Source of the DNA: Pseudomonas neustonica
GTDB lineage: Bacteria > Pseudomonadota > Gammaproteobacteria > Pseudomonadales > Pseudomonadaceae
Assembly (NCBI RefSeq): GCF_003797945.1
Contig: NZ_RKKU01000003.1
Location: 124,001-188,000, forward strand
Length of the DNA: 64,000 nt
Reading direction: 5' to 3'
In this document: positions 1-64,000 of the stretch, one piece after another
Position numbering within the stretch: position 1 is the first letter of the stretch
How the letters are laid out: each line of letters begins with the position of its first letter
Notes under the pieces: model-generated
Database searches by the model: none
The model's input: only the letters and a program-made list of their open reading frames with translations
What the model was told of the DNA's origin: nothing
Program-made: the position numbers and the translations under genes

Positions 1-750
1 GCACCTTTGGTCGTGGCCGCCGATGGTGCGCGCTCTCGACTGCGCGAGTTGGCTGGCTTTGCCATGCGCGAGTGGGATTATCTGCATCATGCGGTGGTTA
101 CTACGGTTGAACTGTCTGAGCCACATCAGCACACGGCCTGGCAGCGCTTTTTGCCGAGCGGCCCCCTGGCGTTTCTGCCTTTGCCCTCTCAGGACGCAAA
201 ACACTACTGCTCCATTGTATGGTCGCTTTTGCCAGACGCGGCCGCAGAGGTGATGGCGCTGGATGATACGGCGTTCTGCGCAGCCATCACCGAGGCGCTG
301 GAAGCGCGCCTGGGGCCGGTCCTGTCAGTTGATCAAAGAGTCAGCATCCCGCTGCGCCAACGCCATGCCAAGCATTATGCGATGCCGGGATTGGTATTGG
401 TTGGTGATGCTGCGCACAGCATTCATCCGCTGGCGGGGCAGGGCGTGAACCTGGGTTTTCTCGATGCGGCTGCGCTTAGTGATGTATTGCATGAGGCGTT
501 AGCGCGCGGAGAAAGCCTGGCCGAGCTCGCGGTACTGCAGCGCTATGAGCGTGCACGCATGGGTAGTAATTTGGCGGTCATGGCGGCGATGGAAGGCTTT
601 GAACGACTGTTTCATGCGCAGGCCTTGCCGCTGCGCTGGTTGCGCAATGCGGGTATGACGATCTTTGATCAGGCTCCGTTGATCAAGGCAGAAGTGATGC
701 GACGCGCTATGGGCGTGAGTGGTGAGTTGCCCTCACTGGCCCGGCCATAA
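1..750 (+). CDS. ubiI: UbiI/VisC-type FAD-dependent ubiquinone hydroxylase, 3' part
   Basis: The reading frame is open from the first base, so the start lies outside the window; 249 codons remain. The visible part carries the second FAD motif of aromatic hydroxylases (DGARS at the left edge) and the GDAAHSIHPLAGQGVN motif near residue 136. The C-terminus (MEGFERLF, then RRAMGVSGELP) resembles UbiI more than UbiH or UbiF. The family hydroxylates a polyprenyl-phenol ring carbon in aerobic ubiquinone synthesis and is membrane-associated. The next gene is an iron-binding protein on the same strand 86 bp away. The assignment within the UbiH/I/F family is an inference from the C-terminal half only. 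Confidence 0.8.
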   Translation, partial: APLVVAADGARSRLRELAGFAMREWDYLHHAVVTTVELSEPHQHTAWQRFLPSGPLAFLPLPSQDAKHYCSIVWSLLPDAAAEVMALDDTAFCAAITEALEARLGPVLSVDQRVSIPLRQRHAKHYAMPGLVLVGDAAHSIHPLAGQGVNLGFLDAAALSDVLHEALARGESLAELAVLQRYERARMGSNLAVMAAMEGFERLFHAQALPLRWLRNAGMTIFDQAPLIKAEVMRRAMGVSGELPSLARP

Positions 751-782
751 GACTGGGCAGTCAGCACTAATAGTTTGATAAG

Positions 783-801
783 CTAAACTCTAATCATTAT
801 C
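783..801 (+). promoter_or_regulatory. Candidate Fur box upstream of fbpA
   Basis: The 19-mer here matches 13 of 19 positions of the Fur consensus, including an unbroken 11-base right half (taatcattatc). It sits 36 bp before an iron-binding protein gene, where a Fur operator is expected. Ferric-Fur binding would repress fbpA when iron is sufficient. The left half is weak, so this is a candidate by inspection only. Confidence 0.6.
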
Positions 802-836
802 ATCTGCCTTCAATTTCTCGACCAAGAGGCGTTTCC

Positions 837-1838
837 ATGTCAGTGATTCGCAATGCAGCCGTCATCGGGCTCGCGCTGAGCACACTGGGCAACCTGGCCC
901 AAGCCAAGGAGCTGGTTGTCTATTCCTCCCGTCAAGATCACCTGATCAAGCCGGTGTTCGATCTGTACACCGAAAAGACCGGCACCAATATCCAGTTTAT
1001 TACTGACAGCGAAGCGCCGCTGCTGGCGCGACTGAAGGCAGAGGGCGCCAACACGCCGGCAGACCTGCTGATTACGGTTGATGCTGGCAACCTCTGGCAG
1101 GCAGAGCAACAGGGTGTGCTGCGTGAGGTTAAATCCGACGTAATTGAAGCCAATATCCCCGCTCAGTATCGTTCGGCCAACGGCTACTGGACCGGTCTTT
1201 CGCTGCGTGCGCGTACCATTGCCTACTCAACCGAACGAGTTGATCCCGAGACGTTGAGTACCTATGAGGCGCTGGCTGACAGTGAGTGGCAGGGTCGCTT
1301 GTGCCTGCGTACCGCGAAAAAGGTGTACAACCAGTCTCTAACCGGCACGATGATCGAGACCCTGGGGGCGGAGCGGACTTCCGAGGTGTTGCAGGGCTGG
1401 GTCAATAACCTGGCGACTCCAGTATTCCCGGATGATACGGCGTTGCTGCAGTCCATCGCAGCGGGTCAGTGCGACGTGGGTATCGTCAATAGCTACTATT
1501 TCGGGCGCCTTGAAGTGGCCAATCCCGACTTGCCGGTCAAGCTGTTCTGGCCGAATCAGGATGACCGTGGTGTGCACGTCAATATCTCTGGTGCCGGTGT
1601 GACGCATTACGCCAAGCACCGCAAGGGCGCGATCGAGTTCCTTGAGTGGCTTACCACCGAGGAAGCGCAACGAGTTTTTGCTGATGTGAATCAGGAGTTT
1701 CCGGCGAATGAGTCGGTCGCACCCTCTGCCGAAGTGGCGTCCTGGGGCGACTTCAAGGCTGACAACGTCAATGTTGAGGTTGCTGGTCGTCGTCAGGCGG
1801 AAGCCATCATGATGATGGATCGCGTTGGCTGGCATTGA
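837..1838 (+). CDS. fbpA: Periplasmic Fe(III)-binding protein of iron ABC transporter (FbpA/FutA type)
   Basis: The 333-residue protein starts with a clean signal peptide (cut expected after the LAQA at residue 23) and continues [10 protein letters not shown], the usual mature start of ferric-ion-binding periplasmic proteins. The adjacent tyrosines Y220 and Y221 in NSYYF match the pair that coordinates Fe(III) in this family. It would deliver ferric iron to the permease encoded downstream. A candidate Fur box lies just upstream. No ATPase gene (fbpC) is next to it, so the energising subunit must come from elsewhere. Similar fbpA-fbpB pairs without ATPase occur in Pseudomonas next to gcvT. Confidence 0.88.
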
Positions 1839-1877
1839 TCCTGGCGCAGCTCTGAGCGCTATTTGTCGATATACTGC

Positions 1878-1901
1878 ACGCCCGGTCGCTAGACCGGGCG
1901 T
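1878..1901 (+). terminator. Hairpin between fbpA and fbpB, possible attenuator
   Basis: A perfect 10-bp stem (ACGCCCGGTC pairing with GACCGGGCGT) with a 4-base loop lies 39 bp after fbpA. Only a poor T-rich stretch follows, so partial termination or mRNA 3' protection is likelier than full termination. Such a hairpin would give more binding protein than permease, a common arrangement in ABC operons. Confidence 0.5.
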
Positions 1902-2025
1902 TGTTGTATCTGGGTGGGCAGCCGGTTGAAAGACTAGTTGTCTGGCCAATGCTGTGTTTGAACTGGCCCTTGTCTTGGCTGCTTCGCCTTTATTTTTCAA
2001 CAGCCTGCTGGCAGGAGTTGTTGTA

Positions 2026-3654
2026 GTGCGCCCTTCCATTGCCGATAAACGCCGTTGGCGTCTGGTTGCCTATGCCGCCGCTGTGTTGGTGCTTTTGCCG
2101 CTCGTGGTGCTGGTGCTCAGCTGGAATAGCCTGGATGTAGATATCTGGACGCACCTGCTACAAACGCAGATGGGGCGACTGCTGAGTAATACGTTAATAC
2201 TCATTATCGGTGTCGCCACCGGGGTGGTGATGTTAGGCGTGAGTCTGGCCTGGTTGACCAGTCTCTGCGAGTTTCCTGGCCGCCGTTGGTTCGATTGGGC
2301 ACTGATGCTGCCCTTTGCTATTCCTGCTTATGTGCTCGCTTTTGTGATGATCGGTCTGCTGGATTTTGCTGGTCCTTTGCAGACTCTGCTGCGAGATTGG
2401 TTGGGTAACGACTTTCGTATGTGGTCGATTCGCTCTACCAGCGGCGTGATTCTGGTGCTGGTACTGGTTTTTTATCCCTACGTTTACATGCTGGCGCGCG
2501 GGGCGTTTCTGGCTCAGGGTCGCGGCTTGATGGATGCGGCGCGGGTGCTGGGGCATACCCCGTGGCAAGCCTTCTGGCGTGTAGCCTTGCCCATGGCGCG
2601 TCCGGCCATCGGTGCTGGTGCTGCCTTGGCGGTGATGGAGACGCTGGCAGATTTCGGGGCTGTCTCGGTGTTCAACTACGACACCTTTACTACCGCGATC
2701 TACAAGACCTGGTATGGCTTTTTCAGCTTGCAGACGGCGACGCAGCTGGCCAGTTTGTTGCTGTTATTTGTGTTGCTCGCGCTTTACGCCGAGCGCCGCG
2801 CGCAAGGCAGCAAGCGCTTCCCCGGCGCTGAGCGCCCCCGCCAGGGCGCGCTTTACCGGCTGCAAGGTGTGCGTGGCTGGCTGGCCTTCGGCTTTTGCCT
2901 GCTGGTGCTGGCTATTGCCTTCATCATTCCGGTAATGCAGTTGCTGTATTGGCTGGTCAGCAGCGGCAAGAGTGACTTCGATAGCCGGTACTGGACGCTT
3001 ATTCGCAACACGCTGCTGCTGGGCGCGATTGCTGCTCTGGTGACAGTGACGGTTGCTTTGCTGCTGGTGCTGGCGCGCAGATTGCAGCCGCTGCGCCGGG
3101 TACGCTCTGCCGTCGCGTTGGCTAACTTGGGCTATGCGCTGCCGGGATCGGTGCTGGCCGTCGGTATCATGTTTGCTTTCAGCTTTGCCGATAATCAACT
3201 GATTATTCCGCTGCGGCAGTGGTGGGGCGCCGAGGATCCTGCGCCATTGCTTCTCGGCAGTCTTTTCGCCCTGTTACTGGCGTACCTGATACGTTTCATG
3301 GCGGTTGCCAGTGGTCCGCTCGACTCCTCGCTGGCGCGGATCAGGCCGGCGCTGCCTGAGGCTGCGCATAGTCTCGGGCATAACGGCATCAGCGTGCTGT
3401 GGCGTATTTATCTGCCTTTGCTGCTGCCCGGTATTTTCAGTGCTGCGCTACTGGTTTTTGTCGATGTACTGAAAGAAATGCCTGCTACGCTGTTGATGCG
3501 TCCCTTTGGTTGGGACACGCTGGCTGTGCGTATCCACAGCCTGACCGCAGAAGGTGATTGGGCGCGTGCCGCCTTGCCCGCTTTGAGCCTGGTGCTGGCA
3601 GGGCTACTACCGGTCATTGTGTTGATTCGGCGTTCGGCAGGGCGCCCGGGTTAG
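2026..3654 (+). CDS. fbpB: Iron(III) ABC transporter permease (FbpB)
   Basis: Start chosen at GTG 2026, eight bases after an AGGAG ribosome-binding site; upstream in-frame starts lack one. The 542-residue inner-membrane protein is a fused two-half permease with about 12 hydrophobic segments. Each half carries an EAA-type cytoplasmic loop for ATPase contact (GHTPWQAFWRVALPMARPA in the first half, GHNGISVLWRIYLPLLLPG in the second). It would move ferric iron released by FbpA across the inner membrane. It is encoded 187 bp after fbpA and probably shares its promoter. A rho-independent terminator follows. Confidence 0.87.
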   Translation: MRPSIADKRRWRLVAYAAAVLVLLPLVVLVLSWNSLDVDIWTHLLQTQMGRLLSNTLILIIGVATGVVMLGVSLAWLTSLCEFPGRRWFDWALMLPFAIPAYVLAFVMIGLLDFAGPLQTLLRDWLGNDFRMWSIRSTSGVILVLVLVFYPYVYMLARGAFLAQGRGLMDAARVLGHTPWQAFWRVALPMARPAIGAGAALAVMETLADFGAVSVFNYDTFTTAIYKTWYGFFSLQTATQLASLLLLFVLLALYAERRAQGSKRFPGAERPRQGALYRLQGVRGWLAFGFCLLVLAIAFIIPVMQLLYWLVSSGKSDFDSRYWTLIRNTLLLGAIAALVTVTVALLLVLARRLQPLRRVRSAVALANLGYALPGSVLAVGIMFAFSFADNQLIIPLRQWWGAEDPAPLLLGSLFALLLAYLIRFMAVASGPLDSSLARIRPALPEAAHSLGHNGISVLWRIYLPLLLPGIFSAALLVFVDVLKEMPATLLMRPFGWDTLAVRIHSLTAEGDWARAALPALSLVLAGLLPVIVLIRRSAGRPG

Positions 3655-3661
3655 GCCCGGT

Positions 3662-3693
3662 TTCAGGCGGCATTGCCAGCCTGAAGCCGTTTT
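3662..3693 (+). terminator. Terminator after fbpB
   Basis: TTCAGGC pairs with GCCTGAA around an inner GGC/GCC helix with one bulge, followed by GCCGTTTT. It ends the iron operon and separates it from gcvT. Confidence 0.6.
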
Positions 3694-3728
3694 AAATCGC
3701 CTGCAGATCTTACCTTTGGGTGAAGTAC

Positions 3729-3757
3729 TGCAAAGTGATGCGGTTTGGGGCTACAAT
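3729..3757 (+). promoter_or_regulatory. Possible sigma-70 promoter for gcvT
   Basis: A good -10 hexamer, TACAAT, lies at 3752-3757, 38 bp before the gcvT start. The matching -35 (TGCAAA, 17 bp upstream) agrees with consensus at only three positions, as expected for an activated promoter. I see no glycine riboswitch between this site and the start codon. Confidence 0.35.
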
Positions 3758-3794
3758 CCGGGCTTTGAAATCCTACAGAATGAAGGACTGCTGC

Positions 3795-4880
3795 ATGGCC
3801 TCGCGGACTCCCCTGTACGAACAGCATCTTGCCGCTGGCGCCAAAATCGTCGATTTTGGTGGCTGGGACATGCCTCTCAACTACGGTTCTCAGCTGGAAG
3901 AGCACCATCAAGTGCGACGTGACGTCGGCATGTTCGATGTGTCGCACATGACAGTGGTCGACGTGACCGGCACCGAAGCGCAGAACTACCTGCAGTTTTT
4001 GCTGGCCAACGATGTTGCCCGTCTCAAGTCCTCTGGCAAGGCGCTGTATAGCGGCATGCTGAACGAGCAGGGCGGCGTGATTGATGATTTGATCGTCTAT
4101 CTGACCGTGAATGGCTATCGTGTAGTGGTCAATGCCGCGACGCGTGTTAAGGACCTGGAGTGGATGAATCGCCAGGCTGAGTCCTTTGCCGTAACGCTGA
4201 CTGAACGCCCCGACTTGGCGATGATCGCCGTGCAGGGGCCTCGCGCTATCGAGGTTGCCAAGCAAGTGGTCACCGACGCCCGTGCAGCACTTATTGTCGA
4301 TCTCAAACCCTTTCAGGGCCTGCCTGACGGCGATTGGTTCATCGGCCGGACCGGTTATACCGGCGAGGATGGTCTGGAAATCATGCTGCCCGGTACCGAA
4401 GCTGCGGCGTTCTGGGATGCGCTGCTGGCTGCTGGCTGCAAGCCCTGTGGCCTGGGCGCACGCGACACGCTGCGACTGGAGGCCGGGATGAATTTGTACG
4501 GCTCGGATATGGACGAAAATATCTCGCCATTGGCCGCCAATATGGCCTGGACCATTGCCTGGGAGCCAGCCGACCGCGAGTTTATCGGTCGCGCGGCCCT
4601 GACCGAGCAGAAAGAAGCCGGCGATCAACCCAAGCTGGTTGGGCTGGTCCTGTCCGAGCGTGCGGTCTTGCGTGGTCACCAGAAAGTTATTGTCGAGGGG
4701 GTGGGTGAAGGTGAGATCACCAGCGGCACCTTCTCGCCAACGCTTGGCTACTCGATCGCTCTGGCCCGAGTGCCGCGCGGTACAGGCAGCACGGCCAAAG
4801 TCGAGATTCGCGGCAAGTTACTCGATGTACGAGTGGTCAAGCCCAGCTTCGTGCGCAACGGCCAGGCCGTTGTTGAATAA
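3795..4880 (+). CDS. gcvT: Aminomethyltransferase, T protein of glycine cleavage system
   Basis: T protein takes the aminomethyl group from lipoyl-GcvH and, with tetrahydrofolate, releases ammonia and forms methylene-THF. The 361-residue protein shows the family N-terminus ([20 protein letters not shown]), the MFDVSHM motif and the folate-domain [12 protein letters not shown] motif. Start chosen at ATG 3795 (MASRTPLYE), seven bases after AAGGA. An in-frame ATG at 3780 would add five residues not usual for the family. It heads the gcvT-gcvH-gcvP cluster. No glyA or serine deaminase gene accompanies it, unlike some Pseudomonas gcv loci. Confidence 0.95.
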
Positions 4881-4909
4881 GATTACGTTTCAATTTTGAG
4901 GACCTATCA

Positions 4910-5290
4910 ATGAGCAATATTCCCGCTGAATTGCGTTACGCCTCCAGCCACGAATGGACCCGTCTTGAGTCTGACGGCACTGTCACCGTGGGCATTACCG
5001 ACCATGCCCAGGACTTGCTGGGTGACGTGGTTTTTGTCGAATGTCCCGATGTGGGCCGCCAGGTCAGTGCCGGTGAAGAGTGTGCAGTGGTTGAGTCAGT
5101 CAAGGCTGCATCCGACATCTACGCACCTATCAGCGGTGAAGTCATTGCGGTCAACGAAGCGCTGACCGATTCTCCCGAGCTGGTCAACAGCGAGCCATAC
5201 GGTGCGGCATGGTTCTTCAAGATCAAGCCCAGCGACGTTAGCGAGCTGGACAAACTGCTGGATGCTGACGCCTATGGCGCTGCCATCTGA
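4910..5290 (+). CDS. gcvH: Glycine cleavage system H protein (lipoyl carrier)
   Basis: This 126-residue shuttle protein carries the lipoyl-lysine arm between the P, T and L proteins. The lipoylation site is K65 within [10 protein letters not shown], the canonical context. Length and the HEWTRLE N-terminal motif are normal for GcvH. It follows gcvT by 29 bp with a GAGGA ribosome-binding site and is followed by a strong terminator-like hairpin before gcvP. Confidence 0.96.
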
Positions 5291-5313
5291 TCTGCGGTCT
5301 GTCCTGTTGCAGT

Positions 5314-5342
5314 AAAAGCCCTGAGTCGCCTCAGGGCTTTTT
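5314..5342 (+). terminator. Strong rho-independent terminator between gcvH and gcvP
   Basis: AAAAGCCCTGAG and CTCAGGGCTTTT form a 12-bp stem with a TCGC tetraloop and a T tract. It lies between gcvH and gcvP, so gcvP either depends on readthrough or has its own promoter in the 40 bp after the hairpin. Confidence 0.85.
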
Positions 5343-5386
5343 GCTTTCCTTCTTTTGCTTCATTTGTCTTTTGCAGGTAACCACTC

Positions 5387-8272
5387 ATGAGTAACGCGTT
5401 CAGCCTCACTGATCTGGAACAGACCGACGACTTCATCCGCCGACATATCGGCCCCGATGCCGCCGAGCAGCAAGCCATGCTCGACGCCCTCGGCGCCAAC
5501 TCGCTGGAGGATCTGGTTGGTCAGACCGTGCCGCAGAGTATTCTGCGTAATGAGCTGCTGGAGCTGGGCGCGCCGCGTAGCGAAGCCGAAGTGCTGAGCT
5601 ACCTGAAGCAGGTCGCCGCGCGCAATCAGGTGTTTACCTCCTGTATCGGTATGGGCTACCACGGCACCCTGACGCCGACGGTGATTCTGCGCAATGTGCT
5701 GGAGAATCCGGGCTGGTATACCGCCTACACACCTTACCAGCCGGAGATTGCCCAGGGCCGCCTGGAGTCCTTGTTGAACTTCCAGCAGCTGACTATCGAT
5801 CTGACCGGTATGGAGCTGGCCAGTGCCTCGCTGCTGGATGAGGCTACTGCCGCAGCGGAGGCCATGGCGTTGGCCAAGCGGGTGGCCAAGAGCAAGAGCA
5901 ACCTGTTCTTTGTCGATGAGGACTGCCATCCACAGACGATTTCAGTCGTACTCACTCGTGCCGAAGCTTTTGGCTTTGACGTGGTGGTGGATGATGTGTC
6001 GACGCTGGGCGAGCATGAGGTGTTCGGTGCCTTGTTCCAGTACCCGACTACCTGGGGTGAGATTCGCGATCTCAAGCCACTGATCGAGCGGGTTCAGGCG
6101 CAAAAGGGTCTGGCGTGTGTGTCCGCTGACCTGTTAGCGCTGGTGAAATTGACCTCGCCGGGTGAGCTGGGCGCCGATGTGGTCTTTGGTTCTGCCCAGC
6201 GTTTCGGTGTGCCTATGGGCTACGGTGGACCGCACGCGGCCTTCTTTGCAACGCGTGATGCCTACAAACGCGCCATGCCTGGCCGCATTATTGGCGTGTC
6301 GGTCGACGCCCGTGGCAACCGCGCACTGCGTATGGCGCTGCAGACCCGCGAGCAGCATATTCGCCGCGAGAAGGCCAACTCCAACATCTGTACCGCTCAG
6401 GTTCTATTGGCCAACATAGCCAGCTTTTACGCGGTCTATCATGGTCCGCAGGGCCTCAAGGTCATTGCCGACCGGGTACATCGCCTGACTGCCATTCTGG
6501 CTGCAGGCCTGCAGGCGGCGGGTGTCACTCTGCGTAATCAGAGCTTCTTCGACACCCTGACCCTGAATGTGCCGGGTAAGGCTGGCGAGATTGTCGGACG
6601 CGCACGCGCCGCGCGTGTAAACCTGCGTATGATCGACGGTGATGCGGTGGGTGTCAGCCTGGATGAAACCACTACCCGTGCTACGGTTGAAACGCTGCTG
6701 GCCGTAATTGTCGGTGAGGCGCATGGGCAGAATTTGTCCGCGCTGGACGCACAAATTATCGGCACTGAGCCGGGTATCCCCGCCGAGCTGCGTCGTACTT
6801 CCGATTTTCTGACCCATCCAGTGTTCAACAGCTACCACTCGGAAACCGAGATGCTGCGTTACATCAAGTCGCTGGAGAACAAGGACCTGGCGCTTAACCA
6901 TTCGATGATCCCGCTCGGCTCCTGCACCATGAAGCTGAACGCAACGACTGAGATGATTCCCATCACCTGGCCGGAGTTCGGTCAGCTGCATCCCTTTGTT
7001 CCTCTGGCGCAAGCCGAGGGCTACAAGCAGATGATTGACGAGCTGGAAGCCATGTTGCGCGGCATTACCGGGTTTGATGCTATCTGCATGCAGCCCAACT
7101 CGGGCGCGCAGGGTGAGTACGCCGGTCTGCTGGCGATCCGCAAGTTCCATGAAGCTAATGGCGATGCGCATCGCGATGTCTGCCTGATCCCTACCTCGGC
7201 GCACGGCACCAACCCAGCCTCAGCGATGATGGCCAGCATGCGCGTGGTACTGGTCGCCTGTGATGATCAGGGCAACGTAGACGTAGCCGATCTGCGCCAG
7301 AAGGCTGAAGACAACGCCGAGAAGCTGTCCTGCCTGATGATTACCTATCCGTCGACCCATGGTGTTTACGAAGAGGGTATTCGCGAGATTTGCGAGATCG
7401 TTCACCAGCACGGCGGCCAGGTTTACATGGATGGCGCCAACCTGAATGCGCAGGTGGGTCTGACCCGTCCGGCCGATATTGGGGCTGACGTGTCGCACAT
7501 GAACCTGCACAAGACCTTCTGTATTCCGCACGGCGGTGGTGGCCCCGGCATGGGCCCGATCGGCGTCAAGGCGCACCTGGCGCCCTTCGTTGCTAATCAC
7601 CCGGTAGTACCGCTGGATGGCCCGAACCCGCAGAACGGCGCAGTTAGCGCTGCGCCCTGGGGTAGTGCCAGCATCCTGCCGATCAGTTGGACCTATATCG
7701 CACTGATGGGCGCTATCGGTCTGCGCCAGGCCACCGCCGTGGCCATTCTCAATGCCAATTATCTGGCCAAGCGCCTGGGTGATGCTTATCCGGTGCTCTA
7801 CAGCGGCCGCAATGGCCGCGTCGCGCACGAGTGCATCATCGACATTCGCCCGCTCAAGGCGGCGTCCGGTATTACCGAGGAAGACGTGGCCAAGCGGCTA
7901 ATGGACTTTGGCTTCCACGCACCGACTATGTCCTTCCCGGTGGCGGGTACGCTGATGATCGAGCCGACCGAAAGCGAATCCAAAGCGGAGCTGGATCGTT
8001 TTGTTGATGCGATGCTGACCATCCGTGCCGAAATCCGCAAGGTCGAGCAGGGCGAGTGGACGGCAGAGGACAACCCGCTGCACAACGCGCCGCATACCCT
8101 CGCGGATATCACTGGTGACTGGCAGCGCGCTTATAGCCGTGAAGAGGCTGTGTTCCCGCAGGCGTGGGTTGCCGCCAACAAGTTCTGGCCGAGTGTGAAC
8201 CGTATCGATAACGTCTACGGCGACCGCAACCTGTTCTGCGCCTGCCCGCCGATCGAGTCCTACGAGGATTAA
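5387..8272 (+). CDS. gcvP: Glycine dehydrogenase (decarboxylating), P protein
   Basis: P protein decarboxylates glycine with PLP and passes the aminomethyl group to lipoyl-GcvH. At 961 residues it is the full-length fused form (both halves in one chain). The PLP lysine is K709 in [15 protein letters not shown], and the GSCTMKLN motif is present around residue 512. Third gene of the cluster, 96 bp after gcvH and across the terminator hairpin. Its stop codon overlaps the oppositely directed creC stop by four bases. Confidence 0.96.
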
Positions 8273-9747
8273 GCGCGCGTGCGCCCGGTGGTCGAGGCGT
8301 TGCCTTCGATTGCCGGGCGCTGGCCGCGAGCCAGGGTCAGTACGGCCTCGACGCCGATATTGCAGTTGTGCAGTTCAATGTGACCATGATGTAGCTTGGC
8401 AACTTCACTGACAAAGCTCAGCCCGAGCCCGGTGCTCTTGCGCTGACTGTCCGGGCGCGGCAAGGAATAGAAACGCTCGAATACCCTATCCAGCGCGTAC
8501 TCCGGTACTGACGGTCCTTGATTGCCGATGCGTACCAGCAGGTTCGCGTCCTGTTCCTCAATGCTGACCGTTACCTCGCCCTCTGGCGGGCTGAACTCGA
8601 TGGCGTTGTCCAGTAGATTGCTGATCGCCTGCTCAATCAGGAAGGCGTCGCCCTGCAGTTGGCTGGCTGCTGCGCAGGTCAGCGATAGACGGAGGAATTT
8701 CTTTTGCGCCAGCGGACCCTTGGCTTCCAGCTCCTTGCCTGCAATTTCAGCCAGGTCGATGATTTCGGGGTGTTCCAGATGTTTTAGTTTCTCCACGCTG
8801 GCGAGTGACAGCAGGCGGTCGATAAGACGCTGCAGGCGTTCTGACTCGTTGTCGATATTGGCCAGGAAGCGGCTGCGCATGGGTGCGGGCACATCGTCTT
8901 CCTGCAGTAGCTCGGCGGCACCGCGAATGGCGGACAGCGGCGACTTCATCTCGTGTGTCAGCGTGTGCACGTATTGCTCGACATAGGCCTTACCATCAAT
9001 TTCCTGACGCATGGCTTCGGTCGCGCTGGCCAATCGGGCCAGCTCGCGGTCCGCCAGCTCCGGTGGGCTGACCCGTTCGCCGTTGCGCGCCCGCTCGACA
9101 TAATCAACCAACTGCCGCACCGAGCGCGTAAGCCAATAGGCCATGCCCGCACCCAGCAACAGTGCGCCCAGCAGAATAATGCCGCCACGCTGCCAAAAAT
9201 AGCCGTGTGCCAGGGTGATGAAGGGGTGCAGGCTGGCGTTTGGCTTGCCCAGGGTGAGCACACCAGCCAATTCATCGCCCTGATACACCGGTGCTGCGAC
9301 ATACATGAAGCTGGTTGTTTCATCCTCCGGATCATTGCGCGTCGTGCGCGCGCCGTATTCACCACGCAGAGTCATGGATACGTCGCGCCATTTTGAGTAG
9401 TCCGCGCCGATCTGGCTTGCGTCTGTGTGGAAGAGGACCTTGCCTTGGGTGTCTGTCAGGTACAACACTAGCTCGTTTTGGGTTTTGTGGCGTGACCAGA
9501 TCTGGGCGTCCAGAGGCCTTGCCAGGTACCGTTTGACCGCGTTACTGAATGGGCTGTCGCTGGTAAAGCCGTCGTTCCAGTGCAGCTCAGCTATACCTGC
9601 GAGCAGGTTGGCACTATCGACCATGACCTCCTCGCTGGCCTGACGCACCGAGGAAGGAACCTGATTAAGGATGCTGCTGAGAAACAGCACCGTGGCCAGC
9701 CCGGCAATCAGAAACCAGGCGACCAGTAACCGGGTACTCAGGGTCAC
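8269..9747 (-). CDS. creC: Sensor histidine kinase CreC
   Basis: Inner-membrane kinase of 492 residues: TM at 8-28, a periplasmic sensor region with the CreC-typical LTLGKPN motif (164-170), TM near 188-207, HAMP, then the phosphoacceptor H265 in THEMKSP, the N box NLLDNAIEF and the [12 protein letters not shown] box. Alignment by eye to E. coli CreC holds across the sensor domain (GQYGARST-like and VMYVAAP-like stretches), so this is CreC rather than a generic kinase. Family role: phosphorylates CreB and responds to fermentation products or cell-wall stress. It overlaps creB by four bases, and creBC follow a sortase pair. Confidence 0.9.
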
Positions 9748-10439
9748 GCGTGGTCACCGGGTGGTCGCACCTTGATGCTGTAGCCCAACCCGCGGTGAGT
9801 GATGATGGGATCGTGACCTGGCAATATGCGTTTCAGCTTGGTGCGAATCCCCTTTATATGGGTATCGACTACGCGGTCCAGGCTGGCAGCGGGGTCATCC
9901 CAGGCGGCGTCCATTAATTGATCGCGGCTGCGTACGTGCTCAGGATGCTGCAGCAGGGTGCTGAGTATCAGGTACTCATAGCGGGTCAGGTCCAGCCACT
10001 CTTGCTGATAACGTATGCGTCGCCGTGCCGAATCGTCGACAAACAGCGACGCGGTTTCAGTGTTGGCTGGTTCCGGGCGCGCCCGCCGCAGGATGGCGCG
10101 CACCCGGGCCGATATCTCGCGCGGACTAAAGGGCTTTACCACGTAGTCGTCGGCACCGATTTCCAGGCCGACAATACGATCCACTTCTTCCTTGCGCGCG
10201 GTCAGAAACATGATGGGCACTGATGAGAATTGGCGAATCCGGCGGCATAGTTCAAAGCCGCTCTCGTCCGGCAGGCCGACATCCAGTATCACGAAATCTA
10301 CGGGATTGTTCTGTAGCCACTGCATGCCATCACCTGCCAGTGCGCACCATTGGGTGGCGAAGCCTTCGGTACCCAGCGCATAGAGCAGCGCATCGGCAAT
10401 TGCCGGCTCGTCTTCAATTATCAGTATGTTGTCAGCCAT
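9744..10439 (-). CDS. creB: Response regulator CreB (OmpR/PhoB family)
   Basis: The 231-residue protein has a receiver domain (acidic pair ED at 9-10, phosphoacceptor D53, switch T and K105 region) and a C-terminal winged helix ending in the VDTHIKGIRTKL recognition region. Start chosen at ATG 10439 (MADNILIIEDE), which fits the family N-terminus. An upstream in-frame ATG at 10502 overlaps the sortase stop as ATGA and could allow coupled translation with 21 extra residues. CreB activates the cre regulon, including creD and, in Pseudomonas, beta-lactamase and biofilm functions. Confidence 0.9.
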   Translation of the reverse strand: MADNILIIEDEPAIADALLYALGTEGFATQWCALAGDGMQWLQNNPVDFVILDVGLPDESGFELCRRIRQFSSVPIMFLTARKEEVDRIVGLEIGADDYVVKPFSPREISARVRAILRRARPEPANTETASLFVDDSARRRIRYQQEWLDLTRYEYLILSTLLQHPEHVRSRDQLMDAAWDDPAASLDRVVDTHIKGIRTKLKRILPGHDPIITHRGLGYSIKVRPPGDHA

Positions 10440-10498
10440 GACCTGTTCGCACTCACCATCGAGCGCTGATTGTGGCTGCTCAGGCACCGGCAGCGCAA

Positions 10499-11062
10499 TC
10501 ATAGGTATGGTTCAAGTGAGGCGCTGACCACATAACGCATCGGCCCGCCGCTAGTAAGCGAGGCAAACGGATAACAGGTGACCAGGCGCAATTCAGCGCG
10601 CCTGTGCTGTAGCTCGATACGTTCCTCGCGACTGTCGACCACGCGCTGGCTGTCGATACGGTATTGATACTCCTCGCCGTTGGCAGCTTGTATGCGCAGC
10701 CGGTCACCGGTTTTCAGGCGCTGCATAAAGGCGAAATGACTGTCCTGGTGGCCGGCTAACACCAAGGTGCCGATATCGCCGGGACCCACCCCGTTGTCGA
10801 GCTTGCCAGGACCAAAAGCCAGTGCCTGCCCGCTGACGCCGGACAGCACATAGCTGATGCTGCCATCGGGCGCGGTTAGTTTGGCCACCGGCCAGGTATC
10901 GGCCCAGGACCATGGACGCACCTGCTCGCCACTACTGAGTTGCTGCTCCCAGGCCTGTGCAATCAGCCACTGGGCCACTATGGCTTTGCCCTGCAGCCAG
11001 GTGCCTTGCCCAGCAAAGCCGAGGGCACCCAGCAAGAGAGCTACCGCGATCAATTTACGCAT
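10499..11062 (-). CDS. Class GN (marine-type) sortase
   Basis: The 187-residue protein has an N-terminal membrane anchor and the sortase catalytic triad: H105 (AGHQDSHF), C163 (LVTCYPF) and R177 (MRYVV). Sortases are rare in Gram-negatives. Class GN members occur beside one dedicated substrate, and here the target gene overlaps this one by eight bases. The enzyme presumably cleaves the target near its C-terminal YPQTS motif on the periplasmic face. Downstream genes are creB and creC, which suggests co-expression with that two-component system. Confidence 0.9.
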   Translation of the reverse strand: MRKLIAVALLLGALGFAGQGTWLQGKAIVAQWLIAQAWEQQLSSGEQVRPWSWADTWPVAKLTAPDGSISYVLSGVSGQALAFGPGKLDNGVGPGDIGTLVLAGHQDSHFAFMQRLKTGDRLRIQAANGEEYQYRIDSQRVVDSREERIELQHRRAELRLVTCYPFASLTSGGPMRYVVSASLEPYL

Positions 11063-13031
11063 GACGTGGCCGTTGCCAATACAGCATAGCCAGTCCAGCC
11101 ATCAGCAGCATTGCTGCCAGCAGCCAGATCTGCAGCAGACCGAGCGAGGTTTGCGGGTAGGCCTGGTGGTCAATCGGGTTGAGGTTGGGTATCTGCTGGC
11201 TGTTCAGCGGCTCCTGCGCTTGACGTACCGGTGTTTTATCGACCGCCACGAAGCTGGTGTAACGGCTTAGCAGTTGATGGCGCAAGGCGACCTCAAGTAC
11301 CGCTTCACGGATGATGGGTTCTGGCTCACCTTGGGTTATACGATCCATGAGTGACTCTATTTTGCTGCGCGCCCAGAGTGTGGATACGCCCTTGTGCTGT
11401 TGTGCCTGTGGCACATCTAATTCTTGCTGCCAGGGCTCGGGCTGGTTGCCGTAGAGGATGATGCTGCGCGGCAAGCGGTTGAGTTTCATAGCGACCACCA
11501 GCGGTTGGTCAGCGTAGAGGTCGGGCAGTTTTTCCGGCCAGATTTCAGCGCTGACGCCTTCATCCATTGCAATGCGCAGGTTGGTCAGCACCGGTGCTTC
11601 CAGCTTGCTGAACAGTTGGTTCATCGCCGCGCTGACGCCTTGCCCATCATTGACCGAGGTAAATTGGCCACGGCCAATATCCGCCGCTTTGCGCAGCAGG
11701 TAATTGTTGGGCGCCGCGCCGATACCCACGGTGAACAGCCGTGATGTGTCCAAGCGGAGGTCGATCAGCGTCAGGACTTCCTGCTCATTACTGACCGAGC
11801 CATCGGTAATGAAAATGAGCTGGCGCAGATACCCCTGCTCGCCTTGTTGGCCCAGCGCGTTGGCGACCACAGGCAGCATTTCGGTACCGCCGCTGGCCTC
11901 CAGTTGCGCCACCCATTCAGTAGCGGTATCGCGATTTGCCTTGCTGGCCTGGCGGGGCTCCTGGAATAGCTCGCTGTAATCGCTATTGAATTCCAGTACG
12001 TTAAAGCGATCTTCCGGCTCCAGGCGCTGGATAGCGTATAGCAGGCTTTCTCTGGCCTGACGCATGCGTGAACCCTGCATGGAGCCGGAGGTGTCGATGA
12101 TCAGTATTACCTCGCGTGGCTGTCGCTGGCTGATCGCCTCGCGCGCAGCGGGGGAGAGCATCAGCATGGCGTACTGCTCGCCGTTGACTGTTTCGGTAAA
12201 TATCGATGCCTGATTGCCGGCGTTAGTGGGTAGTTGCCACTCAAGAATAAAATCGCGCTCCATGATCACCGTGTTGTTAGCCAGCTCCACTTGATAACCA
12301 CGGCCGTCGTAGTTGGCAGTAAGTGGATGGCTGGGGCTGTGAATCTGTTGCAGTTCCATGCCGCCATCCAGGTAGATGTTTAGTCGTGCCTGATGCGAAG
12401 GTGCGTCGGTCCACTGCTGCTGCACAATGCGGCCTTCCACCGCCGGTGCGGGTGCTTCGCCAAATTCCAGCGGTTGCGCCGCGGTATAGCGCGGTGTCAT
12501 GGTCAGCGGCAGGCGCAGGCTGAACTGGTTGGCATCGGGGATGAGTAGCTCGGTGTATTGCAGAGTGACGCTGATGGTCTCGCCTGCGGCAATGTTGGCG
12601 ACCGAGGTGCTGAACAGGTTGGGGCGTCGCTGCTCGGTCAAACCGGTCTGCTGACCATTGGCTTTGGCTCTCTCATAAATGGCTTTGGCCTCGGCTTTCT
12701 CATGAATTTCACCGACGATATGACGCTCGCCGATATCCAGCGTCATCGCATGCACAGCGGCGTTTTCGCTCATCGGTAGTACGTACTCGCCTTCGCTGAA
12801 ATGCTCGCCTGGGTTGGTGAAACGTTGGCGTATGCGCACTTCGGCAACGGGGCCATTGATCTGCACGTCAATGTCGGTGTTGAGTAGCAGAGCGGCCTGC
12901 CATTCTGATTCAGCGCCGTTGCGCATTAACAGCAGTCCGGTCTGTGGTTGGTCCGGATCGGCTGCGTTGGCCAAGGTCTGCTGGCCAAACAGACTGCTTA
13001 TGATGAGTAGCCATCCAATCATGCGTTTCAT
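11055..13031 (-). CDS. Sortase target protein with VIT and von Willebrand A domains
   Basis: Start set at ATG 13031: an AGGGAG site lies seven bases upstream and a clear signal peptide follows (cut near residue 23). The 658-residue product has a VIT domain (about 40-165), a vWA domain with intact MIDAS (DTSGS at 313-317) and, at the C-terminus, YPQTS (625-629), a hydrophobic segment (about 632-651) and a basic tail, the layout of a sortase sorting signal. This is the known partner family of marine proteobacterial sortases, comparable to inter-alpha-trypsin inhibitor heavy chains. Its biological role is unknown. First gene of the minus-strand operon. Confidence 0.88.
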   Translation of the reverse strand: MKRMIGWLLIISSLFGQQTLANAADPDQPQTGLLLMRNGAESEWQAALLLNTDIDVQINGPVAEVRIRQRFTNPGEHFSEGEYVLPMSENAAVHAMTLDIGERHIVGEIHEKAEAKAIYERAKANGQQTGLTEQRRPNLFSTSVANIAAGETISVTLQYTELLIPDANQFSLRLPLTMTPRYTAAQPLEFGEAPAPAVEGRIVQQQWTDAPSHQARLNIYLDGGMELQQIHSPSHPLTANYDGRGYQVELANNTVIMERDFILEWQLPTNAGNQASIFTETVNGEQYAMLMLSPAAREAISQRQPREVILIIDTSGSMQGSRMRQARESLLYAIQRLEPEDRFNVLEFNSDYSELFQEPRQASKANRDTATEWVAQLEASGGTEMLPVVANALGQQGEQGYLRQLIFITDGSVSNEQEVLTLIDLRLDTSRLFTVGIGAAPNNYLLRKAADIGRGQFTSVNDGQGVSAAMNQLFSKLEAPVLTNLRIAMDEGVSAEIWPEKLPDLYADQPLVVAMKLNRLPRSIILYGNQPEPWQQELDVPQAQQHKGVSTLWARSKIESLMDRITQGEPEPIIREAVLEVALRHQLLSRYTSFVAVDKTPVRQAQEPLNSQQIPNLNPIDHQAYPQTSLGLLQIWLLAAMLLMAGLAMLYWQRPRHA

Positions 13032-13344
13032 GCTGAGTCTCCCTGGTTGATTAACGAGTGCCAGTATCGAGAGCTTCTTTGTGAGCATGATGTGGTTTGT
13101 GTGTGGTCGGCTATTTTCTGCTTCTGGCGACCTGCGAAGCCAGCCGAGAGCAGTCAGAGGCGTGACTGTGTTCTGGTGCAGAGCGTCTGCCAAGAGTACA
13201 TTAGAACCTGTCTGCAACAGCACCTGCCACCAGACGGCTTTGGCCGTCACCACCTTATTTGAGCGCAGGCTTTCACTGCGTTGGATGTTGTGCGGGGCCT
13301 TGACTGTCCGTTGTCCTATTCAGCCACAGGAGTAGTACCCGCCC
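13032..13344. other. Divergent intergenic region, sortase operon / mgtE
   Basis: About 310 bases hold the promoters of the leftward sortase operon and the rightward mgtE. The one clear structure is a hairpin at 13233-13248 (GACGGC, TTTG loop, GCCGTC) in the mgtE leader. I do not recognise an M-box or other magnesium riboswitch, and no coding frame here looks real. Confidence 0.5.
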
Positions 13345-14973
13345 ATGAGTGAAAACGGTAGCCGCGCCATTCATACTGAACTTGATGCCATTGCCGAAGC
13401 TCTGTCCAAGGGCAAGCGCAAGCGTGTGCGTAAAATGCTGCGGACCATGCATCCGGGCAAAGTGGCCAGCGTTCTGGAAGCACTCGATCCAGAGCAGCGG
13501 CAAGCTGTCTGGCAGCAGGTGGATGACAACACAGAAGAGCAGGTCTTACGCCATCTGGATGCGCTGATGGCTGCGGCCTTGCTGCGCGACCCGCTGGATG
13601 ATGCGTTATCCGACGAGCTGGATGAGGATGACGAACACGGTGCTACGACTCAGATTGCCCGTGTGCGTGACGCGTTGGAAGCGGGCAAGTTCAAGCGGGT
13701 GGGCAAGGCGTTTCGGCAAATGCACCCGGCCAAGGCTGCAGGTCTGTTGGAAGCACTGCCGCCGGAAGAGCGGACCAGCGTGTGGGATATGCTGGACGCC
13801 GAGCGTGCGGGCAAGATTCTGGTGCATCTGCACGATGAGGTACGTGCTCGGCTGGCGCTGGAAATGGAAGAGGAGGAGCTGGCAGCCGCTGCGCAGAATC
13901 TGGATCTGGATGACCTGGTCGACCTGATTCAGGACCTGCCGTCAAATACCGGCCGCGAATTGCTGCAGACCATGGACGTGCGTAAGCGTCAGCAGCTGCT
14001 CTCGATGCTGTCCTACCCGGAGGACTCCGCTGGCGGCTTGATGAATACTGACCATCTGTCGGTGCGAGCAGACGTGCGGGTTGGCTCGGTGCTGCGCTAT
14101 TTGCGCTTGCTGGAAGACCTGCCTGACCATACCGACAAGGTGATGGTGGTTGATCGTAAAAACCGCTATCAGGGCGTTCTGCGCCTCAGTCGCTTGCTCA
14201 CCAGTTTGCCTGAGGCTCATGTCGGCGATGTGATGGATGCAGAATTCAAAGCGCTTGATGTAACCCTGTCCAGTAGTGAAGTCGCTCGTCGCTTTGAAGA
14301 TCTCGACATTCTTTCTGCCGGCGTTGTAGATGAGAATAATATTCTGCTCGGGCGTATCACGGTGGATGACGTGATGGACATCATTCGCGAAGACTCAGAG
14401 CGCGCGATGATGAACATGGCGGGTCTTAATGATGAGGCGGATATGTTTGCCCCGGTACTGACCAGCGCGCGTCGCCGGGCTGTCTGGCTAGGGATCAATC
14501 TGGTAACCGCGTTTCTTGCCGCCTGGGTTATCGGTCTGTTTCAGGGCACTTTGGAGCAGATTGTGGCGCTGGCGGTGCTGATGCCGATTGTTGCCAGTAT
14601 GGGCGGGATTGCTGGCAGTCAGACTCTGACACTGGTGATTCGCGGATTGGCGCTTGGGCAGGTAGAAGGTGGTAACGCGCGCCTGCTGCTGGCCAAGGAG
14701 TTGGGGATTGGATTTCTCAATGGCCTGTTGTGGGCAGGCGTAGTTGCTGCACTAGCGATTCTCTGGTTTGGTAGTTGGCAGATCGGCGCCATCATCGGCG
14801 CCGCCATTCTGCTCAACCTGCTGTGTGCAGCCTTTGCTGGTCTGCTTATTCCGCTCTTGCTGCGCCGTCTGGGCATTGATCCGGCACTGGCAGGCAGTGT
14901 GATACTGACCACAGTAACCGACGTGATTGGCTTTCTTGCCTTCCTGGGGCTTGCGACCGTCTTTTTGCTCTAA
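13345..14973 (+). CDS. mgtE: Magnesium transporter MgtE with duplicated N-terminal repeat
   Basis: Mg2+ channel/transporter of 542 residues, longer than the usual 450-480. It has an extended N domain, a CBS pair (about 215-350; MSYPEDSAG-type motif just before), and five C-terminal membrane helices with a GGIAGSQTLT segment aligning with the pore signature. The extra length comes from a repeat: residues 19-70 and 110-162 are recognisably similar (RKMLRTMHPGKVASVLEAL against GKAFRQMHPAKAAGLLEAL). In MgtE the N and CBS domains close the pore when internal Mg2+ is high. GGAG precedes the ATG by 12 bases. Confidence 0.93.
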   Translation: MSENGSRAIHTELDAIAEALSKGKRKRVRKMLRTMHPGKVASVLEALDPEQRQAVWQQVDDNTEEQVLRHLDALMAAALLRDPLDDALSDELDEDDEHGATTQIARVRDALEAGKFKRVGKAFRQMHPAKAAGLLEALPPEERTSVWDMLDAERAGKILVHLHDEVRARLALEMEEEELAAAAQNLDLDDLVDLIQDLPSNTGRELLQTMDVRKRQQLLSMLSYPEDSAGGLMNTDHLSVRADVRVGSVLRYLRLLEDLPDHTDKVMVVDRKNRYQGVLRLSRLLTSLPEAHVGDVMDAEFKALDVTLSSSEVARRFEDLDILSAGVVDENNILLGRITVDDVMDIIREDSERAMMNMAGLNDEADMFAPVLTSARRRAVWLGINLVTAFLAAWVIGLFQGTLEQIVALAVLMPIVASMGGIAGSQTLTLVIRGLALGQVEGGNARLLLAKELGIGFLNGLLWAGVVAALAILWFGSWQIGAIIGAAILLNLLCAAFAGLLIPLLLRRLGIDPALAGSVILTTVTDVIGFLAFLGLATVFLL

Positions 14974-14984
14974 CGCTTGGCTGC

Positions 14985-15395
14985 TCAAGCGATCGGGTTG
15001 CTGATGCTCTCGATCTCTCGTTTGACCGCCATTGGCTCATCAATGTTCTTGAAGGTCACATCGCTGATGCCGCGGCCGGTGAGCTTGACTGTGCCATAAC
15101 CGAACATGCGGCCCCAGACACTCTGCTCGATCTCCACGGTTTCGATCGAGGTCAGTTTCATTTCCTCTGTCTGCCGGCTGATGATGCCCTTCTTGAGAAT
15201 AACCCGCTTGTTAGTCACGCCCTGCTCAATCGAGCGCAGGCGAAAGTACTCGTAGATCGCGACCAACCAGGTAATACCCAAGGTCGGAATGCCCAGCACA
15301 ATCCAGCAGTACATGGGCACTTTGGCGAACCAGTGCAGTTGAAAGACCTTGTGGACTACTTCACCGGTGGACAGCGATTCTTCGATATAAGACAT
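14985..15395 (-). CDS. PH domain (DUF304/bPH2) membrane protein
   Basis: A 136-residue protein with an N-terminal hydrophobic pair (about residues 25-50), then a bacterial PH fold (TNKRVILKKGIISRQTEEM, then SIETVEIEQSVWGRMFGYGTV). This is the bPH_2/DUF304 family, whose members are small inner-membrane proteins of unknown function. It converges on mgtE with an 11-bp gap and has no evident partner. Confidence 0.75.
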   Translation of the reverse strand: MSYIEESLSTGEVVHKVFQLHWFAKVPMYCWIVLGIPTLGITWLVAIYEYFRLRSIEQGVTNKRVILKKGIISRQTEEMKLTSIETVEIEQSVWGRMFGYGTVKLTGRGISDVTFKNIDEPMAVKREIESISNPIA

Positions 15396-15584
15396 GATTC
15401 ACTCATTAAGGATGATGGCGCGAAGAGACAGACTTCTATCTTTCGCGTGTTAACGGAACTCTAACCAAAAGCATGGTGTGACGACAGCGGTGTCATCTGT
15501 TTTTCTCTGGCGCTTTAGCCGAGCTGATGCGTCGGCAGCATTGTTTCTGATGGGATACGCAGTGTTTCCGTAATGCCTATTAAC

Positions 15585-15596
15585 TTAGCTTGCTAA
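15585..15596. promoter_or_regulatory. Palindromic operator 1 for the MarR regulator
   Basis: TTAGCTTGCTAA is a perfect 5-bp inverted repeat with a 2-bp centre. It recurs 38 bp downstream with a different centre. It overlaps a plausible -35 (TTGCTA 15590-15595) paired with TAGACT at 15612-15617. It is a likely autoregulatory site for the MarR-family repressor that follows. Confidence 0.65.
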
Positions 15597-15622
15597 ATAA
15601 ATGCACGAAGTTAGACTATTAA

Positions 15623-15634
15623 TTAGCAAGCTAA
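15623..15634. promoter_or_regulatory. Palindromic operator 2 for the MarR regulator
   Basis: TTAGCAAGCTAA shares the exact arms of operator 1 (TTAGC/GCTAA) but has an AA centre. It lies just downstream of the proposed -10 and 34 bp before the marR start codon, where bound repressor would block transcription. Confidence 0.65.
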
Positions 15635-15668
15635 CTAGTTTTTCCGCCAGGCATACCCGGAGATATTG

Positions 15669-16160
15669 ATGACCACGCCCGCTGCCCCCGATCTGTTCCT
15701 GTATCAGACCCTCAAACCGTCCATGGGTTCTGCCTTGGGGCGTGTACATCGCCTATGGCGTAACGCAATCAACCAGGCGGTGGGCGATTTGGGAATGACC
15801 GAGGCGCGCTGGGCGGTGATGATGCACCTGGATAAAGTAGGTGAGGGCTGTACGCAACAGGCGCTGGCGACCGAGCTGGCAATAGAGATGCCTTCACTGA
15901 CACGCACACTGAATCAGCTGCAGCAGCAAAAGCTGATTGAGCGACGTAGCCACGCCACTGATCGGCGAGTGCATTGTTTGTGGTTTACCGCACAGGGACG
16001 TCAGCGGGTGCAGACGTTGGAAGAGCACATTGCAAAGGTCCGTGAGGAAATCTATCACGGACTATCGCACCAGCAGCTTGACGCTTTTGCCAGCGTGTTA
16101 CTGAGCATGGAAGGTAATGTGCGGACCCTGCTCGATAAACATACGGAGGAGGGCGCATGA
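15669..16160 (+). CDS. MarR/SlyA-family transcriptional regulator
   Basis: A winged-helix regulator of 163 residues. The DNA-binding region spans about 55-110 (QQALATELAIEMPSLTRTLN helix-turn-helix, then wing RRSHATDRRVHCL with the family DRR motif). Start is ATG 15669, five bases after GGAGA. Its stop overlaps the next start as ATGA, so it is co-translated with the efflux genes it probably controls. Two palindromes in the leader fit a dimeric repressor. The effector is unknown; aromatic or phenolic compounds are common for this type. Confidence 0.88.
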   Translation: MTTPAAPDLFLYQTLKPSMGSALGRVHRLWRNAINQAVGDLGMTEARWAVMMHLDKVGEGCTQQALATELAIEMPSLTRTLNQLQQQKLIERRSHATDRRVHCLWFTAQGRQRVQTLEEHIAKVREEIYHGLSHQQLDAFASVLLSMEGNVRTLLDKHTEEGA

Positions 16161-17221
16161 CACCCGATCAGGTTTTTGCGCGCTGGGTGCGCGCTGCGCT
16201 CATCGTCTTTGCGGTGGTCTTTATTTACTTTCTTGCCGCTGATTTGTGGATGCCCCTGACCCCGCAGTCGCGGGTCATGCATCCCGTTATTCGCGTTGCA
16301 CCGCAGGTCAGCGGCCAGATCGTCGAGGTGCGGGTCACGGATAATCAGCACGTTCGCGCCGGTGATCTGCTATTCAGCATCGATTCACGTCCCTATGAGC
16401 TGGCGGTCAATCAGGCTAGGTTGGCGCTGGAGGCGGCCGAGCGTGATAACTCTGGATACGACGCATCCCTGGCTGCAGCGGAAGGCGAGGTTCGTTCGGC
16501 GCAGGTTCAGGTCAATGAGTTGTCGCGTGAACACAAGCGTCTGGCAACATTGTTGAGCAGCGGCAATGTCGCGCAGCAGCTATATGATCAGACCCAGGCC
16601 AAGTATCACGCGGCGCAGTCGAGTCTTGCCAGTGCCAAGGCGCGCGCAGAGCAATTGCGCGTGCAACGCGGCATGACTGATGATGACAATCTGCGTTTGC
16701 GCCAGGCGCGCAACGACCTGGAACGCGCCGAGCTGAATCTGAGTTATACCGAGGTACGTGCCGAAGAAAACGGCGTGGTCTCCAACTTGCAGATCAAGCC
16801 AGGCACCTATGCGGCAGTAGGTAATTCGCTAGCCGCACTGGTCAGTGATGAGGCTGATGTCATCGCCGACTTCCGTGAAAAATCCCTGGTTCACATGGAT
16901 GAGGGTGAAGACGCAGCGATTGTATTTGATGCCTTGCCCGGCAAGGTGTTTGCGGCTCAGGTAACGGCGGTCGATGCAGGTACCTCACAGGGCCAGCTCT
17001 TGCCTGATGGCAGCCTTGCGGCGCCCGAGACCTCTGATCGCTGGGTGCGGGATGCGCAGCGCCAGCGTATTCATTTGATCCTGCAAGACGAGCATGACTT
17101 GCTGGCGCAGTTACCCTCAGGTTCACGGGCTACCGTGCAGTTGTACCCCGTTGGTGGCCTGGCCAGATTATTCGGTGGCCTGCAGATCCGTCTGGTCAGC
17201 CTCATGCATTACATATACTGA
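16157..17221 (+). CDS. HlyD-family periplasmic adaptor (AaeA/EmrA-like)
   Basis: A membrane-fusion protein of 354 residues: one N-terminal TM (about 11-30), a lipoyl half-motif (VAPQVSGQIVEVRVTDNQHV), a helical hairpin of about 100 residues and the second half-motif (NLSYTEVRAEENGVVSNLQI). Such adaptors bridge an inner-membrane pump and an outer-membrane channel. It overlaps marR by four bases and precedes a DUF2955 membrane protein by eight bases, the usual three-gene arrangement. No outer-membrane factor is encoded here. Confidence 0.88.
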   Translation: MTPDQVFARWVRAALIVFAVVFIYFLAADLWMPLTPQSRVMHPVIRVAPQVSGQIVEVRVTDNQHVRAGDLLFSIDSRPYELAVNQARLALEAAERDNSGYDASLAAAEGEVRSAQVQVNELSREHKRLATLLSSGNVAQQLYDQTQAKYHAAQSSLASAKARAEQLRVQRGMTDDDNLRLRQARNDLERAELNLSYTEVRAEENGVVSNLQIKPGTYAAVGNSLAALVSDEADVIADFREKSLVHMDEGEDAAIVFDALPGKVFAAQVTAVDAGTSQGQLLPDGSLAAPETSDRWVRDAQRQRIHLILQDEHDLLAQLPSGSRATVQLYPVGGLARLFGGLQIRLVSLMHYIY

Positions 17222-17229
17222 GGCTTGCC

Positions 17230-18267
17230 ATGCGACCCATACTACTGACCAGCAAGCGACAGCTCGAACCCAACGATGTACGCCAGTGCCTGCGTATCGC
17301 GTTTGGCGGAGTGCTGGGTTTTATTATTTGCAAACTGGCTGGCTGGAACTATGGCGCTTTTTTTGTGGTGCAGCCCATTCTCTTGTTGGGCATGGTTCCG
17401 ACACTGAATTCCCACGTCATGCGTCAGTTTGTGGGCAATATGCTGGTGGTCAGCTTTTCGGTATTGATCATTCAGGGCATGTTTGGTGATAAGCCAGTGC
17501 CTATGACGATCATGGTGATGGCCATGTTTGCGCTGCTGTTTCGTGAGATGAGTCGCGGGCCTAACTTTCTGTTTGGTGCCATGTCGATAGTCAACATGTC
17601 CATGCAGCTGCACTTTGCCAGTTACCCGACTGCAGATATCGGCGACATCGTGGCTTCCAATATCGTTTCGGTACTGACAACGCTGTTCATTGCCATGCTG
17701 ATGCACGTACTGTTTGCCGACGTTGAGCCGCGTCAGCCACGCCAGATGCCAAGCAAACCGCTGACCAACCAGCGTCATGAGGTGATACTCGCAACGACAG
17801 TGGCAACATTGTCGTTTGTCGTATTTCAGGTTTTTAACCTGCAGAGCGGCTTGTCTGCTCAGGTTGCCAGTATTCTGGTGCTCTTTCCGTTGAACTGGAG
17901 AGGAGCTGGTCCGGCAGGCTGGAACCGCGCACTTGGCACGCTGGTTGGTTGCAACGTGGGGCTGGTTGTACAGCTTGTACTGATGGATCACTTTGATGTG
18001 CTGCCATTTATCGCCGCAGGGCTATGGATCTGCCTCATGCTGTTTGCCCGGATACATCTTCTGGAAGGTGGCTCTGGTGCCGGTTTCGCCGCGCTAACCA
18101 CCATGGCCATCCTGTTTGGCCAGTACCTGTCGCCACGCCAGGACCTCTTCTATAGCGATCTTTATCGCTTCTTCTCGTTATCTATCGCGGTGACGTTGTC
18201 ACTGACTGCGGTCTACCTTATGCATCTGCTGCTCAACCGCTTTGCTGCTACTCGTTTTCAGATCTAG
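17230..18267 (+). CDS. DUF2955/FUSC-type inner-membrane efflux protein
   Basis: The 345-residue protein has about ten hydrophobic segments in two similar halves separated by a short polar linker near residues 160-185 (EPRQPRQMPSKPLTNQR). It fits the DUF2955 family, related to fusaric acid resistance and AaeB-type proteins that work with HlyD adaptors. As last gene of the MarR-HlyD-DUF2955 operon it is probably the inner-membrane part of a small-molecule exporter. The substrate cannot be told from sequence. Confidence 0.8.
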   Translation: MRPILLTSKRQLEPNDVRQCLRIAFGGVLGFIICKLAGWNYGAFFVVQPILLLGMVPTLNSHVMRQFVGNMLVVSFSVLIIQGMFGDKPVPMTIMVMAMFALLFREMSRGPNFLFGAMSIVNMSMQLHFASYPTADIGDIVASNIVSVLTTLFIAMLMHVLFADVEPRQPRQMPSKPLTNQRHEVILATTVATLSFVVFQVFNLQSGLSAQVASILVLFPLNWRGAGPAGWNRALGTLVGCNVGLVVQLVLMDHFDVLPFIAAGLWICLMLFARIHLLEGGSGAGFAALTTMAILFGQYLSPRQDLFYSDLYRFFSLSIAVTLSLTAVYLMHLLLNRFAATRFQI

Positions 18268-18513
18268 AGCTAACAGGGCGTTAGGTGAGCAGGTTGTTCG
18301 CTTTGTGTATAAGTTGTGTATAGATTGTTTGCGCGTATGGCGTTAAGTTATGCAGGCAGCGGCTGCCAAGCGTAATGGTCAGTCGCCTGCCGTTGTGTAT
18401 AGTTTGCTTTGTACAATTATTTTGCTGCTTTTATTAGCGGAACTGAACGCAGTGAATGGCTAAGAAATGAACAGGTTTAAAATGCTGAACTTAACGCTGT
18501 CAGGGCTACGCTG

Positions 18514-19215
18514 ATGCTGCGTATGCACTCTCTGGGAGACAATTACCGCGTATTGGTGATTGGCGGTAGCGGTGCGCTCGGACAGGCGTTTTGTGCTGCT
18601 CTGCGGAGCGATTCGGCCTGTGCGCAGGTAACCGAGTTAGGCCGAAACACGACGCCGCGGCTTGATCTGGAAGACCCGGTCAGTATTGCTGAATCAGCCG
18701 ACACTTTGGCGCAGCAGGGCCCGTTTCAGTTAATCCTGCTGGCCACCGGTATTTTGCATGGTCCAGCGGTGCAGCCGGAGAAGTCGTTGGCTGCGATAGA
18801 GGCGGAGGCTCTGCGGCGCGTTTTCCAGATCAATACCTTGGGCCCGGCGCTGGTGTTGCGGCATTTTTTGCCCTTGTTGTCTGCTGACGGTGCCATGGCT
18901 GTGTTATCGGCCAAGGTCGGCAGTATCGGCGATAATCGATTGGGTGGGTGGTATGCCTATCGTTCGTCGAAAGCGGCGCTGAATATGCTGATCAAGACGG
19001 CAGCTATCGAGCTGAGGCGTCAGTGGCCCAAGGCGCGCCTGCTCAGTCTGCATCCGGGAACCGTGGTTTCCCCCTTATCGCAACCCTTTCGCGGTGCTGC
19101 CAATGCTCGGCCAGCGGCTCAGGCCGCGGCCGAGCTGCTGGCGGTGGTTGATGAAAGCACTGCGCACGACAGTGGTGGTTTCCTTTCCTACAACGGCGAT
19201 CGACTGCCTTGGTGA
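18514..19215 (+). CDS. Short-chain dehydrogenase/reductase (SDR)
   Basis: A 233-residue Rossmann oxidoreductase with the GGSGALG cofactor motif at about 17-23 and the catalytic Y-x-x-x-K in YAYRSSKAAL. Start ATG 18514 follows AGGG by eight bases; an ATG nine bases later is possible. It resembles the short C-factor-like SDRs common in Pseudomonas. The substrate is unknown. The DUF6482-like gene begins 26 bp after it and may be co-transcribed. Confidence 0.85.
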   Translation: MLRMHSLGDNYRVLVIGGSGALGQAFCAALRSDSACAQVTELGRNTTPRLDLEDPVSIAESADTLAQQGPFQLILLATGILHGPAVQPEKSLAAIEAEALRRVFQINTLGPALVLRHFLPLLSADGAMAVLSAKVGSIGDNRLGGWYAYRSSKAALNMLIKTAAIELRRQWPKARLLSLHPGTVVSPLSQPFRGAANARPAAQAAAELLAVVDESTAHDSGGFLSYNGDRLPW

Positions 19216-19241
19216 TGAAAGGCGCTACACAGGAGGTCTTT

Positions 19242-19559
19242 ATGACCCTGCAGGACATGATAAAGCTGGCTACCGAAGGCAAGATTTGTGAGCTGGAGTT
19301 GTTGTCACTGGAAGGTGGCTTTTATATTTTGCGTGCGCAGCTACAGGAGACATGCTGCACCTTGCTGGATAACAAGGGGCAAACCATGCAGCTGCGCTCG
19401 ACTACGCATCTGCGAGATCTGTTGAGTGACCTTCCGGCATCCGCGCCGCCACTGTCTTGCGTGTTGGTGCAGCACGTTGTACATGATGAAATGTGTGGTG
19501 CCCGTGAAGGCCCCATTGAGCCGCTACGTATGCCCTTTTCGCTGACCTCTACCTGGTGA
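19242..19559 (+). CDS. Small conserved protein, DUF6482-like
   Basis: A 105-residue soluble protein starting MTLQDMIKLATEGKI, placed five bases after a perfect AGGAGG. The opening (LQxxxxLAxxGKIxELELLSLEGG) matches what I recall of the Pseudomonas DUF6482 family. No catalytic motif, signal peptide or membrane segment is visible. The function is unknown. It probably forms a two-gene unit with the SDR upstream. Confidence 0.7.
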   Translation: MTLQDMIKLATEGKICELELLSLEGGFYILRAQLQETCCTLLDNKGQTMQLRSTTHLRDLLSDLPASAPPLSCVLVQHVVHDEMCGAREGPIEPLRMPFSLTSTW

Positions 19560-19790
19560 TTTGTGCTATTAACTGCTTGAACCCGTATCAAGGCTCTTGA
19601 TGCCCTGCTCCCCATTTATGTTCTAAGCTGAAATGGTCAGCTTAAACATCTCGCCTGCTACCGTTTTCTTTGGCTCTTTATAGCGAAGCGTTACTAAAGA
19701 GAGGTGTTCAACTGTCGATATCATCAGTTAGAGACGCGTCACGCCGCTCCCGCAAGCGCGGTTTAGCTTAAACCTTTGAGGTTATTTGGT

Positions 19791-21731
19791 ATGAATATCA
19801 AGCAGAAGCTGACCTGGGCCTTTGCGGCTATCGCCTGTATTCCTATTTTGCTGGTTGCCGCGCTTGTTATCTACAACCTGCGTGCTCAGGCAGAAACGGA
19901 TTTTTTGCATGGCAGCGCCAGAGAGATCCGCCAGATTGATAATGCGATGGGCATGTTTTTCAAAGGCATTAGTGAAAATGTCGAGTATATAGCGAGCCTC
20001 CCGGAAGTGGTTGCTGCGCCTATCCTGAAAAACTACTCATCGGCGGATGCGCCGAGTGAACCTCTGCCGCAGAGTAACCAGGCATTGGAGAGTATCTTCG
20101 ATCGCTTTGCCAAGGCGCATCCTACCACCGCTTATCTTTCTTATGGGCGAGTCGATGGCGGTTATGCCATTTGGCCGAGTGATCCTGGCCTCAAGAGCTA
20201 TGACCCCAGAGTGCGGCCCTGGTACAAGACTGCCATGGGCAATCCGGGTGTTACCCAGCGCACCTCTGCCTATTATTGGGCACCCGATGATGCAGTACTG
20301 ATTGGTACGGTGCGGACGGTCGAAGACGCGCGCGGAAATCTGGCGGGGGTGGTTGGGCTTGATGTTTCGCTCAAGCAGCTCACCGATCTGGTAAAGCAGA
20401 TCAAGATTGGTGAGACTGGTTATCTCATGCTGGTCGAAGATAGCGGCAATGTCTTGGTCGATCCGAGTAACGCAGAGCATAACTTCAAGTCGCTCACTGA
20501 TCTTGGCGGTGACTTTGCCAAAATGGTGGGCAGTAACGGGTTGCTTGAAGTCGAGCTGAACGGCACACGCTACATGGCCAATATCATGCCATCGCCAGAG
20601 TTGGGCTGGCGGTTTATTGGTTTGATCGAGCGTAGCGAGGTGATGGCCGAAGCAAATTCACTGGCTTGGCAGATTGGCACTATCGTGCTGATACTGGCCG
20701 TTGTATTCGCCGTCGTAGGTGCGGTGTTTGCCAAGTTGATCGTAGACCCCATCCGCAGTGTCGCCAACGGCCTCGAGGATATCGCCCAAGGCGAAGGTGA
20801 TTTGACCCATAGCCTCAATGTACAGGGTAAGGACGAAACGGCGACGCTAGCGCGCTGGTTTAATCAGTTTCTCGGCACTATTCGCAACTTGGTGCAGAGC
20901 ATTATTGATGCATCGGTAGCGCTGCAGAAGACCTCCAAGGATTCGACTCGTGTGGCACAAGACATGACGGATGTGGCTGAGCGACAGCGTGGAGCGGTGG
21001 AAATGGTATCGACTGCCTTTAATGAAATGGTCGCTACAGCGAACGAAGTGGCCAGGTCGTGCAGTGAAGCCGCCACTTCTGCTGATGATGGGCAGCGTCA
21101 AGTGCACACCGGGCAGACGCAAATTGTTGATGCCACTGACAGCGTATCTCGGCTGAGCGGTAATCTTCAGCAATCCGCTACTGCGCTCCAGGCGTTAGAG
21201 AAAGACAGCCAGAATATCTACGCCATTCTGAGTACCATCAGCTCGATTGCCGAGCAGACAAATCTGCTTGCGCTTAATGCGGCCATCGAGGCAGCCCGTG
21301 CTGGTGATCAGGGACGCGGCTTTGCTGTTGTCGCCGACGAAGTGCGGGCGCTAGCTAAGCGCACTGCTGAATCAACCGGCGAGATCGATAGCTTGCTGGG
21401 TGCTCTAGCGCGACGCACTCAGGAGGTTTCCAAGCAGATGCAAAGCAGTCTTGATATGTCCCAGTCCAGCGTCGAGCGTATTAGTCTGGCCAGCGAAAGC
21501 TTTGAGAAAATTCGTAGTTCCGTGGACCATATTCGAGATCAAAACACTCAGATAGCTGCTGCTGCCGAGGAGCAGCATTCGGTCGCGGAGGATATCAATC
21601 GGCATATCGTGCAGATTCAGAGCGACGCTTTGCTGGTAGAAACGCTGGCGCAGTCCGCTCACGGTGATTCGCAGGAGCTGGCTCAGCTCTCCGAGCAACT
21701 ACATGGGCTGGTGAGTCGCTTTAAGGCCTGA
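19791..21731 (+). CDS. Methyl-accepting chemotaxis protein with dCache_1 sensor, probable amino-acid receptor
   Basis: A 646-residue chemoreceptor: TM at about 10-30, periplasmic dCache domain (35-275), TM at about 290-312, HAMP, and the cytoplasmic methyl-accepting domain with the conserved tip [19 protein letters not shown]. The ligand pocket carries Y137, R142, W144, Y145, Y161 and D191, close to the pattern of dCache amino-acid receptors such as Pseudomonas PctA. Start is ATG 19791, nine bases after GAGG. There is no C-terminal CheR/CheB tether pentapeptide. It is monocistronic by spacing. Confidence 0.92.
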
Positions 21732-22010
21732 CTTAGCTGGGGTAGCGCTCTTGCAGGAGGCGTGCCTTGTTGGAGGTTGCCTCATGGTCTGGAACAGCGA
21801 GGCTATTAGCCTTCGTGTTCAGGTACTGACGCCGGCGCGGTGCTGATTGCGCTGGCGATGTTTCGCGCCAGGATGCGCACTCCACGGCGTGGAGGGCTCT
21901 GTACTCTCTGCCTTGGTACGTCGAGCGTTATCTTGAGCAAAGGCTATACTGAATAGTGGCACTTTAGCCAGATCCTTTGCATTCACCGTTCAGCCTATCA
22001 GGCAGAATAC

Positions 22011-22766
22011 TTGAAATATTCAACCGTTATTTCAACGCTGGCCTTTCTGCTCCTAAGTACGTCTCTTAGGGCAGAGCAATATCAGATCGTGACCGAAGAA
22101 TGGGCTCCTTATAATTATGAGGAGAACAATCAAATTACCGGTATGACGACTGAAATAGTGCGCGCCATCATGGCCGTTACCGGTGATAACTTCGACCTGG
22201 TGCTCCTACCGAGCATGCGAGGCAGTCGCACCTTGAGCGTGCGACCCAAAACGATCTTTTATTCGATGTTTCGCACGCAGGAGCGTGAAGCCCTCTACAA
22301 GTGGGTCGGCCCCATAGTGGAAGAGTCTATTTACCCCTATCAGCTTGCCTTTGCTCAAGAGCCGGTCAATACCTTGCAGCAGTTACTTAGCGCTCCGCGG
22401 ATCACGACGCGTCATGCTGGCCTGATGCCGGATTTATTGCGGTCGCTGGGATTCACCAATCTCGATACAAGCGCTACACACAATCGTCAGCTTTACCGGA
22501 TGCTGCTGGCTGGGCGCACCGGGATTATTGTCGGCGATACAGCTGCAGGGGTGGCTCACTACAGCCGCAAATTGAGTATAGCGCCTGGCACATTGCGGCA
22601 GATACCTATCGAAATCTATCGCTCATCGCTTTATATCGCCTTTAGCCTGGACTCTGAGGGTGAGGTGGTCGCCGCATGGGCTAGCGCTTTGGAGCAATTG
22701 CGTCAGTCGGGTGAGGTGGAACGCATAAAGCGTCGTTATGAGATGGTGTCATCACCAGCACCTTAA
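22011..22766 (+). CDS. Periplasmic solute-binding protein, SBP_bac_3 family (orphan)
   Basis: A 251-residue protein with a signal peptide (cut expected after LRA at about residue 21) and the family-3 amino-acid-binding fold (VTEEWAPYNYEENNQITGM, later VGDTAAGV). The start is TTG 22011; no ATG is in frame nearby and the signal peptide begins there. No permease or ATPase gene is adjacent, so it may feed a distant ABC system or serve as a ligand-binding sensor. It lies directly after a chemoreceptor gene on the same strand. Confidence 0.75.
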   Translation: MKYSTVISTLAFLLLSTSLRAEQYQIVTEEWAPYNYEENNQITGMTTEIVRAIMAVTGDNFDLVLLPSMRGSRTLSVRPKTIFYSMFRTQEREALYKWVGPIVEESIYPYQLAFAQEPVNTLQQLLSAPRITTRHAGLMPDLLRSLGFTNLDTSATHNRQLYRMLLAGRTGIIVGDTAAGVAHYSRKLSIAPGTLRQIPIEIYRSSLYIAFSLDSEGEVVAAWASALEQLRQSGEVERIKRRYEMVSSPAP

Positions 22767-23081
22767 GCGACTCCCTATCAGTCTGCGGCCCTGGAGAGGG
22801 TTAGCGCCGATTTAGCTGCTGCCATTCTTCCAAAGCGAGTAATACGGCGAGCAATAGCAACAAGTCAGGTGTTCTGGTTACTCTTGCAAGCGTGGTATCT
22901 GACGCTTATGCAGAAGGTAGTCGGAGTGCTCCACTATGGGGTTGTTGAATCCATTGCTCATCTGGCAGGTTGCCATTCGGCTGTTGTCTGTTTAGTGAGC
23001 TTGGGCAGCAGAGATTTTCGGCGAACACCTGTGTGTTTGGGTATCATGTGTCGACTTAATAGGGTAGTTAGGGGCCTTTAC
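22767..23081. other. Intergenic region before trkH
   Basis: About 315 bases without a convincing gene. An open frame continues upstream from trkH through most of it, but it lacks a ribosome-binding site and the family N-terminus begins only at 23082. A TATCAT hexamer at 23042-23047 could be a -10 without a good -35. Confidence 0.4.
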
Positions 23082-24530
23082 ATGTTCCGGTTTTTGCGTC
23101 CGGTATTGTTTGTCTGTGGCATTCTCGTTTTGATCATGTCGGGGCTTATGGCTTGTGTCGCCCTGTTTGCATGGGTTCGCCAGGATCCTGAAATGGAGGT
23201 CTTTCTGATCTCCTGTGGTATTACGCTGGCCTTTGGATTGATGCTGGTCCTTGGTTGTCGCGCTAGTGGGTTTCATCTGATCTCGCGGCAGCTGTATCTG
23301 CTGACCAGTCTCAGTTGGGTAATGATGTCTTTGGTCGGCGCGCTACCTCTGTTCTTCAGCCACTTTCAGCTTAGCGCGGTAGACGCGGTATTCGAGGCTG
23401 TCTCAGGTATTACCACTACAGGCTCTACTGTCCTCAGTGGCATCGAAAATCTCTCTCCCAGTCTGCTACTGTGGCGCTCGCTGCTGCAATGGTTGGGTGG
23501 TCTGGGGGTCATTGGCATGGCGGTATCCATCCTGCCGTTTTTGCGTATTGGTGGCATGCGCTTGTTCCATACCGAGTCGTCTGACTGGTCGGATAAGTCA
23601 ATTCCGCGAATTCAGTCGTTGGCCCGTCTGCTTGTACTCACCTATCTGACGCTGACGGTCGCCTGCATTACCAGTTATTGGTTGGTTGGCATGACGTTTT
23701 TCGATGCCGTGAACCACGCCATGGCGACGGTTTCTACCGGCGGGTTTGCAACGGATGACCGCTCGATGGGCCGCTTTGATGCGCCGATACTCTGGGTCTC
23801 TATTTTGTTCATGATCCTTAGCGCTTTGCCGTTTACGCTCCTGATTGGCTTTGCTCGTCGGCCATCGTTAGCATTGCTTAATAATCAGCAGGTGCTGGGC
23901 TTTTTCGGCATTATTGTCGCGGTGACCTTGCTGCTGACCGTTGATTTGATCAACCTTAACCTGTTTACCCCCTATGAGGCCGTCACCAAGGCGGCCTTCA
24001 ATCTGGTTTCGGTGATCACCACCACCGGCTTTGCCGCTGACGACTACACCCAGTGGGGAACCTTCGGTATTGCGCTGTTCTTTGTCGTGACCTTCATCGG
24101 CGGGTGCTCCGGCTCGACCAGCGGCGGTATGAAGGTATTTCGCTTCCAGCTCAGTTACCTGTTCCTGCGTACACAAATTCGTAAATTGGTGCACCCTAAC
24201 GGTATCTTTGTCACTCAGTACAACGGCAAACCGGTGCAAGACGACATCATACTGTCGGCTATCGCTTTTTCTTTTCTATTTTTCCTGACGCTGGCGATAG
24301 TTACCTTGCTACTGGCGATGATGGGGTTGGATTTGCTGACGAGTCTGACGGCAGCAGCGACCGCGCTGACCAACGTGGGGCCAGGGCTGGGTGAGATTAT
24401 TGGGCCTGCCGGCAACTTTGCCAGCTTGCCTGACGCTGCCAAATGGTTGCTGTCACTGGCGATGTTGATGGGACGCTTGGAACTGTTGACCTTGATGGTA
24501 CTCTTTACCCCCATGTTCTGGCGCGGCTGA
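23082..24530 (+). CDS. trkH: Trk system potassium uptake protein TrkH
   Basis: A potassium-translocating membrane subunit of 482 residues, matching TrkH (about 483). It has the four-fold M-P-M repeat with selectivity-filter-like motifs (GITTTGSTVLSG, ATVSTGGFATDD, VITTTGFAADDY, TNVGPGLGE). Start placed at ATG 23082 (MFRFLRPVL) for family length; a G-rich site precedes it. It works with the TrkA ring encoded 39 bp downstream, an arrangement that marks this as a self-contained TrkHA unit. Confidence 0.93.
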   Translation: MFRFLRPVLFVCGILVLIMSGLMACVALFAWVRQDPEMEVFLISCGITLAFGLMLVLGCRASGFHLISRQLYLLTSLSWVMMSLVGALPLFFSHFQLSAVDAVFEAVSGITTTGSTVLSGIENLSPSLLLWRSLLQWLGGLGVIGMAVSILPFLRIGGMRLFHTESSDWSDKSIPRIQSLARLLVLTYLTLTVACITSYWLVGMTFFDAVNHAMATVSTGGFATDDRSMGRFDAPILWVSILFMILSALPFTLLIGFARRPSLALLNNQQVLGFFGIIVAVTLLLTVDLINLNLFTPYEAVTKAAFNLVSVITTTGFAADDYTQWGTFGIALFFVVTFIGGCSGSTSGGMKVFRFQLSYLFLRTQIRKLVHPNGIFVTQYNGKPVQDDIILSAIAFSFLFFLTLAIVTLLLAMMGLDLLTSLTAAATALTNVGPGLGEIIGPAGNFASLPDAAKWLLSLAMLMGRLELLTLMVLFTPMFWRG

Positions 24531-24569
24531 GGACTTTCAGACGCGCAGTAAAATGGTCGGAGATAGTTG

Positions 24570-25952
24570 ATGCGAATCATAGTACTGGGCGCGGGGCAGG
24601 TTGGCCGCAGCCTGGTAGAAAATCTGGTCGGTGAGGCCAAAGACATCACTGTGGTGGACATCGATAAACAGCGCCTGCAGCTCCTGCAAGAGCGCTTCCC
24701 ATCCATCAAGGTAATTTGTGCCCCCGGCTCGCACCCGGTAACGCTGTCACGAGCGGGTGCCGAGGATGCCGATATGCTGGTCGCGGTGACCAATAGCGAT
24801 GAGATCAATATGATCGCCTGTCAGGTCGCGCAATCGCTATTCAATGTGCCGCGCAAAATCGCCCGTGTGCGAGAGCCCGGCTATATGGAGCAGGGGCAGG
24901 CGCTATTCGCCAAGGCGTCGGTACCGGTTGATGTGTTGATCAATCCGGAGGCGCTGGTTACCCGTAACCTGAAGAAGCTGATTCGTTACCCCGGCGCACT
25001 GCAGGTCATCAACTTTGCTGACGGCCGTGCGCAGCTAGTTGCGGTACGCGCGCTCAAAGGGGGCGCGCTGATTGGTCATGAGATTTCCTCGCTGCGAGAT
25101 TTATTGCCCTCTGTCGAAATTCGTGTGGCTGCGATCTTTCGCCGTGATCGCTCGGTAACTCCGCAGGGCGATACGGTGATCGAGGAGGGTGATGAGCTCT
25201 TTTTCGTAGCTGCCAAGTCGGATATTCGTGCGGTACTAACCGAGCTGCGGCGGCGCGAAAAGCCTTACAAGCGCATCATGATTGCCGGTGGCGGCAGTGT
25301 TGGTGCGCGTCTGGCGCAATCGCTTGAAAGTGCTTATCGGGTTAAATTGATTGAGCATGACTTGCCGCGCTGCCAATGGTTGTCGCAACAGCTGCTGCAC
25401 ACAACGGTGCTGCATGGCAGCGCCTCGGATCGCGAACTGCTGATCGAGGAAAGTATTGAGAGTATCGATGTTTTCCTGGCGGTGACCAATGATGACGAGG
25501 CTAATATCATGGCGTCCATGCTGGCCAAACGTATGGGTGCGCGTACCGTTATCACCTTGATCAGCAATCCGGCCTACGCCGAATTGGTGCAGGGTGGTGA
25601 TATTGATATCGCGATTTCGCCGCAACAAGCGACCATAGGCGCGTTGCTGACGCATGTGCGTAAAGGCGACGTCGTCGCTGTGCATTCGCTGCGGCGCGGC
25701 GCTGCCGAGGCTATGGAGGCAGTGGCTCATGGTGATGCGCAGAGCTCCCAGGTCGTGGGGCGGCGTCTGGACGAGTTGGCTCTGCCTTCAGGAACGGTAG
25801 TGGGCGCAGTGGTGCGTGGTGAGAATGTGATTATCGCGCACGACAGCACGGTCATTGAGGATGGCGATCACATCATTGTGTTTGTCCCGGATCAGCGGGA
25901 TGTTCCGGCGGTGGAGCGTCTATTCCAGGTTGGACTAACCTTTTTGCTGTAG
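24570..25952 (+). CDS. trkA: Trk system potassium uptake regulatory protein TrkA
   Basis: A cytoplasmic gating subunit of 460 residues with two tandem RCK units, each an NAD-binding Rossmann half (GAGQVGRSLVENL at 8-20 and AGGGSVGARLAQSL near 235) plus an RCK_C half. ATG 24570 follows GGAG by seven bases. TrkA binds nucleotides and switches TrkH. Unlike many Pseudomonas genomes, where trkA sits by rsmB, here it is joined to trkH. Confidence 0.95.
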   Translation: MRIIVLGAGQVGRSLVENLVGEAKDITVVDIDKQRLQLLQERFPSIKVICAPGSHPVTLSRAGAEDADMLVAVTNSDEINMIACQVAQSLFNVPRKIARVREPGYMEQGQALFAKASVPVDVLINPEALVTRNLKKLIRYPGALQVINFADGRAQLVAVRALKGGALIGHEISSLRDLLPSVEIRVAAIFRRDRSVTPQGDTVIEEGDELFFVAAKSDIRAVLTELRRREKPYKRIMIAGGGSVGARLAQSLESAYRVKLIEHDLPRCQWLSQQLLHTTVLHGSASDRELLIEESIESIDVFLAVTNDDEANIMASMLAKRMGARTVITLISNPAYAELVQGGDIDIAISPQQATIGALLTHVRKGDVVAVHSLRRGAAEAMEAVAHGDAQSSQVVGRRLDELALPSGTVVGAVVRGENVIIAHDSTVIEDGDHIIVFVPDQRDVPAVERLFQVGLTFLL

Positions 25953-25968
25953 TGCAGAGAAGTAAACA

Positions 25969-25997
25969 GGCCCTCAACAAGAAGGGCCGACTTTTCC
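25969..25997 (+). terminator. Terminator after trkA
   Basis: GGCCCT and AGGGCC form a 6-bp stem with an 8-base loop followed by GACTTTT, 16 bp after the trkA stop. Confidence 0.6.
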
Positions 25998-26039
25998 CGT
26001 GAGTATGTATTGAAGTGTTAATTCTGAGGAGAAATCGAT

Positions 26040-26327
26040 ATGTCGAGTGAAGGCTACCATGAACCCGTCGCGGAGCTGAGCGACGAAACCCGTGACATGC
26101 ATCGTGCCGTGGTGTCGTTGATGGAGGAGTTGGAGGCGGTCGATTGGTACAACCAGCGGGTTGACGCCTGCAAGGATGAAGAGCTGAAAGCGGTTCTGGT
26201 CCACAACCGTGATGAAGAGAAGGAGCACGCGGCAATGACGATCGAGTGGATTCGACGCCGTGATCCTGTTTTCGATGAGCAACTGCGCGAATATTTGTTT
26301 ACCGAAAAGAAACTCGGCAAGCACTGA
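26040..26327 (+). CDS. EncFtn-family ferritin-like protein without encapsulation tag
   Basis: A 95-residue two-helix protein closely matching the encapsulated ferritin EncFtn: VVSLMEELEAVDWYNQRVDA and HNRDEEKEHAAMTIEWIRRR. Residues E30, W36, Y37, E60 and H63 correspond to the iron-site residues of Rhodospirillum EncFtn (E32, W38, Y39, E62, H65). The chain ends at KKLGKH directly after the second helix region, so the C-terminal encapsulin-docking peptide is missing, and no encapsulin gene lies in the window. ATG 26040 follows GAGGAG by eight bases. Ferroxidase activity is inferred from family chemistry. Confidence 0.85.
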   Translation: MSSEGYHEPVAELSDETRDMHRAVVSLMEELEAVDWYNQRVDACKDEELKAVLVHNRDEEKEHAAMTIEWIRRRDPVFDEQLREYLFTEKKLGKH

Positions 26328-26346
26328 GGTTTTGTTGCGCTCTTTT

Positions 26347-26375
26347 GCCACTGCCCCGGGCTTCGGTGCAGTGGC
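26347..26375. terminator. Hairpin between convergent EncFtn and gcvR genes
   Basis: GCCACTGC pairs with GCAGTGGC around a GC-rich loop with a CTTCGG core. It lies between two convergent genes, with no T tract on either side, so it may be a rho-dependent end or an mRNA 3' stabiliser. Confidence 0.4.
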
Positions 26376-26389
26376 GCTCAGGCCTCGTC

Positions 26390-26911
26390 TCAGCTTTCCG
26401 GTAGCGCCTGCAATTCGACCATCAGGTCGTCAGCAAGATTTTCCAGCGCGTCACGCAGAGCATCCAGGTCGGTTTGTGGATACACGCCAAGTTGCGCCTG
26501 CGCCTTGAACAGCAGGTCTGCGCTCATCGGTGCAGGTGAGCATTCTGTTTCCAGTGACTCCACATTGACGCCGTGGCTGGCCAGTACCTGAGAAACCTCA
26601 TGTACGATGCCTGGGCGATCATTGCCCACCAGGTTAAGCAGTAGCGTCTGCTGCTCTGGTTCAGCGGCGAGACCGCTGATAGCTACCTGCACATTAATAC
26701 CAAGATGCGTCAGGTTGTCGAGTTCAATGCGCAGTGCCTCAACCTGATCGCTGGCAATATCCACACGCAGAATACCGGCGAATTGTCCCGCCATGCGCGC
26801 CATGCGGCTCTCCAGCCAGTTACCGCCCTGGTTGCTGATGACGTTGGCCAGACTTTCTACCAAGCCTGGCTTGTCGGCTGACATTACGGTGATCACGAGC
26901 GGGGTGGTCAT
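26390..26911 (-). CDS. gcvR: GcvR-type ACT-domain regulator
   Basis: A 173-residue protein with two ACT domains (TVMSADKPGLVESLANVI at 9-26, and LVGNDRPGIVHEVSQVLA near 93-110) and no DNA-binding domain, the GcvR layout. In E. coli GcvR binds GcvA and blocks activation of gcvTHP; glycine relieves this. gcvTHP is about 18 kb away in this window, but I see no gcvA here. Pseudomonas annotations often name such proteins simply glycine cleavage system transcriptional repressor. Confidence 0.8.
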   Translation of the reverse strand: MTTPLVITVMSADKPGLVESLANVISNQGGNWLESRMARMAGQFAGILRVDIASDQVEALRIELDNLTHLGINVQVAISGLAAEPEQQTLLLNLVGNDRPGIVHEVSQVLASHGVNVESLETECSPAPMSADLLFKAQAQLGVYPQTDLDALRDALENLADDLMVELQALPES

Positions 26912-26980
26912 GCGTTATCTCCTGTGAGTCTGCAGATAGCAGCTGCTGAAGTTGTTTGCTCAAGCGTGAAGATAGCAACC

Positions 26981-27859
26981 TTAACTGGTGGTTGTCAGTT
27001 CCTGGCAAACGGCTTCCAGATTTTCAAAATCGTACTCGGATAGGCCAACATATTCGAGGATGGCGCCGCCAACCGCATTCCACTCATGGTCAATTTGTTG
27101 ATTACCCAGCACCCGGTAGGCTTTACAGATGTGCTCGGCCATTTTCAGAATCGCCAGCAGGTTTTTCTGTACGGCATCAACGTTGTCTGGTGTGAGAAAC
27201 AGCTGTTGAGCATTGTGGTGGCTGGCGATAGCCTCACAGAGGTGTTTGGGCAGTAACCAGGATTTTGCTGTGTAGTAACCAATGACGGCGTGGTTGGTAT
27301 TCATTCGCTGGTTTTCCACATCGACTATGCGGGTCTGGTCCTGTGCGTAGGACTCTTCCATCACTTCGATGTAGTAGGGAAAACGACTGAGCATTAAGGG
27401 AATGCCACAGTTGTGAAACAGACCCAAGGCGTAGGCCTCATCGGGCTCAACGCAGCCGATGCGTTTGGCGAGTGTCATGCAGGTCATGGCGATGTCCTGC
27501 GCGCTGTCCCAAAATCGGTTCAGGTTGACGATATTCTCATCCGTCAGTTCGCCACGAATTGACTGCGCATTGACGATGTTGATGACGCGGCTGACACCCA
27601 GCAGGTTCACTGCCTGCTGGATGGAGGTAATTCGGTTGGCTAGGCCAAAGAACGGTGAATTAACAATTTTCAGCAGGCTACCCGAGAGCCCTGGGTCCTG
27701 GCTTATCAGCCGTGCGATGGATTTAAGATCAGGGTCTGGCATGACCTGTTCCATTTGCAGGTCAACCATGATTTGCGGCTGCGGCGGCACACTGATGCCC
27801 TGCAGGGCTCTGGCTATTTGCTCATCCGTAAGGTCCGGGGTCATGGTTTTCTGATCCAT
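26981..27859 (-). CDS. HDOD-domain signalling protein
   Basis: A 292-residue protein made largely of one HDOD domain (about 20-215; ISVPPQPQIMVDLQ, then LSGSLLKIVNSPFFG and ALGLFHNCGIPLML). HDOD domains are HD-like folds that lack the catalytic metal site and act in signal transduction. In Pseudomonas and Xanthomonas they affect motility and c-di-GMP output. An alternative start lies five codons in (MTPDLTDE). It is upstream of and codirectional with gcvR, 69 bp apart. Confidence 0.85.
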   Translation of the reverse strand: MDQKTMTPDLTDEQIARALQGISVPPQPQIMVDLQMEQVMPDPDLKSIARLISQDPGLSGSLLKIVNSPFFGLANRITSIQQAVNLLGVSRVINIVNAQSIRGELTDENIVNLNRFWDSAQDIAMTCMTLAKRIGCVEPDEAYALGLFHNCGIPLMLSRFPYYIEVMEESYAQDQTRIVDVENQRMNTNHAVIGYYTAKSWLLPKHLCEAIASHHNAQQLFLTPDNVDAVQKNLLAILKMAEHICKAYRVLGNQQIDHEWNAVGGAILEYVGLSEYDFENLEAVCQELTTTS

Positions 27860-27969
27860 TACTGTCTCGATTGTCTGACTGCTGAGTTTAGCCGGAGACT
27901 AGTGCGCTTGGCACCCTGTATAATTGTATGCTGCTATATTTTTCAGCTGAATCCTACCCGGAGTACCCC

Positions 27970-29163
27970 ATGACACTGCCAAGCCTGCGTCTCAAACATA
28001 ATTCCGAAAGACGCATTCGCGGAGGCCATCTGTGGGTCTTCAGTAATGAAGTCGATACCGCTCAGACCCCCTTGACCGAGTTGCAATTGGGCCAGGAAGT
28101 GCAGCTTGAGACATCGACGGGCAAGCCGCTGGGTCTCGCCTGCGTTAGTCCCAACAACCTGATCTGCGCGCGTTTGCACAGCCGCGATACCAGCCATTTG
28201 CTGGACAAATCATTGCTGGTACATCGTTTCAAGATTGCGTTGAGCCTGCGCGAACGTCTGTTCGGCAAGCCTTTCTATCGTCTCGTTTACGGTGAATCTG
28301 ATCTGTTGCCGGGACTGGTGATAGATCGCTTTGGTGACTACTTTGTCGTACAGATTGGCACGCCCGGGATGGAGCGTGTGCGCGATGACATCGTTGCGGC
28401 TCTGGTTCAGGTATTTAAACCGCAGGCGGTGCTATTCAAGAATGACAGCGGGGCGCGCAAGCTGGAAGGGCTGCCTTCCTATGTTGAAGACGCCTTTGGC
28501 ACCATGCCCGAGTTGGTAGCTTTGGAAGAGAATGGCGTCGCTTTTCAGGCACCGGTCCGTGATGGACAGAAAACCGGCTGGTTCTATGACCACCGCAACA
28601 ATCGTGCACGCCTTGCGCCTTATGTAGAGGGCAAGCGCGTCCTGGATCTGTATAGCTATATTGGTGGCTGGGGCGTGCAGGCCGCGGCTTTTGGCGCGAC
28701 CGAGGTTATGTGTGTGGATAGTTCCGCGCCGGCGCTCGATCGGGTAGAAGCCAATGCCGAGCTTAATGGCGTAGCGGAAAAAATGGTCGTGGTCGAGGGC
28801 GACGTGATGACGGCCCTTAAAGAGTTGAAGAACGCGGGTGAGCGTTTTGATGTGGTGATTGCTGATCCGCCAGCCTTTATCAAGAAGCGCAAGGATATTC
28901 GTAACGGCGAAGCGGCGTACCGTCGTCTGAACGAACAGGCCATGCGCTTGCTTAACAAAGACGGCATTCTGGTCTCGGCGTCCTGCTCGATGCATCTGGA
29001 AGAAGATAAGCTGAAAGAAGCGCTCCTGGGTGCCAGTCGACACCTGGATCGCAATCTGGTGATTACCGAGCGCGGCTATCAAGGCGCGGATCATCCGGTG
29101 CATCCGGCGATTCCAGAAACCGCTTATATCAAGGCACTTTTCTGCCGTGTCACGCCGGTCTGA
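27970..29163 (+). CDS. rlmI: 23S rRNA (cytosine-1962-C5)-methyltransferase RlmI
   Basis: A 397-residue enzyme with an N-terminal PUA-like domain (HNSERRIRGGHLWVFSNEV), an EEHD-type middle domain and a SAM-dependent methyltransferase domain (LDLYSYIGGWGVQAA; DPPAF; SASCSMHL carrying the catalytic cysteine). It methylates C1962 of 23S rRNA. Start ATG 27970 follows GGAG by six bases; an upstream in-frame ATG at 27928 lacks a ribosome-binding site. A repeat-rich intergenic segment follows. Confidence 0.92.
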   Translation: MTLPSLRLKHNSERRIRGGHLWVFSNEVDTAQTPLTELQLGQEVQLETSTGKPLGLACVSPNNLICARLHSRDTSHLLDKSLLVHRFKIALSLRERLFGKPFYRLVYGESDLLPGLVIDRFGDYFVVQIGTPGMERVRDDIVAALVQVFKPQAVLFKNDSGARKLEGLPSYVEDAFGTMPELVALEENGVAFQAPVRDGQKTGWFYDHRNNRARLAPYVEGKRVLDLYSYIGGWGVQAAAFGATEVMCVDSSAPALDRVEANAELNGVAEKMVVVEGDVMTALKELKNAGERFDVVIADPPAFIKKRKDIRNGEAAYRRLNEQAMRLLNKDGILVSASCSMHLEEDKLKEALLGASRHLDRNLVITERGYQGADHPVHPAIPETAYIKALFCRVTPV

Positions 29164-29165
29164 TC

Positions 29166-29336
29166 AGCAGCGAGCTGCGAGCTGCAAGCGGCAAGCTAGA
29201 AGCTGGAAGCGGTCCGAGTGGTGTGATGGGAGCTTTGTCTCGGGCCGCTGGCTGTTTTACTTGAGGCCCAACCCATAGGCCAACCTGGGCTGCTTGTAGC
29301 TTGTAGCTTGAAGCTTGGGGCTTGAAGCTTGCGGCT
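29166..29336. repeat. Degenerate heptamer repeats in inverted arms
   Basis: Two arms, 29166-29209 and 29291-29336, are built from roughly 7-bp units of the form AAGCTNN on the left and its complement on the right (for example GCTTGTAGCTTGTAGCTTGA). About 80 bp of ordinary sequence separates them. The arms could pair in a long imperfect hairpin between rlmI and the convergent HAD gene. The same unit recurs at 58638-58876. Confidence 0.7.
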
Positions 29337-29342
29337 GTGGTG

Positions 29343-29996
29343 TCAGCGGAGACTGACGACGGGCCAACCCTGCGCTTCGGCATGTGCCTTCAGTGTCTCG
29401 TCCGGATCAACCGCGACCGGGTGCTCGACCATGCTTAGCAGTGGCAGGTCGTTGTGCGAGTCGCTGTAGAAGTAGCTGCCGTTCAGTGTTCGATTGTTTT
29501 CCAGCAGCCAGCGTTGCAGTCGAGTTACCTTGCCTTCGCGGAAGCAGGGCACGTCGGTGGTGCGGCCGGTGAAACCTTTGTCATCGCGTTCACACTCGGT
29601 CGCCAGCAGGATATCAATCCCGAGTTTGCGTGCGATAGGCGCAGTGATAAACCGGTTGGTTGCGGTGATGATCATCAGGGTATCGCCTGCGGCACTGTGC
29701 TTTTCGATCAAGGCCAGGGCTTTGGGCAGTATAATGGGCGTAATCTTCTCGGCCATAAACGCTTCGTGCCAGGCATTCAGCTGGGCCGTCTCATGCTCGC
29801 CAAGTAGCTGCAGGCAGAAATTCAGATAAACCTGAATATCCAGCTTGCCGGCCAGATAGTCATTAAAGAACCTGTCGTTTTGGGCCTGATAGGCCTCGGG
29901 ATCGACAATCTGATGGGCAACAATGAATTCGCCCCAGGCGTGATCGCTATCGCCGCCGAGCAGAGTGTTATCGAGATCAAAAATGGCAAGGCTCAA
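29343..29996 (-). CDS. HAD-superfamily phosphatase (subfamily IB, SerB-like)
   Basis: A 217-residue HAD hydrolase with the nucleophile motif FDLDNTL (D7, D9), motif II TAT around residue 112, and the DSHNDLPLL metal-binding motif near 181. It matches the HAD-IB family (TIGR01490 type). The Pseudomonas orthologue sits beside rppH and has been linked to histidinol-phosphate dephosphorylation; that role is not provable from sequence here. It is divergent from rppH. Confidence 0.85.
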   Translation of the reverse strand: MSLAIFDLDNTLLGGDSDHAWGEFIVAHQIVDPEAYQAQNDRFFNDYLAGKLDIQVYLNFCLQLLGEHETAQLNAWHEAFMAEKITPIILPKALALIEKHSAAGDTLMIITATNRFITAPIARKLGIDILLATECERDDKGFTGRTTDVPCFREGKVTRLQRWLLENNRTLNGSYFYSDSHNDLPLLSMVEHPVAVDPDETLKAHAEAQGWPVVSLR

Positions 29997-30164
29997 AAGA
30001 GGCTCCTGGAAAGTCGGATATGGTTAAAAACAGCTGTTAGGATAATGCACTGAAGGGAGAAATGCGCTCCCGAGCTGCGCTGGCAGTATTGCCTGTTTCT
30101 ATAATTGCCGCTTCAGCTGTCTTTGTGGAACAATGCAGACGATATAAAAAGAAGGATACTGGCT

Positions 30165-30653
30165 GTGATTGACCTCGATGGTTTTAGACCCAATGTTGGC
30201 ATCATCCTGACTAATGAGTTGGGACAGGTGCTTTGGGCCAGACGTATCGGGCAGGATTCCTGGCAGTTTCCACAGGGGGGCATTCAGCGTAACGAAAGCC
30301 CCGAGCAGGCACTGTATCGCGAACTTCACGAGGAGGTTGGCCTGTTGCCGGAAGATGTCGAAATTCTTGCCTGTACGCGTGGCTGGTTGCGTTATCGCTT
30401 GCCACAGCGCTTGATCCGTAATCACTCGCAGCCGGTCTGCGTTGGTCAGAAGCAGAAGTGGTTTCTGTTGCGCCTTAAGGCTGAAGAACGGCAGGTATGT
30501 ATGACCAAGACCGCAAAACCTGAATTCGATGGCTGGCGCTGGGTCAGTTATTGGTATCCTCTGGGACAGGTAGTTCCATTCAAGCGTGATGTTTACCGGC
30601 GTGCCATGAAAGAGCTGGCGCCGCGTCTACTCACCAGTCTTCCAGGTTGTTGA
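30165..30653 (+). CDS. rppH: RNA pyrophosphohydrolase RppH
   Basis: A Nudix hydrolase of 162 residues that removes pyrophosphate from 5' triphosphate mRNA, starting RNase E-dependent decay. The Nudix box [20 protein letters not shown] is complete, and the tail has the family motif [18 protein letters not shown]. Start is GTG 30165 ([12 protein letters not shown]), eight bases after AAGGA, which gives the conserved N-terminus; a longer frame from 30105 is unlikely. It is followed two bases after its stop by ptsP. Confidence 0.95.
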
Positions 30654-30655
30654 AT

Positions 30656-32923
30656 ATGCTCAACACGTTGCGCCGAATTGTCCAAGAGGTGAACTCTGCC
30701 AGGGATCTGGCAGCGGCTCTGGACATTATCGTGCAGCGTGTACGCGAGGCGATGGGCACCGAGGTCTGCTCGGTGTACTTGCTGAATCCCGATATTGGCC
30801 GCTACGTGCTGATGGCTACCGAGGGTTTGAACAAGGACGCCGTGCGCACGGTTACGCTCGCTACCAACGAGGGTTTGATTGGCTACGTTGGCACCCGTGA
30901 AGAGCCCGTTAACCTTGAAGATGCTGCCTCCCACCCGCGTTTCCGCTACTTTGCCGAAACAGGCGAAGAGCGTTACGCCTCCTTTCTGGGTGTGCCGATC
31001 ATTCACCACAGGCGGGTGATGGGTGTTCTGGTTATTCAGCAGAAAGAGCGCCGTCAGTTCGACGAAGGCGAAGAAGCCTTTCTGGTGACTATGAGCGCTC
31101 AGCTCTCAGGTGTTATTGCCCACGCAGAAGCTACTGGTGCTATTGGCGGCCTTGGCTGGGGCGGTGAGGTCGTTCAGGACACGCGCTTTGACGCGGTTGC
31201 TGGTGCTCCCGGCGTCGCCATCGGCCATGCCGTGGTTATCCTGCCGCCAGCCGATTTAAAGGCAGTTCCGGACAAACCGGCGAAAGACATTGAAGCGGAG
31301 ATCCGCCTGTTCCGTGGCGCGCTGGATAGTGTGCGTGCCGATATGCAGGCGCTATCTGCCAAGCTCTCAAGTCAGCTACGTCCGGAAGAACTCGCGTTGT
31401 TCGACGTGTACATGATGATGCTCGACGACGCGGCTCTGGGTAATGAGGTGAGCAAGGCTATTCGCGCTGGCCAGTGGGCGCAGGGTGCGCTGCGTGAGGT
31501 GGTGAGTGCGCACGTGGGTCGTTTCGAGCTAATGGATGACCCCTATTTGCGCGAGCGTGCGGCAGACGTCAAGGATCTCGGGCGTCGTATTCTGGCCTAC
31601 CTTCAGGCGGTTGGTCAGCAGGAGCTAGTGTTTCCTGAGCATACGATTCTGGTGAGTGAAGAGCTGTCACCGGTGATGCTCGGCCAGGTACCCAAGGAAA
31701 AGCTGGTCGGTTTGGTCTCGGTGCTGGGCTCCGGTAGCTCTCACGTCGCTATTTTGGCCCGGGCCATGGGGATACCCACAGTGATGGGTGCGGTTGATCT
31801 GCCCTACACCCGGGTAGACGGTATGGAGTTGATCGTCGACGGTAACCGTGGCGAGGTATACACCAATCCGTCGCCGGAACTGAGGCGTCAGTATCTTGAG
31901 CTGGTGCGCGAAGAGCGTGAGCTGGTACAGGGGCTGGAGAAGCTGCGTGATGTGCCCTGTGTCACCCTGGACGGCCACCGTATGCCTTTGTTGGTCAATA
32001 CTGGCCTGTTGGCCGACGTTGCCCGTTCGCTGGATCGCGGTGCCGAGGGGGTAGGGCTCTATCGCACTGAAGTGCCCTTCATGATTCAGGATCGCTTTCC
32101 CAGCGAGAAAGAACAGCAGGCAACTTATCGTGAGCAGCTTGAGGCATTCCACCCACTGCCAGTGACCATGCGTTCCCTGGATATTGGCGGTGACAAGGCG
32201 TTAACCTATTTTCCGATCAAGGAAGACAACCCCTTCCTCGGGTGGCGAGGGATTCGAGTTACTCTCGATCACCCGGAAATTTTCCTGGTTCAGACCCGTG
32301 CCATGCTCAAGGCCAGCGAGGGGCTAAATAACCTGCGCATCATGTTGCCGATGATCAGCAGTGTGTTTGAGGTTGAAGAAGCTCTGCATCTTATTCATCG
32401 TGCCTATGGTGAGGTGCTGGACGAGGGCGTTGATGTGCCGATGCCGCCGATTGGCGTCATGATTGAAGTGCCGGCAGCGGTCTATCAGGCACGTGAAATG
32501 ATTCAGATGGTCGACTTTCTCTCCGTTGGCACCAACGACCTAACGCAGTATTTGCTGGCGGTGGATCGCAACAATCCGAGGGTGGCCGATCTCTATCACT
32601 CGTTGCACCCAGCGGTATTACAGGCGCTGATCAAGGTTGCTACCGCTTGCCGTGAAGCGGGCAAGCCGATGAGTGTCTGCGGTGAGATGGCCGGCGACCC
32701 CGCAGCAGCTGTACTTTTGATGGCCATGGGCTGTGATGTGCTATCGATGAATGCGACCAATCTGCCCAAAGTTAAATGGTTGCTCAGGCAGATCAAGCTG
32801 AGCGACGCTAAGGCGCTGCTGGATGAGGTTATCGAGCTGGATAACCCGCATTTAGTGCTCAGTACCCTGCACCTGGCACTGCGCCGCATGGGGCTTGGCA
32901 AAGTGCTCAGTCAGGCTCGTTGA
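30656..32923 (+). CDS. ptsP: Phosphoenolpyruvate-protein phosphotransferase PtsP (EI-Ntr)
   Basis: Enzyme I of the nitrogen phosphotransfer system, 755 residues. Domains: GAF (about 1-165), HPr-binding and phospho-His domain with active H363 (GSSHVAILARAMG), and the C-terminal PEP-binding barrel with SVCGEMAGDP. It passes phosphate from PEP to NPr and then EIIA-Ntr; the GAF domain senses glutamine in relatives. It forms the conserved rppH-ptsP pair. Its 3' end overlaps the convergent NRDE gene by 13 bp. Confidence 0.95.
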   Translation: MLNTLRRIVQEVNSARDLAAALDIIVQRVREAMGTEVCSVYLLNPDIGRYVLMATEGLNKDAVRTVTLATNEGLIGYVGTREEPVNLEDAASHPRFRYFAETGEERYASFLGVPIIHHRRVMGVLVIQQKERRQFDEGEEAFLVTMSAQLSGVIAHAEATGAIGGLGWGGEVVQDTRFDAVAGAPGVAIGHAVVILPPADLKAVPDKPAKDIEAEIRLFRGALDSVRADMQALSAKLSSQLRPEELALFDVYMMMLDDAALGNEVSKAIRAGQWAQGALREVVSAHVGRFELMDDPYLRERAADVKDLGRRILAYLQAVGQQELVFPEHTILVSEELSPVMLGQVPKEKLVGLVSVLGSGSSHVAILARAMGIPTVMGAVDLPYTRVDGMELIVDGNRGEVYTNPSPELRRQYLELVREERELVQGLEKLRDVPCVTLDGHRMPLLVNTGLLADVARSLDRGAEGVGLYRTEVPFMIQDRFPSEKEQQATYREQLEAFHPLPVTMRSLDIGGDKALTYFPIKEDNPFLGWRGIRVTLDHPEIFLVQTRAMLKASEGLNNLRIMLPMISSVFEVEEALHLIHRAYGEVLDEGVDVPMPPIGVMIEVPAAVYQAREMIQMVDFLSVGTNDLTQYLLAVDRNNPRVADLYHSLHPAVLQALIKVATACREAGKPMSVCGEMAGDPAAAVLLMAMGCDVLSMNATNLPKVKWLLRQIKLSDAKALLDEVIELDNPHLVLSTLHLALRRMGLGKVLSQAR

Positions 32924-33684
32924 GTTTGCGCTGGCAGTAGCCAGCGGTTCTCTCCTTCCTTCTGGCCCAGTGGGCCGAAGCGCTGTTCTATCAACTCCAC
33001 GTCATGATTGGCATGCAGGCGCAGCAAGCTGCTGGCGCGGGTACCATAGTCCTGGTTGCCAATAATAAAGCAGGCTGAGAGCATGCGTTCCAGATCAGAA
33101 TTCACGCCGGTCTGCGGCAGCAGTTCATCAGCATAAATATGCTCATCATGCAGCAGGTGCAGAAGCTGTTCGGGTGCTGCCTGCGGCATGGCTGTGAGCT
33201 GCTCGCGCAATTGCGTCAGCTTTGGCCATGGGGTGTTTAGCGCGGCGTTGGAGAGCCCATAGACGCCTGGCAGCAGCTCACGTGGTTGGCCCTCCTGGCT
33301 GTTTAAATACCATAGCCTATGCCGATCCCCCACCAGTAGGTTGAAGCCGGCAAAGTCAGCGGACTTCTCGCTTAATTGGCTAAGGTAGTCTGCCGCAGTG
33401 TCGGTTCCTGCCAGGTAGTCGAGCACCAACTTCCCTCGTGACAGAGGACCACGTATGGCACCGGGGGAACGAATATTGGTTAGTGCTGCAAAGCGCCCGC
33501 TACGCGTGACACCGAGCCAGGTTCCACCAGCCTCCAAGTCTTTGCCGGCCAGCAGCTCGGGCATGCCTTCCTCCTGCCATGGCTGTGCCGGGCGGGTAGG
33601 TCTGTGGTGAAATTCATCGCGATTGCCGATCAGGGTCAGCGGATAGTCAGCGGCCACCTGCCAGGCCAGGGCGAGCAAACACAT
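32911..33684 (-). CDS. NRDE-family protein (TANGO2-like)
   Basis: A 257-residue protein beginning MCLLALAWQ and carrying the name-giving NRDE motif (IGNRDEFHHRPTRP) and a GGTWLGVT stretch. This is the NRDE/TANGO2 family, whose eukaryotic members have been linked to heme or lipid handling; the bacterial role is unsettled. It has no signal peptide. The last four codons lie antisense to the ptsP end. Confidence 0.85.
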   Translation of the reverse strand: MCLLALAWQVAADYPLTLIGNRDEFHHRPTRPAQPWQEEGMPELLAGKDLEAGGTWLGVTRSGRFAALTNIRSPGAIRGPLSRGKLVLDYLAGTDTAADYLSQLSEKSADFAGFNLLVGDRHRLWYLNSQEGQPRELLPGVYGLSNAALNTPWPKLTQLREQLTAMPQAAPEQLLHLLHDEHIYADELLPQTGVNSDLERMLSACFIIGNQDYGTRASSLLRLHANHDVELIEQRFGPLGQKEGENRWLLPAQTQRA

Positions 33685-33850
33685 GCGGTTCTCCTATTTG
33701 AATCTGATTAGTCTACCCGTTGTCGCCATTAGGTGGGTGGGACATTAGTTGTTGGCTATGCGTGGTTATGGTGGCGACGTGTTTTCCGCTAAACTAGCGC
33801 ACTCGACGGATGCCGGCAGCGCATCCGAATCGGTTTTGGCTGGGGGCTCT

Positions 33851-34633
33851 GTGGAATTTTTGATCTACCTGATACTGGGCGGCTTCGCTGGTACCCTCGC
33901 CGGGCTGTTTGGCGTGGGCGGCGGCATGATCATAGTGCCGGTGCTGGTCTACAGTTTTGCCCTGCAGGGGTTTTCGCCTGAGGTATTGACCCACATGGCT
34001 GTGGGTACCTCGCTGGCGACTATTGTCTTTACGTCAATCAACGCCGTACGTGCTCACCATCGCCTCGGCGCCGTGCGCTGGCCACTGTTTGTCTGGATGA
34101 CCCTGGGCATTGTGGTGGGTAGCGTGTTGGGAGCGCTGACTGCAGCCTATATTTCTGGTCCCGCGTTGCAGAAAATTATTGGTGTGTTCGCCATTCTGGT
34201 GGCGGCCCAGATGGCCTTCAAGTTGCAGCCCAAGGCCGCGCTTGATGTGCCGGGCAAGCCGACGCTGACGTTAGCCGGCGGCTTTATTGGTTGGGCCTCG
34301 GCTATTTTCGGTATTGGCGGCGGTTCGTTGACCGTGCCCTTTCTGGTCTGGCGCAGTGTGCCGATGCAGCAGGCGGTAGCCACCTCATCTGCGTGCGGCA
34401 TGCCTATCGCGCTGGCGGGTGCAGCAAGCTTTGTCTGGACTGGCTGGTCTGCTGCGCCCTTGCCGGAGTGGAGTATTGGGTATATTTACCTGCCGGCGAT
34501 GATTGGCATCGCGGCAACCAGTATGCTGTTTGCAGGCTTTGGTGCGCGCTTGGCGCATCGCCTGTCACAGACGTTGTTGAAACGATTATTCGCACTCCTG
34601 CTGTTGTGTGTGGGTATCAATTTCCTTGTCTAG
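33851..34633 (+). CDS. TauE/SafE-family sulfite/anion exporter-like membrane protein
   Basis: A 260-residue inner-membrane protein with about eight helices and paired glycine-rich motifs (AGLFGVGGGMIIVPVL near 15 and ASAIFGIGGGSLTVPFLVW near 153), hallmarks of the TauE/SafE (DUF81) family. Start chosen at GTG 33851 (MEFLIYL), which gives the family N-terminus; the frame extends upstream without a ribosome site. Members export sulfite or organosulfonates in some bacteria, but the substrate here is unknown. It is nine bases upstream of lgt. Confidence 0.85.
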   Translation: MEFLIYLILGGFAGTLAGLFGVGGGMIIVPVLVYSFALQGFSPEVLTHMAVGTSLATIVFTSINAVRAHHRLGAVRWPLFVWMTLGIVVGSVLGALTAAYISGPALQKIIGVFAILVAAQMAFKLQPKAALDVPGKPTLTLAGGFIGWASAIFGIGGGSLTVPFLVWRSVPMQQAVATSSACGMPIALAGAASFVWTGWSAAPLPEWSIGYIYLPAMIGIAATSMLFAGFGARLAHRLSQTLLKRLFALLLLCVGINFLV

Positions 34634-34642
34634 AGAGTCCTT

Positions 34643-35437
34643 ATGTTGACCTACCCGAATATCGACCCGGTTGCGGTTTCGCTGGGTCCGTTGCAGATCC
34701 ACTGGTACGGACTGATGTATCTGATCGGCATCGGTGGAGCCTGGTGGCTAGCCAAACGCAGGCTACCTGAACACTTTCCTGAGTGGACTAAAGAGACGCT
34801 ATCTGACCTGGTGTTTTGGGTGGCGCTCGGTGTGATTGCCGGGGGGCGGCTGGGTTATGTGTTGTTTTATGATTTGTCGGCCTATATCGACAACCCGTTG
34901 CTGATTCTGGAAATCTGGAAAGGGGGTATGTCTTTCCATGGTGGGTTGCTGGGTGTGTTGCTGGCGGTACTATGGTTTTCGTATAAGCAGAAGGCGCCTT
35001 TCTTTCGCCTGATGGACTTCGTTGCCCCCTTGGTGCCCATAGGTTTGGGAACAGGTCGTATCGGTAATTTCATTAATTCCGAACTATGGGGCAAAGCGAC
35101 CGATCTGCCTTGGGCTATGGTGTTTCCCAATGACCCGGCGCAACTGGCACGTCATCCCTCGCAGTTGTATCAGTTTGCTTTGGAGGGCGTGGCGCTCTTT
35201 ACCATCCTCTGGATTTACTCCAGCAAGCCGCGTCCGACCATGTCGGTCAGTGGGTTGTTTGCCATCTGTTACGGCATTTTCCGCTTTGCGGTCGAGTTCG
35301 TTCGAGTACCGGATGCCCAGCTGGGTTATCTGGCCTTTGGCTGGCTGACCATGGGGCAGCTGCTATGTATACCCATGATTCTTCTTGGAGCCCTGATGAT
35401 GGGCCTGGCTTACCGTCGTGAGGGGCGCCAACTATGA
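34643..35437 (+). CDS. lgt: Prolipoprotein diacylglyceryl transferase
   Basis: An inner-membrane enzyme of 264 residues that attaches diacylglycerol to the lipobox cysteine of prolipoproteins. It shows the conserved MSFHGGLLG and [13 protein letters not shown] motifs and about seven membrane segments. It overlaps thyA by four bases (ATGA), so translation is coupled. The lgt-thyA pairing is conserved in many proteobacteria. Confidence 0.96.
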
Positions 35438-36228
35438 AACAGTATCTCGATCTGATGCGCCTGGTGCGCGAAACCGGCACCTACAAGAGTGATCGCACCG
35501 GTACCGGTACTTACAGCGTTTTTGGTCATCAGATGCGCTTTGATCTGGCTGCCGGGTTCCCCATGGTGACCACCAAGAAGTGCCATCTCAAGTCTATTGT
35601 TCATGAGTTGTTGTGGTTCCTGCAGGGCGACACCAATATCCGCTATTTGAAGGAAAATGGCGTCTCCATCTGGGATGAATGGGCTGATGAGAATGGTGAT
35701 CTGGGGCCGGTTTACGGCTATCAGTGGCGGTCATGGCCGGCGCCGAATGGGGAGTCCATCGACCAGATCAGCAAGTTGATTCAGATGATCAAGTCCAGCC
35801 CTGACTCGCGGCGGCTGATTGTGTCAGCCTGGAATCCCGCCCTGGTTGATGAGATGGCCCTGCCGCCCTGTCATGCGCTGTTCCAGTTCTATGTGGCCGA
35901 TGGAAAACTGAGTTGCCAGCTGTATCAGCGCTCAGCCGACATCTTTCTTGGTGTGCCTTTCAATATTGCCAGCTATGCATTGCTGACGCTTATGGTTGCT
36001 CAGGTCTGTGAGCTGGAGCCCGGCGACTTTGTCTGGACCGGTGGCGATTGCCACCTGTACTCCAATCACATTGAGCAGACGGACCTGCAGTTGTCGCGTG
36101 AACCGCTGCCGCTGCCAACGATGCGCTTGAATCCGGCGATCAAGGATCTGTTTGCCTTTACCTTTGATGACTTCACCCTGGAAGGCTATCAATGTCATCC
36201 GCATATCAAGGCACCGGTGGCGGTATGA
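35434..36228 (+). CDS. thyA: Thymidylate synthase
   Basis: A 264-residue enzyme making dTMP from dUMP with methylene-THF. The catalytic cysteine is C146 in [10 protein letters not shown], and the dUMP-binding [13 protein letters not shown] motif follows. The length equals E. coli ThyA. It is coupled at both ends by ATGA overlaps to lgt and folA. ThyA yields dihydrofolate, which the downstream reductase recycles. Confidence 0.98.
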
Positions 36229-36755
36229 GTGTGGCGGAGCGGAGCGTAAAGGTCGCCATGATTGCGGCTATGGCGCGTAATCGGATTATTGGTCGGGATA
36301 ACAAGATGCCTTGGCACTTGCCGGAAGATCTCAAGTATTTCCGTGCGACCACTTGGGGCAAGCCAATCATCATGGGCCGAAAGACCTTTGATTCGCTGGG
36401 TCGGCCCTTACCTGGGCGAGCCAACATTGTGATCAGTCGTCAGCCCGGTCTTCTCATTCCTGGGGTGCAGGTAGTGGGTGATATCGATCAGGCGCTGGCG
36501 TTGGCGCATCATCAGGCTGAGCTGGACGCGGTCGATGAAATCATGATTATAGGCGGCGGCAATCTATACGAGCAGTGTCTCGACCTGGCTGATCGGCTGT
36601 ATTTGACTCGCGTTGAGCTTGAGCCCGATGGTGATGCCTGGTTTCCTGAGGTTGTTGACGCTCAGTGGCGCCTGGTAAGCGAGCGCGCGGTCGCTGCGGG
36701 GGAGGAGTATCCGGCGCATTGCTATCAGGTGCTGGAGCGCTGCACTGCAGCCTGA
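36225..36755 (+). CDS. folA: Dihydrofolate reductase
   Basis: A 176-residue enzyme that reduces dihydrofolate with NADPH. Motifs: [25 protein letters not shown] split across the active-site loop, [15 protein letters not shown], and [10 protein letters not shown]. Start ATG 36225 overlaps the thyA stop (ATGA); the first nine residues (MSVAERSVK) precede the usual core. It completes the folate-cycle partner of ThyA in one operon. Confidence 0.96.
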
Positions 36756-36796
36756 TTGATTGCCGATTTTCCGGGATGGCTTGCTATGACGCAATG

Positions 36797-36820
36797 AAAG
36801 GGCGCTTTACTGGCCCTTGT
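36797..36820. terminator. Shared terminator hairpin between folA and the GGDEF/EAL gene
   Basis: AAGGGC and GCCCTT pair across a 9-base loop between the convergent genes, and the structure reaches into the stop codon of the minus-strand gene. Modest T-rich flanks lie on both sides. Confidence 0.45.
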
Positions 36821-38498
36821 TATTGGCGCCAGCAATGATCGACTCTAGCGGGCGCGGCTTGCCAATCCAATAACCTTGCAGGAAGTTACCACCCCAGCTT
36901 GAAAGCTGTTCAGCACTGTGAGCATCCTCGACGCAATTAGCGGTAACATGTTTGTCCATGCTGCGCGTGAGTTTGATCAGATTCTTTACGTACGCGGCCT
37001 GCTCCGGGTCGCGCTGCGGATCAAGATCATTGGTATTGATCTTGACGCCTTTGATGGGGAGTCGGTTCAAGTAGCCAAAGGCGCCGTACTCGGTGCCAAA
37101 ATGGTCCAGCCATATATCAACGCCAAGCGCGGCTACGGCATTGCATAGCTTGGCGGCCTGACTGGCGTGTTTTAACAACGCATCCTCACGCAGTTCAAGT
37201 TGTAGCAATTGAGGAGGCACCTTGCTTTTGATCAGCAGCTGTTGGAGTTGATCGGCAAAACGAGGTTGTTTCAGTTCGCGATCACTCAGGTTGATTGACA
37301 GCCGGCAATTGACGCCTGCCTCCTGCCACTCGCGCACAGCCTCCAGTGCCTGGCCTATCACCCAGTGCCCCATGGGCAGAATCAGGCCACTATGCTCCGC
37401 CAATTTCAAGAAGGCATCCGGCGATAGCAGTCCCAAGGTCGGATGTTGCCAGCGTAGCAGTGCTTCCCACGCCACAGTATCGCCATGCTGGGTATCGACT
37501 ATGGGTTGGTAGTGCAGGCGGAACTGACCTTCCAGCAGGCCATGGCGTAGCCCCTGCTCAACATCAATATTGTGGCGGGTGTGGGCCTTTTCCTCGGGGT
37601 TGTAGAACGCGTAGGCGTTGCGACCATTCGCCTTGGCCCGGTACAGGGCCTGGTCGGCGTGCTGCAAAAGCTCTGCGGCGGAAGCGCCATGCGAGGGGAA
37701 GGTAGCTATGCCGATGCTGGCTGAAATGAGTAGATGATGACCGCTGAGGGTAATAGGCTCGCTGAGCGTGTGTATTATCTTGCTGGCAATCAGCGCGGCG
37801 TCATTTGGATCGTGCAGGTCATTGAGCAAAGCAACGAATTCATCGCCGCCAATGCGCGCAATCAGGTCGTCTTGACGCATGGTGCGCCTTAGTCGATTGG
37901 CTATAACCGCCAGAAGCAGGTCGCCAAGGCCATGGCCAAAGCTATCGTTGATCTGCTTGAAATAGTCCAGGTCGATGTAGAGCAGTGCAAAGCCGGTAGG
38001 GCTGCGCTGACCGCGAATGATCATGCGCTCGAGCTCATCTTCTAGCAGTGCCCGATTGCCTAGTCCGGTTAGTGGGTCCTGGCGTGCGAGTTGCGCCAGC
38101 TTCTCGCCGCTGCTTCGCCTTAGTGCTGCGTGTATGAGTGCACGCTGTAATTGCTCGGTATCCAGATTGGCATAGGCCAGGACGTCGTCAGCGCCTTCGT
38201 GGATGGCTTTACTGTCTTGCTCTGGCGTAGTTCCATCGCTGATGAGTAGATATAGCGTATCGGGCGCCGCACGGCGCGCGGTTTGCAGCAGGTCGATGTC
38301 ATTGGGCAGCAGGCTCGCCTGGAAGCTGCCTTTGGCCAGGCGCGCTATGGCCTCGTTGGGTCGAGTGCAGACTTCGACTTGCAGTTCGGCGGGGGAATGG
38401 GCACGACACAGCTCGAGCAGTCGCTCGCGCTTCGCGGGGTCTGTTTCAACCAGCAGCAACTTAAATGTGGTTGTTTCGATCGGATCCGTGCCAGGCAT
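36807..38498 (-). CDS. Receiver-like/GGDEF/EAL protein, active cyclase with degenerate EAL predicted
   Basis: A 563-residue cytoplasmic protein. N-terminal receiver-like fold (10-125) lacks a phosphoacceptor Asp (ASLLPND). The GGDEF domain is intact (GGDEF 217-221) with an upstream RxxD inhibition site (R208-D211). The EAL domain keeps E345 in EALLRW and N in SINLS, but the metal pair DDFG reads DHFG (465-468), KID reads KIN (486-488), and the AEG glutamate is N521. Phosphodiesterase activity is therefore doubtful. Start ATG 38498 chosen; a GTG at 38522 is possible. It is monocistronic. Confidence 0.85.
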   Translation of the reverse strand: MPGTDPIETTTFKLLLVETDPAKRERLLELCRAHSPAELQVEVCTRPNEAIARLAKGSFQASLLPNDIDLLQTARRAAPDTLYLLISDGTTPEQDSKAIHEGADDVLAYANLDTEQLQRALIHAALRRSSGEKLAQLARQDPLTGLGNRALLEDELERMIIRGQRSPTGFALLYIDLDYFKQINDSFGHGLGDLLLAVIANRLRRTMRQDDLIARIGGDEFVALLNDLHDPNDAALIASKIIHTLSEPITLSGHHLLISASIGIATFPSHGASAAELLQHADQALYRAKANGRNAYAFYNPEEKAHTRHNIDVEQGLRHGLLEGQFRLHYQPIVDTQHGDTVAWEALLRWQHPTLGLLSPDAFLKLAEHSGLILPMGHWVIGQALEAVREWQEAGVNCRLSINLSDRELKQPRFADQLQQLLIKSKVPPQLLQLELREDALLKHASQAAKLCNAVAALGVDIWLDHFGTEYGAFGYLNRLPIKGVKINTNDLDPQRDPEQAAYVKNLIKLTRSMDKHVTANCVEDAHSAEQLSSWGGNFLQGYWIGKPRPLESIIAGANNKGQ

Positions 38499-38680
38499 CT
38501 GCGTTAGTGGTCGTCCATGCACAATTCAATGACGACCCGATGTTAACGCCATCACAGACTGCTTACATCATTTTGATGTAGGAAGTGGGGATAATCCCCG
38601 ACCAGTGGTATGGCACAACGCCTTTAGTGGCGTAATTATGTCGTTTTACCGTCTTTTTTTGCATTTTGACCGTATTTTGG

Positions 38681-38705
38681 CGTGGAGCGGGTTGCCCGCT
38701 CCACG
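38681..38705. other. Strong perfect hairpin after ilvD
   Basis: CGTGGAGCGGG pairs perfectly with CCCGCTCCACG around a 3-base loop, 7 bp beyond the ilvD stop. On the minus strand it is followed by an A-rich, not T-rich, stretch, so it is not a classical rho-independent terminator. It may define the 3' end by processing or protect the mRNA. Confidence 0.55.
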
Positions 38706-38711
38706 ACGATT

Positions 38712-40550
38712 TCATCCTTCAAGCATGGCCTTGTCGCGCACTGCACCCTTGTCGGCGCTGGTAGCCAGCAAGGCATAAGCCTTGAGTGCTGTAGTGACTT
38801 TGCGCGGGCGCTTTTCGGCTGGCTTCCAACCCAGTTTGTCCTGCTCAATACGGCGATGGGAGAGCTCTTCATCGCTGACCAGCAGGTTGATGCTGCGATT
38901 GGGGATATCGATCAGTATTTTGTCGCCGTCGCGCACCAGGCCAATGGCGCCGCCAGCCGCTGCCTCGGGTGAAGCGTGGCCGATAGACAGCCCTGACGTG
39001 CCGCCAGAAAAGCGGCCGTCGGTCAGTAGCGCGCAGTCCTTACCCAGTCCCTTGGATTTCAAGTAGCTGGTTGGGTAAAGCATTTCCTGCATGCCTGGGC
39101 CGCCCTTGGGGCCTTCATAGCGAATGATGACAATATCGCCGGCTTTGACTTCATCGGCGAGAATGCCTTTGACCGCGGTGTCCTGGCTCTCGAAGATTTT
39201 TGCGCGACCTTCAAATACGTGGATAGACTCGTCTACCCCAGCGGTTTTCACGACGCAGCCGTCCATTGCGATGTTGCCATAAAGCACCGCCAGGCCGCCC
39301 TCGGCGGAGTAGGCGTGCTCGACGCTGCGGATGCAGCCGTTTTCGCGATCGTCGTCCAGCGTATCCCAGCGTGTGGATTGGCTGAACGCGGTCTGGGTGG
39401 GGATGCCTGCCGGACCTGCCTTGAAGAAGGTATGAACGGCTTCATCGTCAGTCTGGGTGATATCCCATTCGGCGATCGCCTGCGCCATGCTCGGGCTGTG
39501 TACGGTGGGCAGGTCGGTGTGTAGCAAACCGCCGCGCGCCAATGAGCCGAGGATGCTGAAGATGCCGCCGGCGCGGTGCACGTCTTCCATGTGGTACTTC
39601 TGAATATTTGGCGCGACCTTGCACAGCTGCGGGACGGAGCGTGACAGGCGGTCGATATCGCGCAGATCAAATTCGATCTCGCCTTCCTGAGCGGCAGCGA
39701 GCAAATGCAAAATGGTATTGGTTGAGCCGCCCATGGCGATGTCCAGCGTCATGGCATTTTCGAATGCCTTGAAGTTGGCAATGCTGCGGGGCAGGACGCT
39801 ATCGTCGCCGTCGGCATAATAGGTTTTGCACAGATCAACAATCGTACGTCCCGCGCGCAGGAATAGCTCTTCACGGTCGCTGTGGGTGGCCAGAAGCGAA
39901 CCGTTGCCCGGCAGTGCCAGGCCCAGCGCTTCGGTTAGACAGTTCATCGAGTTGGCGGTAAACATGCCTGAGCAGGAGCCGCAGGTTGGGCAGGCGGAAC
40001 GTTCATACTCGGCGACTTTTTCGTCTGAACTGCTCTCGTCGGCGGCGATTACCATGGCATCGACCAGATCCAGGCCATGGCTGGCCAGCTTGGTCTTACC
40101 GGCTTCCATCGGGCCGCCAGAGACAAAAACCACAGGTACGTTGAGACGCAGTGCGGCCATCAGCATGCCGGGGGTGATCTTGTCGCAGTTGGAGATGCAG
40201 ACGATGGCATCAGCGCAGTGGGCGTTGACCATGTACTCGACCGAATCAGCGATGATCTCGCGGCTGGGTAGTGAGTACAGCATGCCATCGTGACCCATGG
40301 CGATGCCGTCATCGACTGCGATGGTGTTGAATTCCTTGGCTACGCCGCCGGCCTTTTCGATTTCACGGGCGACGAGTTGGCCCATGTCTTTCAGGTGTAC
40401 GTGCCCCGGAACGAACTGGGTGAATGAGTTCGCAACGGCGATGATGGGCTTCTTGAAGTCTTCGTCCTTCATGCCGGTGGCGCGCCACAGGGCGCGAGCG
40501 CCGGCCATGTTGCGACCGAAGGTGGAGGTTTTTGAGCGATAATCTGGCAT
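38712..40550 (-). CDS. ilvD: Dihydroxy-acid dehydratase
   Basis: A 612-residue iron-sulfur enzyme converting dihydroxyisovalerate and its homologue to the keto acids of valine and isoleucine synthesis. It has the cluster cysteines in SNCDKITPG and [16 protein letters not shown] and the catalytic C-terminal GRFSGGTSG motif. The length matches IlvD. It lies downstream of argE-argA on the same strand, with a 128-bp gap containing a GC hairpin (40596-40622), so it may have its own promoter. Confidence 0.97.
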
Positions 40551-40678
40551 GAGGGTACTCTCGTGATGTGTTGCAATCGGGCAAGCATACCAATTCGCCG
40601 CTCGGCTTGCAGCCGTGCGGCGTCAGTGTGTTGTCTCCCTGCCTGGGTGGCCTGGGGTTTTGTCTTGTGCTGGCTGCG

Positions 40679-41962
40679 CTAAAGTGCTTTCTCAAACACC
40701 TTGGAGTTGCGTTGGTAGTTGTACAGCTCTGCTCTTTTGGCGGGCAAACGCTCCACGCTGCTGGGCACAAAGCCCCGCTCGCGGAACCAGTGCGCAGTGC
40801 GCGTGGTGAGCACGAACAGGGTGTCGATCTTCAGGCTGCGGGCCTGCGATTCAATGTGCTGCAGTAACTGGTCGCCACGGCCACCCTGACGATAGTTGGG
40901 GTCAATGGCTACGCAGGCCAACTCGGCTGACGTTGATCCTTCCAGTGGATAAAGCGCCGCGCAGCCGATGATGGTGCCATCACGTTCAACCAGAGCAAAC
41001 TGGCTGATTTCGGTTTCCAGTACTTCGCGCGAGCGGCGTACCAAAATACCGGCGTCTTCCAGTGGGCGCAGCAGGTCGATCAGGCCGCCAACATCTTCAA
41101 TGGTGGCCGAGCGGATCTGCTCAAAGGCTTCCTGCGCCACCAGCGTACCGCTGCCGTCGCGGGTGAATAGCTCATTCAGCATCGCGCCATCTTCGGCAAA
41201 GCTGACAATATGCGAGCGCCGTACGCCGGCGTTGCATGCCTTACAGGCTGCGCGCAGCAGGTTGCCCGGTAGCGAATTGCCCAGACTATTGAGCAGTGGT
41301 GCTGCGCGGGTCGGCTTCAGCTCGCGCAGTAGTAGCCCGTTTTCGTCCTTGATGCCAGCGTCTTCGCCAAACAGAATCAGCTTGTCGGCGCCCAGCGCGG
41401 CGGCCACGCTGGTGGCGACATCTTCACAGGCCAGGTTGAACACCTCGCCAGTGGGCGAGTAGCCGAGGCTGGAGAGCAGCACTATGTCGTGCTCATCCAG
41501 GTGGCGGCTGATGGCTTTGCGATCTATGCGGCGTACTTCGCCGGTGTGATGAAAGTCGACGCCATCGACCACGCCAATCGGCTTGGCGGTCACCATGTTG
41601 CCGCCGGTCACTCGCAGATGCGCGCCCTGTTGCTGCGTGCACAGTTGTGCCTCGATTGCGATGCGCAGCGCTCCAACCGCTTCGGTTACACAGGTCAGGG
41701 TATCTATGTCGGTGATGCGCAGGTCATTGTGATAGCGCGAAGTGATGCCGCGAGCGCTCAAGCGTTCTTCAATCTGTGGGCGCGAACCATGTACCAGCAC
41801 GAGTCGCACGTCCAGGCTGTTGAGCAGCATGATGTCGTGGACGATATTGCTGAAGTTGGGGTGCGCCAGGCCTTCGCCGGGCAGCATGAGCACGAAAGTG
41901 CAGTCCCGGTGCAAGTTGATGTAGGGCGTCGAGTGGCGGAACCAATTGACGTAATCGTGCAT
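40679..41962 (-). CDS. argA: N-acetylglutamate synthase
   Basis: First enzyme of arginine synthesis: acetylates glutamate with acetyl-CoA. It joins an amino-acid-kinase-like domain (LVLVHGSRPQIEERL; GEVRRIDRKAI) to a GNAT acetyltransferase domain (YRQGGRGDQLLQHIE near the end). Start chosen at ATG 41962 (MHDYVNWFRHS) to match the Pseudomonas N-terminus; ATGs at 41971 and 41977 are in frame. The family is inhibited by arginine. It follows argE by about 75 bp, probably in one transcript. Confidence 0.95.
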   Translation of the reverse strand: MHDYVNWFRHSTPYINLHRDCTFVLMLPGEGLAHPNFSNIVHDIMLLNSLDVRLVLVHGSRPQIEERLSARGITSRYHNDLRITDIDTLTCVTEAVGALRIAIEAQLCTQQQGAHLRVTGGNMVTAKPIGVVDGVDFHHTGEVRRIDRKAISRHLDEHDIVLLSSLGYSPTGEVFNLACEDVATSVAAALGADKLILFGEDAGIKDENGLLLRELKPTRAAPLLNSLGNSLPGNLLRAACKACNAGVRRSHIVSFAEDGAMLNELFTRDGSGTLVAQEAFEQIRSATIEDVGGLIDLLRPLEDAGILVRRSREVLETEISQFALVERDGTIIGCAALYPLEGSTSAELACVAIDPNYRQGGRGDQLLQHIESQARSLKIDTLFVLTTRTAHWFRERGFVPSSVERLPAKRAELYNYQRNSKVFEKAL

Positions 41963-42038
41963 TCGCGGCATTTCCATGCAAAAGATCTATTAAAAGGGTT
42001 TTACGCTGCCAGCTTCAAGTCCTCTGTCGCCGGTCCGG

Positions 42039-43187
42039 CTACTGCAGGCAAAATTGTTTGATCAACTGGCGCAGAATATCCACGGTCGGATTGAGGCGGT
42101 CCATAGCCAGAAACTCGTCTGGTTGATGCGCCTGATCAATATCGCCTGGGCCGAGAATCAGTGTCTGCATGCCAATTTGATTTAGGTACGGCCCCTCGGT
42201 GGCAAAGGCCACGCTGCCGGCACTGTGTCCGGTAAGCGCTTCGCATGCTTTGACCAGTGGCGCGTCGGCGGCGGTGTCCATGGGCGGCACGCCCGGAAAC
42301 AGCGGTGAGTAGACAATCTCGACCTGACGCTCGGCGGCAATCAGGTCCAGCCGGGCCTGGATGTCGGCGCGCAGGGCATCCGGGTCCATACCCGGCAACG
42401 GGCGGATATCAAACTCCAGGGCGCATTTGGCGCAAATGCGGTTGGGGTTGTCGCCACCATGAATGCAGCCAAGATTCAATGTAGGCGTCGGTACGCCGAA
42501 CAGCGGGTTGTTCCAGCGCTTCTGCCAGCCACTGCGCAGCGTCATCAGTTCGCTGATGACGTTGTGCATGGCTTCCATTGCATTGTTGCCCAGCGCCGGG
42601 TCCGAGGAGTGGCCAGCCTGACCGGTAATGTCGATCCGCTCCATCATGATGCCCTTGTGTACACGGATTGGCTTGAGACCGGTAGGCTCGCCAATCACCG
42701 CGTGCCGAGCTTTTGGCAGGCCGCTGGCGACCAGCGCGCGGGCGCCGCTCATGGAGCTCTCCTCGTCGGCGGTCGCGAGTACGATCAGTGGCTGCTTGAA
42801 AGGCTGATCCACATAGCTACGTACCGCTTCAATAATCAGCGGAAAAAAGCCCTTCATGTCACAGCTGCCCAGCCCGTACCAGCGGCCATCCTGCTCGGTC
42901 AGCTTGAACGGGTCGTGCTGCCAGCGTTCCGGGTTGCAGGGCACGGTATCGGTATGACCAGCCATTACCAGGCCGCCGGGACCACTGCCGAGGGTGGCAA
43001 TCAGGTTAGCCTTGCCAGCTTCCCCCGGAATTGGTTGGATTTCGCAGGCAAAGCCCAGGTCGCCGAGCCAACTGGCCAGTAAATGCACCACGGGCAGATT
43101 GGATTGATCCATATCGTCCTGGGTGCAGCTGATAGAAGGTAGTTTGAGCAGGGCGTCGAATTGCGCTTTCAGCGAGGGCAAAGCCAT
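42039..43187 (-). CDS. argE: Acetylornithine deacetylase
   Basis: An M20-family metallohydrolase of 382 residues releasing ornithine from N-acetylornithine. Metal-site motifs AGHTDTVP, GLGSCDMKG, DEESSMSG and IGEPTG are all present. It precedes argA, as in other Pseudomonas. Since the Pseudomonas pathway also recycles acetyl groups with ArgJ, ArgE is often a second route. Confidence 0.95.
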   Translation of the reverse strand: MALPSLKAQFDALLKLPSISCTQDDMDQSNLPVVHLLASWLGDLGFACEIQPIPGEAGKANLIATLGSGPGGLVMAGHTDTVPCNPERWQHDPFKLTEQDGRWYGLGSCDMKGFFPLIIEAVRSYVDQPFKQPLIVLATADEESSMSGARALVASGLPKARHAVIGEPTGLKPIRVHKGIMMERIDITGQAGHSSDPALGNNAMEAMHNVISELMTLRSGWQKRWNNPLFGVPTPTLNLGCIHGGDNPNRICAKCALEFDIRPLPGMDPDALRADIQARLDLIAAERQVEIVYSPLFPGVPPMDTAADAPLVKACEALTGHSAGSVAFATEGPYLNQIGMQTLILGPGDIDQAHQPDEFLAMDRLNPTVDILRQLIKQFCLQ

Positions 43188-43248
43188 GGAAACTCCGGGC
43201 GGCGTATGCGAACAGTGGTGTTCAGCTTACGCCGCCCATAGCCGTTCG

Positions 43249-44508
43249 TCAGCTGAAAATGGCGGAAAGGGTAAAGAAGTAGATGATGGAAAGTACGGCG
43301 CCAGCAGGCAGGGTGACTACCCAGGAGCTGAAGATGGTACCGATCACGCGCAGGTTCAACGCACCGATGCCGCGCGCCATACCTACGCCAAGTACCGCGC
43401 CCACCAGGGTGTGAGTGGTGGAGATCGGCAGGCCAATGCTGGAGGCACCTACTACAGTGGTAGCCGTCGCCAGTTCGGCAGCGAAGCCGCGGCTGGGGGT
43501 CAGCTCGGTGATGTGCTGGCCGATGGTCGCAATCACACGATAACCGTAGGTGGCCAGGCCGACTACTATGCCGACGCCGCCGAGCAGCAATACCCAGCCA
43601 GGCACGACTGATTTATCCACGATATCGCCGCCTGAGCTAAGCACGCCAACGATAGCGGCCAGCGGACCTACTGCATTGGCGACGTCATTGGAGCCGTGGG
43701 CAAAGGCCATGGCGCAGGCGGTAAAGATCATCAGGATGGCAAAGACCTTTTCCACGCTGGCGAAGTGAAAGCTCTTGTCCGCGACAGGGTCAGGCTTGAT
43801 GCGTCTGAGCAGCATGATGCCGATGGCGCAGATGATGGCACCAAACAGTAGTGCCAGGCCCAGACTTTGCCAGCCACTCAGATGCAGGCCAACGTGCTTG
43901 AGGCCTTTGGTCAGGGTGACAATAGTGACGATAAAACCGACCGCAAACATGTAGTAAGGGACGTAACGCTTGGCGTTGGTGAAGGGGTCTTCAGTGTCCA
44001 GGATCAGCTTGTGAACGCTCATGAAGATAAGGAATGCAACTGTCCCGGACAGCAGGGGAGAAATTACCCAGCTGGACACAATGGGGATTACGCCGCCCCA
44101 ATGGACTGCGTCCATGGATACACCGACTGCACCAAAACCGATAACGGCACCAATGATGGAGTGGGTGGTGGAAACTGGCCAGCCCTTGATGGATGCGATC
44201 AGCAGCCAGGTTCCGGCTGCGAGCAGAGCGGCCAGCATGCCGAAGATCATCTGGTCCGGGCTGATCAGGTCAGCATCAAGGATGCCGCTGCGAATAGTTT
44301 GGGTAACCGAGCCGCCGGCCAGATAAGCGCCAAGAAACTCGAATACCATGGCGATCACAATCGCCTGTTTGATGGTTAGCGCGCGGGAACCAACCGAAGT
44401 GCCCATGGCGTTAGCCACGTCGTTAGCGCCTACCCCCCAGGCCATAAAAAAGCCGAAGAGGCAGGCCAGAATGAGCAGGACAGTGCCGTACTCTGCAATC
44501 AGCGTCAT
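43249..44508 (-). CDS. Low-affinity inorganic phosphate transporter (PiT family)
   Basis: A 419-residue membrane protein with two inverted-repeat PHO4 signatures, GANDVANAMGTSVG near residue 27 and GSNDVANAVGP near 270, and about 10-11 helices. It imports metal-phosphate complexes using the proton or sodium gradient. It is downstream of a DUF47 partner on the same strand (39 bp), the standard pairing for PiT regulation. Confidence 0.93.
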   Translation of the reverse strand: MTLIAEYGTVLLILACLFGFFMAWGVGANDVANAMGTSVGSRALTIKQAIVIAMVFEFLGAYLAGGSVTQTIRSGILDADLISPDQMIFGMLAALLAAGTWLLIASIKGWPVSTTHSIIGAVIGFGAVGVSMDAVHWGGVIPIVSSWVISPLLSGTVAFLIFMSVHKLILDTEDPFTNAKRYVPYYMFAVGFIVTIVTLTKGLKHVGLHLSGWQSLGLALLFGAIICAIGIMLLRRIKPDPVADKSFHFASVEKVFAILMIFTACAMAFAHGSNDVANAVGPLAAIVGVLSSGGDIVDKSVVPGWVLLLGGVGIVVGLATYGYRVIATIGQHITELTPSRGFAAELATATTVVGASSIGLPISTTHTLVGAVLGVGMARGIGALNLRVIGTIFSSWVVTLPAGAVLSIIYFFTLSAIFS

Positions 44509-44547
44509 ATTCTTAATACTCTATTGGGTGCATGGTTCAGCCGGCCC

Positions 44548-45225
44548 TTAGCGGGCCATCAGCAATTCCAGGCGGTTGCCTACGCGCTGAGCACGGTCGG
44601 CGACATCACCAATCCATTCGATGATCTGATACAAAAACATCACGTCTACTGGTGACAGGTCCTTTTCCAGTTTGTACAGCTCCGAGCGCAGCTTGATCTG
44701 CATGTTGTCGGTGTCGTGCTCGATGCTGTCGAGTTCCTCGATCATACGTTCTACCAGCGTAACTTCACGGCCTGAAAATCCGGTTTCCAGCAGTTCGTCA
44801 AGTTCGTTCATGGCCGTTAATGCCTGAGCTGCAGCATCGATAGAGCGTTGAACGAAGGCTTTGAATGAACCGCTTAGCGGGACCGGAATCATCATCTTGC
44901 GACCCAGCATCAGGCCGGCGATATCCTTGGCGCGGTTGGCGACTTTGTCCTGTACACTGAGCAGTTCCAGCAGGTCCGAACGAGGCACCGGCAGGAACAG
45001 GCTTTTGGGCAGATTGACGCGGACATCCTTTTTGAGTTTGTCGGCGTCCCGTTCGAGCTGAGCGATGTGTTGCTGTATGCGCTCGGCTTCGGTCCAGTCG
45101 TTGGCAATGACTGCCTCAATAAACGGCAGTAGCTGCGCTGCACACTCATGTGCCTTGGCAATGTGCTGCTGCATCGGCTTTATGGGGGAGCGACCGAACA
45201 GGCTGAGAAATGGGTTGTTAGGCAT
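44548..45225 (-). CDS. DUF47 (PhoU-like) accessory protein of the Pit transporter
   Basis: A 225-residue all-helical cytoplasmic protein of the TIGR00153/DUF47 family (MPNNPFLSLFGRSPIKPM start; acidic helices such as MIEELDSIEHDTDNMQIK). It is PhoU-like and typically modulates the adjacent phosphate transporter. It is first in the two-gene unit; the promoter lies in the 126-bp divergent region shared with the CYTH/CHAD gene. Confidence 0.88.
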   Translation of the reverse strand: MPNNPFLSLFGRSPIKPMQQHIAKAHECAAQLLPFIEAVIANDWTEAERIQQHIAQLERDADKLKKDVRVNLPKSLFLPVPRSDLLELLSVQDKVANRAKDIAGLMLGRKMMIPVPLSGSFKAFVQRSIDAAAQALTAMNELDELLETGFSGREVTLVERMIEELDSIEHDTDNMQIKLRSELYKLEKDLSPVDVMFLYQIIEWIGDVADRAQRVGNRLELLMAR

Positions 45226-45351
45226 AGCGCCTCCAGCGGGAGTTTAGGCCGCAAAGTATAGGTCCTGCATGCCTGATCGTCATCTGATTGACATGAAAAG
45301 AACACATTTTTACCGCTTGCTCCTGAAGCAGTGGTATGGCAGAGAAATCCG

Positions 45352-46755
45352 ATGGGTAAAGAAACCGAAATCAAATTGCGCGCCAGTGCCGACGTACTGA
45401 CCGCTTTACGTGAACACCCGCTGGTAAAAAGTCGTCTGGTTGATGACTGGCAAACCGGCACGCTCTATAACCAGTATTACGATACCGAGAACCGGGATCT
45501 GGCTGCGGCCAAGGTGGCGCTGCGCCTGCGGCGTGACGGTGATGCCATCATCCAGACGCTGAAAAGCCGCGGCCAGAGCGTAGCGGGATTGTCCGAGCGC
45601 AACGAGTGGGACTGGAACCTGCAAAAGCTGGAGCTGGACTTTACGCTGCTGGATGACAGTTGCTGGCCGGCCTCGCTGGCAGAGCTCGACAAATCTGCGT
45701 TACAGCCGGTTTTCACCACAGACTTTCAGCGTACCCGCGCACTGCTGCGCTGGGAGCGTGATGGCGAACAGGTGGAAATCGAGGCGGCGCTGGATCAGGG
45801 TGAGGTTTCCGCTGGCGACAGCGTAGAGCCGATAAGTGAGCTTGAGCTCGAGGTGCGCTCCGGTTCGCCGCAGGCGCTGCTGGAACTGGCACTGGAGCTG
45901 TGTCGCGATCAGGTGCTGATGCCATGCGATATCAGCAAGGCTGAGCGTGGCTATCGGCTGTTTGACCAGAGCAGTTACGCGCTGCGCCTGGACGCGCCAA
46001 AATGGCAGCCCGACTCGAGCGTCGATGCTGTGATTGAAGGCTTGATTACTCAACTATTGGGACGCGTGCAGCGGCTGGCCGAGCAATACCGCTTTGCCCG
46101 TCAGTGGAAGTTGTTCCGCGAGATGACGACCAACCTGGCTGCCTTGCGTGCCTGTTTCGGCGTGTTCGATCTCGCCTTGCCACGCTCATCTGCACAGCCT
46201 TTCATTGTGCCGCTGGACCAACTTCTCGAGAGGTTTCAGCCGCTGGTGCTCGCGGGCTGGGCTGACGATGTTGAAGGTGAAGCTGCGCGCAAGCAAGCCA
46301 GCGAAGTGTTTGACAAGCAGTTGGCAGACCCTGCCTGGGGGCAGTTGTTTGTCGAGCTGGCGCTCTGGCTGCTGGATAAACGCTGGCAGACCAAGCGGCC
46401 ACCACGCGGTGACCGTATTGCCGCGCTGCCGCTGTCTCGCTGGATGCTTGGCGCGGTCGGCAAGGAGATTCAAGAGCTGCGGGTGCCGCATCATAATGAT
46501 ACCGACCATCAGGTCCATGAGTGGCTGGATCAACTGCCACGACTAGGTCGCTTGCAGCTGATGCTGGGCAACTTCCGCTCCTTTCTCGATGTCTCCGAAC
46601 CGGACCGTTTGTTTGGCGAGTTGAACAAGCTGCAGGCCTTGTTGGAGCAATATCCGCAGATAGATGATGAGCAACGCGAGCTATTGCTGGCAGCGCTGCG
46701 CAAGCAGGGACAGCGGGTCCGCAAGTTGAATGCCTGGCGTGAGCTGAATCAGTAA
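45352..46755 (+). CDS. CYTH-CHAD inorganic triphosphatase (YgiF-like)
   Basis: A 467-residue protein with an N-terminal CYTH domain (ETEIKL carries the ExExK signature at 4-8; ALRLRRDGDAIIQTLKSRG) and a C-terminal CHAD helical domain (about 225-460). E. coli YgiF with this layout hydrolyses inorganic triphosphate; CHAD domains bind polyphosphate. Start ATG 45352 gives the family N-terminus; a GTG at 45331 would add seven residues. It is divergent from the phosphate transporter genes, which suggests a shared phosphate role. Confidence 0.9.
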   Translation: MGKETEIKLRASADVLTALREHPLVKSRLVDDWQTGTLYNQYYDTENRDLAAAKVALRLRRDGDAIIQTLKSRGQSVAGLSERNEWDWNLQKLELDFTLLDDSCWPASLAELDKSALQPVFTTDFQRTRALLRWERDGEQVEIEAALDQGEVSAGDSVEPISELELEVRSGSPQALLELALELCRDQVLMPCDISKAERGYRLFDQSSYALRLDAPKWQPDSSVDAVIEGLITQLLGRVQRLAEQYRFARQWKLFREMTTNLAALRACFGVFDLALPRSSAQPFIVPLDQLLERFQPLVLAGWADDVEGEAARKQASEVFDKQLADPAWGQLFVELALWLLDKRWQTKRPPRGDRIAALPLSRWMLGAVGKEIQELRVPHHNDTDHQVHEWLDQLPRLGRLQLMLGNFRSFLDVSEPDRLFGELNKLQALLEQYPQIDDEQRELLLAALRKQGQRVRKLNAWRELNQ

Positions 46756-46823
46756 AAGTCATAACAGGACTGGCCGCTAGGTCGGACGGGGCAGGGACAG
46801 CCCAGTAACAAGGGAGAGGCGGT

Positions 46824-48623
46824 ATGAAGCGTTTGGCGGATCTGGCGATACCTGGTAGTGATCGCCCATTGGATTTGGGTGATTTCCTCAACGTATTGGC
46901 GGCGCAAGGGAAGATCGACCCTGAAACGGTTGACCACCTGGTGACGCTCAGGCGCTCAGGTTCCGGTGATACCGCCAAGCTACATCCGCTGCAGTTTATC
47001 GCGGCGCAAGAGGTGGCTGATCTTACGCGCCCCGGTAAGAAGCTGGATCTGGATACGCTGAGTCGCTGGTTGGCGGTTGAAACCGATCAGCCTTTCTTTC
47101 GCATTGACCCGCTCAAGATCAATGTATCGGCGGTAACGCCGCTGATGTCGTTTGCGTTCGCCCAGCGGCACAAGATTCTTGCGGTGGATGTAAACGAGAA
47201 AGAAGCCGTTATTGCCAGTGCGCAGCCTTTTGTCAGCGCCTGGGAGGACAATCTGCGTCATGTGCTGCGCCGCGACATCAAGCGCGTGGTGGCCAATCCT
47301 GCGGATCTGCAACGCTATACGGTAGAGTTTTATCGGCTGGCTCGTTCGGTCACCGGCGCTAATGCGGGCGATCAGAAAATAAGCGGCATCGGTAACTTTG
47401 AACAGCTGCTGAATCTGGGCAGCATGAGTCAGGAGCCGGACGCCAATGATGCCCACGTGGTGAATATTGTCGACTGGCTATTTCAGTATGCGTTCGAGCA
47501 GCGCGCCAGTGATATTCATGTCGAGCCGCGCCGAGATACTGGCAGTGTTCGTCTGCGCATTGATGGTGTGCTGCACACGGTGTATCAGTTCCCTATTCAA
47601 GTGACGGTTGCTGTGGTTAGTCGCCTGAAAACTCTGGGCCGAATGAATGTGGCCGAGAAGCGTAAGCCGCAAGACGGCCGTATCAAGACCAAGTCGCCTA
47701 AGGGCAACGAGATTGAGCTACGCCTATCAACCTTGCCTACCGCCTTTGGCGAGAAGATGGTGATGCGTATCTTCGACCCGGACGTTTTGCTGCGCACCTT
47801 TGATCAGTTGGGGTTTTCCAGCGAAGATCAACGTCGTTGGCAGAGTATGGTGTCGCAGCCCAACGGTATTGTGTTGGTGACCGGTCCCACCGGCTCGGGC
47901 AAGACGACAACGCTCTATACCACCCTCAAACAGTTGGCCACACCCGAAGTCAACGTCTGTACCGTGGAAGACCCGATTGAAATGGTTGAGGACAGCTTCA
48001 ACCAGATGCAGGTACAGCACAATATTGATCTGAACTTTGCCAACGCAGTGCGGGCGCTGATGCGCCAGGACCCGGACATCATCATGATCGGTGAGATTCG
48101 CGACCTGGAAACCGCCGAGATGGCAATTCAGGCAGCACTGACCGGGCACCTGGTGCTGTCTACCCTGCACACCAACGATGCGCCCAGCGCGGTAAGCCGT
48201 TTGATTGAGCTGGGTGTGCCTGCCTATCTGATCAAGGCGACGGTGCTGGGAGTGATGGCGCAGCGCTTGGTGCGCACACTTTGCCCGCACTGCAAGGCTC
48301 CCATCACGGTGGACGAAGAGGGCTGGGTCGATCTCACCAAGCCCTGGAATGCCCCCGTCCCGACCCAGGCCCAGCAGCCTGTAGGCTGTGTGGAGTGCCG
48401 GGAGACAGGCTACCGTGGACGCGCGGGCGTATATGAACTGATGCCCATTAGTGAGGGCATCAAATCATTGATTCACGCTGATACCGATCTGGGCGCTTTG
48501 CGTCGTCAGGCTTATAAAGAAGGTATGCACAGTCTGCGGTTGTCGGGGGCGCAGAAAGTAGCGTCCGGCTTGACGACCATCGAGGAAGTGTTACGGGTTA
48601 CGCCTCAGAGTCAGCAGAGCTGA
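46824..48623 (+). CDS. Orphan GspE/PilB-family secretion ATPase
   Basis: A 599-residue ATPase: MshEN/T2SSE N-terminal region (1-170), then the core with Walker A GPTGSGKTTT, Walker B IIMIGEIRD, the HTN histidine box, and a C4 zinc motif (CPHC ... CVEC). No pilin, inner-membrane platform or secretin gene accompanies it, so it is not part of a local type II or type IV pilus locus. A lone homologue at the equivalent place in Pseudomonas has no assigned role. It is 68 bp after the CYTH/CHAD gene. Confidence 0.88.
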   Translation: MKRLADLAIPGSDRPLDLGDFLNVLAAQGKIDPETVDHLVTLRRSGSGDTAKLHPLQFIAAQEVADLTRPGKKLDLDTLSRWLAVETDQPFFRIDPLKINVSAVTPLMSFAFAQRHKILAVDVNEKEAVIASAQPFVSAWEDNLRHVLRRDIKRVVANPADLQRYTVEFYRLARSVTGANAGDQKISGIGNFEQLLNLGSMSQEPDANDAHVVNIVDWLFQYAFEQRASDIHVEPRRDTGSVRLRIDGVLHTVYQFPIQVTVAVVSRLKTLGRMNVAEKRKPQDGRIKTKSPKGNEIELRLSTLPTAFGEKMVMRIFDPDVLLRTFDQLGFSSEDQRRWQSMVSQPNGIVLVTGPTGSGKTTTLYTTLKQLATPEVNVCTVEDPIEMVEDSFNQMQVQHNIDLNFANAVRALMRQDPDIIMIGEIRDLETAEMAIQAALTGHLVLSTLHTNDAPSAVSRLIELGVPAYLIKATVLGVMAQRLVRTLCPHCKAPITVDEEGWVDLTKPWNAPVPTQAQQPVGCVECRETGYRGRAGVYELMPISEGIKSLIHADTDLGALRRQAYKEGMHSLRLSGAQKVASGLTTIEEVLRVTPQSQQS

Positions 48624-48650
48624 GCGCCGCTGACTCTCGTTGGCAGACCG

Positions 48651-49877
48651 TTAAAATGAGCCTACAACATGCGCCGCCAGCCAGGCATCCGGTTCCTGCC
48701 CTTCGCTGGTGGCGCTGGCGCTGACAATAAATTTGAGCGGTGACAAGGTCCAGATACCGCCCACGGATGCCTTCAGCCAGCTGCGTTTTTCGCTATTAGC
48801 CTTGACGCTGAATTGCTCGCTGCCGTTCAATGCGCCGGTTATAGTCGAGCTCGATTGGTTGAATCGGTGCACTGCTTCCAGTCCTGACGTCAGACTGAAG
48901 ACCGTGCTGATCGGCTTGAGCGCATTGACCCCAACACGGCCTTCCGAGGTAGAAAGGTCGCTATCATCAAAGGCGGCGGGTGCGGCGCCTGAGTGCTCCG
49001 TGTAGCCGTCCATCTCGCTCTTGATATGCGACAGGTCAACAAAAGGGGAGATCGCTGCGCCCGCTATTACGCCTGCGCGCTCCCAGTCGGTGCGCACGCG
49101 CAGCGCCCAAGTTGCAGCATCGGTTTTACCCAGCGAGCGGTCGCGTTCGTCAGCGGTCAGATAACCGCGCTTGATCTTGAGGTCAGCGTCGCTGTAATAA
49201 GCGGTTACTGTGCCCCATGCATTGGCGCCAAGGGCGGGTGCGGGCGTAATCAGTTCCAGCACCGCGTATTGTCCCGTCTGTTCCTGTGATCCATTGAAGA
49301 CGGTACTCTGATCGCTCCAGGACTTGCCCAGCCCCAAACCGACTTGCGTGCGGTTATCGTCGATAACCCAGCAACCGCCGATTTCTGCGAGTTTGATCGA
49401 GCCGTCCCGCTGCTCATGGTTGTCCGCAGCCCAATCGCCTGACGCCCATAGGCAGGAGTCGCTGCCAGGCTCGGCACGCATATCCAGTGGGTTGCCATGG
49501 CTGCCGTGCAGTACCAGTCCCGCTCGGGTGACTGCTGCCTGCAATAATCGCGTTTGCTCGGTCAGACTTTGCAGCGTCGTTGGGGTAAGCAGCGTTGCTC
49601 GGCGCAAAAATAGCGTCACCTCTTTCTGGATGTTGTAGTCGGCCAGCGTCTTACCGTCCTCCAGCAGCTTGCCCGCAAAGACCAGGTTCTGATCAGCCGG
49701 GTCGATTCCCTCCTTGTCCTGGATCTTGGCTTTGACGTTTTCGATAGTGTCGTTCGCCTCTACTTCCAGCGAGATGATCTTGTCGGTCAGTGTTTTAACG
49801 AAAATCTGCAACGCGTAGCTAGGCAGGGAAAAAGACAGCAGTAACACCAGGCTTACAAGCTTAAGGGGTTGTTTCAC
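48651..49877 (-). CDS. Exported ubiquitin-autotransporter fusion protein
   Basis: A 408-residue protein in three parts. Residues 1-22 are a signal peptide (cut predicted after PSYA). Residues 23-91 are a ubiquitin domain: 53 of 69 identical to human ubiquitin by hand alignment, no gaps, with K6, K11, K27, K29, K33, K48 and K63 all kept. The C-terminal RLRGG is replaced by RATLL, so there is no Gly-Gly for conjugation. After a helical linker (about 95-125), residues 140-408 resemble a 12-strand autotransporter barrel ([11 protein letters not shown]; terminal Phe). The start is GTG with no clear ribosome site; an in-frame stop lies five codons upstream. Function is unknown; surface display of ubiquitin is inferred. 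Confidence 0.88.
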
Positions 49878-50094
49878 GGAGAGATTGACTCAGGTAGGGG
49901 CTGGCGGTGACAGCGTTATTGATGTTGTACGAGAGATGTTAAAGCCTATTTTAGCCACCTTGATACTTTTTTTATTTATGGTTGGTGAATCCAGCCCAGC
50001 CATAGGCTAGTTGCAGCGATAAAAACACTCTCGTCATCAGCTCGGCCTCGGCAGCTCGGTGCAGAGAGTCGCTGGGCAAAAAAGGCGGTCAGCC

Positions 50095-50103
50095 TGTTAG
50101 AAT
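50095..50103 (+). promoter_or_regulatory. Extended -10 promoter for rlmJ
   Basis: TGT followed directly by TAGAAT forms an extended -10 element 37 bp before the rlmJ start. No good -35 is visible, as usual for this class. The rest of the 262-bp gap (49878-50139) is AT-rich near the start of the ubiquitin-fusion gene and has no coding frame. Confidence 0.4.
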
Positions 50104-50139
50104 GCGCGCTTTACATTATGCTCTTACGCGGGAATACCC

Positions 50140-50982
50140 ATGAACTACCGTCACAGCTACCACGCCGGTAACCACGCCGATGTCCTCAAGCACGCGCTCC
50201 TGCGCCGACTGCTCGAGCTTATGCAGCGCAAGGACACGCCGCTGTGCTACCTGGATAGTCACGCGGGTACCGCCTTTTATGACTTACAGGGTGAAACCGC
50301 CGGTAAGACGGGCGAGTATCAGGATGGCATCGGGCGGCTTTGGCAGCGTGATGACTTGCCCCTGTGGCTGAATGATTTTCGTGCTGCCGTAGCAGGTCAT
50401 AACACTGCTGATGAGCTGCGTTACTACCCCGGTTCTCCCCAGTTAATTGCCGACCTGCTGCGCCCGCAAGACCGGATGATTCTTAGCGAACTGCATCCGG
50501 TGGATGCGGAGACGCTCAAACAGTATTTTGCGGATCAGGAGCAGGTGGCCGTGCATCAGCGTGATGGCTATCAGTTGCCCAAGGCATTTCTGCCGGTGGC
50601 CGAGAAACGCGCGCTCTGGCTACTTGATCCGCCGTTCGAGCAGCCTGATGAATTGCAGCGGTGCATCAGTGCTCTGCAAATTGCTATTCAACGGATGCGA
50701 CAAACGATTATCGCGCTTTGGTATCCCATCAAGGATCAACGACTGTTGCGCGACTTCTACCAGCAAATCGCTGATGCCGGTTTGCCCAAGGCGTTGCGAG
50801 TTGAGTTGAATATTCGACCGGCCGATAACCAGATGGGGTTGAATGGGTCAGGACTTATTCTGGTCAATCCGCCCTGGCCGATATGGGAGGAGCTTGAGCA
50901 GGTGCTGCCTTGGCTGGCGCGGACGTTAGCGCAGTCGGGGGAGGGGAGTTATCGGCTGGATTGGTTGGCTGGCGAGCCTTGA
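50140..50982 (+). CDS. rlmJ: 23S rRNA (adenine-2030-N6)-methyltransferase RlmJ
   Basis: A 280-residue enzyme with the family opening MNYRHSYHAGNHADVLKH and the catalytic DPPF motif (LLDPPFEQPDEL). It methylates A2030 of 23S rRNA before ribosome assembly. The length matches E. coli RlmJ. It is monocistronic and divergent from the ubiquitin-fusion gene. Confidence 0.94.
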   Translation: MNYRHSYHAGNHADVLKHALLRRLLELMQRKDTPLCYLDSHAGTAFYDLQGETAGKTGEYQDGIGRLWQRDDLPLWLNDFRAAVAGHNTADELRYYPGSPQLIADLLRPQDRMILSELHPVDAETLKQYFADQEQVAVHQRDGYQLPKAFLPVAEKRALWLLDPPFEQPDELQRCISALQIAIQRMRQTIIALWYPIKDQRLLRDFYQQIADAGLPKALRVELNIRPADNQMGLNGSGLILVNPPWPIWEELEQVLPWLARTLAQSGEGSYRLDWLAGEP

Positions 50983-51027
50983 GGTGTGAGCGGAGGGCTC
51001 CCTGAAGGAATCCTCCGCTCGGCTGGA

Positions 51028-52206
51028 TCAGGATTCCAGTTTGAAGGTCAGGCCAGCGTGCTCCTGCAGGCGCTTGATCAACTTGTCGCCCATTGCCGGT
51101 GCGGTCGTCCAGATACCGCCGGCGGTATCGGTTGCATCGCGTACCAGGCAGATGGCACTTTCTGCAATCATGCGTGAGGTAGAGCCATAACCTGGGTCGC
51201 GCTTACCGGAAACGCTGGCCAGCAAGGTTTTACCCGCACCGTCTTCGCCGATGAACAGTACATCGTAAAAACCGTTCTCACGCTCTTCCTTGCTTGGGCC
51301 TTCACCGGGCTTGGGCGCGGAATCGCCGGATAGGGACTTGTCGCCAGCGACGGCATTGGCGATTTGCTCACCTTGCTCGCCTGGGCCGGTCAGCAGCATT
51401 TCGTCATACACAAAGTCTTCGCCATAGGCGTGGCCTAGCAGGGCGTTGGAGCGGTGCACATTGCGGGTATTGATCGCGGCCATGATGAAAGGCGCAGCCC
51501 AACTGCCCAGCGACTCGTCAAATTCGGGCTTGGCCGCTGGTGGTTGCGCTGGACCGGTGAAGCCAGGTGTCAAGGCAAAGTGATTACCGAGCAGTTGGTA
51601 TATTTCCGGATTCTGCTTGGCGGCGATCAGGGTGGCTTTCAGACTGGCTGCAGTGCCGCCAGAAAAAGTGCCCTTCATCTTGCGGACGCGTCCCTTGACG
51701 CGAGGGAGGGCCTTACCCAGTTGTTTCTTTGCGGCCTGTTGCAGGAAGTAGACACCCAGATCGAAGGGGATGGAGTCGAAGCCGCAGGAAAAGACGATGC
51801 GTGCGCCGCTCTGCTTGGCTGCTTCGCCATGCGCATCGATCATCTGGCGCATCCACGCCGGCTCACCGCAGAGGTCAACATAATCAGTCCCGGTAGCGGC
51901 GCAAACGGCAACCAGTTCGGAGCCGTATAGCTGATACGGGCCGACGGTAGTGAGAATTACCTTGGTACGCTCTGCCATTGCTTTCAGGCTGGCGGCATCT
52001 TCGGTGTCCGCTACTACCAGCGGCGTATTCGCCGGTGCGCCAATCTCATCACGCACGGCTTCGAGTTTGGCTTGGCTGCGACCGGCCATGGCCCAGCGTA
52101 ACTGGCCATCATTGGCGTATTCCTGGCTCAGATATTCTGCGACCAGTCGCCCGGTATAGCCGGTGGCTCCGTAAACGATGATGTCAAACTCAGTAGCGGT
52201 TTTCAT
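51028..52206 (-). CDS. Saccharopine dehydrogenase-like / trans-acting enoyl reductase family protein
   Basis: A 392-residue NAD(P)-binding protein beginning EFDIIVYGATGYTGRLVAEYL (motif GATGYTG). The family includes saccharopine dehydrogenases and the trans-acting enoyl reductases of mycobacteria; sequence alone does not show which substrate is used. Start at ATG 52206 has AGGA eight bases upstream; an upstream in-frame ATG at 52341 lacks one. No lysine-pathway genes are near. Confidence 0.82.
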   Translation of the reverse strand: MKTATEFDIIVYGATGYTGRLVAEYLSQEYANDGQLRWAMAGRSQAKLEAVRDEIGAPANTPLVVADTEDAASLKAMAERTKVILTTVGPYQLYGSELVAVCAATGTDYVDLCGEPAWMRQMIDAHGEAAKQSGARIVFSCGFDSIPFDLGVYFLQQAAKKQLGKALPRVKGRVRKMKGTFSGGTAASLKATLIAAKQNPEIYQLLGNHFALTPGFTGPAQPPAAKPEFDESLGSWAAPFIMAAINTRNVHRSNALLGHAYGEDFVYDEMLLTGPGEQGEQIANAVAGDKSLSGDSAPKPGEGPSKEERENGFYDVLFIGEDGAGKTLLASVSGKRDPGYGSTSRMIAESAICLVRDATDTAGGIWTTAPAMGDKLIKRLQEHAGLTFKLES

Positions 52207-52566
52207 ACTTGTGTCCTGTGTTTCTTTGGCTGTGTCGAACCCGGCCGCCAAGTTAAAAGCTGAACTCGTCTGCCGGTATCCGGTCATATTCTCTGTGCGG
52301 TGATCAAGTTGTTCGTCAGATAGTCTGGCACAGCTTGTCACCCGTGCATGTACATCTAGCCTCAGGTTGATTTTTTATCAGTGGCGGGTAAAGGCCAAAG
52401 CGCGGATTTCGCCGCTGCGAATGGTAGCTGATAAGGTGTGTGCATGACTGGCTTCGGGTCGGTCTATGGTGCATGCTGAACTGTTGTATCAGGCTGAGTC
52501 TGGATGTCAGCGGATGGTCTTAACAGGGTTATCCAATTCCAGTTTGTACTAACAAGGAGAACGACC
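52207..52566. other. Divergent promoter region, 360 bp
   Basis: No coding frame here has a ribosome site and plausible product. It holds the promoters for the leftward dehydrogenase and the rightward DUF883 cluster. A pair resembling an AlgU promoter (GAACTG 52478-52483, TCTGG 52499-52503) has a spacing that is short by one or two bases. Confidence 0.45.
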
Positions 52567-52869
52567 ATGGCGACTTCAAATACCGCAGCGACTACCACCA
52601 GCAAGGAAAAGGAACTCGCGGCAAGCAAGGAGGCTGTAGCCGAGGCTTATGAGAAGCTGTTGGAAGCAAAGAGCCACTTTAAATCGGCCGCTGAATCCGC
52701 TGGCGTAGATCTGAAGCATGATGCTGTAGAGCAAATGCTGAAAGGTCGTGAGAAAGCCGAAATGCTCGGCAGCCAGGCAACCTCTTACATGCGTGAGAAG
52801 CCGCTGGCTACCTTGGGCATCGCCTTTGTTGCAGGCTTTGTTATCTCACAGGTAATGTCGCGCAAATGA
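52567..52869 (+). CDS. DUF883/ElaB-YqjD family membrane-anchored protein
   Basis: A 100-residue protein with an Ala/Lys/Glu-rich amphipathic helix (residues about 15-75) and a C-terminal glycine-containing TM (PLATLGIAFVAGFVISQVMS). This is the ElaB/YqjD family, inner-membrane proteins that bind ribosomes in stationary phase in E. coli. Start ATG 52567 follows AAGGAG by seven bases. It opens a four-gene overlapped cluster. Confidence 0.88.
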   Translation: MATSNTAATTTSKEKELAASKEAVAEAYEKLLEAKSHFKSAAESAGVDLKHDAVEQMLKGREKAEMLGSQATSYMREKPLATLGIAFVAGFVISQVMSRK

Positions 52870-53327
52870 GCGCAGAACCAGCCGCTGAAGAGCAGCAAGA
52901 AGCGCAGGATAAAACTGCCAGCCAGGATCATATGCAGGACGCATCGTTGCAGGAACTCCTGCAGCAGCTGACAGCGATGTTCAAGCACTCGATGGCGGCT
53001 GGCGGTGAGCTTGCAAACTTGTTCAAGCTGGAACTGCAATTGACGCTGGGCGATGCCCGGCGTCTTTTGTTGGTAAGTATTGCCTTACTTCCGGTGCTAC
53101 TGCTTTCCTGGGTATCACTGGGCGTATTGGCGGCGTGGCTGGTTTACGACGCCTCTGCTTCCGTAACCTGGGGTCTGGTCACCTTTACGCTATTACAGCT
53201 GCTGTTGGCCGGAGCTCTCTCATTCATGGCAACGCGCTATCGTCGGCAGCTTGGCTTCCGTCGAACCCAAGCGCACGCGAAACGTTTGTTGCAAGGAGTG
53301 CAAGGTGAGCCGCCGACAACTGATTGA
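52866..53327 (+). CDS. YqjE/phage-holin-family membrane protein
   Basis: A 153-residue protein with an acidic, Gln-rich N-terminus, then two TM segments (about 75-97 and 104-126) and a basic C-terminal tail. It belongs to the holin 3_6/YqjE family that accompanies DUF883 proteins; despite the family name, there is no sign of a phage role. It overlaps the preceding gene by four bases (ATGA). Confidence 0.82.
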   Translation: MSAEPAAEEQQEAQDKTASQDHMQDASLQELLQQLTAMFKHSMAAGGELANLFKLELQLTLGDARRLLLVSIALLPVLLLSWVSLGVLAAWLVYDASASVTWGLVTFTLLQLLLAGALSFMATRYRRQLGFRRTQAHAKRLLQGVQGEPPTTD

Positions 53328-53577
53328 GAAAATTGATAGCCTCGACCGACAGCTCGGTCTGCGCGCTGAAGTCATTAGCCTGGTATCGCAACACGCGCAG
53401 CACACGCTGGGATGCATCAATCCTGCCTGGCTGCTGGGTAGCGGTGCTCTGGCTGGTGTGCTCGCTAATCGGCTGGGCATCGGCAGTACCTACACTCTGG
53501 GCATGACGGGTGTTCGCTTATTCCCGCTGGCGCAAAACGCGTTCAATCTTGGGCGTAACTTTGGGGCCGGCGAATGA
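53305..53577 (+). CDS. YqjK-like small membrane protein
   Basis: A 90-residue protein in the YqjD-YqjE-YqjK position. Start GTG 53305 lies six bases after AAGGAG and inside the end of the previous gene, so 23 bp are read in two frames. It has an N-terminal basic helix (SRRQLIEKIDSLDRQLGLR) and one Gly/Ala-rich membrane segment (WLLGSGALAGVLANRLG). The assignment is by position and shape; sequence identity to YqjK is low. Confidence 0.7.
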   Translation: MSRRQLIEKIDSLDRQLGLRAEVISLVSQHAQHTLGCINPAWLLGSGALAGVLANRLGIGSTYTLGMTGVRLFPLAQNAFNLGRNFGAGE

Positions 53578-54779
53578 GCGGACTGGAGCAGGATGCTCCG
53601 CAAAATGAAATTGAAGAAATAACCGGGCCACGCAAGAAAGTGCCGCCCATCCAGATGGCGCTCTATTGGCTGCTGGCGCTGGCTGTTATGTACACCATGT
53701 ATTTTGCCAAAACCTTGTTCCTGCCGGTGGTGGTGGCAGCGTTATTCGCGTTGCTGTTGAGCCCGTTGGTTGGCGTGTTTAAACGATTTCACGTTCCTCG
53801 TGTGCTCTCGGCGTTGCTCCTGCTGGCGTTGATTGGCGTACCCTTTACCCTGCTGGGCGTGCAACTGGCTGAGCCCGCGGAGAAATGGGCGACGCGGATA
53901 CCAGAGTTGTCTGCGCAGTTAACGGACGAGCTGGATGAGTTCAGCGAGAAACTGTCGCCATCCAAAGTAGAGGCTCATCGTCCGCAGGCAATCGAAGTGC
54001 AGGAGAAAGAAAGCTTCAGGTTGTTCGGTTGGTTTCGTAACGATGAGCAGGACGAACAACCGACTGCACGCGTACCCGCGCCGGCTCCAGAGCGGTCCTC
54101 CGATAGCGCGGTTTCCGATCGCGTAATGCAGGGTGGGGTCGAGCTGATGGTGCAGTTATTGGGTGCTACACCTGTAGTACTGGCCCAGTTCGTGACCTTT
54201 ATTATCCTGGTCATTTTTATGCTGGTGTTTGGGCCATTGCTTTACAGCAATTTCATTACCGTCTTTCCACAGATTCGGGATCAGGAAGCGGCAAATGAGC
54301 TATTGGCAGACGTTCAGCATGAGCTGTCGCGCTACATTCTGACAGTGAGCGTCATCAACACGGCGCTAGGCGTGATAACCGGGCTTGCACTTTGGGCGGC
54401 CGGCGTTGAGGATGCCTTGCTATGGGGCGTCATGGTCGCGCTATTAAACTTTGCGCCCTATATCGGCCCTATCATTGCGATGGCGGTGCTCTGTTTGGCT
54501 GGTGTGGTGCAATACGGGCCGGCTCTGATGGCGCTGCTGCCAGTGGTCATCTTTTTTGCCATCAATTTGCTCGAAGCGCAATTTGTTACGCCTATGGTGC
54601 TTGGTCGGCATATGCGCCTGAATCCGCTCATCCTCATGCTGTGGCTTATTGGTTGGGGCTGGGTGTGGGGCGTTGTAGGTGTACTGATCGCAGTGCCCTT
54701 GCTGGTGTGTCTCAAGTTGACTGCAGCGCGGCTCAAGGTGCTGCCGCACTGGGTCAAGCTGATCGAGACCCCAGGCTGA
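53574..54779 (+). CDS. AI-2E-family transporter (PerM/YdbA-like)
   Basis: A 401-residue inner-membrane protein with about eight TM segments and the family's C-terminal signature region (APYIGPIIAMAVL; WLIGWGWVWGVVGVLIAVPLLV). A hydrophilic, charged insert lies at about residues 120-185. Members move autoinducer-2, or sodium/protons in some species; the substrate here is unknown. It overlaps the YqjK-like gene by four bases, an unusual operon partner for this family. Confidence 0.88.
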   Translation: MSGLEQDAPQNEIEEITGPRKKVPPIQMALYWLLALAVMYTMYFAKTLFLPVVVAALFALLLSPLVGVFKRFHVPRVLSALLLLALIGVPFTLLGVQLAEPAEKWATRIPELSAQLTDELDEFSEKLSPSKVEAHRPQAIEVQEKESFRLFGWFRNDEQDEQPTARVPAPAPERSSDSAVSDRVMQGGVELMVQLLGATPVVLAQFVTFIILVIFMLVFGPLLYSNFITVFPQIRDQEAANELLADVQHELSRYILTVSVINTALGVITGLALWAAGVEDALLWGVMVALLNFAPYIGPIIAMAVLCLAGVVQYGPALMALLPVVIFFAINLLEAQFVTPMVLGRHMRLNPLILMLWLIGWGWVWGVVGVLIAVPLLVCLKLTAARLKVLPHWVKLIETPG

Positions 54780-54786
54780 CAATACA

Positions 54787-55653
54787 CTAGGCAGGCTTGG
54801 GTGCGCGCTGCACCAGCATCAGCGCGCTGACGATAAGAATGCCGCCCAATAGCATGCGCAGGCTGGGCTCTTCGCCGAACAGGTACCACGCAAACAGAAT
54901 GCCGTATACGGGTTCGAGCGCAAAGAACAGTGACGCTACCCGCGCCTTGAGTACGGTTAGACTGGTAACGAAAAGGCCGTGCGCGACACCGGTGCAGAGC
55001 ATGCCCAGCAGGGCAATCCACAGCCAGTCAAGCGCGGGCATCTGCAGCATGGCTTTGCTACTAATGGGGAGTAGGCAAAGGGCAATCACCACATTCTGCC
55101 AGCAGGCGATTTGTATCGGGTTGAGCTTGCCACTGGTGAGTCGATTGCCAACCGATACCGCGGCAAAGCAAAAGCCGGATGCCAGCGCCCAGATCAACCC
55201 CTCGGCACCGCTCTGCTGTAAGTCGAAACTGGGCGGTACCAGCATCAAACCGATACAGACCAGTCCCACCTTGAGCAGGTCCAGGCGGCTGGGTTTTTCC
55301 TGCCAGAGTACCCACTCCAGTAACACTACAAACGCGGGAAAGCTGGCAAAGCCCAGGGTAGCGATACCTACGCCTGACAGGTCGATGGCATGGAAGAAGG
55401 TGATCCAGTGCGCGCCCAAGAGCAGGCCGCAGACGCCCAATTGAATCAATCGTTGGCTGTTGAGCCCCTTGATGAGCGAACGGCGATAGAAGCGCGCGAA
55501 TACCAGTAGAGCCAACACGGCGAACAGCGCACGGCCCAATACAATAACGTCGGGTGCCGCACTGGCCAGCTTGCCGAAAATACCGGTAAGGCCGAACAGC
55601 AATGCGGCGATATGCATGTAGATCAGGGCGCGTTGGTGGGTTAACACTGACAT
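54787..55653 (-). CDS. EamA/DMT-superfamily transporter
   Basis: A 288-residue membrane protein with ten TM segments in two EamA halves (first half ending near 130; second containing ALEPVYGILFAWYLFGEEPSLRMLLGG, the characteristic EPv motif). Family members export metabolites or amino acids. It lies directly downstream of an AraC regulator on the same strand (56 bp), which may control it. Confidence 0.88.
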   Translation of the reverse strand: MSVLTHQRALIYMHIAALLFGLTGIFGKLASAAPDVIVLGRALFAVLALLVFARFYRRSLIKGLNSQRLIQLGVCGLLLGAHWITFFHAIDLSGVGIATLGFASFPAFVVLLEWVLWQEKPSRLDLLKVGLVCIGLMLVPPSFDLQQSGAEGLIWALASGFCFAAVSVGNRLTSGKLNPIQIACWQNVVIALCLLPISSKAMLQMPALDWLWIALLGMLCTGVAHGLFVTSLTVLKARVASLFFALEPVYGILFAWYLFGEEPSLRMLLGGILIVSALMLVQRAPKPA

Positions 55654-55709
55654 TTCAACTCTGCTGGGTGCGTTGGCGTGGGCACCCAGTGTAACGATCA
55701 GCAGCTGTG

Positions 55710-56486
55710 TTAAGTGTTGTTTGTTGCGCGGATATTGTCGTGTTTTGCCTGCCGTCTGGCGTCACGCGGCGATACGCCCCAGCGCTGCTTGAATGCCTGC
55801 GCGAAGGCGCTTTGACTGCTGTAGCCTGCGCGCTCGGCAATCAAGGCAATGGGGTCTCGATTTTGCTCAAGTTGCTGACGTGCAAAGCATAGCCGCCTGC
55901 GGCGCACATACTCACCTGGGCTGCAGCCCAACTCCAGAGCAAACCAGTGACGCAGGCGCGAGTTAGACGTGTGTGCCAGCTTGGCCAGGTCACTTATTTC
56001 GATCGGATAGGCCAGGTGCGCATCTATGTAGGCATCGAGTGCAGCCATTGGTAGTCGGCTGGTTTCTGCTGGGTGATGCAGCAGGCTGGCCAGCAGTAGG
56101 CTGGCACCAGCCTCGGCAAGGCCCGGTTGTATGCTTATGGTGTTGGCGAGGCTACCCACCAGCCCCATCTGCTGGGGCGTCAGTGAGCGCAGCTGAGTGC
56201 TTTCAAGCAGGCGTTCTTGCGTACCAGCGGTCAGTTCCAGTCCGGCGAGTGCCTGCTGCGGGGGAATATCCAGTACCAGGCAGCGGCCGTTGTCTCGGCT
56301 GAGGAAGGTATGATCGTCACCGGGCGCTATGATGACAACCGCAGCACTATCAACCAGTGCTCCGCGTCCTTCGATCTCCAGTTCCAGGCTGCCATGTAAT
56401 CCAAACACTAGCTGGCTGTGATCCGCGTGCGCGTGGCTGGCTGCGGCGCTGGCATAGTGGTGAATGTTTAATTGAGTCGGATTCAT
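55710..56486 (-). CDS. AraC-family transcriptional regulator
   Basis: A 258-residue regulator: N-terminal cupin-like effector domain (about 1-100; HADHSQLVFGLHGSLELEIE), then two helix-turn-helix motifs at 165-250 (second near AERAGYSSQSAFAQAFKQRWG, followed by SPRDARR). The promoter must lie between 56487 and 56598. Probable target: the DMT exporter downstream, by position only. Confidence 0.86.
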   Translation of the reverse strand: MNPTQLNIHHYASAAASHAHADHSQLVFGLHGSLELEIEGRGALVDSAAVVIIAPGDDHTFLSRDNGRCLVLDIPPQQALAGLELTAGTQERLLESTQLRSLTPQQMGLVGSLANTISIQPGLAEAGASLLLASLLHHPAETSRLPMAALDAYIDAHLAYPIEISDLAKLAHTSNSRLRHWFALELGCSPGEYVRRRRLCFARQQLEQNRDPIALIAERAGYSSQSAFAQAFKQRWGVSPRDARRQAKHDNIRATNNT

Positions 56487-56598
56487 CTGGCTATCTGGTA
56501 TAAGGCCGCAGTGACCGTTTTTGTAGGCTGGACTGGTCCATCAGGCCAAGCCCCGGTTGGTTTTGCTGCTATACCCGCGTTCATGGGCAACAGCTTAT

Positions 56599-57243
56599 TT
56601 ATCCCGGCATGCAAACGCCGGTGCCGCCTAGGCCGCAATAGCCGTTCGGATTTTTATCGAGGTACTGCTGATGGTAGGACTCAGCGTAGTAGAAGGTCGG
56701 TGCCTCCATTATTTCGGTGGTGATGCCGCCCTTGCCGGCTTCGTCCAGGGCGTTGGCAAAGTTCAGTCTGCTTACTTCGGCTTTGGCGCGTTGAGCCATA
56801 TCACTGACGTAGATGCCTGATCGGTACTGGGTACCGCGGTCATTGCCCTGTTGCATGCCCTGCGTCGGGTCGTGGGATTCCCAGAATATCTTGAGTAATT
56901 GCTCCAGGCTGACTTGCTCAGGATCAAACACCACCAGTACGGCTTCAGTATGCCCTGTGCGACCTGAACAGACCTCGTCATAGGTTGGGTTGGGCGTCAT
57001 GCCTGCGATGTACCCGACGGCTGTGCTGTAAACGCCGGGCACGCGCCAAAACAGGCGCTCGGCGCCCCAGAAACAGCCCATGCCGATAATCAGTTGTTGC
57101 ATACCCTCAGGGAAGGGCGGCTTGATCGGTGTACCCAGCACGGTATGTACCGAGCTGGTTTCCATAGGCTCAGAGCGGCCGGGCAGCGCCTGTTCTGCGC
57201 TGGGCATACGTGCTTTGTATTCGGGTGTGCTGTGGAAGAACAT
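56599..57243 (-). CDS. msrA: Peptide-methionine (S)-S-oxide reductase MsrA
   Basis: A 214-residue repair enzyme that reduces methionine-S-sulfoxide. The catalytic cysteine is C57 in GCFWGAER; resolving cysteines are in the tail ([15 protein letters not shown]). It also has the RTGHTEAV and [11 protein letters not shown] motifs. The length is typical of the longer gammaproteobacterial MsrA with an N-terminal arm. Confidence 0.96.
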
Positions 57244-57330
57244 AGTCGGCTCCCGTTGCGGAAATGGGCAGCAGCGCTCAGGGCGCCGCAGGTATTGCTT
57301 GGACCAGTTCGAGACTGGTTTGTTACAGGC

Positions 57331-57897
57331 TCAGCGCGTCAGCTCGCCGCGCTGCTCCAGCAGATCACGCACCAGATAGAGCGCTGCCAGGGCGCGACCT
57401 TCAGTGAAGTTGTCGCGCTGGGTTAGCTCACTTAGCTGATACAAGTCGACACTGTCGATGCGAATTGGCTCTGGCTCGTCGCCGGGCAGTCGCTTGGCGT
57501 AGAGCCCGCGAGCCAATACTACGCTGATTTCCTGGCTCATATACCCTGGCGACAGTGAGAGTTTAGTTAACAGCTCTAGCTGCTCAGCGCCATAGCCTGC
57601 TTCTTCCATCAGCTCGCGGTTGGCCGCTTCTAGGACGTCTTCTCCTGGCTCGACCAATCCTTTGGGTAGCGACAATTGGTAGTTGTCCATGCCACCACAG
57701 TATTCCTCAATCAACACAGCAGTGCGTTCATCCTGCATGGCAACAACCATCACAGCGCCATAGCCCTGGCCCTTGTTGACCAAGCGCTCGTAAGTGCGTT
57801 CGACGCCATTGCTAAAGCGTAACTGCACGCGTTCAACGGTAAATAGGCGACTCTTGGCGACAATGCTGGCTTCGAGGGTTTCTGGCTTTTGCGGCAT
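57331..57897 (-). CDS. nudE: ADP compounds hydrolase NudE
   Basis: A 188-residue Nudix hydrolase of ADP-ribose, NADH and Ap3A. The Nudix box is GLVEPGEDVLEAANRELMEE. Start ATG 57897 follows GGAG by five bases; the frame runs further upstream without a ribosome site. It is divergent from the yrfG orthologue, the same arrangement as in E. coli. Confidence 0.92.
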   Translation of the reverse strand: MPQKPETLEASIVAKSRLFTVERVQLRFSNGVERTYERLVNKGQGYGAVMVVAMQDERTAVLIEEYCGGMDNYQLSLPKGLVEPGEDVLEAANRELMEEAGYGAEQLELLTKLSLSPGYMSQEISVVLARGLYAKRLPGDEPEPIRIDSVDLYQLSELTQRDNFTEGRALAALYLVRDLLEQRGELTR

Positions 57898-57967
57898 GCG
57901 GACTCCGTGGTGATTGGCCTGGTGCTTGGGTATCATAGCCGCACCTTTAGCCCAAGCCCAACTGCCC

Positions 57968-58624
57968 ATGCTTAATTGGAACAATATTGATACCGTCCTG
58001 CTCGATATGGACGGCACTTTGCTGGATTTGCACTTCGATAATCATTTCTGGCTTGAGCACATGCCTGCCCGTTACGCGCGTCATCATGACCAGTCGCTGG
58101 AGTGGGCCAAAGCTGAGGTTTATCCCATGATGCGCACTATCCAGGGCCAGCTTGACTGGTACTGCCTGGATTACTGGACGCGTGAACTGGGTATGCCGAT
58201 CATCGAACTGAAGCGCGAGATTGCGCACCTGATCAGCCTGCGCCCCGGAGCCGACCTGTTTTTGCAGGCATTGCAGCGCAGCGGCAAGCAGGTGGTGCTG
58301 ATTACTAACGCACACCGCGACTCGCTATCACTCAAAATGGAGCGCATCGAGCTGCGGACGTATTTTCAACGGATGATCAGCTCGCATGATTACGGTTACC
58401 CAAAGGAAACCCCAAGCTTCTGGCAGGCGCTGCGTTCAGATATGCCCTTTGATCCCGAGCGCTCGCTCTTTATTGACGATAGCCTCAACGTGCTGCGCGC
58501 CGCGCGTGATTACGGCATTGGTCATCTATTGGCAGTACGCGAACCAGATAGTCGCGGCAGCGCGCGCGATACTGAAGAGTTTGACGCTGTTGAAGACTAC
58601 GCGGCCTTGATCGCGGGGCTTTGA
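57968..58624 (+). CDS. yrfG: GMP/IMP 5'-nucleotidase (YrfG-type HAD phosphatase)
   Basis: A 218-residue HAD phosphatase with motif I LLDMDGTLLD (D at 13 and 15), motif II VLITNAH and motif III FIDDSLNVL. The length and the LMKREI-like cap region agree with E. coli YrfG (222). Start ATG 57968 chosen for the family N-terminus; an ATG at 57914 would add 18 residues and overlap the shared promoter region. It hydrolyses purine mononucleotides. Confidence 0.88.
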   Translation: MLNWNNIDTVLLDMDGTLLDLHFDNHFWLEHMPARYARHHDQSLEWAKAEVYPMMRTIQGQLDWYCLDYWTRELGMPIIELKREIAHLISLRPGADLFLQALQRSGKQVVLITNAHRDSLSLKMERIELRTYFQRMISSHDYGYPKETPSFWQALRSDMPFDPERSLFIDDSLNVLRAARDYGIGHLLAVREPDSRGSARDTEEFDAVEDYAALIAGL

Positions 58625-58637
58625 GTTTCGCTAAGTC

Positions 58638-58876
58638 GCAAGCAGCCAAGCTGCAAGCCGCAAGCTAAAAGCTAAAAGCTGATGGGTGTGGGTTGCGGGT
58701 GTCGGGTGTTGGGGCAGGCTTAGAGCTAGAAGCTAGAAGCTAGAAGCTAGAAGCTAGAAGCGTGGGCAGCTTATTTTAGGTGTTTGGAGCGGGTTGCGAT
58801 GCTTGCGGTTGATCGGTTTACACTGATGCCGCTTGCCGCTTGCCGCTTGCCGCTTGCCGCTTCTAGCTTTGAGCTG
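58638..58876. repeat. Opposed heptamer repeat arrays
   Basis: Left arm 58638-58681 has imperfect AAGCTNN units. A middle block has five perfect tandem copies of AGCTAGA (58724-58758). A right block has four perfect copies of GCTTGCC (58831-58858), then GCTTCTA and GCTTTGA, which are complements of the middle and left units. The arms can pair. The array lies between the yrfG orthologue and rimK (convergent 3' ends) and resembles the block at 29166-29336. No spacer structure of a CRISPR is present. Confidence 0.85.
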
Positions 58877-58884
58877 GCGCCGAC

Positions 58885-59790
58885 TTAGCCGGTGCCCTTG
58901 GTGCTGGTCTTGTTTGGGCGCCAGTTCTTTTCTATATGCTGGATGATCAGGCCTGCAACGTCCTTACCGGTGGTCGACTCGATGCCTTCGAGGCCGGGCG
59001 AGGAGTTGACTTCCATTACCACAGGACCATGGTTGGAGCGCAGGATGTCGACCCCGGCTACATTCAGCCCCATCACCTTGGCGGCCCGCACTGCGGTCAT
59101 GCGTTCTTCCGGCGTGATCTTGATCAGGCTGGCGCTACCGCCGCGATGCAGGTTAGAGCGAAACTCGCCGGCTTTGGCCTGGCGCTTCATCGCCGCGATC
59201 ACCTTATCGCCAACGACCAGGCAGCGGATATCGGCACCGCCTGCTTCCTTGATGTATTCCTGCACCATGATGTTGGCTTTTAAGCCCATAAAGGCTTCCA
59301 GGACGGACTCGGCCGCCTTTTCGGTTTCGCACATGACGACCCCTATACCCTGGGTGCCTTCCAGCAGTTTGATCACCAGAGGAGCGCCGCCGACCATGTT
59401 GATCAGGTCGGGAATGTCGTCCGGCGAATGCGCGAAGCCGGTTACCGGCAGGCCAACACCGCGACGTGACAGCAACTGCAAGGACCTTAGCTTGTCGCGC
59501 GAGCGGCTGATGGCCACTGATTCATTGAGGGGGTAGACGCCCATCATCTCGAATTGGCGAAGTACCGCCGCACCGTAAAAAGTAATTGAGGCCCCGATAC
59601 GCGGAATGATGGCGTCAAAGCCTTCGAGCTCTTGCCCTTTGTAATGAATTGACGGCTTGTGGCTGGCGATATTCATATAGGCACGCAGCGTATCGATGAC
59701 TCGTATCTCATGGCCGCGCTCGGTCGCAGCCTCCACCAGGCGACGGGTGGAATAGAGGTTTGCGTTGCGTGACAGAACCGCAATTTTCAT
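58885..59790 (-). CDS. rimK: Ribosomal protein S6-glutamate ligase RimK
   Basis: A 301-residue ATP-grasp ligase that adds glutamates to the S6 C-terminus. Motifs: MKIAVLSRN start, the ATP-grasp loop [18 protein letters not shown] and metal motif [14 protein letters not shown]. It follows rimB on the same strand by 44 bp. In Pseudomonas RimK activity responds to c-di-GMP and to RimA and RimB; no rimA gene is seen here. Confidence 0.95.
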
Positions 59791-59834
59791 GGTGTTTCCT
59801 TAAAGCATTGGTGCGGTGTTGGGGTGCCGATAGT

Positions 59835-60296
59835 TCAGGCAAATTCTTTGGTTTGTGGCTTGTCTTGCACGAAACGTAACCCAGGGTTTATGACCAGGTT
59901 GCCATCCAGCATGGCAGTGCAGCCCATCAGCATGCGATAGCGCATGGACTTGCGACAGGTCAGCGTAAACTCGACAGGCCAGCTTCGATCGCCGAGGACC
60001 ATTTGCGTGCGAATGGTGTGTCGCTCCTGCAGATGGCCGTTCGAACTTTTAACGCGTTTGAGTTCTATTAGTTGTGCTTCGCATTTTGTGGTTCGCTGCT
60101 TGTTGCGGCTGCCCGTGTGCGCATTGAAGCGGACCCAGGTTTCACCATCGCGTTCAAATGTCTCGATGTCGCTGGCATGCAGGGAAGAGGTTTTGGCGCC
60201 GCTGTCGATTTTTGCCAGAATCTGATCAATGCCAAGAGCAGGCAAACCCACCCATTCACGCAGACCGATAACGGTTAAATGGTCAAAGGTTTTCAC
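59835..60296 (-). CDS. rimB: RimK-associated retropepsin-like protease RimB
   Basis: A 153-residue protein with a pepsin-like DSGA active site (KIDSGAKTSSLHA at about 29) and the family tail LTCRKSMRYRMLMG, the DUF785/putative ATP-dependent zinc protease family. Start GTG 60296 (MKTFDHLTVIGLREW) follows GGAGA by eight bases. RimB trims the poly-glutamate tails of S6 in P. fluorescens. It is divergent from hslR. Confidence 0.9.
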   Translation of the reverse strand: MKTFDHLTVIGLREWVGLPALGIDQILAKIDSGAKTSSLHASDIETFERDGETWVRFNAHTGSRNKQRTTKCEAQLIELKRVKSSNGHLQERHTIRTQMVLGDRSWPVEFTLTCRKSMRYRMLMGCTAMLDGNLVINPGLRFVQDKPQTKEFA

Positions 60297-60398
60297 ACTT
60301 TGTTCTCCAGACCTTGGGCCAATTGCGCGCATCATGCGTTAACGCAAGGTTTTCGACAAGCCTGTTAAACTGCAGGGCGAAAGGGGAGTACAGACGTT

Positions 60399-60806
60399 AT
60401 GCAGCAGGATGGCAAGTTACGCTTGGATAAATGGCTCTGGGCCGCGCGTTTCTTCAAGACGCGAGGGCTAGCCAAGGCCGCTATCGAGGGCGGCAAAGTG
60501 CAGTGCCAGGGCGAGCGCTGCAAGCCGAGCAAGGAGATTCGTGTCGGTGATCGGCTACAGGTTCGCCAGGGCTTCGATGTGCGCGACGTGGATGTGCTGG
60601 TGCTTAGCGAGCAGCGCCGGGGCGCGCCGGAAGCGCAAGCGTTATATGCCGAGACGGATGACAGTATCAGTCGCCGCGAAGCGGCTATCGCTCAGCGCAA
60701 AGCCCTGGGTGCGGGTGGTTTGATCAGCGAGCATCGGCCAAATAAGAAGCAGCGCCGGCAAATTCATCGCTTTCGCGATGAACGTAATGCACCTAGTGAT
60801 GATTGA
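60399..60806 (+). CDS. hslR: Heat-shock ribosome-associated protein Hsp15
   Basis: A 135-residue S4-domain protein (LRLDKWLWAARFFKTRGLAK at 6-25, the S4 RNA-binding motif) with a basic tail. Hsp15 rescues stalled 50S subunits carrying peptidyl-tRNA. It follows GGGAG and precedes hslO by 35 bp, the conserved hslR-hslO order. Confidence 0.95.
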   Translation: MQQDGKLRLDKWLWAARFFKTRGLAKAAIEGGKVQCQGERCKPSKEIRVGDRLQVRQGFDVRDVDVLVLSEQRRGAPEAQALYAETDDSISRREAAIAQRKALGAGGLISEHRPNKKQRRQIHRFRDERNAPSDD

Positions 60807-60811
60807 TTGGG

Positions 60812-60817
60812 TATAAT
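60812..60817 (+). promoter_or_regulatory. Perfect -10 hexamer before hslO
   Basis: TATAAT lies six bases after the hslR stop and 24 bp before the hslO start. The -35 region is poor, so a separate hslO promoter is only possible. Confidence 0.35.
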
Positions 60818-60841
60818 TCCGCCTTTTGCGAGGAGTCCAGC

Positions 60842-61723
60842 ATGGCGTCGCAAGACATTACCCAGCGCTTTCTGTTCGAGAACGCCGACGTGCGCGGCGA
60901 AATGGTATCGGCAGATCAGAGCTATCGCGAGATCCTTGCCAAACACGACTATCCCGAGCCGGTAAAGGCGCTGTTGGGCGAAATGCTCGCAGCAGCGGTG
61001 CTGCTGTCCACCACGATCAAGTTCGACGGCTTGCTGATTCTGCAGGCAAAGTCCGAGGGACCGCTCTCTACGCTGATGGTTGAGTGCTCCAGCGACCAGG
61101 CGGTTCGCGGCATCGCCCGTTACGCCGATGACTTGCAAGAAGGCAACCTGACGGAGCTCATGCCCGATGGCGTGCTGGCGATTACCATTGATCCTGCCAA
61201 CGGGCAGCGCTACCAGGGCATAGTGTCCCTTGAAGGCGGCTCGCTGGCGGCAGCTTTGGACGGCTACTTTGCCAACTCCGAGCAACTGCCCACCCGTTTC
61301 CGGCTGCAGGCCGATGGCCGCATAGCGCGTGGCTTTCTGCTGCAGGCGTTGCCGGCCGATCGCCAGCTCGACCCCGAGGATCGCGCTGCTACCTGGCAGC
61401 ACCTCAATGTGCTGGCAGACACCCTCACCGCGGAAGAGCTGATCGGGCTGGACAATGCGACTGTGCTGCATCGTCTGTTTCACCAGGAAGATCTGCGGCT
61501 TTTTGACGCACAGGTTGTGCGCTTTGAATGCAGTTGCTCGGCAGAGCGCTCCAGTAATGCGCTGGTCAGTCTGGGTAAAGACGATTTGCTCGCGTTGCTG
61601 CAGGAACAGGGTGGTCGCATCGAAGTTGATTGCCAGTTCTGTAACGCTCGCTACGAGTACGATGCTGATGCAATTGAGGCACTTTTTAGTGCCGTAGACG
61701 AGCATGCGCGCCAGCTGCACTGA
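60842..61723 (+). CDS. hslO: Redox-regulated chaperone Hsp33
   Basis: A 293-residue chaperone that turns on under oxidative stress. The four zinc-binding redox cysteines are at the end (FECSCS and DCQFC). Start ATG 60842 is six bases after AGGAG. It sits between hslR and pckA as in Pseudomonas. Confidence 0.96.
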   Translation: MASQDITQRFLFENADVRGEMVSADQSYREILAKHDYPEPVKALLGEMLAAAVLLSTTIKFDGLLILQAKSEGPLSTLMVECSSDQAVRGIARYADDLQEGNLTELMPDGVLAITIDPANGQRYQGIVSLEGGSLAAALDGYFANSEQLPTRFRLQADGRIARGFLLQALPADRQLDPEDRAATWQHLNVLADTLTAEELIGLDNATVLHRLFHQEDLRLFDAQVVRFECSCSAERSSNALVSLGKDDLLALLQEQGGRIEVDCQFCNARYEYDADAIEALFSAVDEHARQLH

Positions 61724-61761
61724 CAGATGAACGATCAGATTTAGCGCTGCAGGTATTTTTT

Positions 61762-61770
61762 TGGCATAAT
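61762..61770 (+). promoter_or_regulatory. Extended -10 promoter for pckA
   Basis: TGG directly followed by CATAAT, then a GC-rich GGCGCGCC, gives an extended -10 with a GC-rich discriminator. It is 128 bp before pckA, leaving a long leader with inverted GCGCTGAG-type motifs. A candidate by inspection only. Confidence 0.45.
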
Positions 61771-61897
61771 GGCGCGCCTGCGCGCTGAGTCAGCGCTGTA
61801 TCAATGGATGATCAATAAACCCTATACCCCCACGCGCTGAGGCCGAATTGTCGGTCTTTCTGGAATATTCGGTCTAAGTCGAAGAGGACTATGTTTG

Positions 61898-63445
61898 ATG
61901 ACACAAGCTACCAATACTGTGTACACCGATCTGAGCATCGCTCAGCTTATTGAGCTGGCTATTCAGCGCAAGGAAGGCCAGTTGGCTGACAACGGCGCAT
62001 TGGTAGTCAAGACCGGCGCACGTACAGGCCGCTCGCCAATGGATCGTTTCATTGTTGAAGAGCCTTCCACTCAGGATGCCGTCGCTTGGGGCCCAATCAA
62101 TCGTCCGTTCCCGGCCGACAAGTTTGCTGCCCTGTGGGATCGTGTTGCAGCCTACCTCGGCAACTGTGAAAGTTTTGTGTCACATGTGCACGTCGGCGCT
62201 GACCCTGAGCATTACCTGCCGGTAGTGATGGAAACCGAGACAGCATGGCATAACCTCTTTGGCCGTACTCTGTTTATCAATCCGCAAAGCTATAACCCGT
62301 CTGCGAAGGGCCAGTGGCAGATCCTCAATGCGCCTCACTTTGAGTGTGAGCCAGAGCGAGACGGTACCAACAGCGATGGTTGTGTGATCCTCAACTTTGC
62401 CGAGCGCAAGGTGTTGATTGCGGGTATGCAGTACGCAGGTGAAATGAAGAAGGCGATGTTCTCCGTGCAGAACTTCCTGCTGCCAGCCAAGGATGTATTG
62501 CCAATGCACTGCGCCGCCAACGTTGGCGATGACGGTGATACCACCTTGTTCTTCGGTTTGTCCGGTACTGGCAAGACCACCTTGTCTGCCGATGAGTCGC
62601 GCAATTTGATTGGCGATGATGAGCACGGCTGGGCCGAAGGTAGCGTCTTCAATATTGAAGGTGGCTGCTACGCCAAGTGTATCGATCTGTCGCAGAAGAA
62701 TGAGCCGGTGATCTGGAATGCCATCAAGTTTGGCTCCATTGTTGAGAACGTGGTGATTGATCCCGTCACTCGTACCGCAGATTACGCCGATGTTAGCCTG
62801 ACGCAGAACACCCGCGCGGCTTATCCGCTGGTGCACGTCGAGAAGCGCGTTGAAGCCAACCGTGCCGGCGAGCCTAACGCCATCATTTTCCTGACGTGTG
62901 ATTTGACCGGCGTATTGCCTCCGGTATCCATTCTGAATAACGAGCAGGCTGCCTATCACTTCCTGTCGGGTTACACCGCACTGGTTGGCTCTACCGAGAT
63001 GGGATCGGGCAGCGGTATCAAGTCCACCTTTTCTACCTGCTTTGGTGCGCCTTTCTTCCCGCGTCCGGCGGGCGAGTACGCTGAGTTGCTGATCAAACGT
63101 ATCAATGCATTCGGCAGCAAGGTTTATCTGGTCAATACCGGCTGGACTGGCGGTTCTTACGGCGAAGGTACGCGCTTCAGTATTCCGACTACCCGTGGCA
63201 TCATTTCTGCCATTCAGTCGGGCGCGCTGATCGGTACCGAGACTGAGCACCTGCCAGGTATCAACCTGGACGTGCCAAAGGCCGTACCTGGCGTTGAGAC
63301 CAAGTTGTTGAACCCACGTAACACTTGGGCAGACTCAGCTGCTTACGACAAGGCTGCAACCGATTTGGCCGCGCTGTTTGTTGAGAACTTCAAGAAGTTC
63401 GACGTTGCTGACAGCATCGTTGCAGCGGGTCCTCAGCTGAGCTGA
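61898..63445 (+). CDS. pckA: Phosphoenolpyruvate carboxykinase (ATP)
   Basis: A 515-residue gluconeogenic enzyme turning oxaloacetate into PEP with ATP. Motifs: [10 protein letters not shown] near 35, the kinase-1 loop [15 protein letters not shown], the PEP-binding IIFLTCD, and [13 protein letters not shown]. Start ATG 61898 follows AGAGGA by nine bases. A strong terminator follows. The gene is monocistronic. Confidence 0.97.
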
Positions 63446-63466
63446 AGCCTGTGCTGTAGCGCTTGA

Positions 63467-63500
63467 CAAAACCCGCCGCACGGCGGGTTTTGTGTTTCTG
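63467..63500 (+). terminator. Rho-independent terminator after pckA
   Basis: CAAAACCCGCCG and CGGCGGGTTTTG form a 12-bp stem with a tight CA loop, followed by TGTTTCT, 21 bp after the pckA stop. Confidence 0.85.
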
Positions 63501-63553
63501 GGTGACTGTATGGGTGTTTACATAGCACATTGAAATAAAAGACATAAAAAAGG

Positions 63554-63581
63554 TTGACAGCTTTGCGCTGGCAGGTAAAAT
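63554..63581 (+). promoter_or_regulatory. Strong sigma-70 promoter of the tRNA cluster
   Basis: Consensus -35 TTGACA (63554-63559), a 16-bp spacer and -10 TAAAAT (63576-63581) are followed immediately by a GC-rich discriminator (GGCGCGCC). That layout is typical of stable-RNA promoters under stringent control. It lies 66 bp before tRNA-Asn. Confidence 0.8.
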
Positions 63582-63646
63582 GGCGCGCCTCAGCAGGGGA
63601 TATGTAGCACCAACCACTACCCAGGCTGAGATGTTTTGAAGGTAAT

Positions 63647-63722
63647 TCCGCGATAGCTCAGTTGGTAGAGCAAATGACTGTTAATCATTGGGTCCCAGGT
63701 TCGAGTCCTGGTCGCGGAGCCA
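63647..63722 (+). tRNA. tRNA-Asn (GTT)
   Basis: A 76-base gene with acceptor arms TCCGCGA/TCGCGGA, anticodon GTT at 63680-63682, T-loop GTTCGAG, and encoded CCA at the end. First of three tRNAs in one transcript. Confidence 0.97.
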
Positions 63723-63736
63723 CTTCTAAGCAAGTT

Positions 63737-63813
63737 CGGGGTATAGCGCAGCCTGGTAGCGCGCCTGCTTTGGGAGCAGGATGTCGAGAGTTCGAATCCC
63801 TCTACCCCGACCA
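63737..63813 (+). tRNA. tRNA-Pro (TGG)
   Basis: A 77-base gene with acceptor arms CGGGGTA/TACCCCG, anticodon TGG at 63771-63773, and encoded CCA. It lies 14 bp after tRNA-Asn. Confidence 0.97.
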
Positions 63814-63828
63814 TTTTTTTTGAGCATT

Positions 63829-63904
63829 GGGTCGTTAGCTCAGTTGGTAGAGCAGTTGGCTTTTAACCAATTGGTCGTAGGTTCGAATCCTACACGACCC
63901 ACCA
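63829..63904 (+). tRNA. tRNA-Lys (TTT)
   Basis: A 76-base gene with acceptor arms GGGTCGT/ACGACCC, anticodon TTT at 63862-63864, and encoded CCA. It is close to E. coli tRNA-Lys in the anticodon arm. The cluster may continue beyond the window; no terminator is seen by base 64000. Confidence 0.97.
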
Positions 63905-64000
63905 CTCAATCCCTCGCAAGACCCTCCGTATTTCGCTAGTCTCCGTAATTACCCTTCTGTTTATGCTTTTGCTTCTCGACCTGATTCGTCGGGGCTTCTT

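Follow-up and report, generated by a model that had tools for sequence, protein, structure and literature searches.

Bacteroides fragilis is, according to the 2017 paper on its protein BfUbb (PMC5705921), one of a few bacteria with a eukaryotic-like ubiquitin. BfUbb is secreted as a free protein and kills other strains of the same species, which is the sole tested function that was found for a secreted bacterial ubiquitin. As stated in the same paper, its signal peptide ends exactly at ubiquitin residue 1, the terminal glycine is absent and an immunity protein is thought by the authors not to be needed (PMC5705921). Sensitivity towards BfUbb is reported to be tied to one residue of a peptidyl-prolyl isomerase (Jiang et al. 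2024, cited in PMC12396204). A ubiquitin secreted as an effector by a plant-parasitic nematode is also recounted in PMC5705921. Among the matches listed in open-licence PubMed Central, judged by titles and the starts of abstracts, none dealt with a fusion of ubiquitin to an autotransporter or to any other surface anchor of bacteria, although an earlier notice is possible; passages of PMC3482391, PMC11354881 and PMC8003559 do not mention such fusions.

Here, a gene of Pseudomonas neustonica encoding a ubiquitin joined to an autotransporter barrel is described. It is located in a stretch of 64,000 nucleotides (contig NZ_RKKU01000003.1, positions 124,001 to 188,000), referred to as the window. 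Together with its relatives, the gene suggests that bacteria across several phyla show ubiquitin on their outside for some purpose.

Domain structure of the ubiquitin-barrel protein

The open reading frame (48651-49877, minus strand, GTG start) encodes 408 residues. The signal peptide (residues 1-22; 49812..49877, minus strand) abuts the first ubiquitin residue and was recognised in the translation and by a purely rule-based check, the stretch before residue 23 being short, positively charged, then hydrophobic, and ending in SYA. The ubiquitin domain (residues 23-91; 49605..49811, minus strand) was assigned by Pfam (residues 25-91, E 6.9e-22), alignment and predicted structure. From residue 23 onwards, 53 of 69 positions are identical to human ubiquitin without a gap, while the best of 20,000 shuffles reached 15 identities at most. 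Both the sequence and the beta-grasp fold of ubiquitin are thus present, which confirms the ubiquitin domain seen in the preliminary description of this DNA.

All seven canonical lysines are kept. The face formed by L8, R42, I44, H68 and V70 is not intact (R42N, I44V, H68F, V70R), and positions 70-76 read RRATLLT, without the LRLRGG tail and the C-terminal di-glycine. Since the di-glycine is missing and the tail is fused to the barrel, the domain is not conjugable; with its I44 face altered as well, it does not function as a tag in the manner of ubiquitin. The E2 conjugating enzyme family PF00179 had no match in the genome of P. neustonica, but the control also matched nowhere.

A linker helix (residues 101-126; 49500..49577, minus strand) was found in the predicted structure and by structural alignment. 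It aligns with the linkers of NalP, EstA and EspP (ranges on the model begin at residues 94-104), and its location in the barrel pore is deduced from this alignment only. An Asn-Asn cleavage site, the linker motif of SPATE proteins, is absent from it. The C-terminal part (residues 141-408; 48654..49457, minus strand) ends in Phe and, as had been surmised, is an autotransporter beta-barrel, according to both Pfam (residues 149-379, E 6.1e-20) and the structure prediction, in which it has 12 strands (pTM 0.71, with the relative orientation of the domains not reliable in the model). Two cysteines near the first two barrel strands, C142 and C169, are common to the proteobacterial ubiquitin-barrel proteins in the alignment and absent in those of Akkermansiaceae; they perhaps form a disulfide. 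GC3 is 0.75 in the ubiquitin part and 0.66 in the barrel, compared to a mean of 0.67 (range 0.64-0.72) for 12 other genes of the window.

Genomic setting

The gene is present as a single copy in its genome and lies within the interval 48624-50139 of the window. The left flank, which marks the insertion site, is a GspE/PulE-type secretion ATPase gene (46824..48623, plus strand), named from its sequence without a library search; the right flank (50140..50982, plus strand), present in all 37 genomes of the genus, encodes what we take to be an RlmJ-like rRNA methyltransferase. The interval was compared in those 29 of the 36 other genus genomes for which the locus was returned. In 21 of the 29, gspE lies 45-452 bases from rlmJ and the ubiquitin gene is absent between them. 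For seven of the other eight (all but L110), longer stretches were covered (L145-L151), whose gene names were read from the sequence and not from a library search. A TonB-receptor-like gene with a companion fills the interval in four of them; a fifth has a symporter-like gene together with a LysR-type regulator, a sixth (L146) another inserted gene, beyond which the last 26 codons of gspE are repeated, and the seventh runs to the contig end without gspE. As the interval is either nearly empty or filled with differing genes, it is a spot where genes come and go, the ubiquitin gene being one insert.

Presence of the gene across related genomes, a point raised in the preliminary description, could be mapped: a search of 58 genomes, its own included, gave any match in nine and, within the genus, a full-length relative in one genome besides its own, out of 36 (G031, 49% identity, at a different genomic place). 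The genome of P. neustonica also encodes a paralogous barrel (36% identity over query residues 103-404) with a different N-terminal region. Both this copy (L082, 1486-2841) and one in G033 (L085, 1108-2439) carry an N-terminal passenger of approximately 130 residues that differs from ubiquitin, and L084 has one that contains repeats, so related barrels carry different passengers.

Distribution of relatives

When 84,980 species-level genomes were scanned by exact peptide patterns, relatives of the window protein turned up at 286 loci. The set used below comprises 84 proteins, namely 82 from the best 80 of the 286 loci, the window protein and that of G031; L025, which has no plausible start, and L012, shortened inside the barrel, were kept. 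Judged by record titles, twelve named phyla are represented among the best 80 loci (two loci are without a phylum), and since many loci are metagenome bins, single phylum assignments may be wrong. Ubiquitin together with a near-whole barrel of the window type was encoded at 12 of the best 80 loci (13 proteins, the shortened L012 among them), from Neptunomonas, Pseudomonas (3), Thauera (two tandem copies) and Akkermansiaceae/Verrucomicrobiae (7). Relatives at four further loci (L025, L033, L044 and L051) align up to query residues 326-350 at 32-34% identity. Verrucomicrobiota group in one supported clade of the barrel tree, Pseudomonas together with Thauera in another. Only two of 398 genomes in a sample of the window's own phylum matched, own included; the family is therefore rare but wide.

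Tandem secreted ubiquitin genes were seen in the Thauera metagenome-assembled genome (MAG; L010, 222-1472 and 1742-2998) and in a rumen Clostridia MAG (L031, 4974-5537 and 5537-6088). Carriage by phages in this form was rejected (no match in 50,697 phage records at E 1e-5), as was carriage by plasmids, where 33 of 72,556 records matched, 32 of them in the barrel only and one with a Ruminococcus albus ubiquitin. Among the 15 of 22 viral-contig loci that were covered, several putatively viral IMG/VR contigs (L123-L125, L129, L131, L132 and L134) encode ubiquitin behind a signal-peptide-like stretch. That of L129 (from 3001) ends exactly in LRLRGG without extension, and those of L123-L125 end in what looks by eye like an IPTL-like tail.

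Anchors and neighbouring genes

Ubiquitin is present in all 84 proteins, and what follows it varies. An autotransporter barrel was found in 30, a T9SS tail in eight, S-layer homology (SLH) in six, IPTL-CTERM in three and a dockerin in two, which gives at most 49 anchored proteins as a sum of per-family tallies with possible overlaps, and at least 35 without a recognised anchor. The three OMP_b-brl matches are not a separate anchor because the same proteins (L015, L034 and L057) also match the autotransporter model. GLUG was found in six proteins, and L017 ends in an FGE-sulfatase-like enzyme domain. A signal peptide was recognised (rule-based) in 80 of the 84, the window protein included, and the residue preceding ubiquitin position 1 is Ala in 72. 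Ubiquitin stands directly behind the signal peptide whatever comes next, also in proteins of more than 1,000 residues.

In six short proteins, checked singly, ubiquitin is accompanied by an anchor and no further Pfam domain; the anchor is IPTL-CTERM in L016 and L049, a T9SS tail in L055, L074 and L077, and a dockerin in L052. These six and the window protein are the main reason for arguing that ubiquitin is the payload. An IPTL-type tail was at first also read in L050 and L063 and was rejected for want of Pfam support. L052 (1443-1946), from a Clostridiales MAG, consists of signal peptide, ubiquitin and dockerin, an arrangement that would place ubiquitin on a cellulosome-like scaffold. Two Flavobacterium loci (L037, 5010-5300, and L047, 4992-5279) encode secreted ubiquitins that are free and 96-97 residues long; they contain several cysteines, one of them near the C-terminus, and are possibly kin of BfUbb.

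A general operon partner was rejected, as only one neighbour family occurs in at least four of 82 loci (586 open reading frames of at least 100 amino acids). This family, an ABC-type ATPase by eye, was found at eight loci; seven families occur in at least three. A family of approximately 330 amino acids adjoins the ubiquitin-barrel gene downstream in L033 (6255-7253) and divergently in L034 (423-1433) and L043 (197-1186), which speaks against there being no partner at all and is the sole specific neighbour lead. Pfam returned nothing for the copy in L033 at E 0.01, and the family looks SET-domain-like by eye. The window has one neighbour family, of the secretion ATPase type, in common with L002 only, which is taken as chance.

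Conservation and selection

Across the 84 proteins, the median identity to eukaryotic ubiquitin is 61 of 69 positions. Among 15 ubiquitin-barrel proteins (105 pairs), median identity amounts to 75% in the ubiquitin and 40% in the barrel, and median dN to 0.17 and 0.64, respectively, with the ubiquitin slower in 103 of the 105 pairs. In both parts, most pairs come close to saturation in synonymous differences. Low dN combined with near-saturated synonymous change indicates long purifying selection inside bacteria, or exchange only among long-separated copies. Given this bacterial ubiquitin-barrel family, the near-saturation in most pairs and the ordinary GC3, the eukaryotic transfer considered previously is unlikely as a direct and recent event in this genome, while the ultimate origin of the domain may still be eukaryotic.

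A mutational scan in yeast lists R42, I44, K48, G75 and G76 as sensitive, under stress also L8, V70 and L73 as well as the core positions I36 and L71, and reports the opposite face to be mostly tolerant (PMC4862753). Eight sensitive positions were used here, leaving out I36 and L71, and conservation was counted over 83 rows, from which L060 was dropped (no signal peptide, may be eukaryotic), although it is included wherever counts refer to 84 proteins. The human residue is kept at frequencies of 0.80 (L8), 0.64 (R42), 0.73 (I44), 0.84 (K48), 0.67 (V70), 0.35 (L73), 0.17 (G75) and 0.11 (G76), compared to a mean of 0.86 for the other 68 positions. By a rank test, the eight are thus less conserved (p 0.0003, and p 0.0075 when only residues 1-70 are compared). 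For five sensitive positions, the values were 0.61 versus 0.86 in the window family (15 rows) and 0.76 versus 0.89 in the other rows. All 84 proteins retain Q2, F4 and E34; among rows whose inclusion the seed motif alone cannot explain, K63 is retained at 0.96 and E64 at 0.98. Part of the conservation on the F4 side may be structural. A simple two-face picture is countered by the surface positions around 16-28, where variation is equally high (mean 0.62), and face lists other than that from yeast were chosen partly after viewing the data and are illustrative. As the set represents the best 80 of 286 loci for the window query, conservation is over-stated, the correction covering the two seed motifs only.

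These counts do not support the earlier suggestion of strong selection to mimic a eukaryote, since the positions critical in yeast are among the less conserved ones in the bacterial set; the four substitutions in the window ubiquitin and its missing di-glycine also tell against it. The full set of L8, R42, I44, H68 and V70 is kept in 34 of 83 proteins, so some members could still bind eukaryotic partners, and GG at positions 75-76 in five of 83.

Possible function and comparison with known systems

The window gene would encode a minimal classical (type Va) autotransporter with ubiquitin as the sole passenger. From the computed ubiquitin fold, linker helix, 12-strand barrel and family membership, we infer export, cleavage, insertion and passage as follows. 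The protein would be exported by Sec and cut by signal peptidase exactly before ubiquitin residue 1; the barrel would insert, the short passenger would cross to the outside, and the folded, uncleaved ubiquitin would stand approximately eight residues above the barrel mouth. Display outside the cell is the natural reading of such a protein. The displayed ubiquitin would be a small, very stable surface ligand that most likely binds, via the conserved F4/K63/E64 side and not the I44 side, to a partner carried by other cells, either bacterial competitors or protist grazers. Such a surface ligand with a partner on other cells is the most likely role of the window protein, put forward with modest confidence and favoured because the protein is anchored, unlike BfUbb. 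What counts against display is that passengers in type V export are preferably unfolded, and ubiquitin, given its high stability, could stall after folding in the periplasm.

Alternatively, ubiquitin might be presented to or shed onto neighbouring bacteria and poison a target in their envelope, as the free BfUbb does. The killing of conspecifics and the isomerase residue mentioned above would fit this, as would the junction directly at residue 1 and the lacking terminal glycine that the window ubiquitin shares with BfUbb, the free ubiquitins of the two Flavobacterium loci and the finding that no obvious immunity gene lies next to the window gene. Being fixed to its outer-membrane barrel by a linker without an Asn-Asn site, however, the window ubiquitin should not reach the periplasm of a neighbour, so that an interbacterial weapon seems unlikely from this analysis. 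We give equally little credence to the proposed decoy, adhesin or effector directed at protists, algae or animal cells. The near-eukaryotic sequence, the origin, by record titles, of a number of carriers from the rumen, other ruminant gut and ponds, where protists graze, and the nematode effector would be in line with it, but the I44 face and the C-terminal tail are the relaxed parts, and ubiquitin-binding proteins act mostly in the cytosol. Ubiquitin as a fast-folding N-terminal cap, merely aiding export or shielding the protein, is still more doubtful. Its constant place behind the signal peptide, even in the largest proteins, agrees with such a function, and folding outside could drive type V export; yet several proteins carry nothing but an anchor after ubiquitin, so that there is little to help, and any stable fold would do, whereas the actual sequence is conserved, with Q2 and F4 invariant throughout the set. 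An artefact, whether through contamination by eukaryotic DNA (conceivable for L060), misassembly or chance resemblance, is practically out of the question and is refuted for the window gene by its 287,682-base contig in a genome 100% complete and 0.18% contaminated, its place between genes common across the genus, family members in named isolates and the shuffling result.

Display as a surface ligand may be part of a wider habit, in which several phyla would place the unit of signal peptide and ubiquitin on whichever surface anchor they own. Tentatively, and as something possible rather than probable, a transferable surface ubiquitin unit can be proposed, spread over about a dozen phyla and several anchors, with ubiquitin as payload, selection shifted off the I44 face and onto the side opposite it for a partner unrelated to the eukaryotic ubiquitin system, and BfUbb as a free, weaponised branch. 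In a bolder form, the common partner would be an envelope peptidyl-prolyl isomerase or a similar chaperone, engaged in cis during export by anchored proteins and in trans as a poison by BfUbb. The 286 loci, with 80 of 84 proteins exported-looking and up to 49 of 84 anchored, make a family of what had been a curiosity and raise a question that can be tested, namely what ubiquitin binds outside bacteria. The family also serves as a natural experiment for ubiquitin itself: why its tolerant face is conserved in eukaryotes was not fully accounted for by the mutational scan in yeast (PMC4862753).

Compared to BfUbb (PDB 8hm2; PMC3352274, PMC5705921), the window ubiquitin is 49% identical and likewise has a signal peptide predicted to be cleaved exactly before ubiquitin residue 1, but it is fused to a barrel, whereas BfUbb is free and, according to these sources, was shown to kill B. 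fragilis strains. With eukaryotic ubiquitin and its fusions (polyubiquitin, Ub-eL40, Ub-eS31) it has in common the fold, 53 of 69 residues and the N-terminal position of ubiquitin in a fusion protein; unlike these, it lacks the LRLRGG required for cleavage or conjugation, its I44 face is altered, and it is joined to a bacterial barrel and predicted to be exported. Like the classical autotransporters EstA of P. aeruginosa and NalP of N. meningitidis, whose passengers are an esterase and a protease, respectively, the window protein combines a signal peptide, a helical linker and a 12-stranded C-terminal barrel, all traits of type Va, while ubiquitin, 69 residues long, is its passenger and no further domain was recognised.
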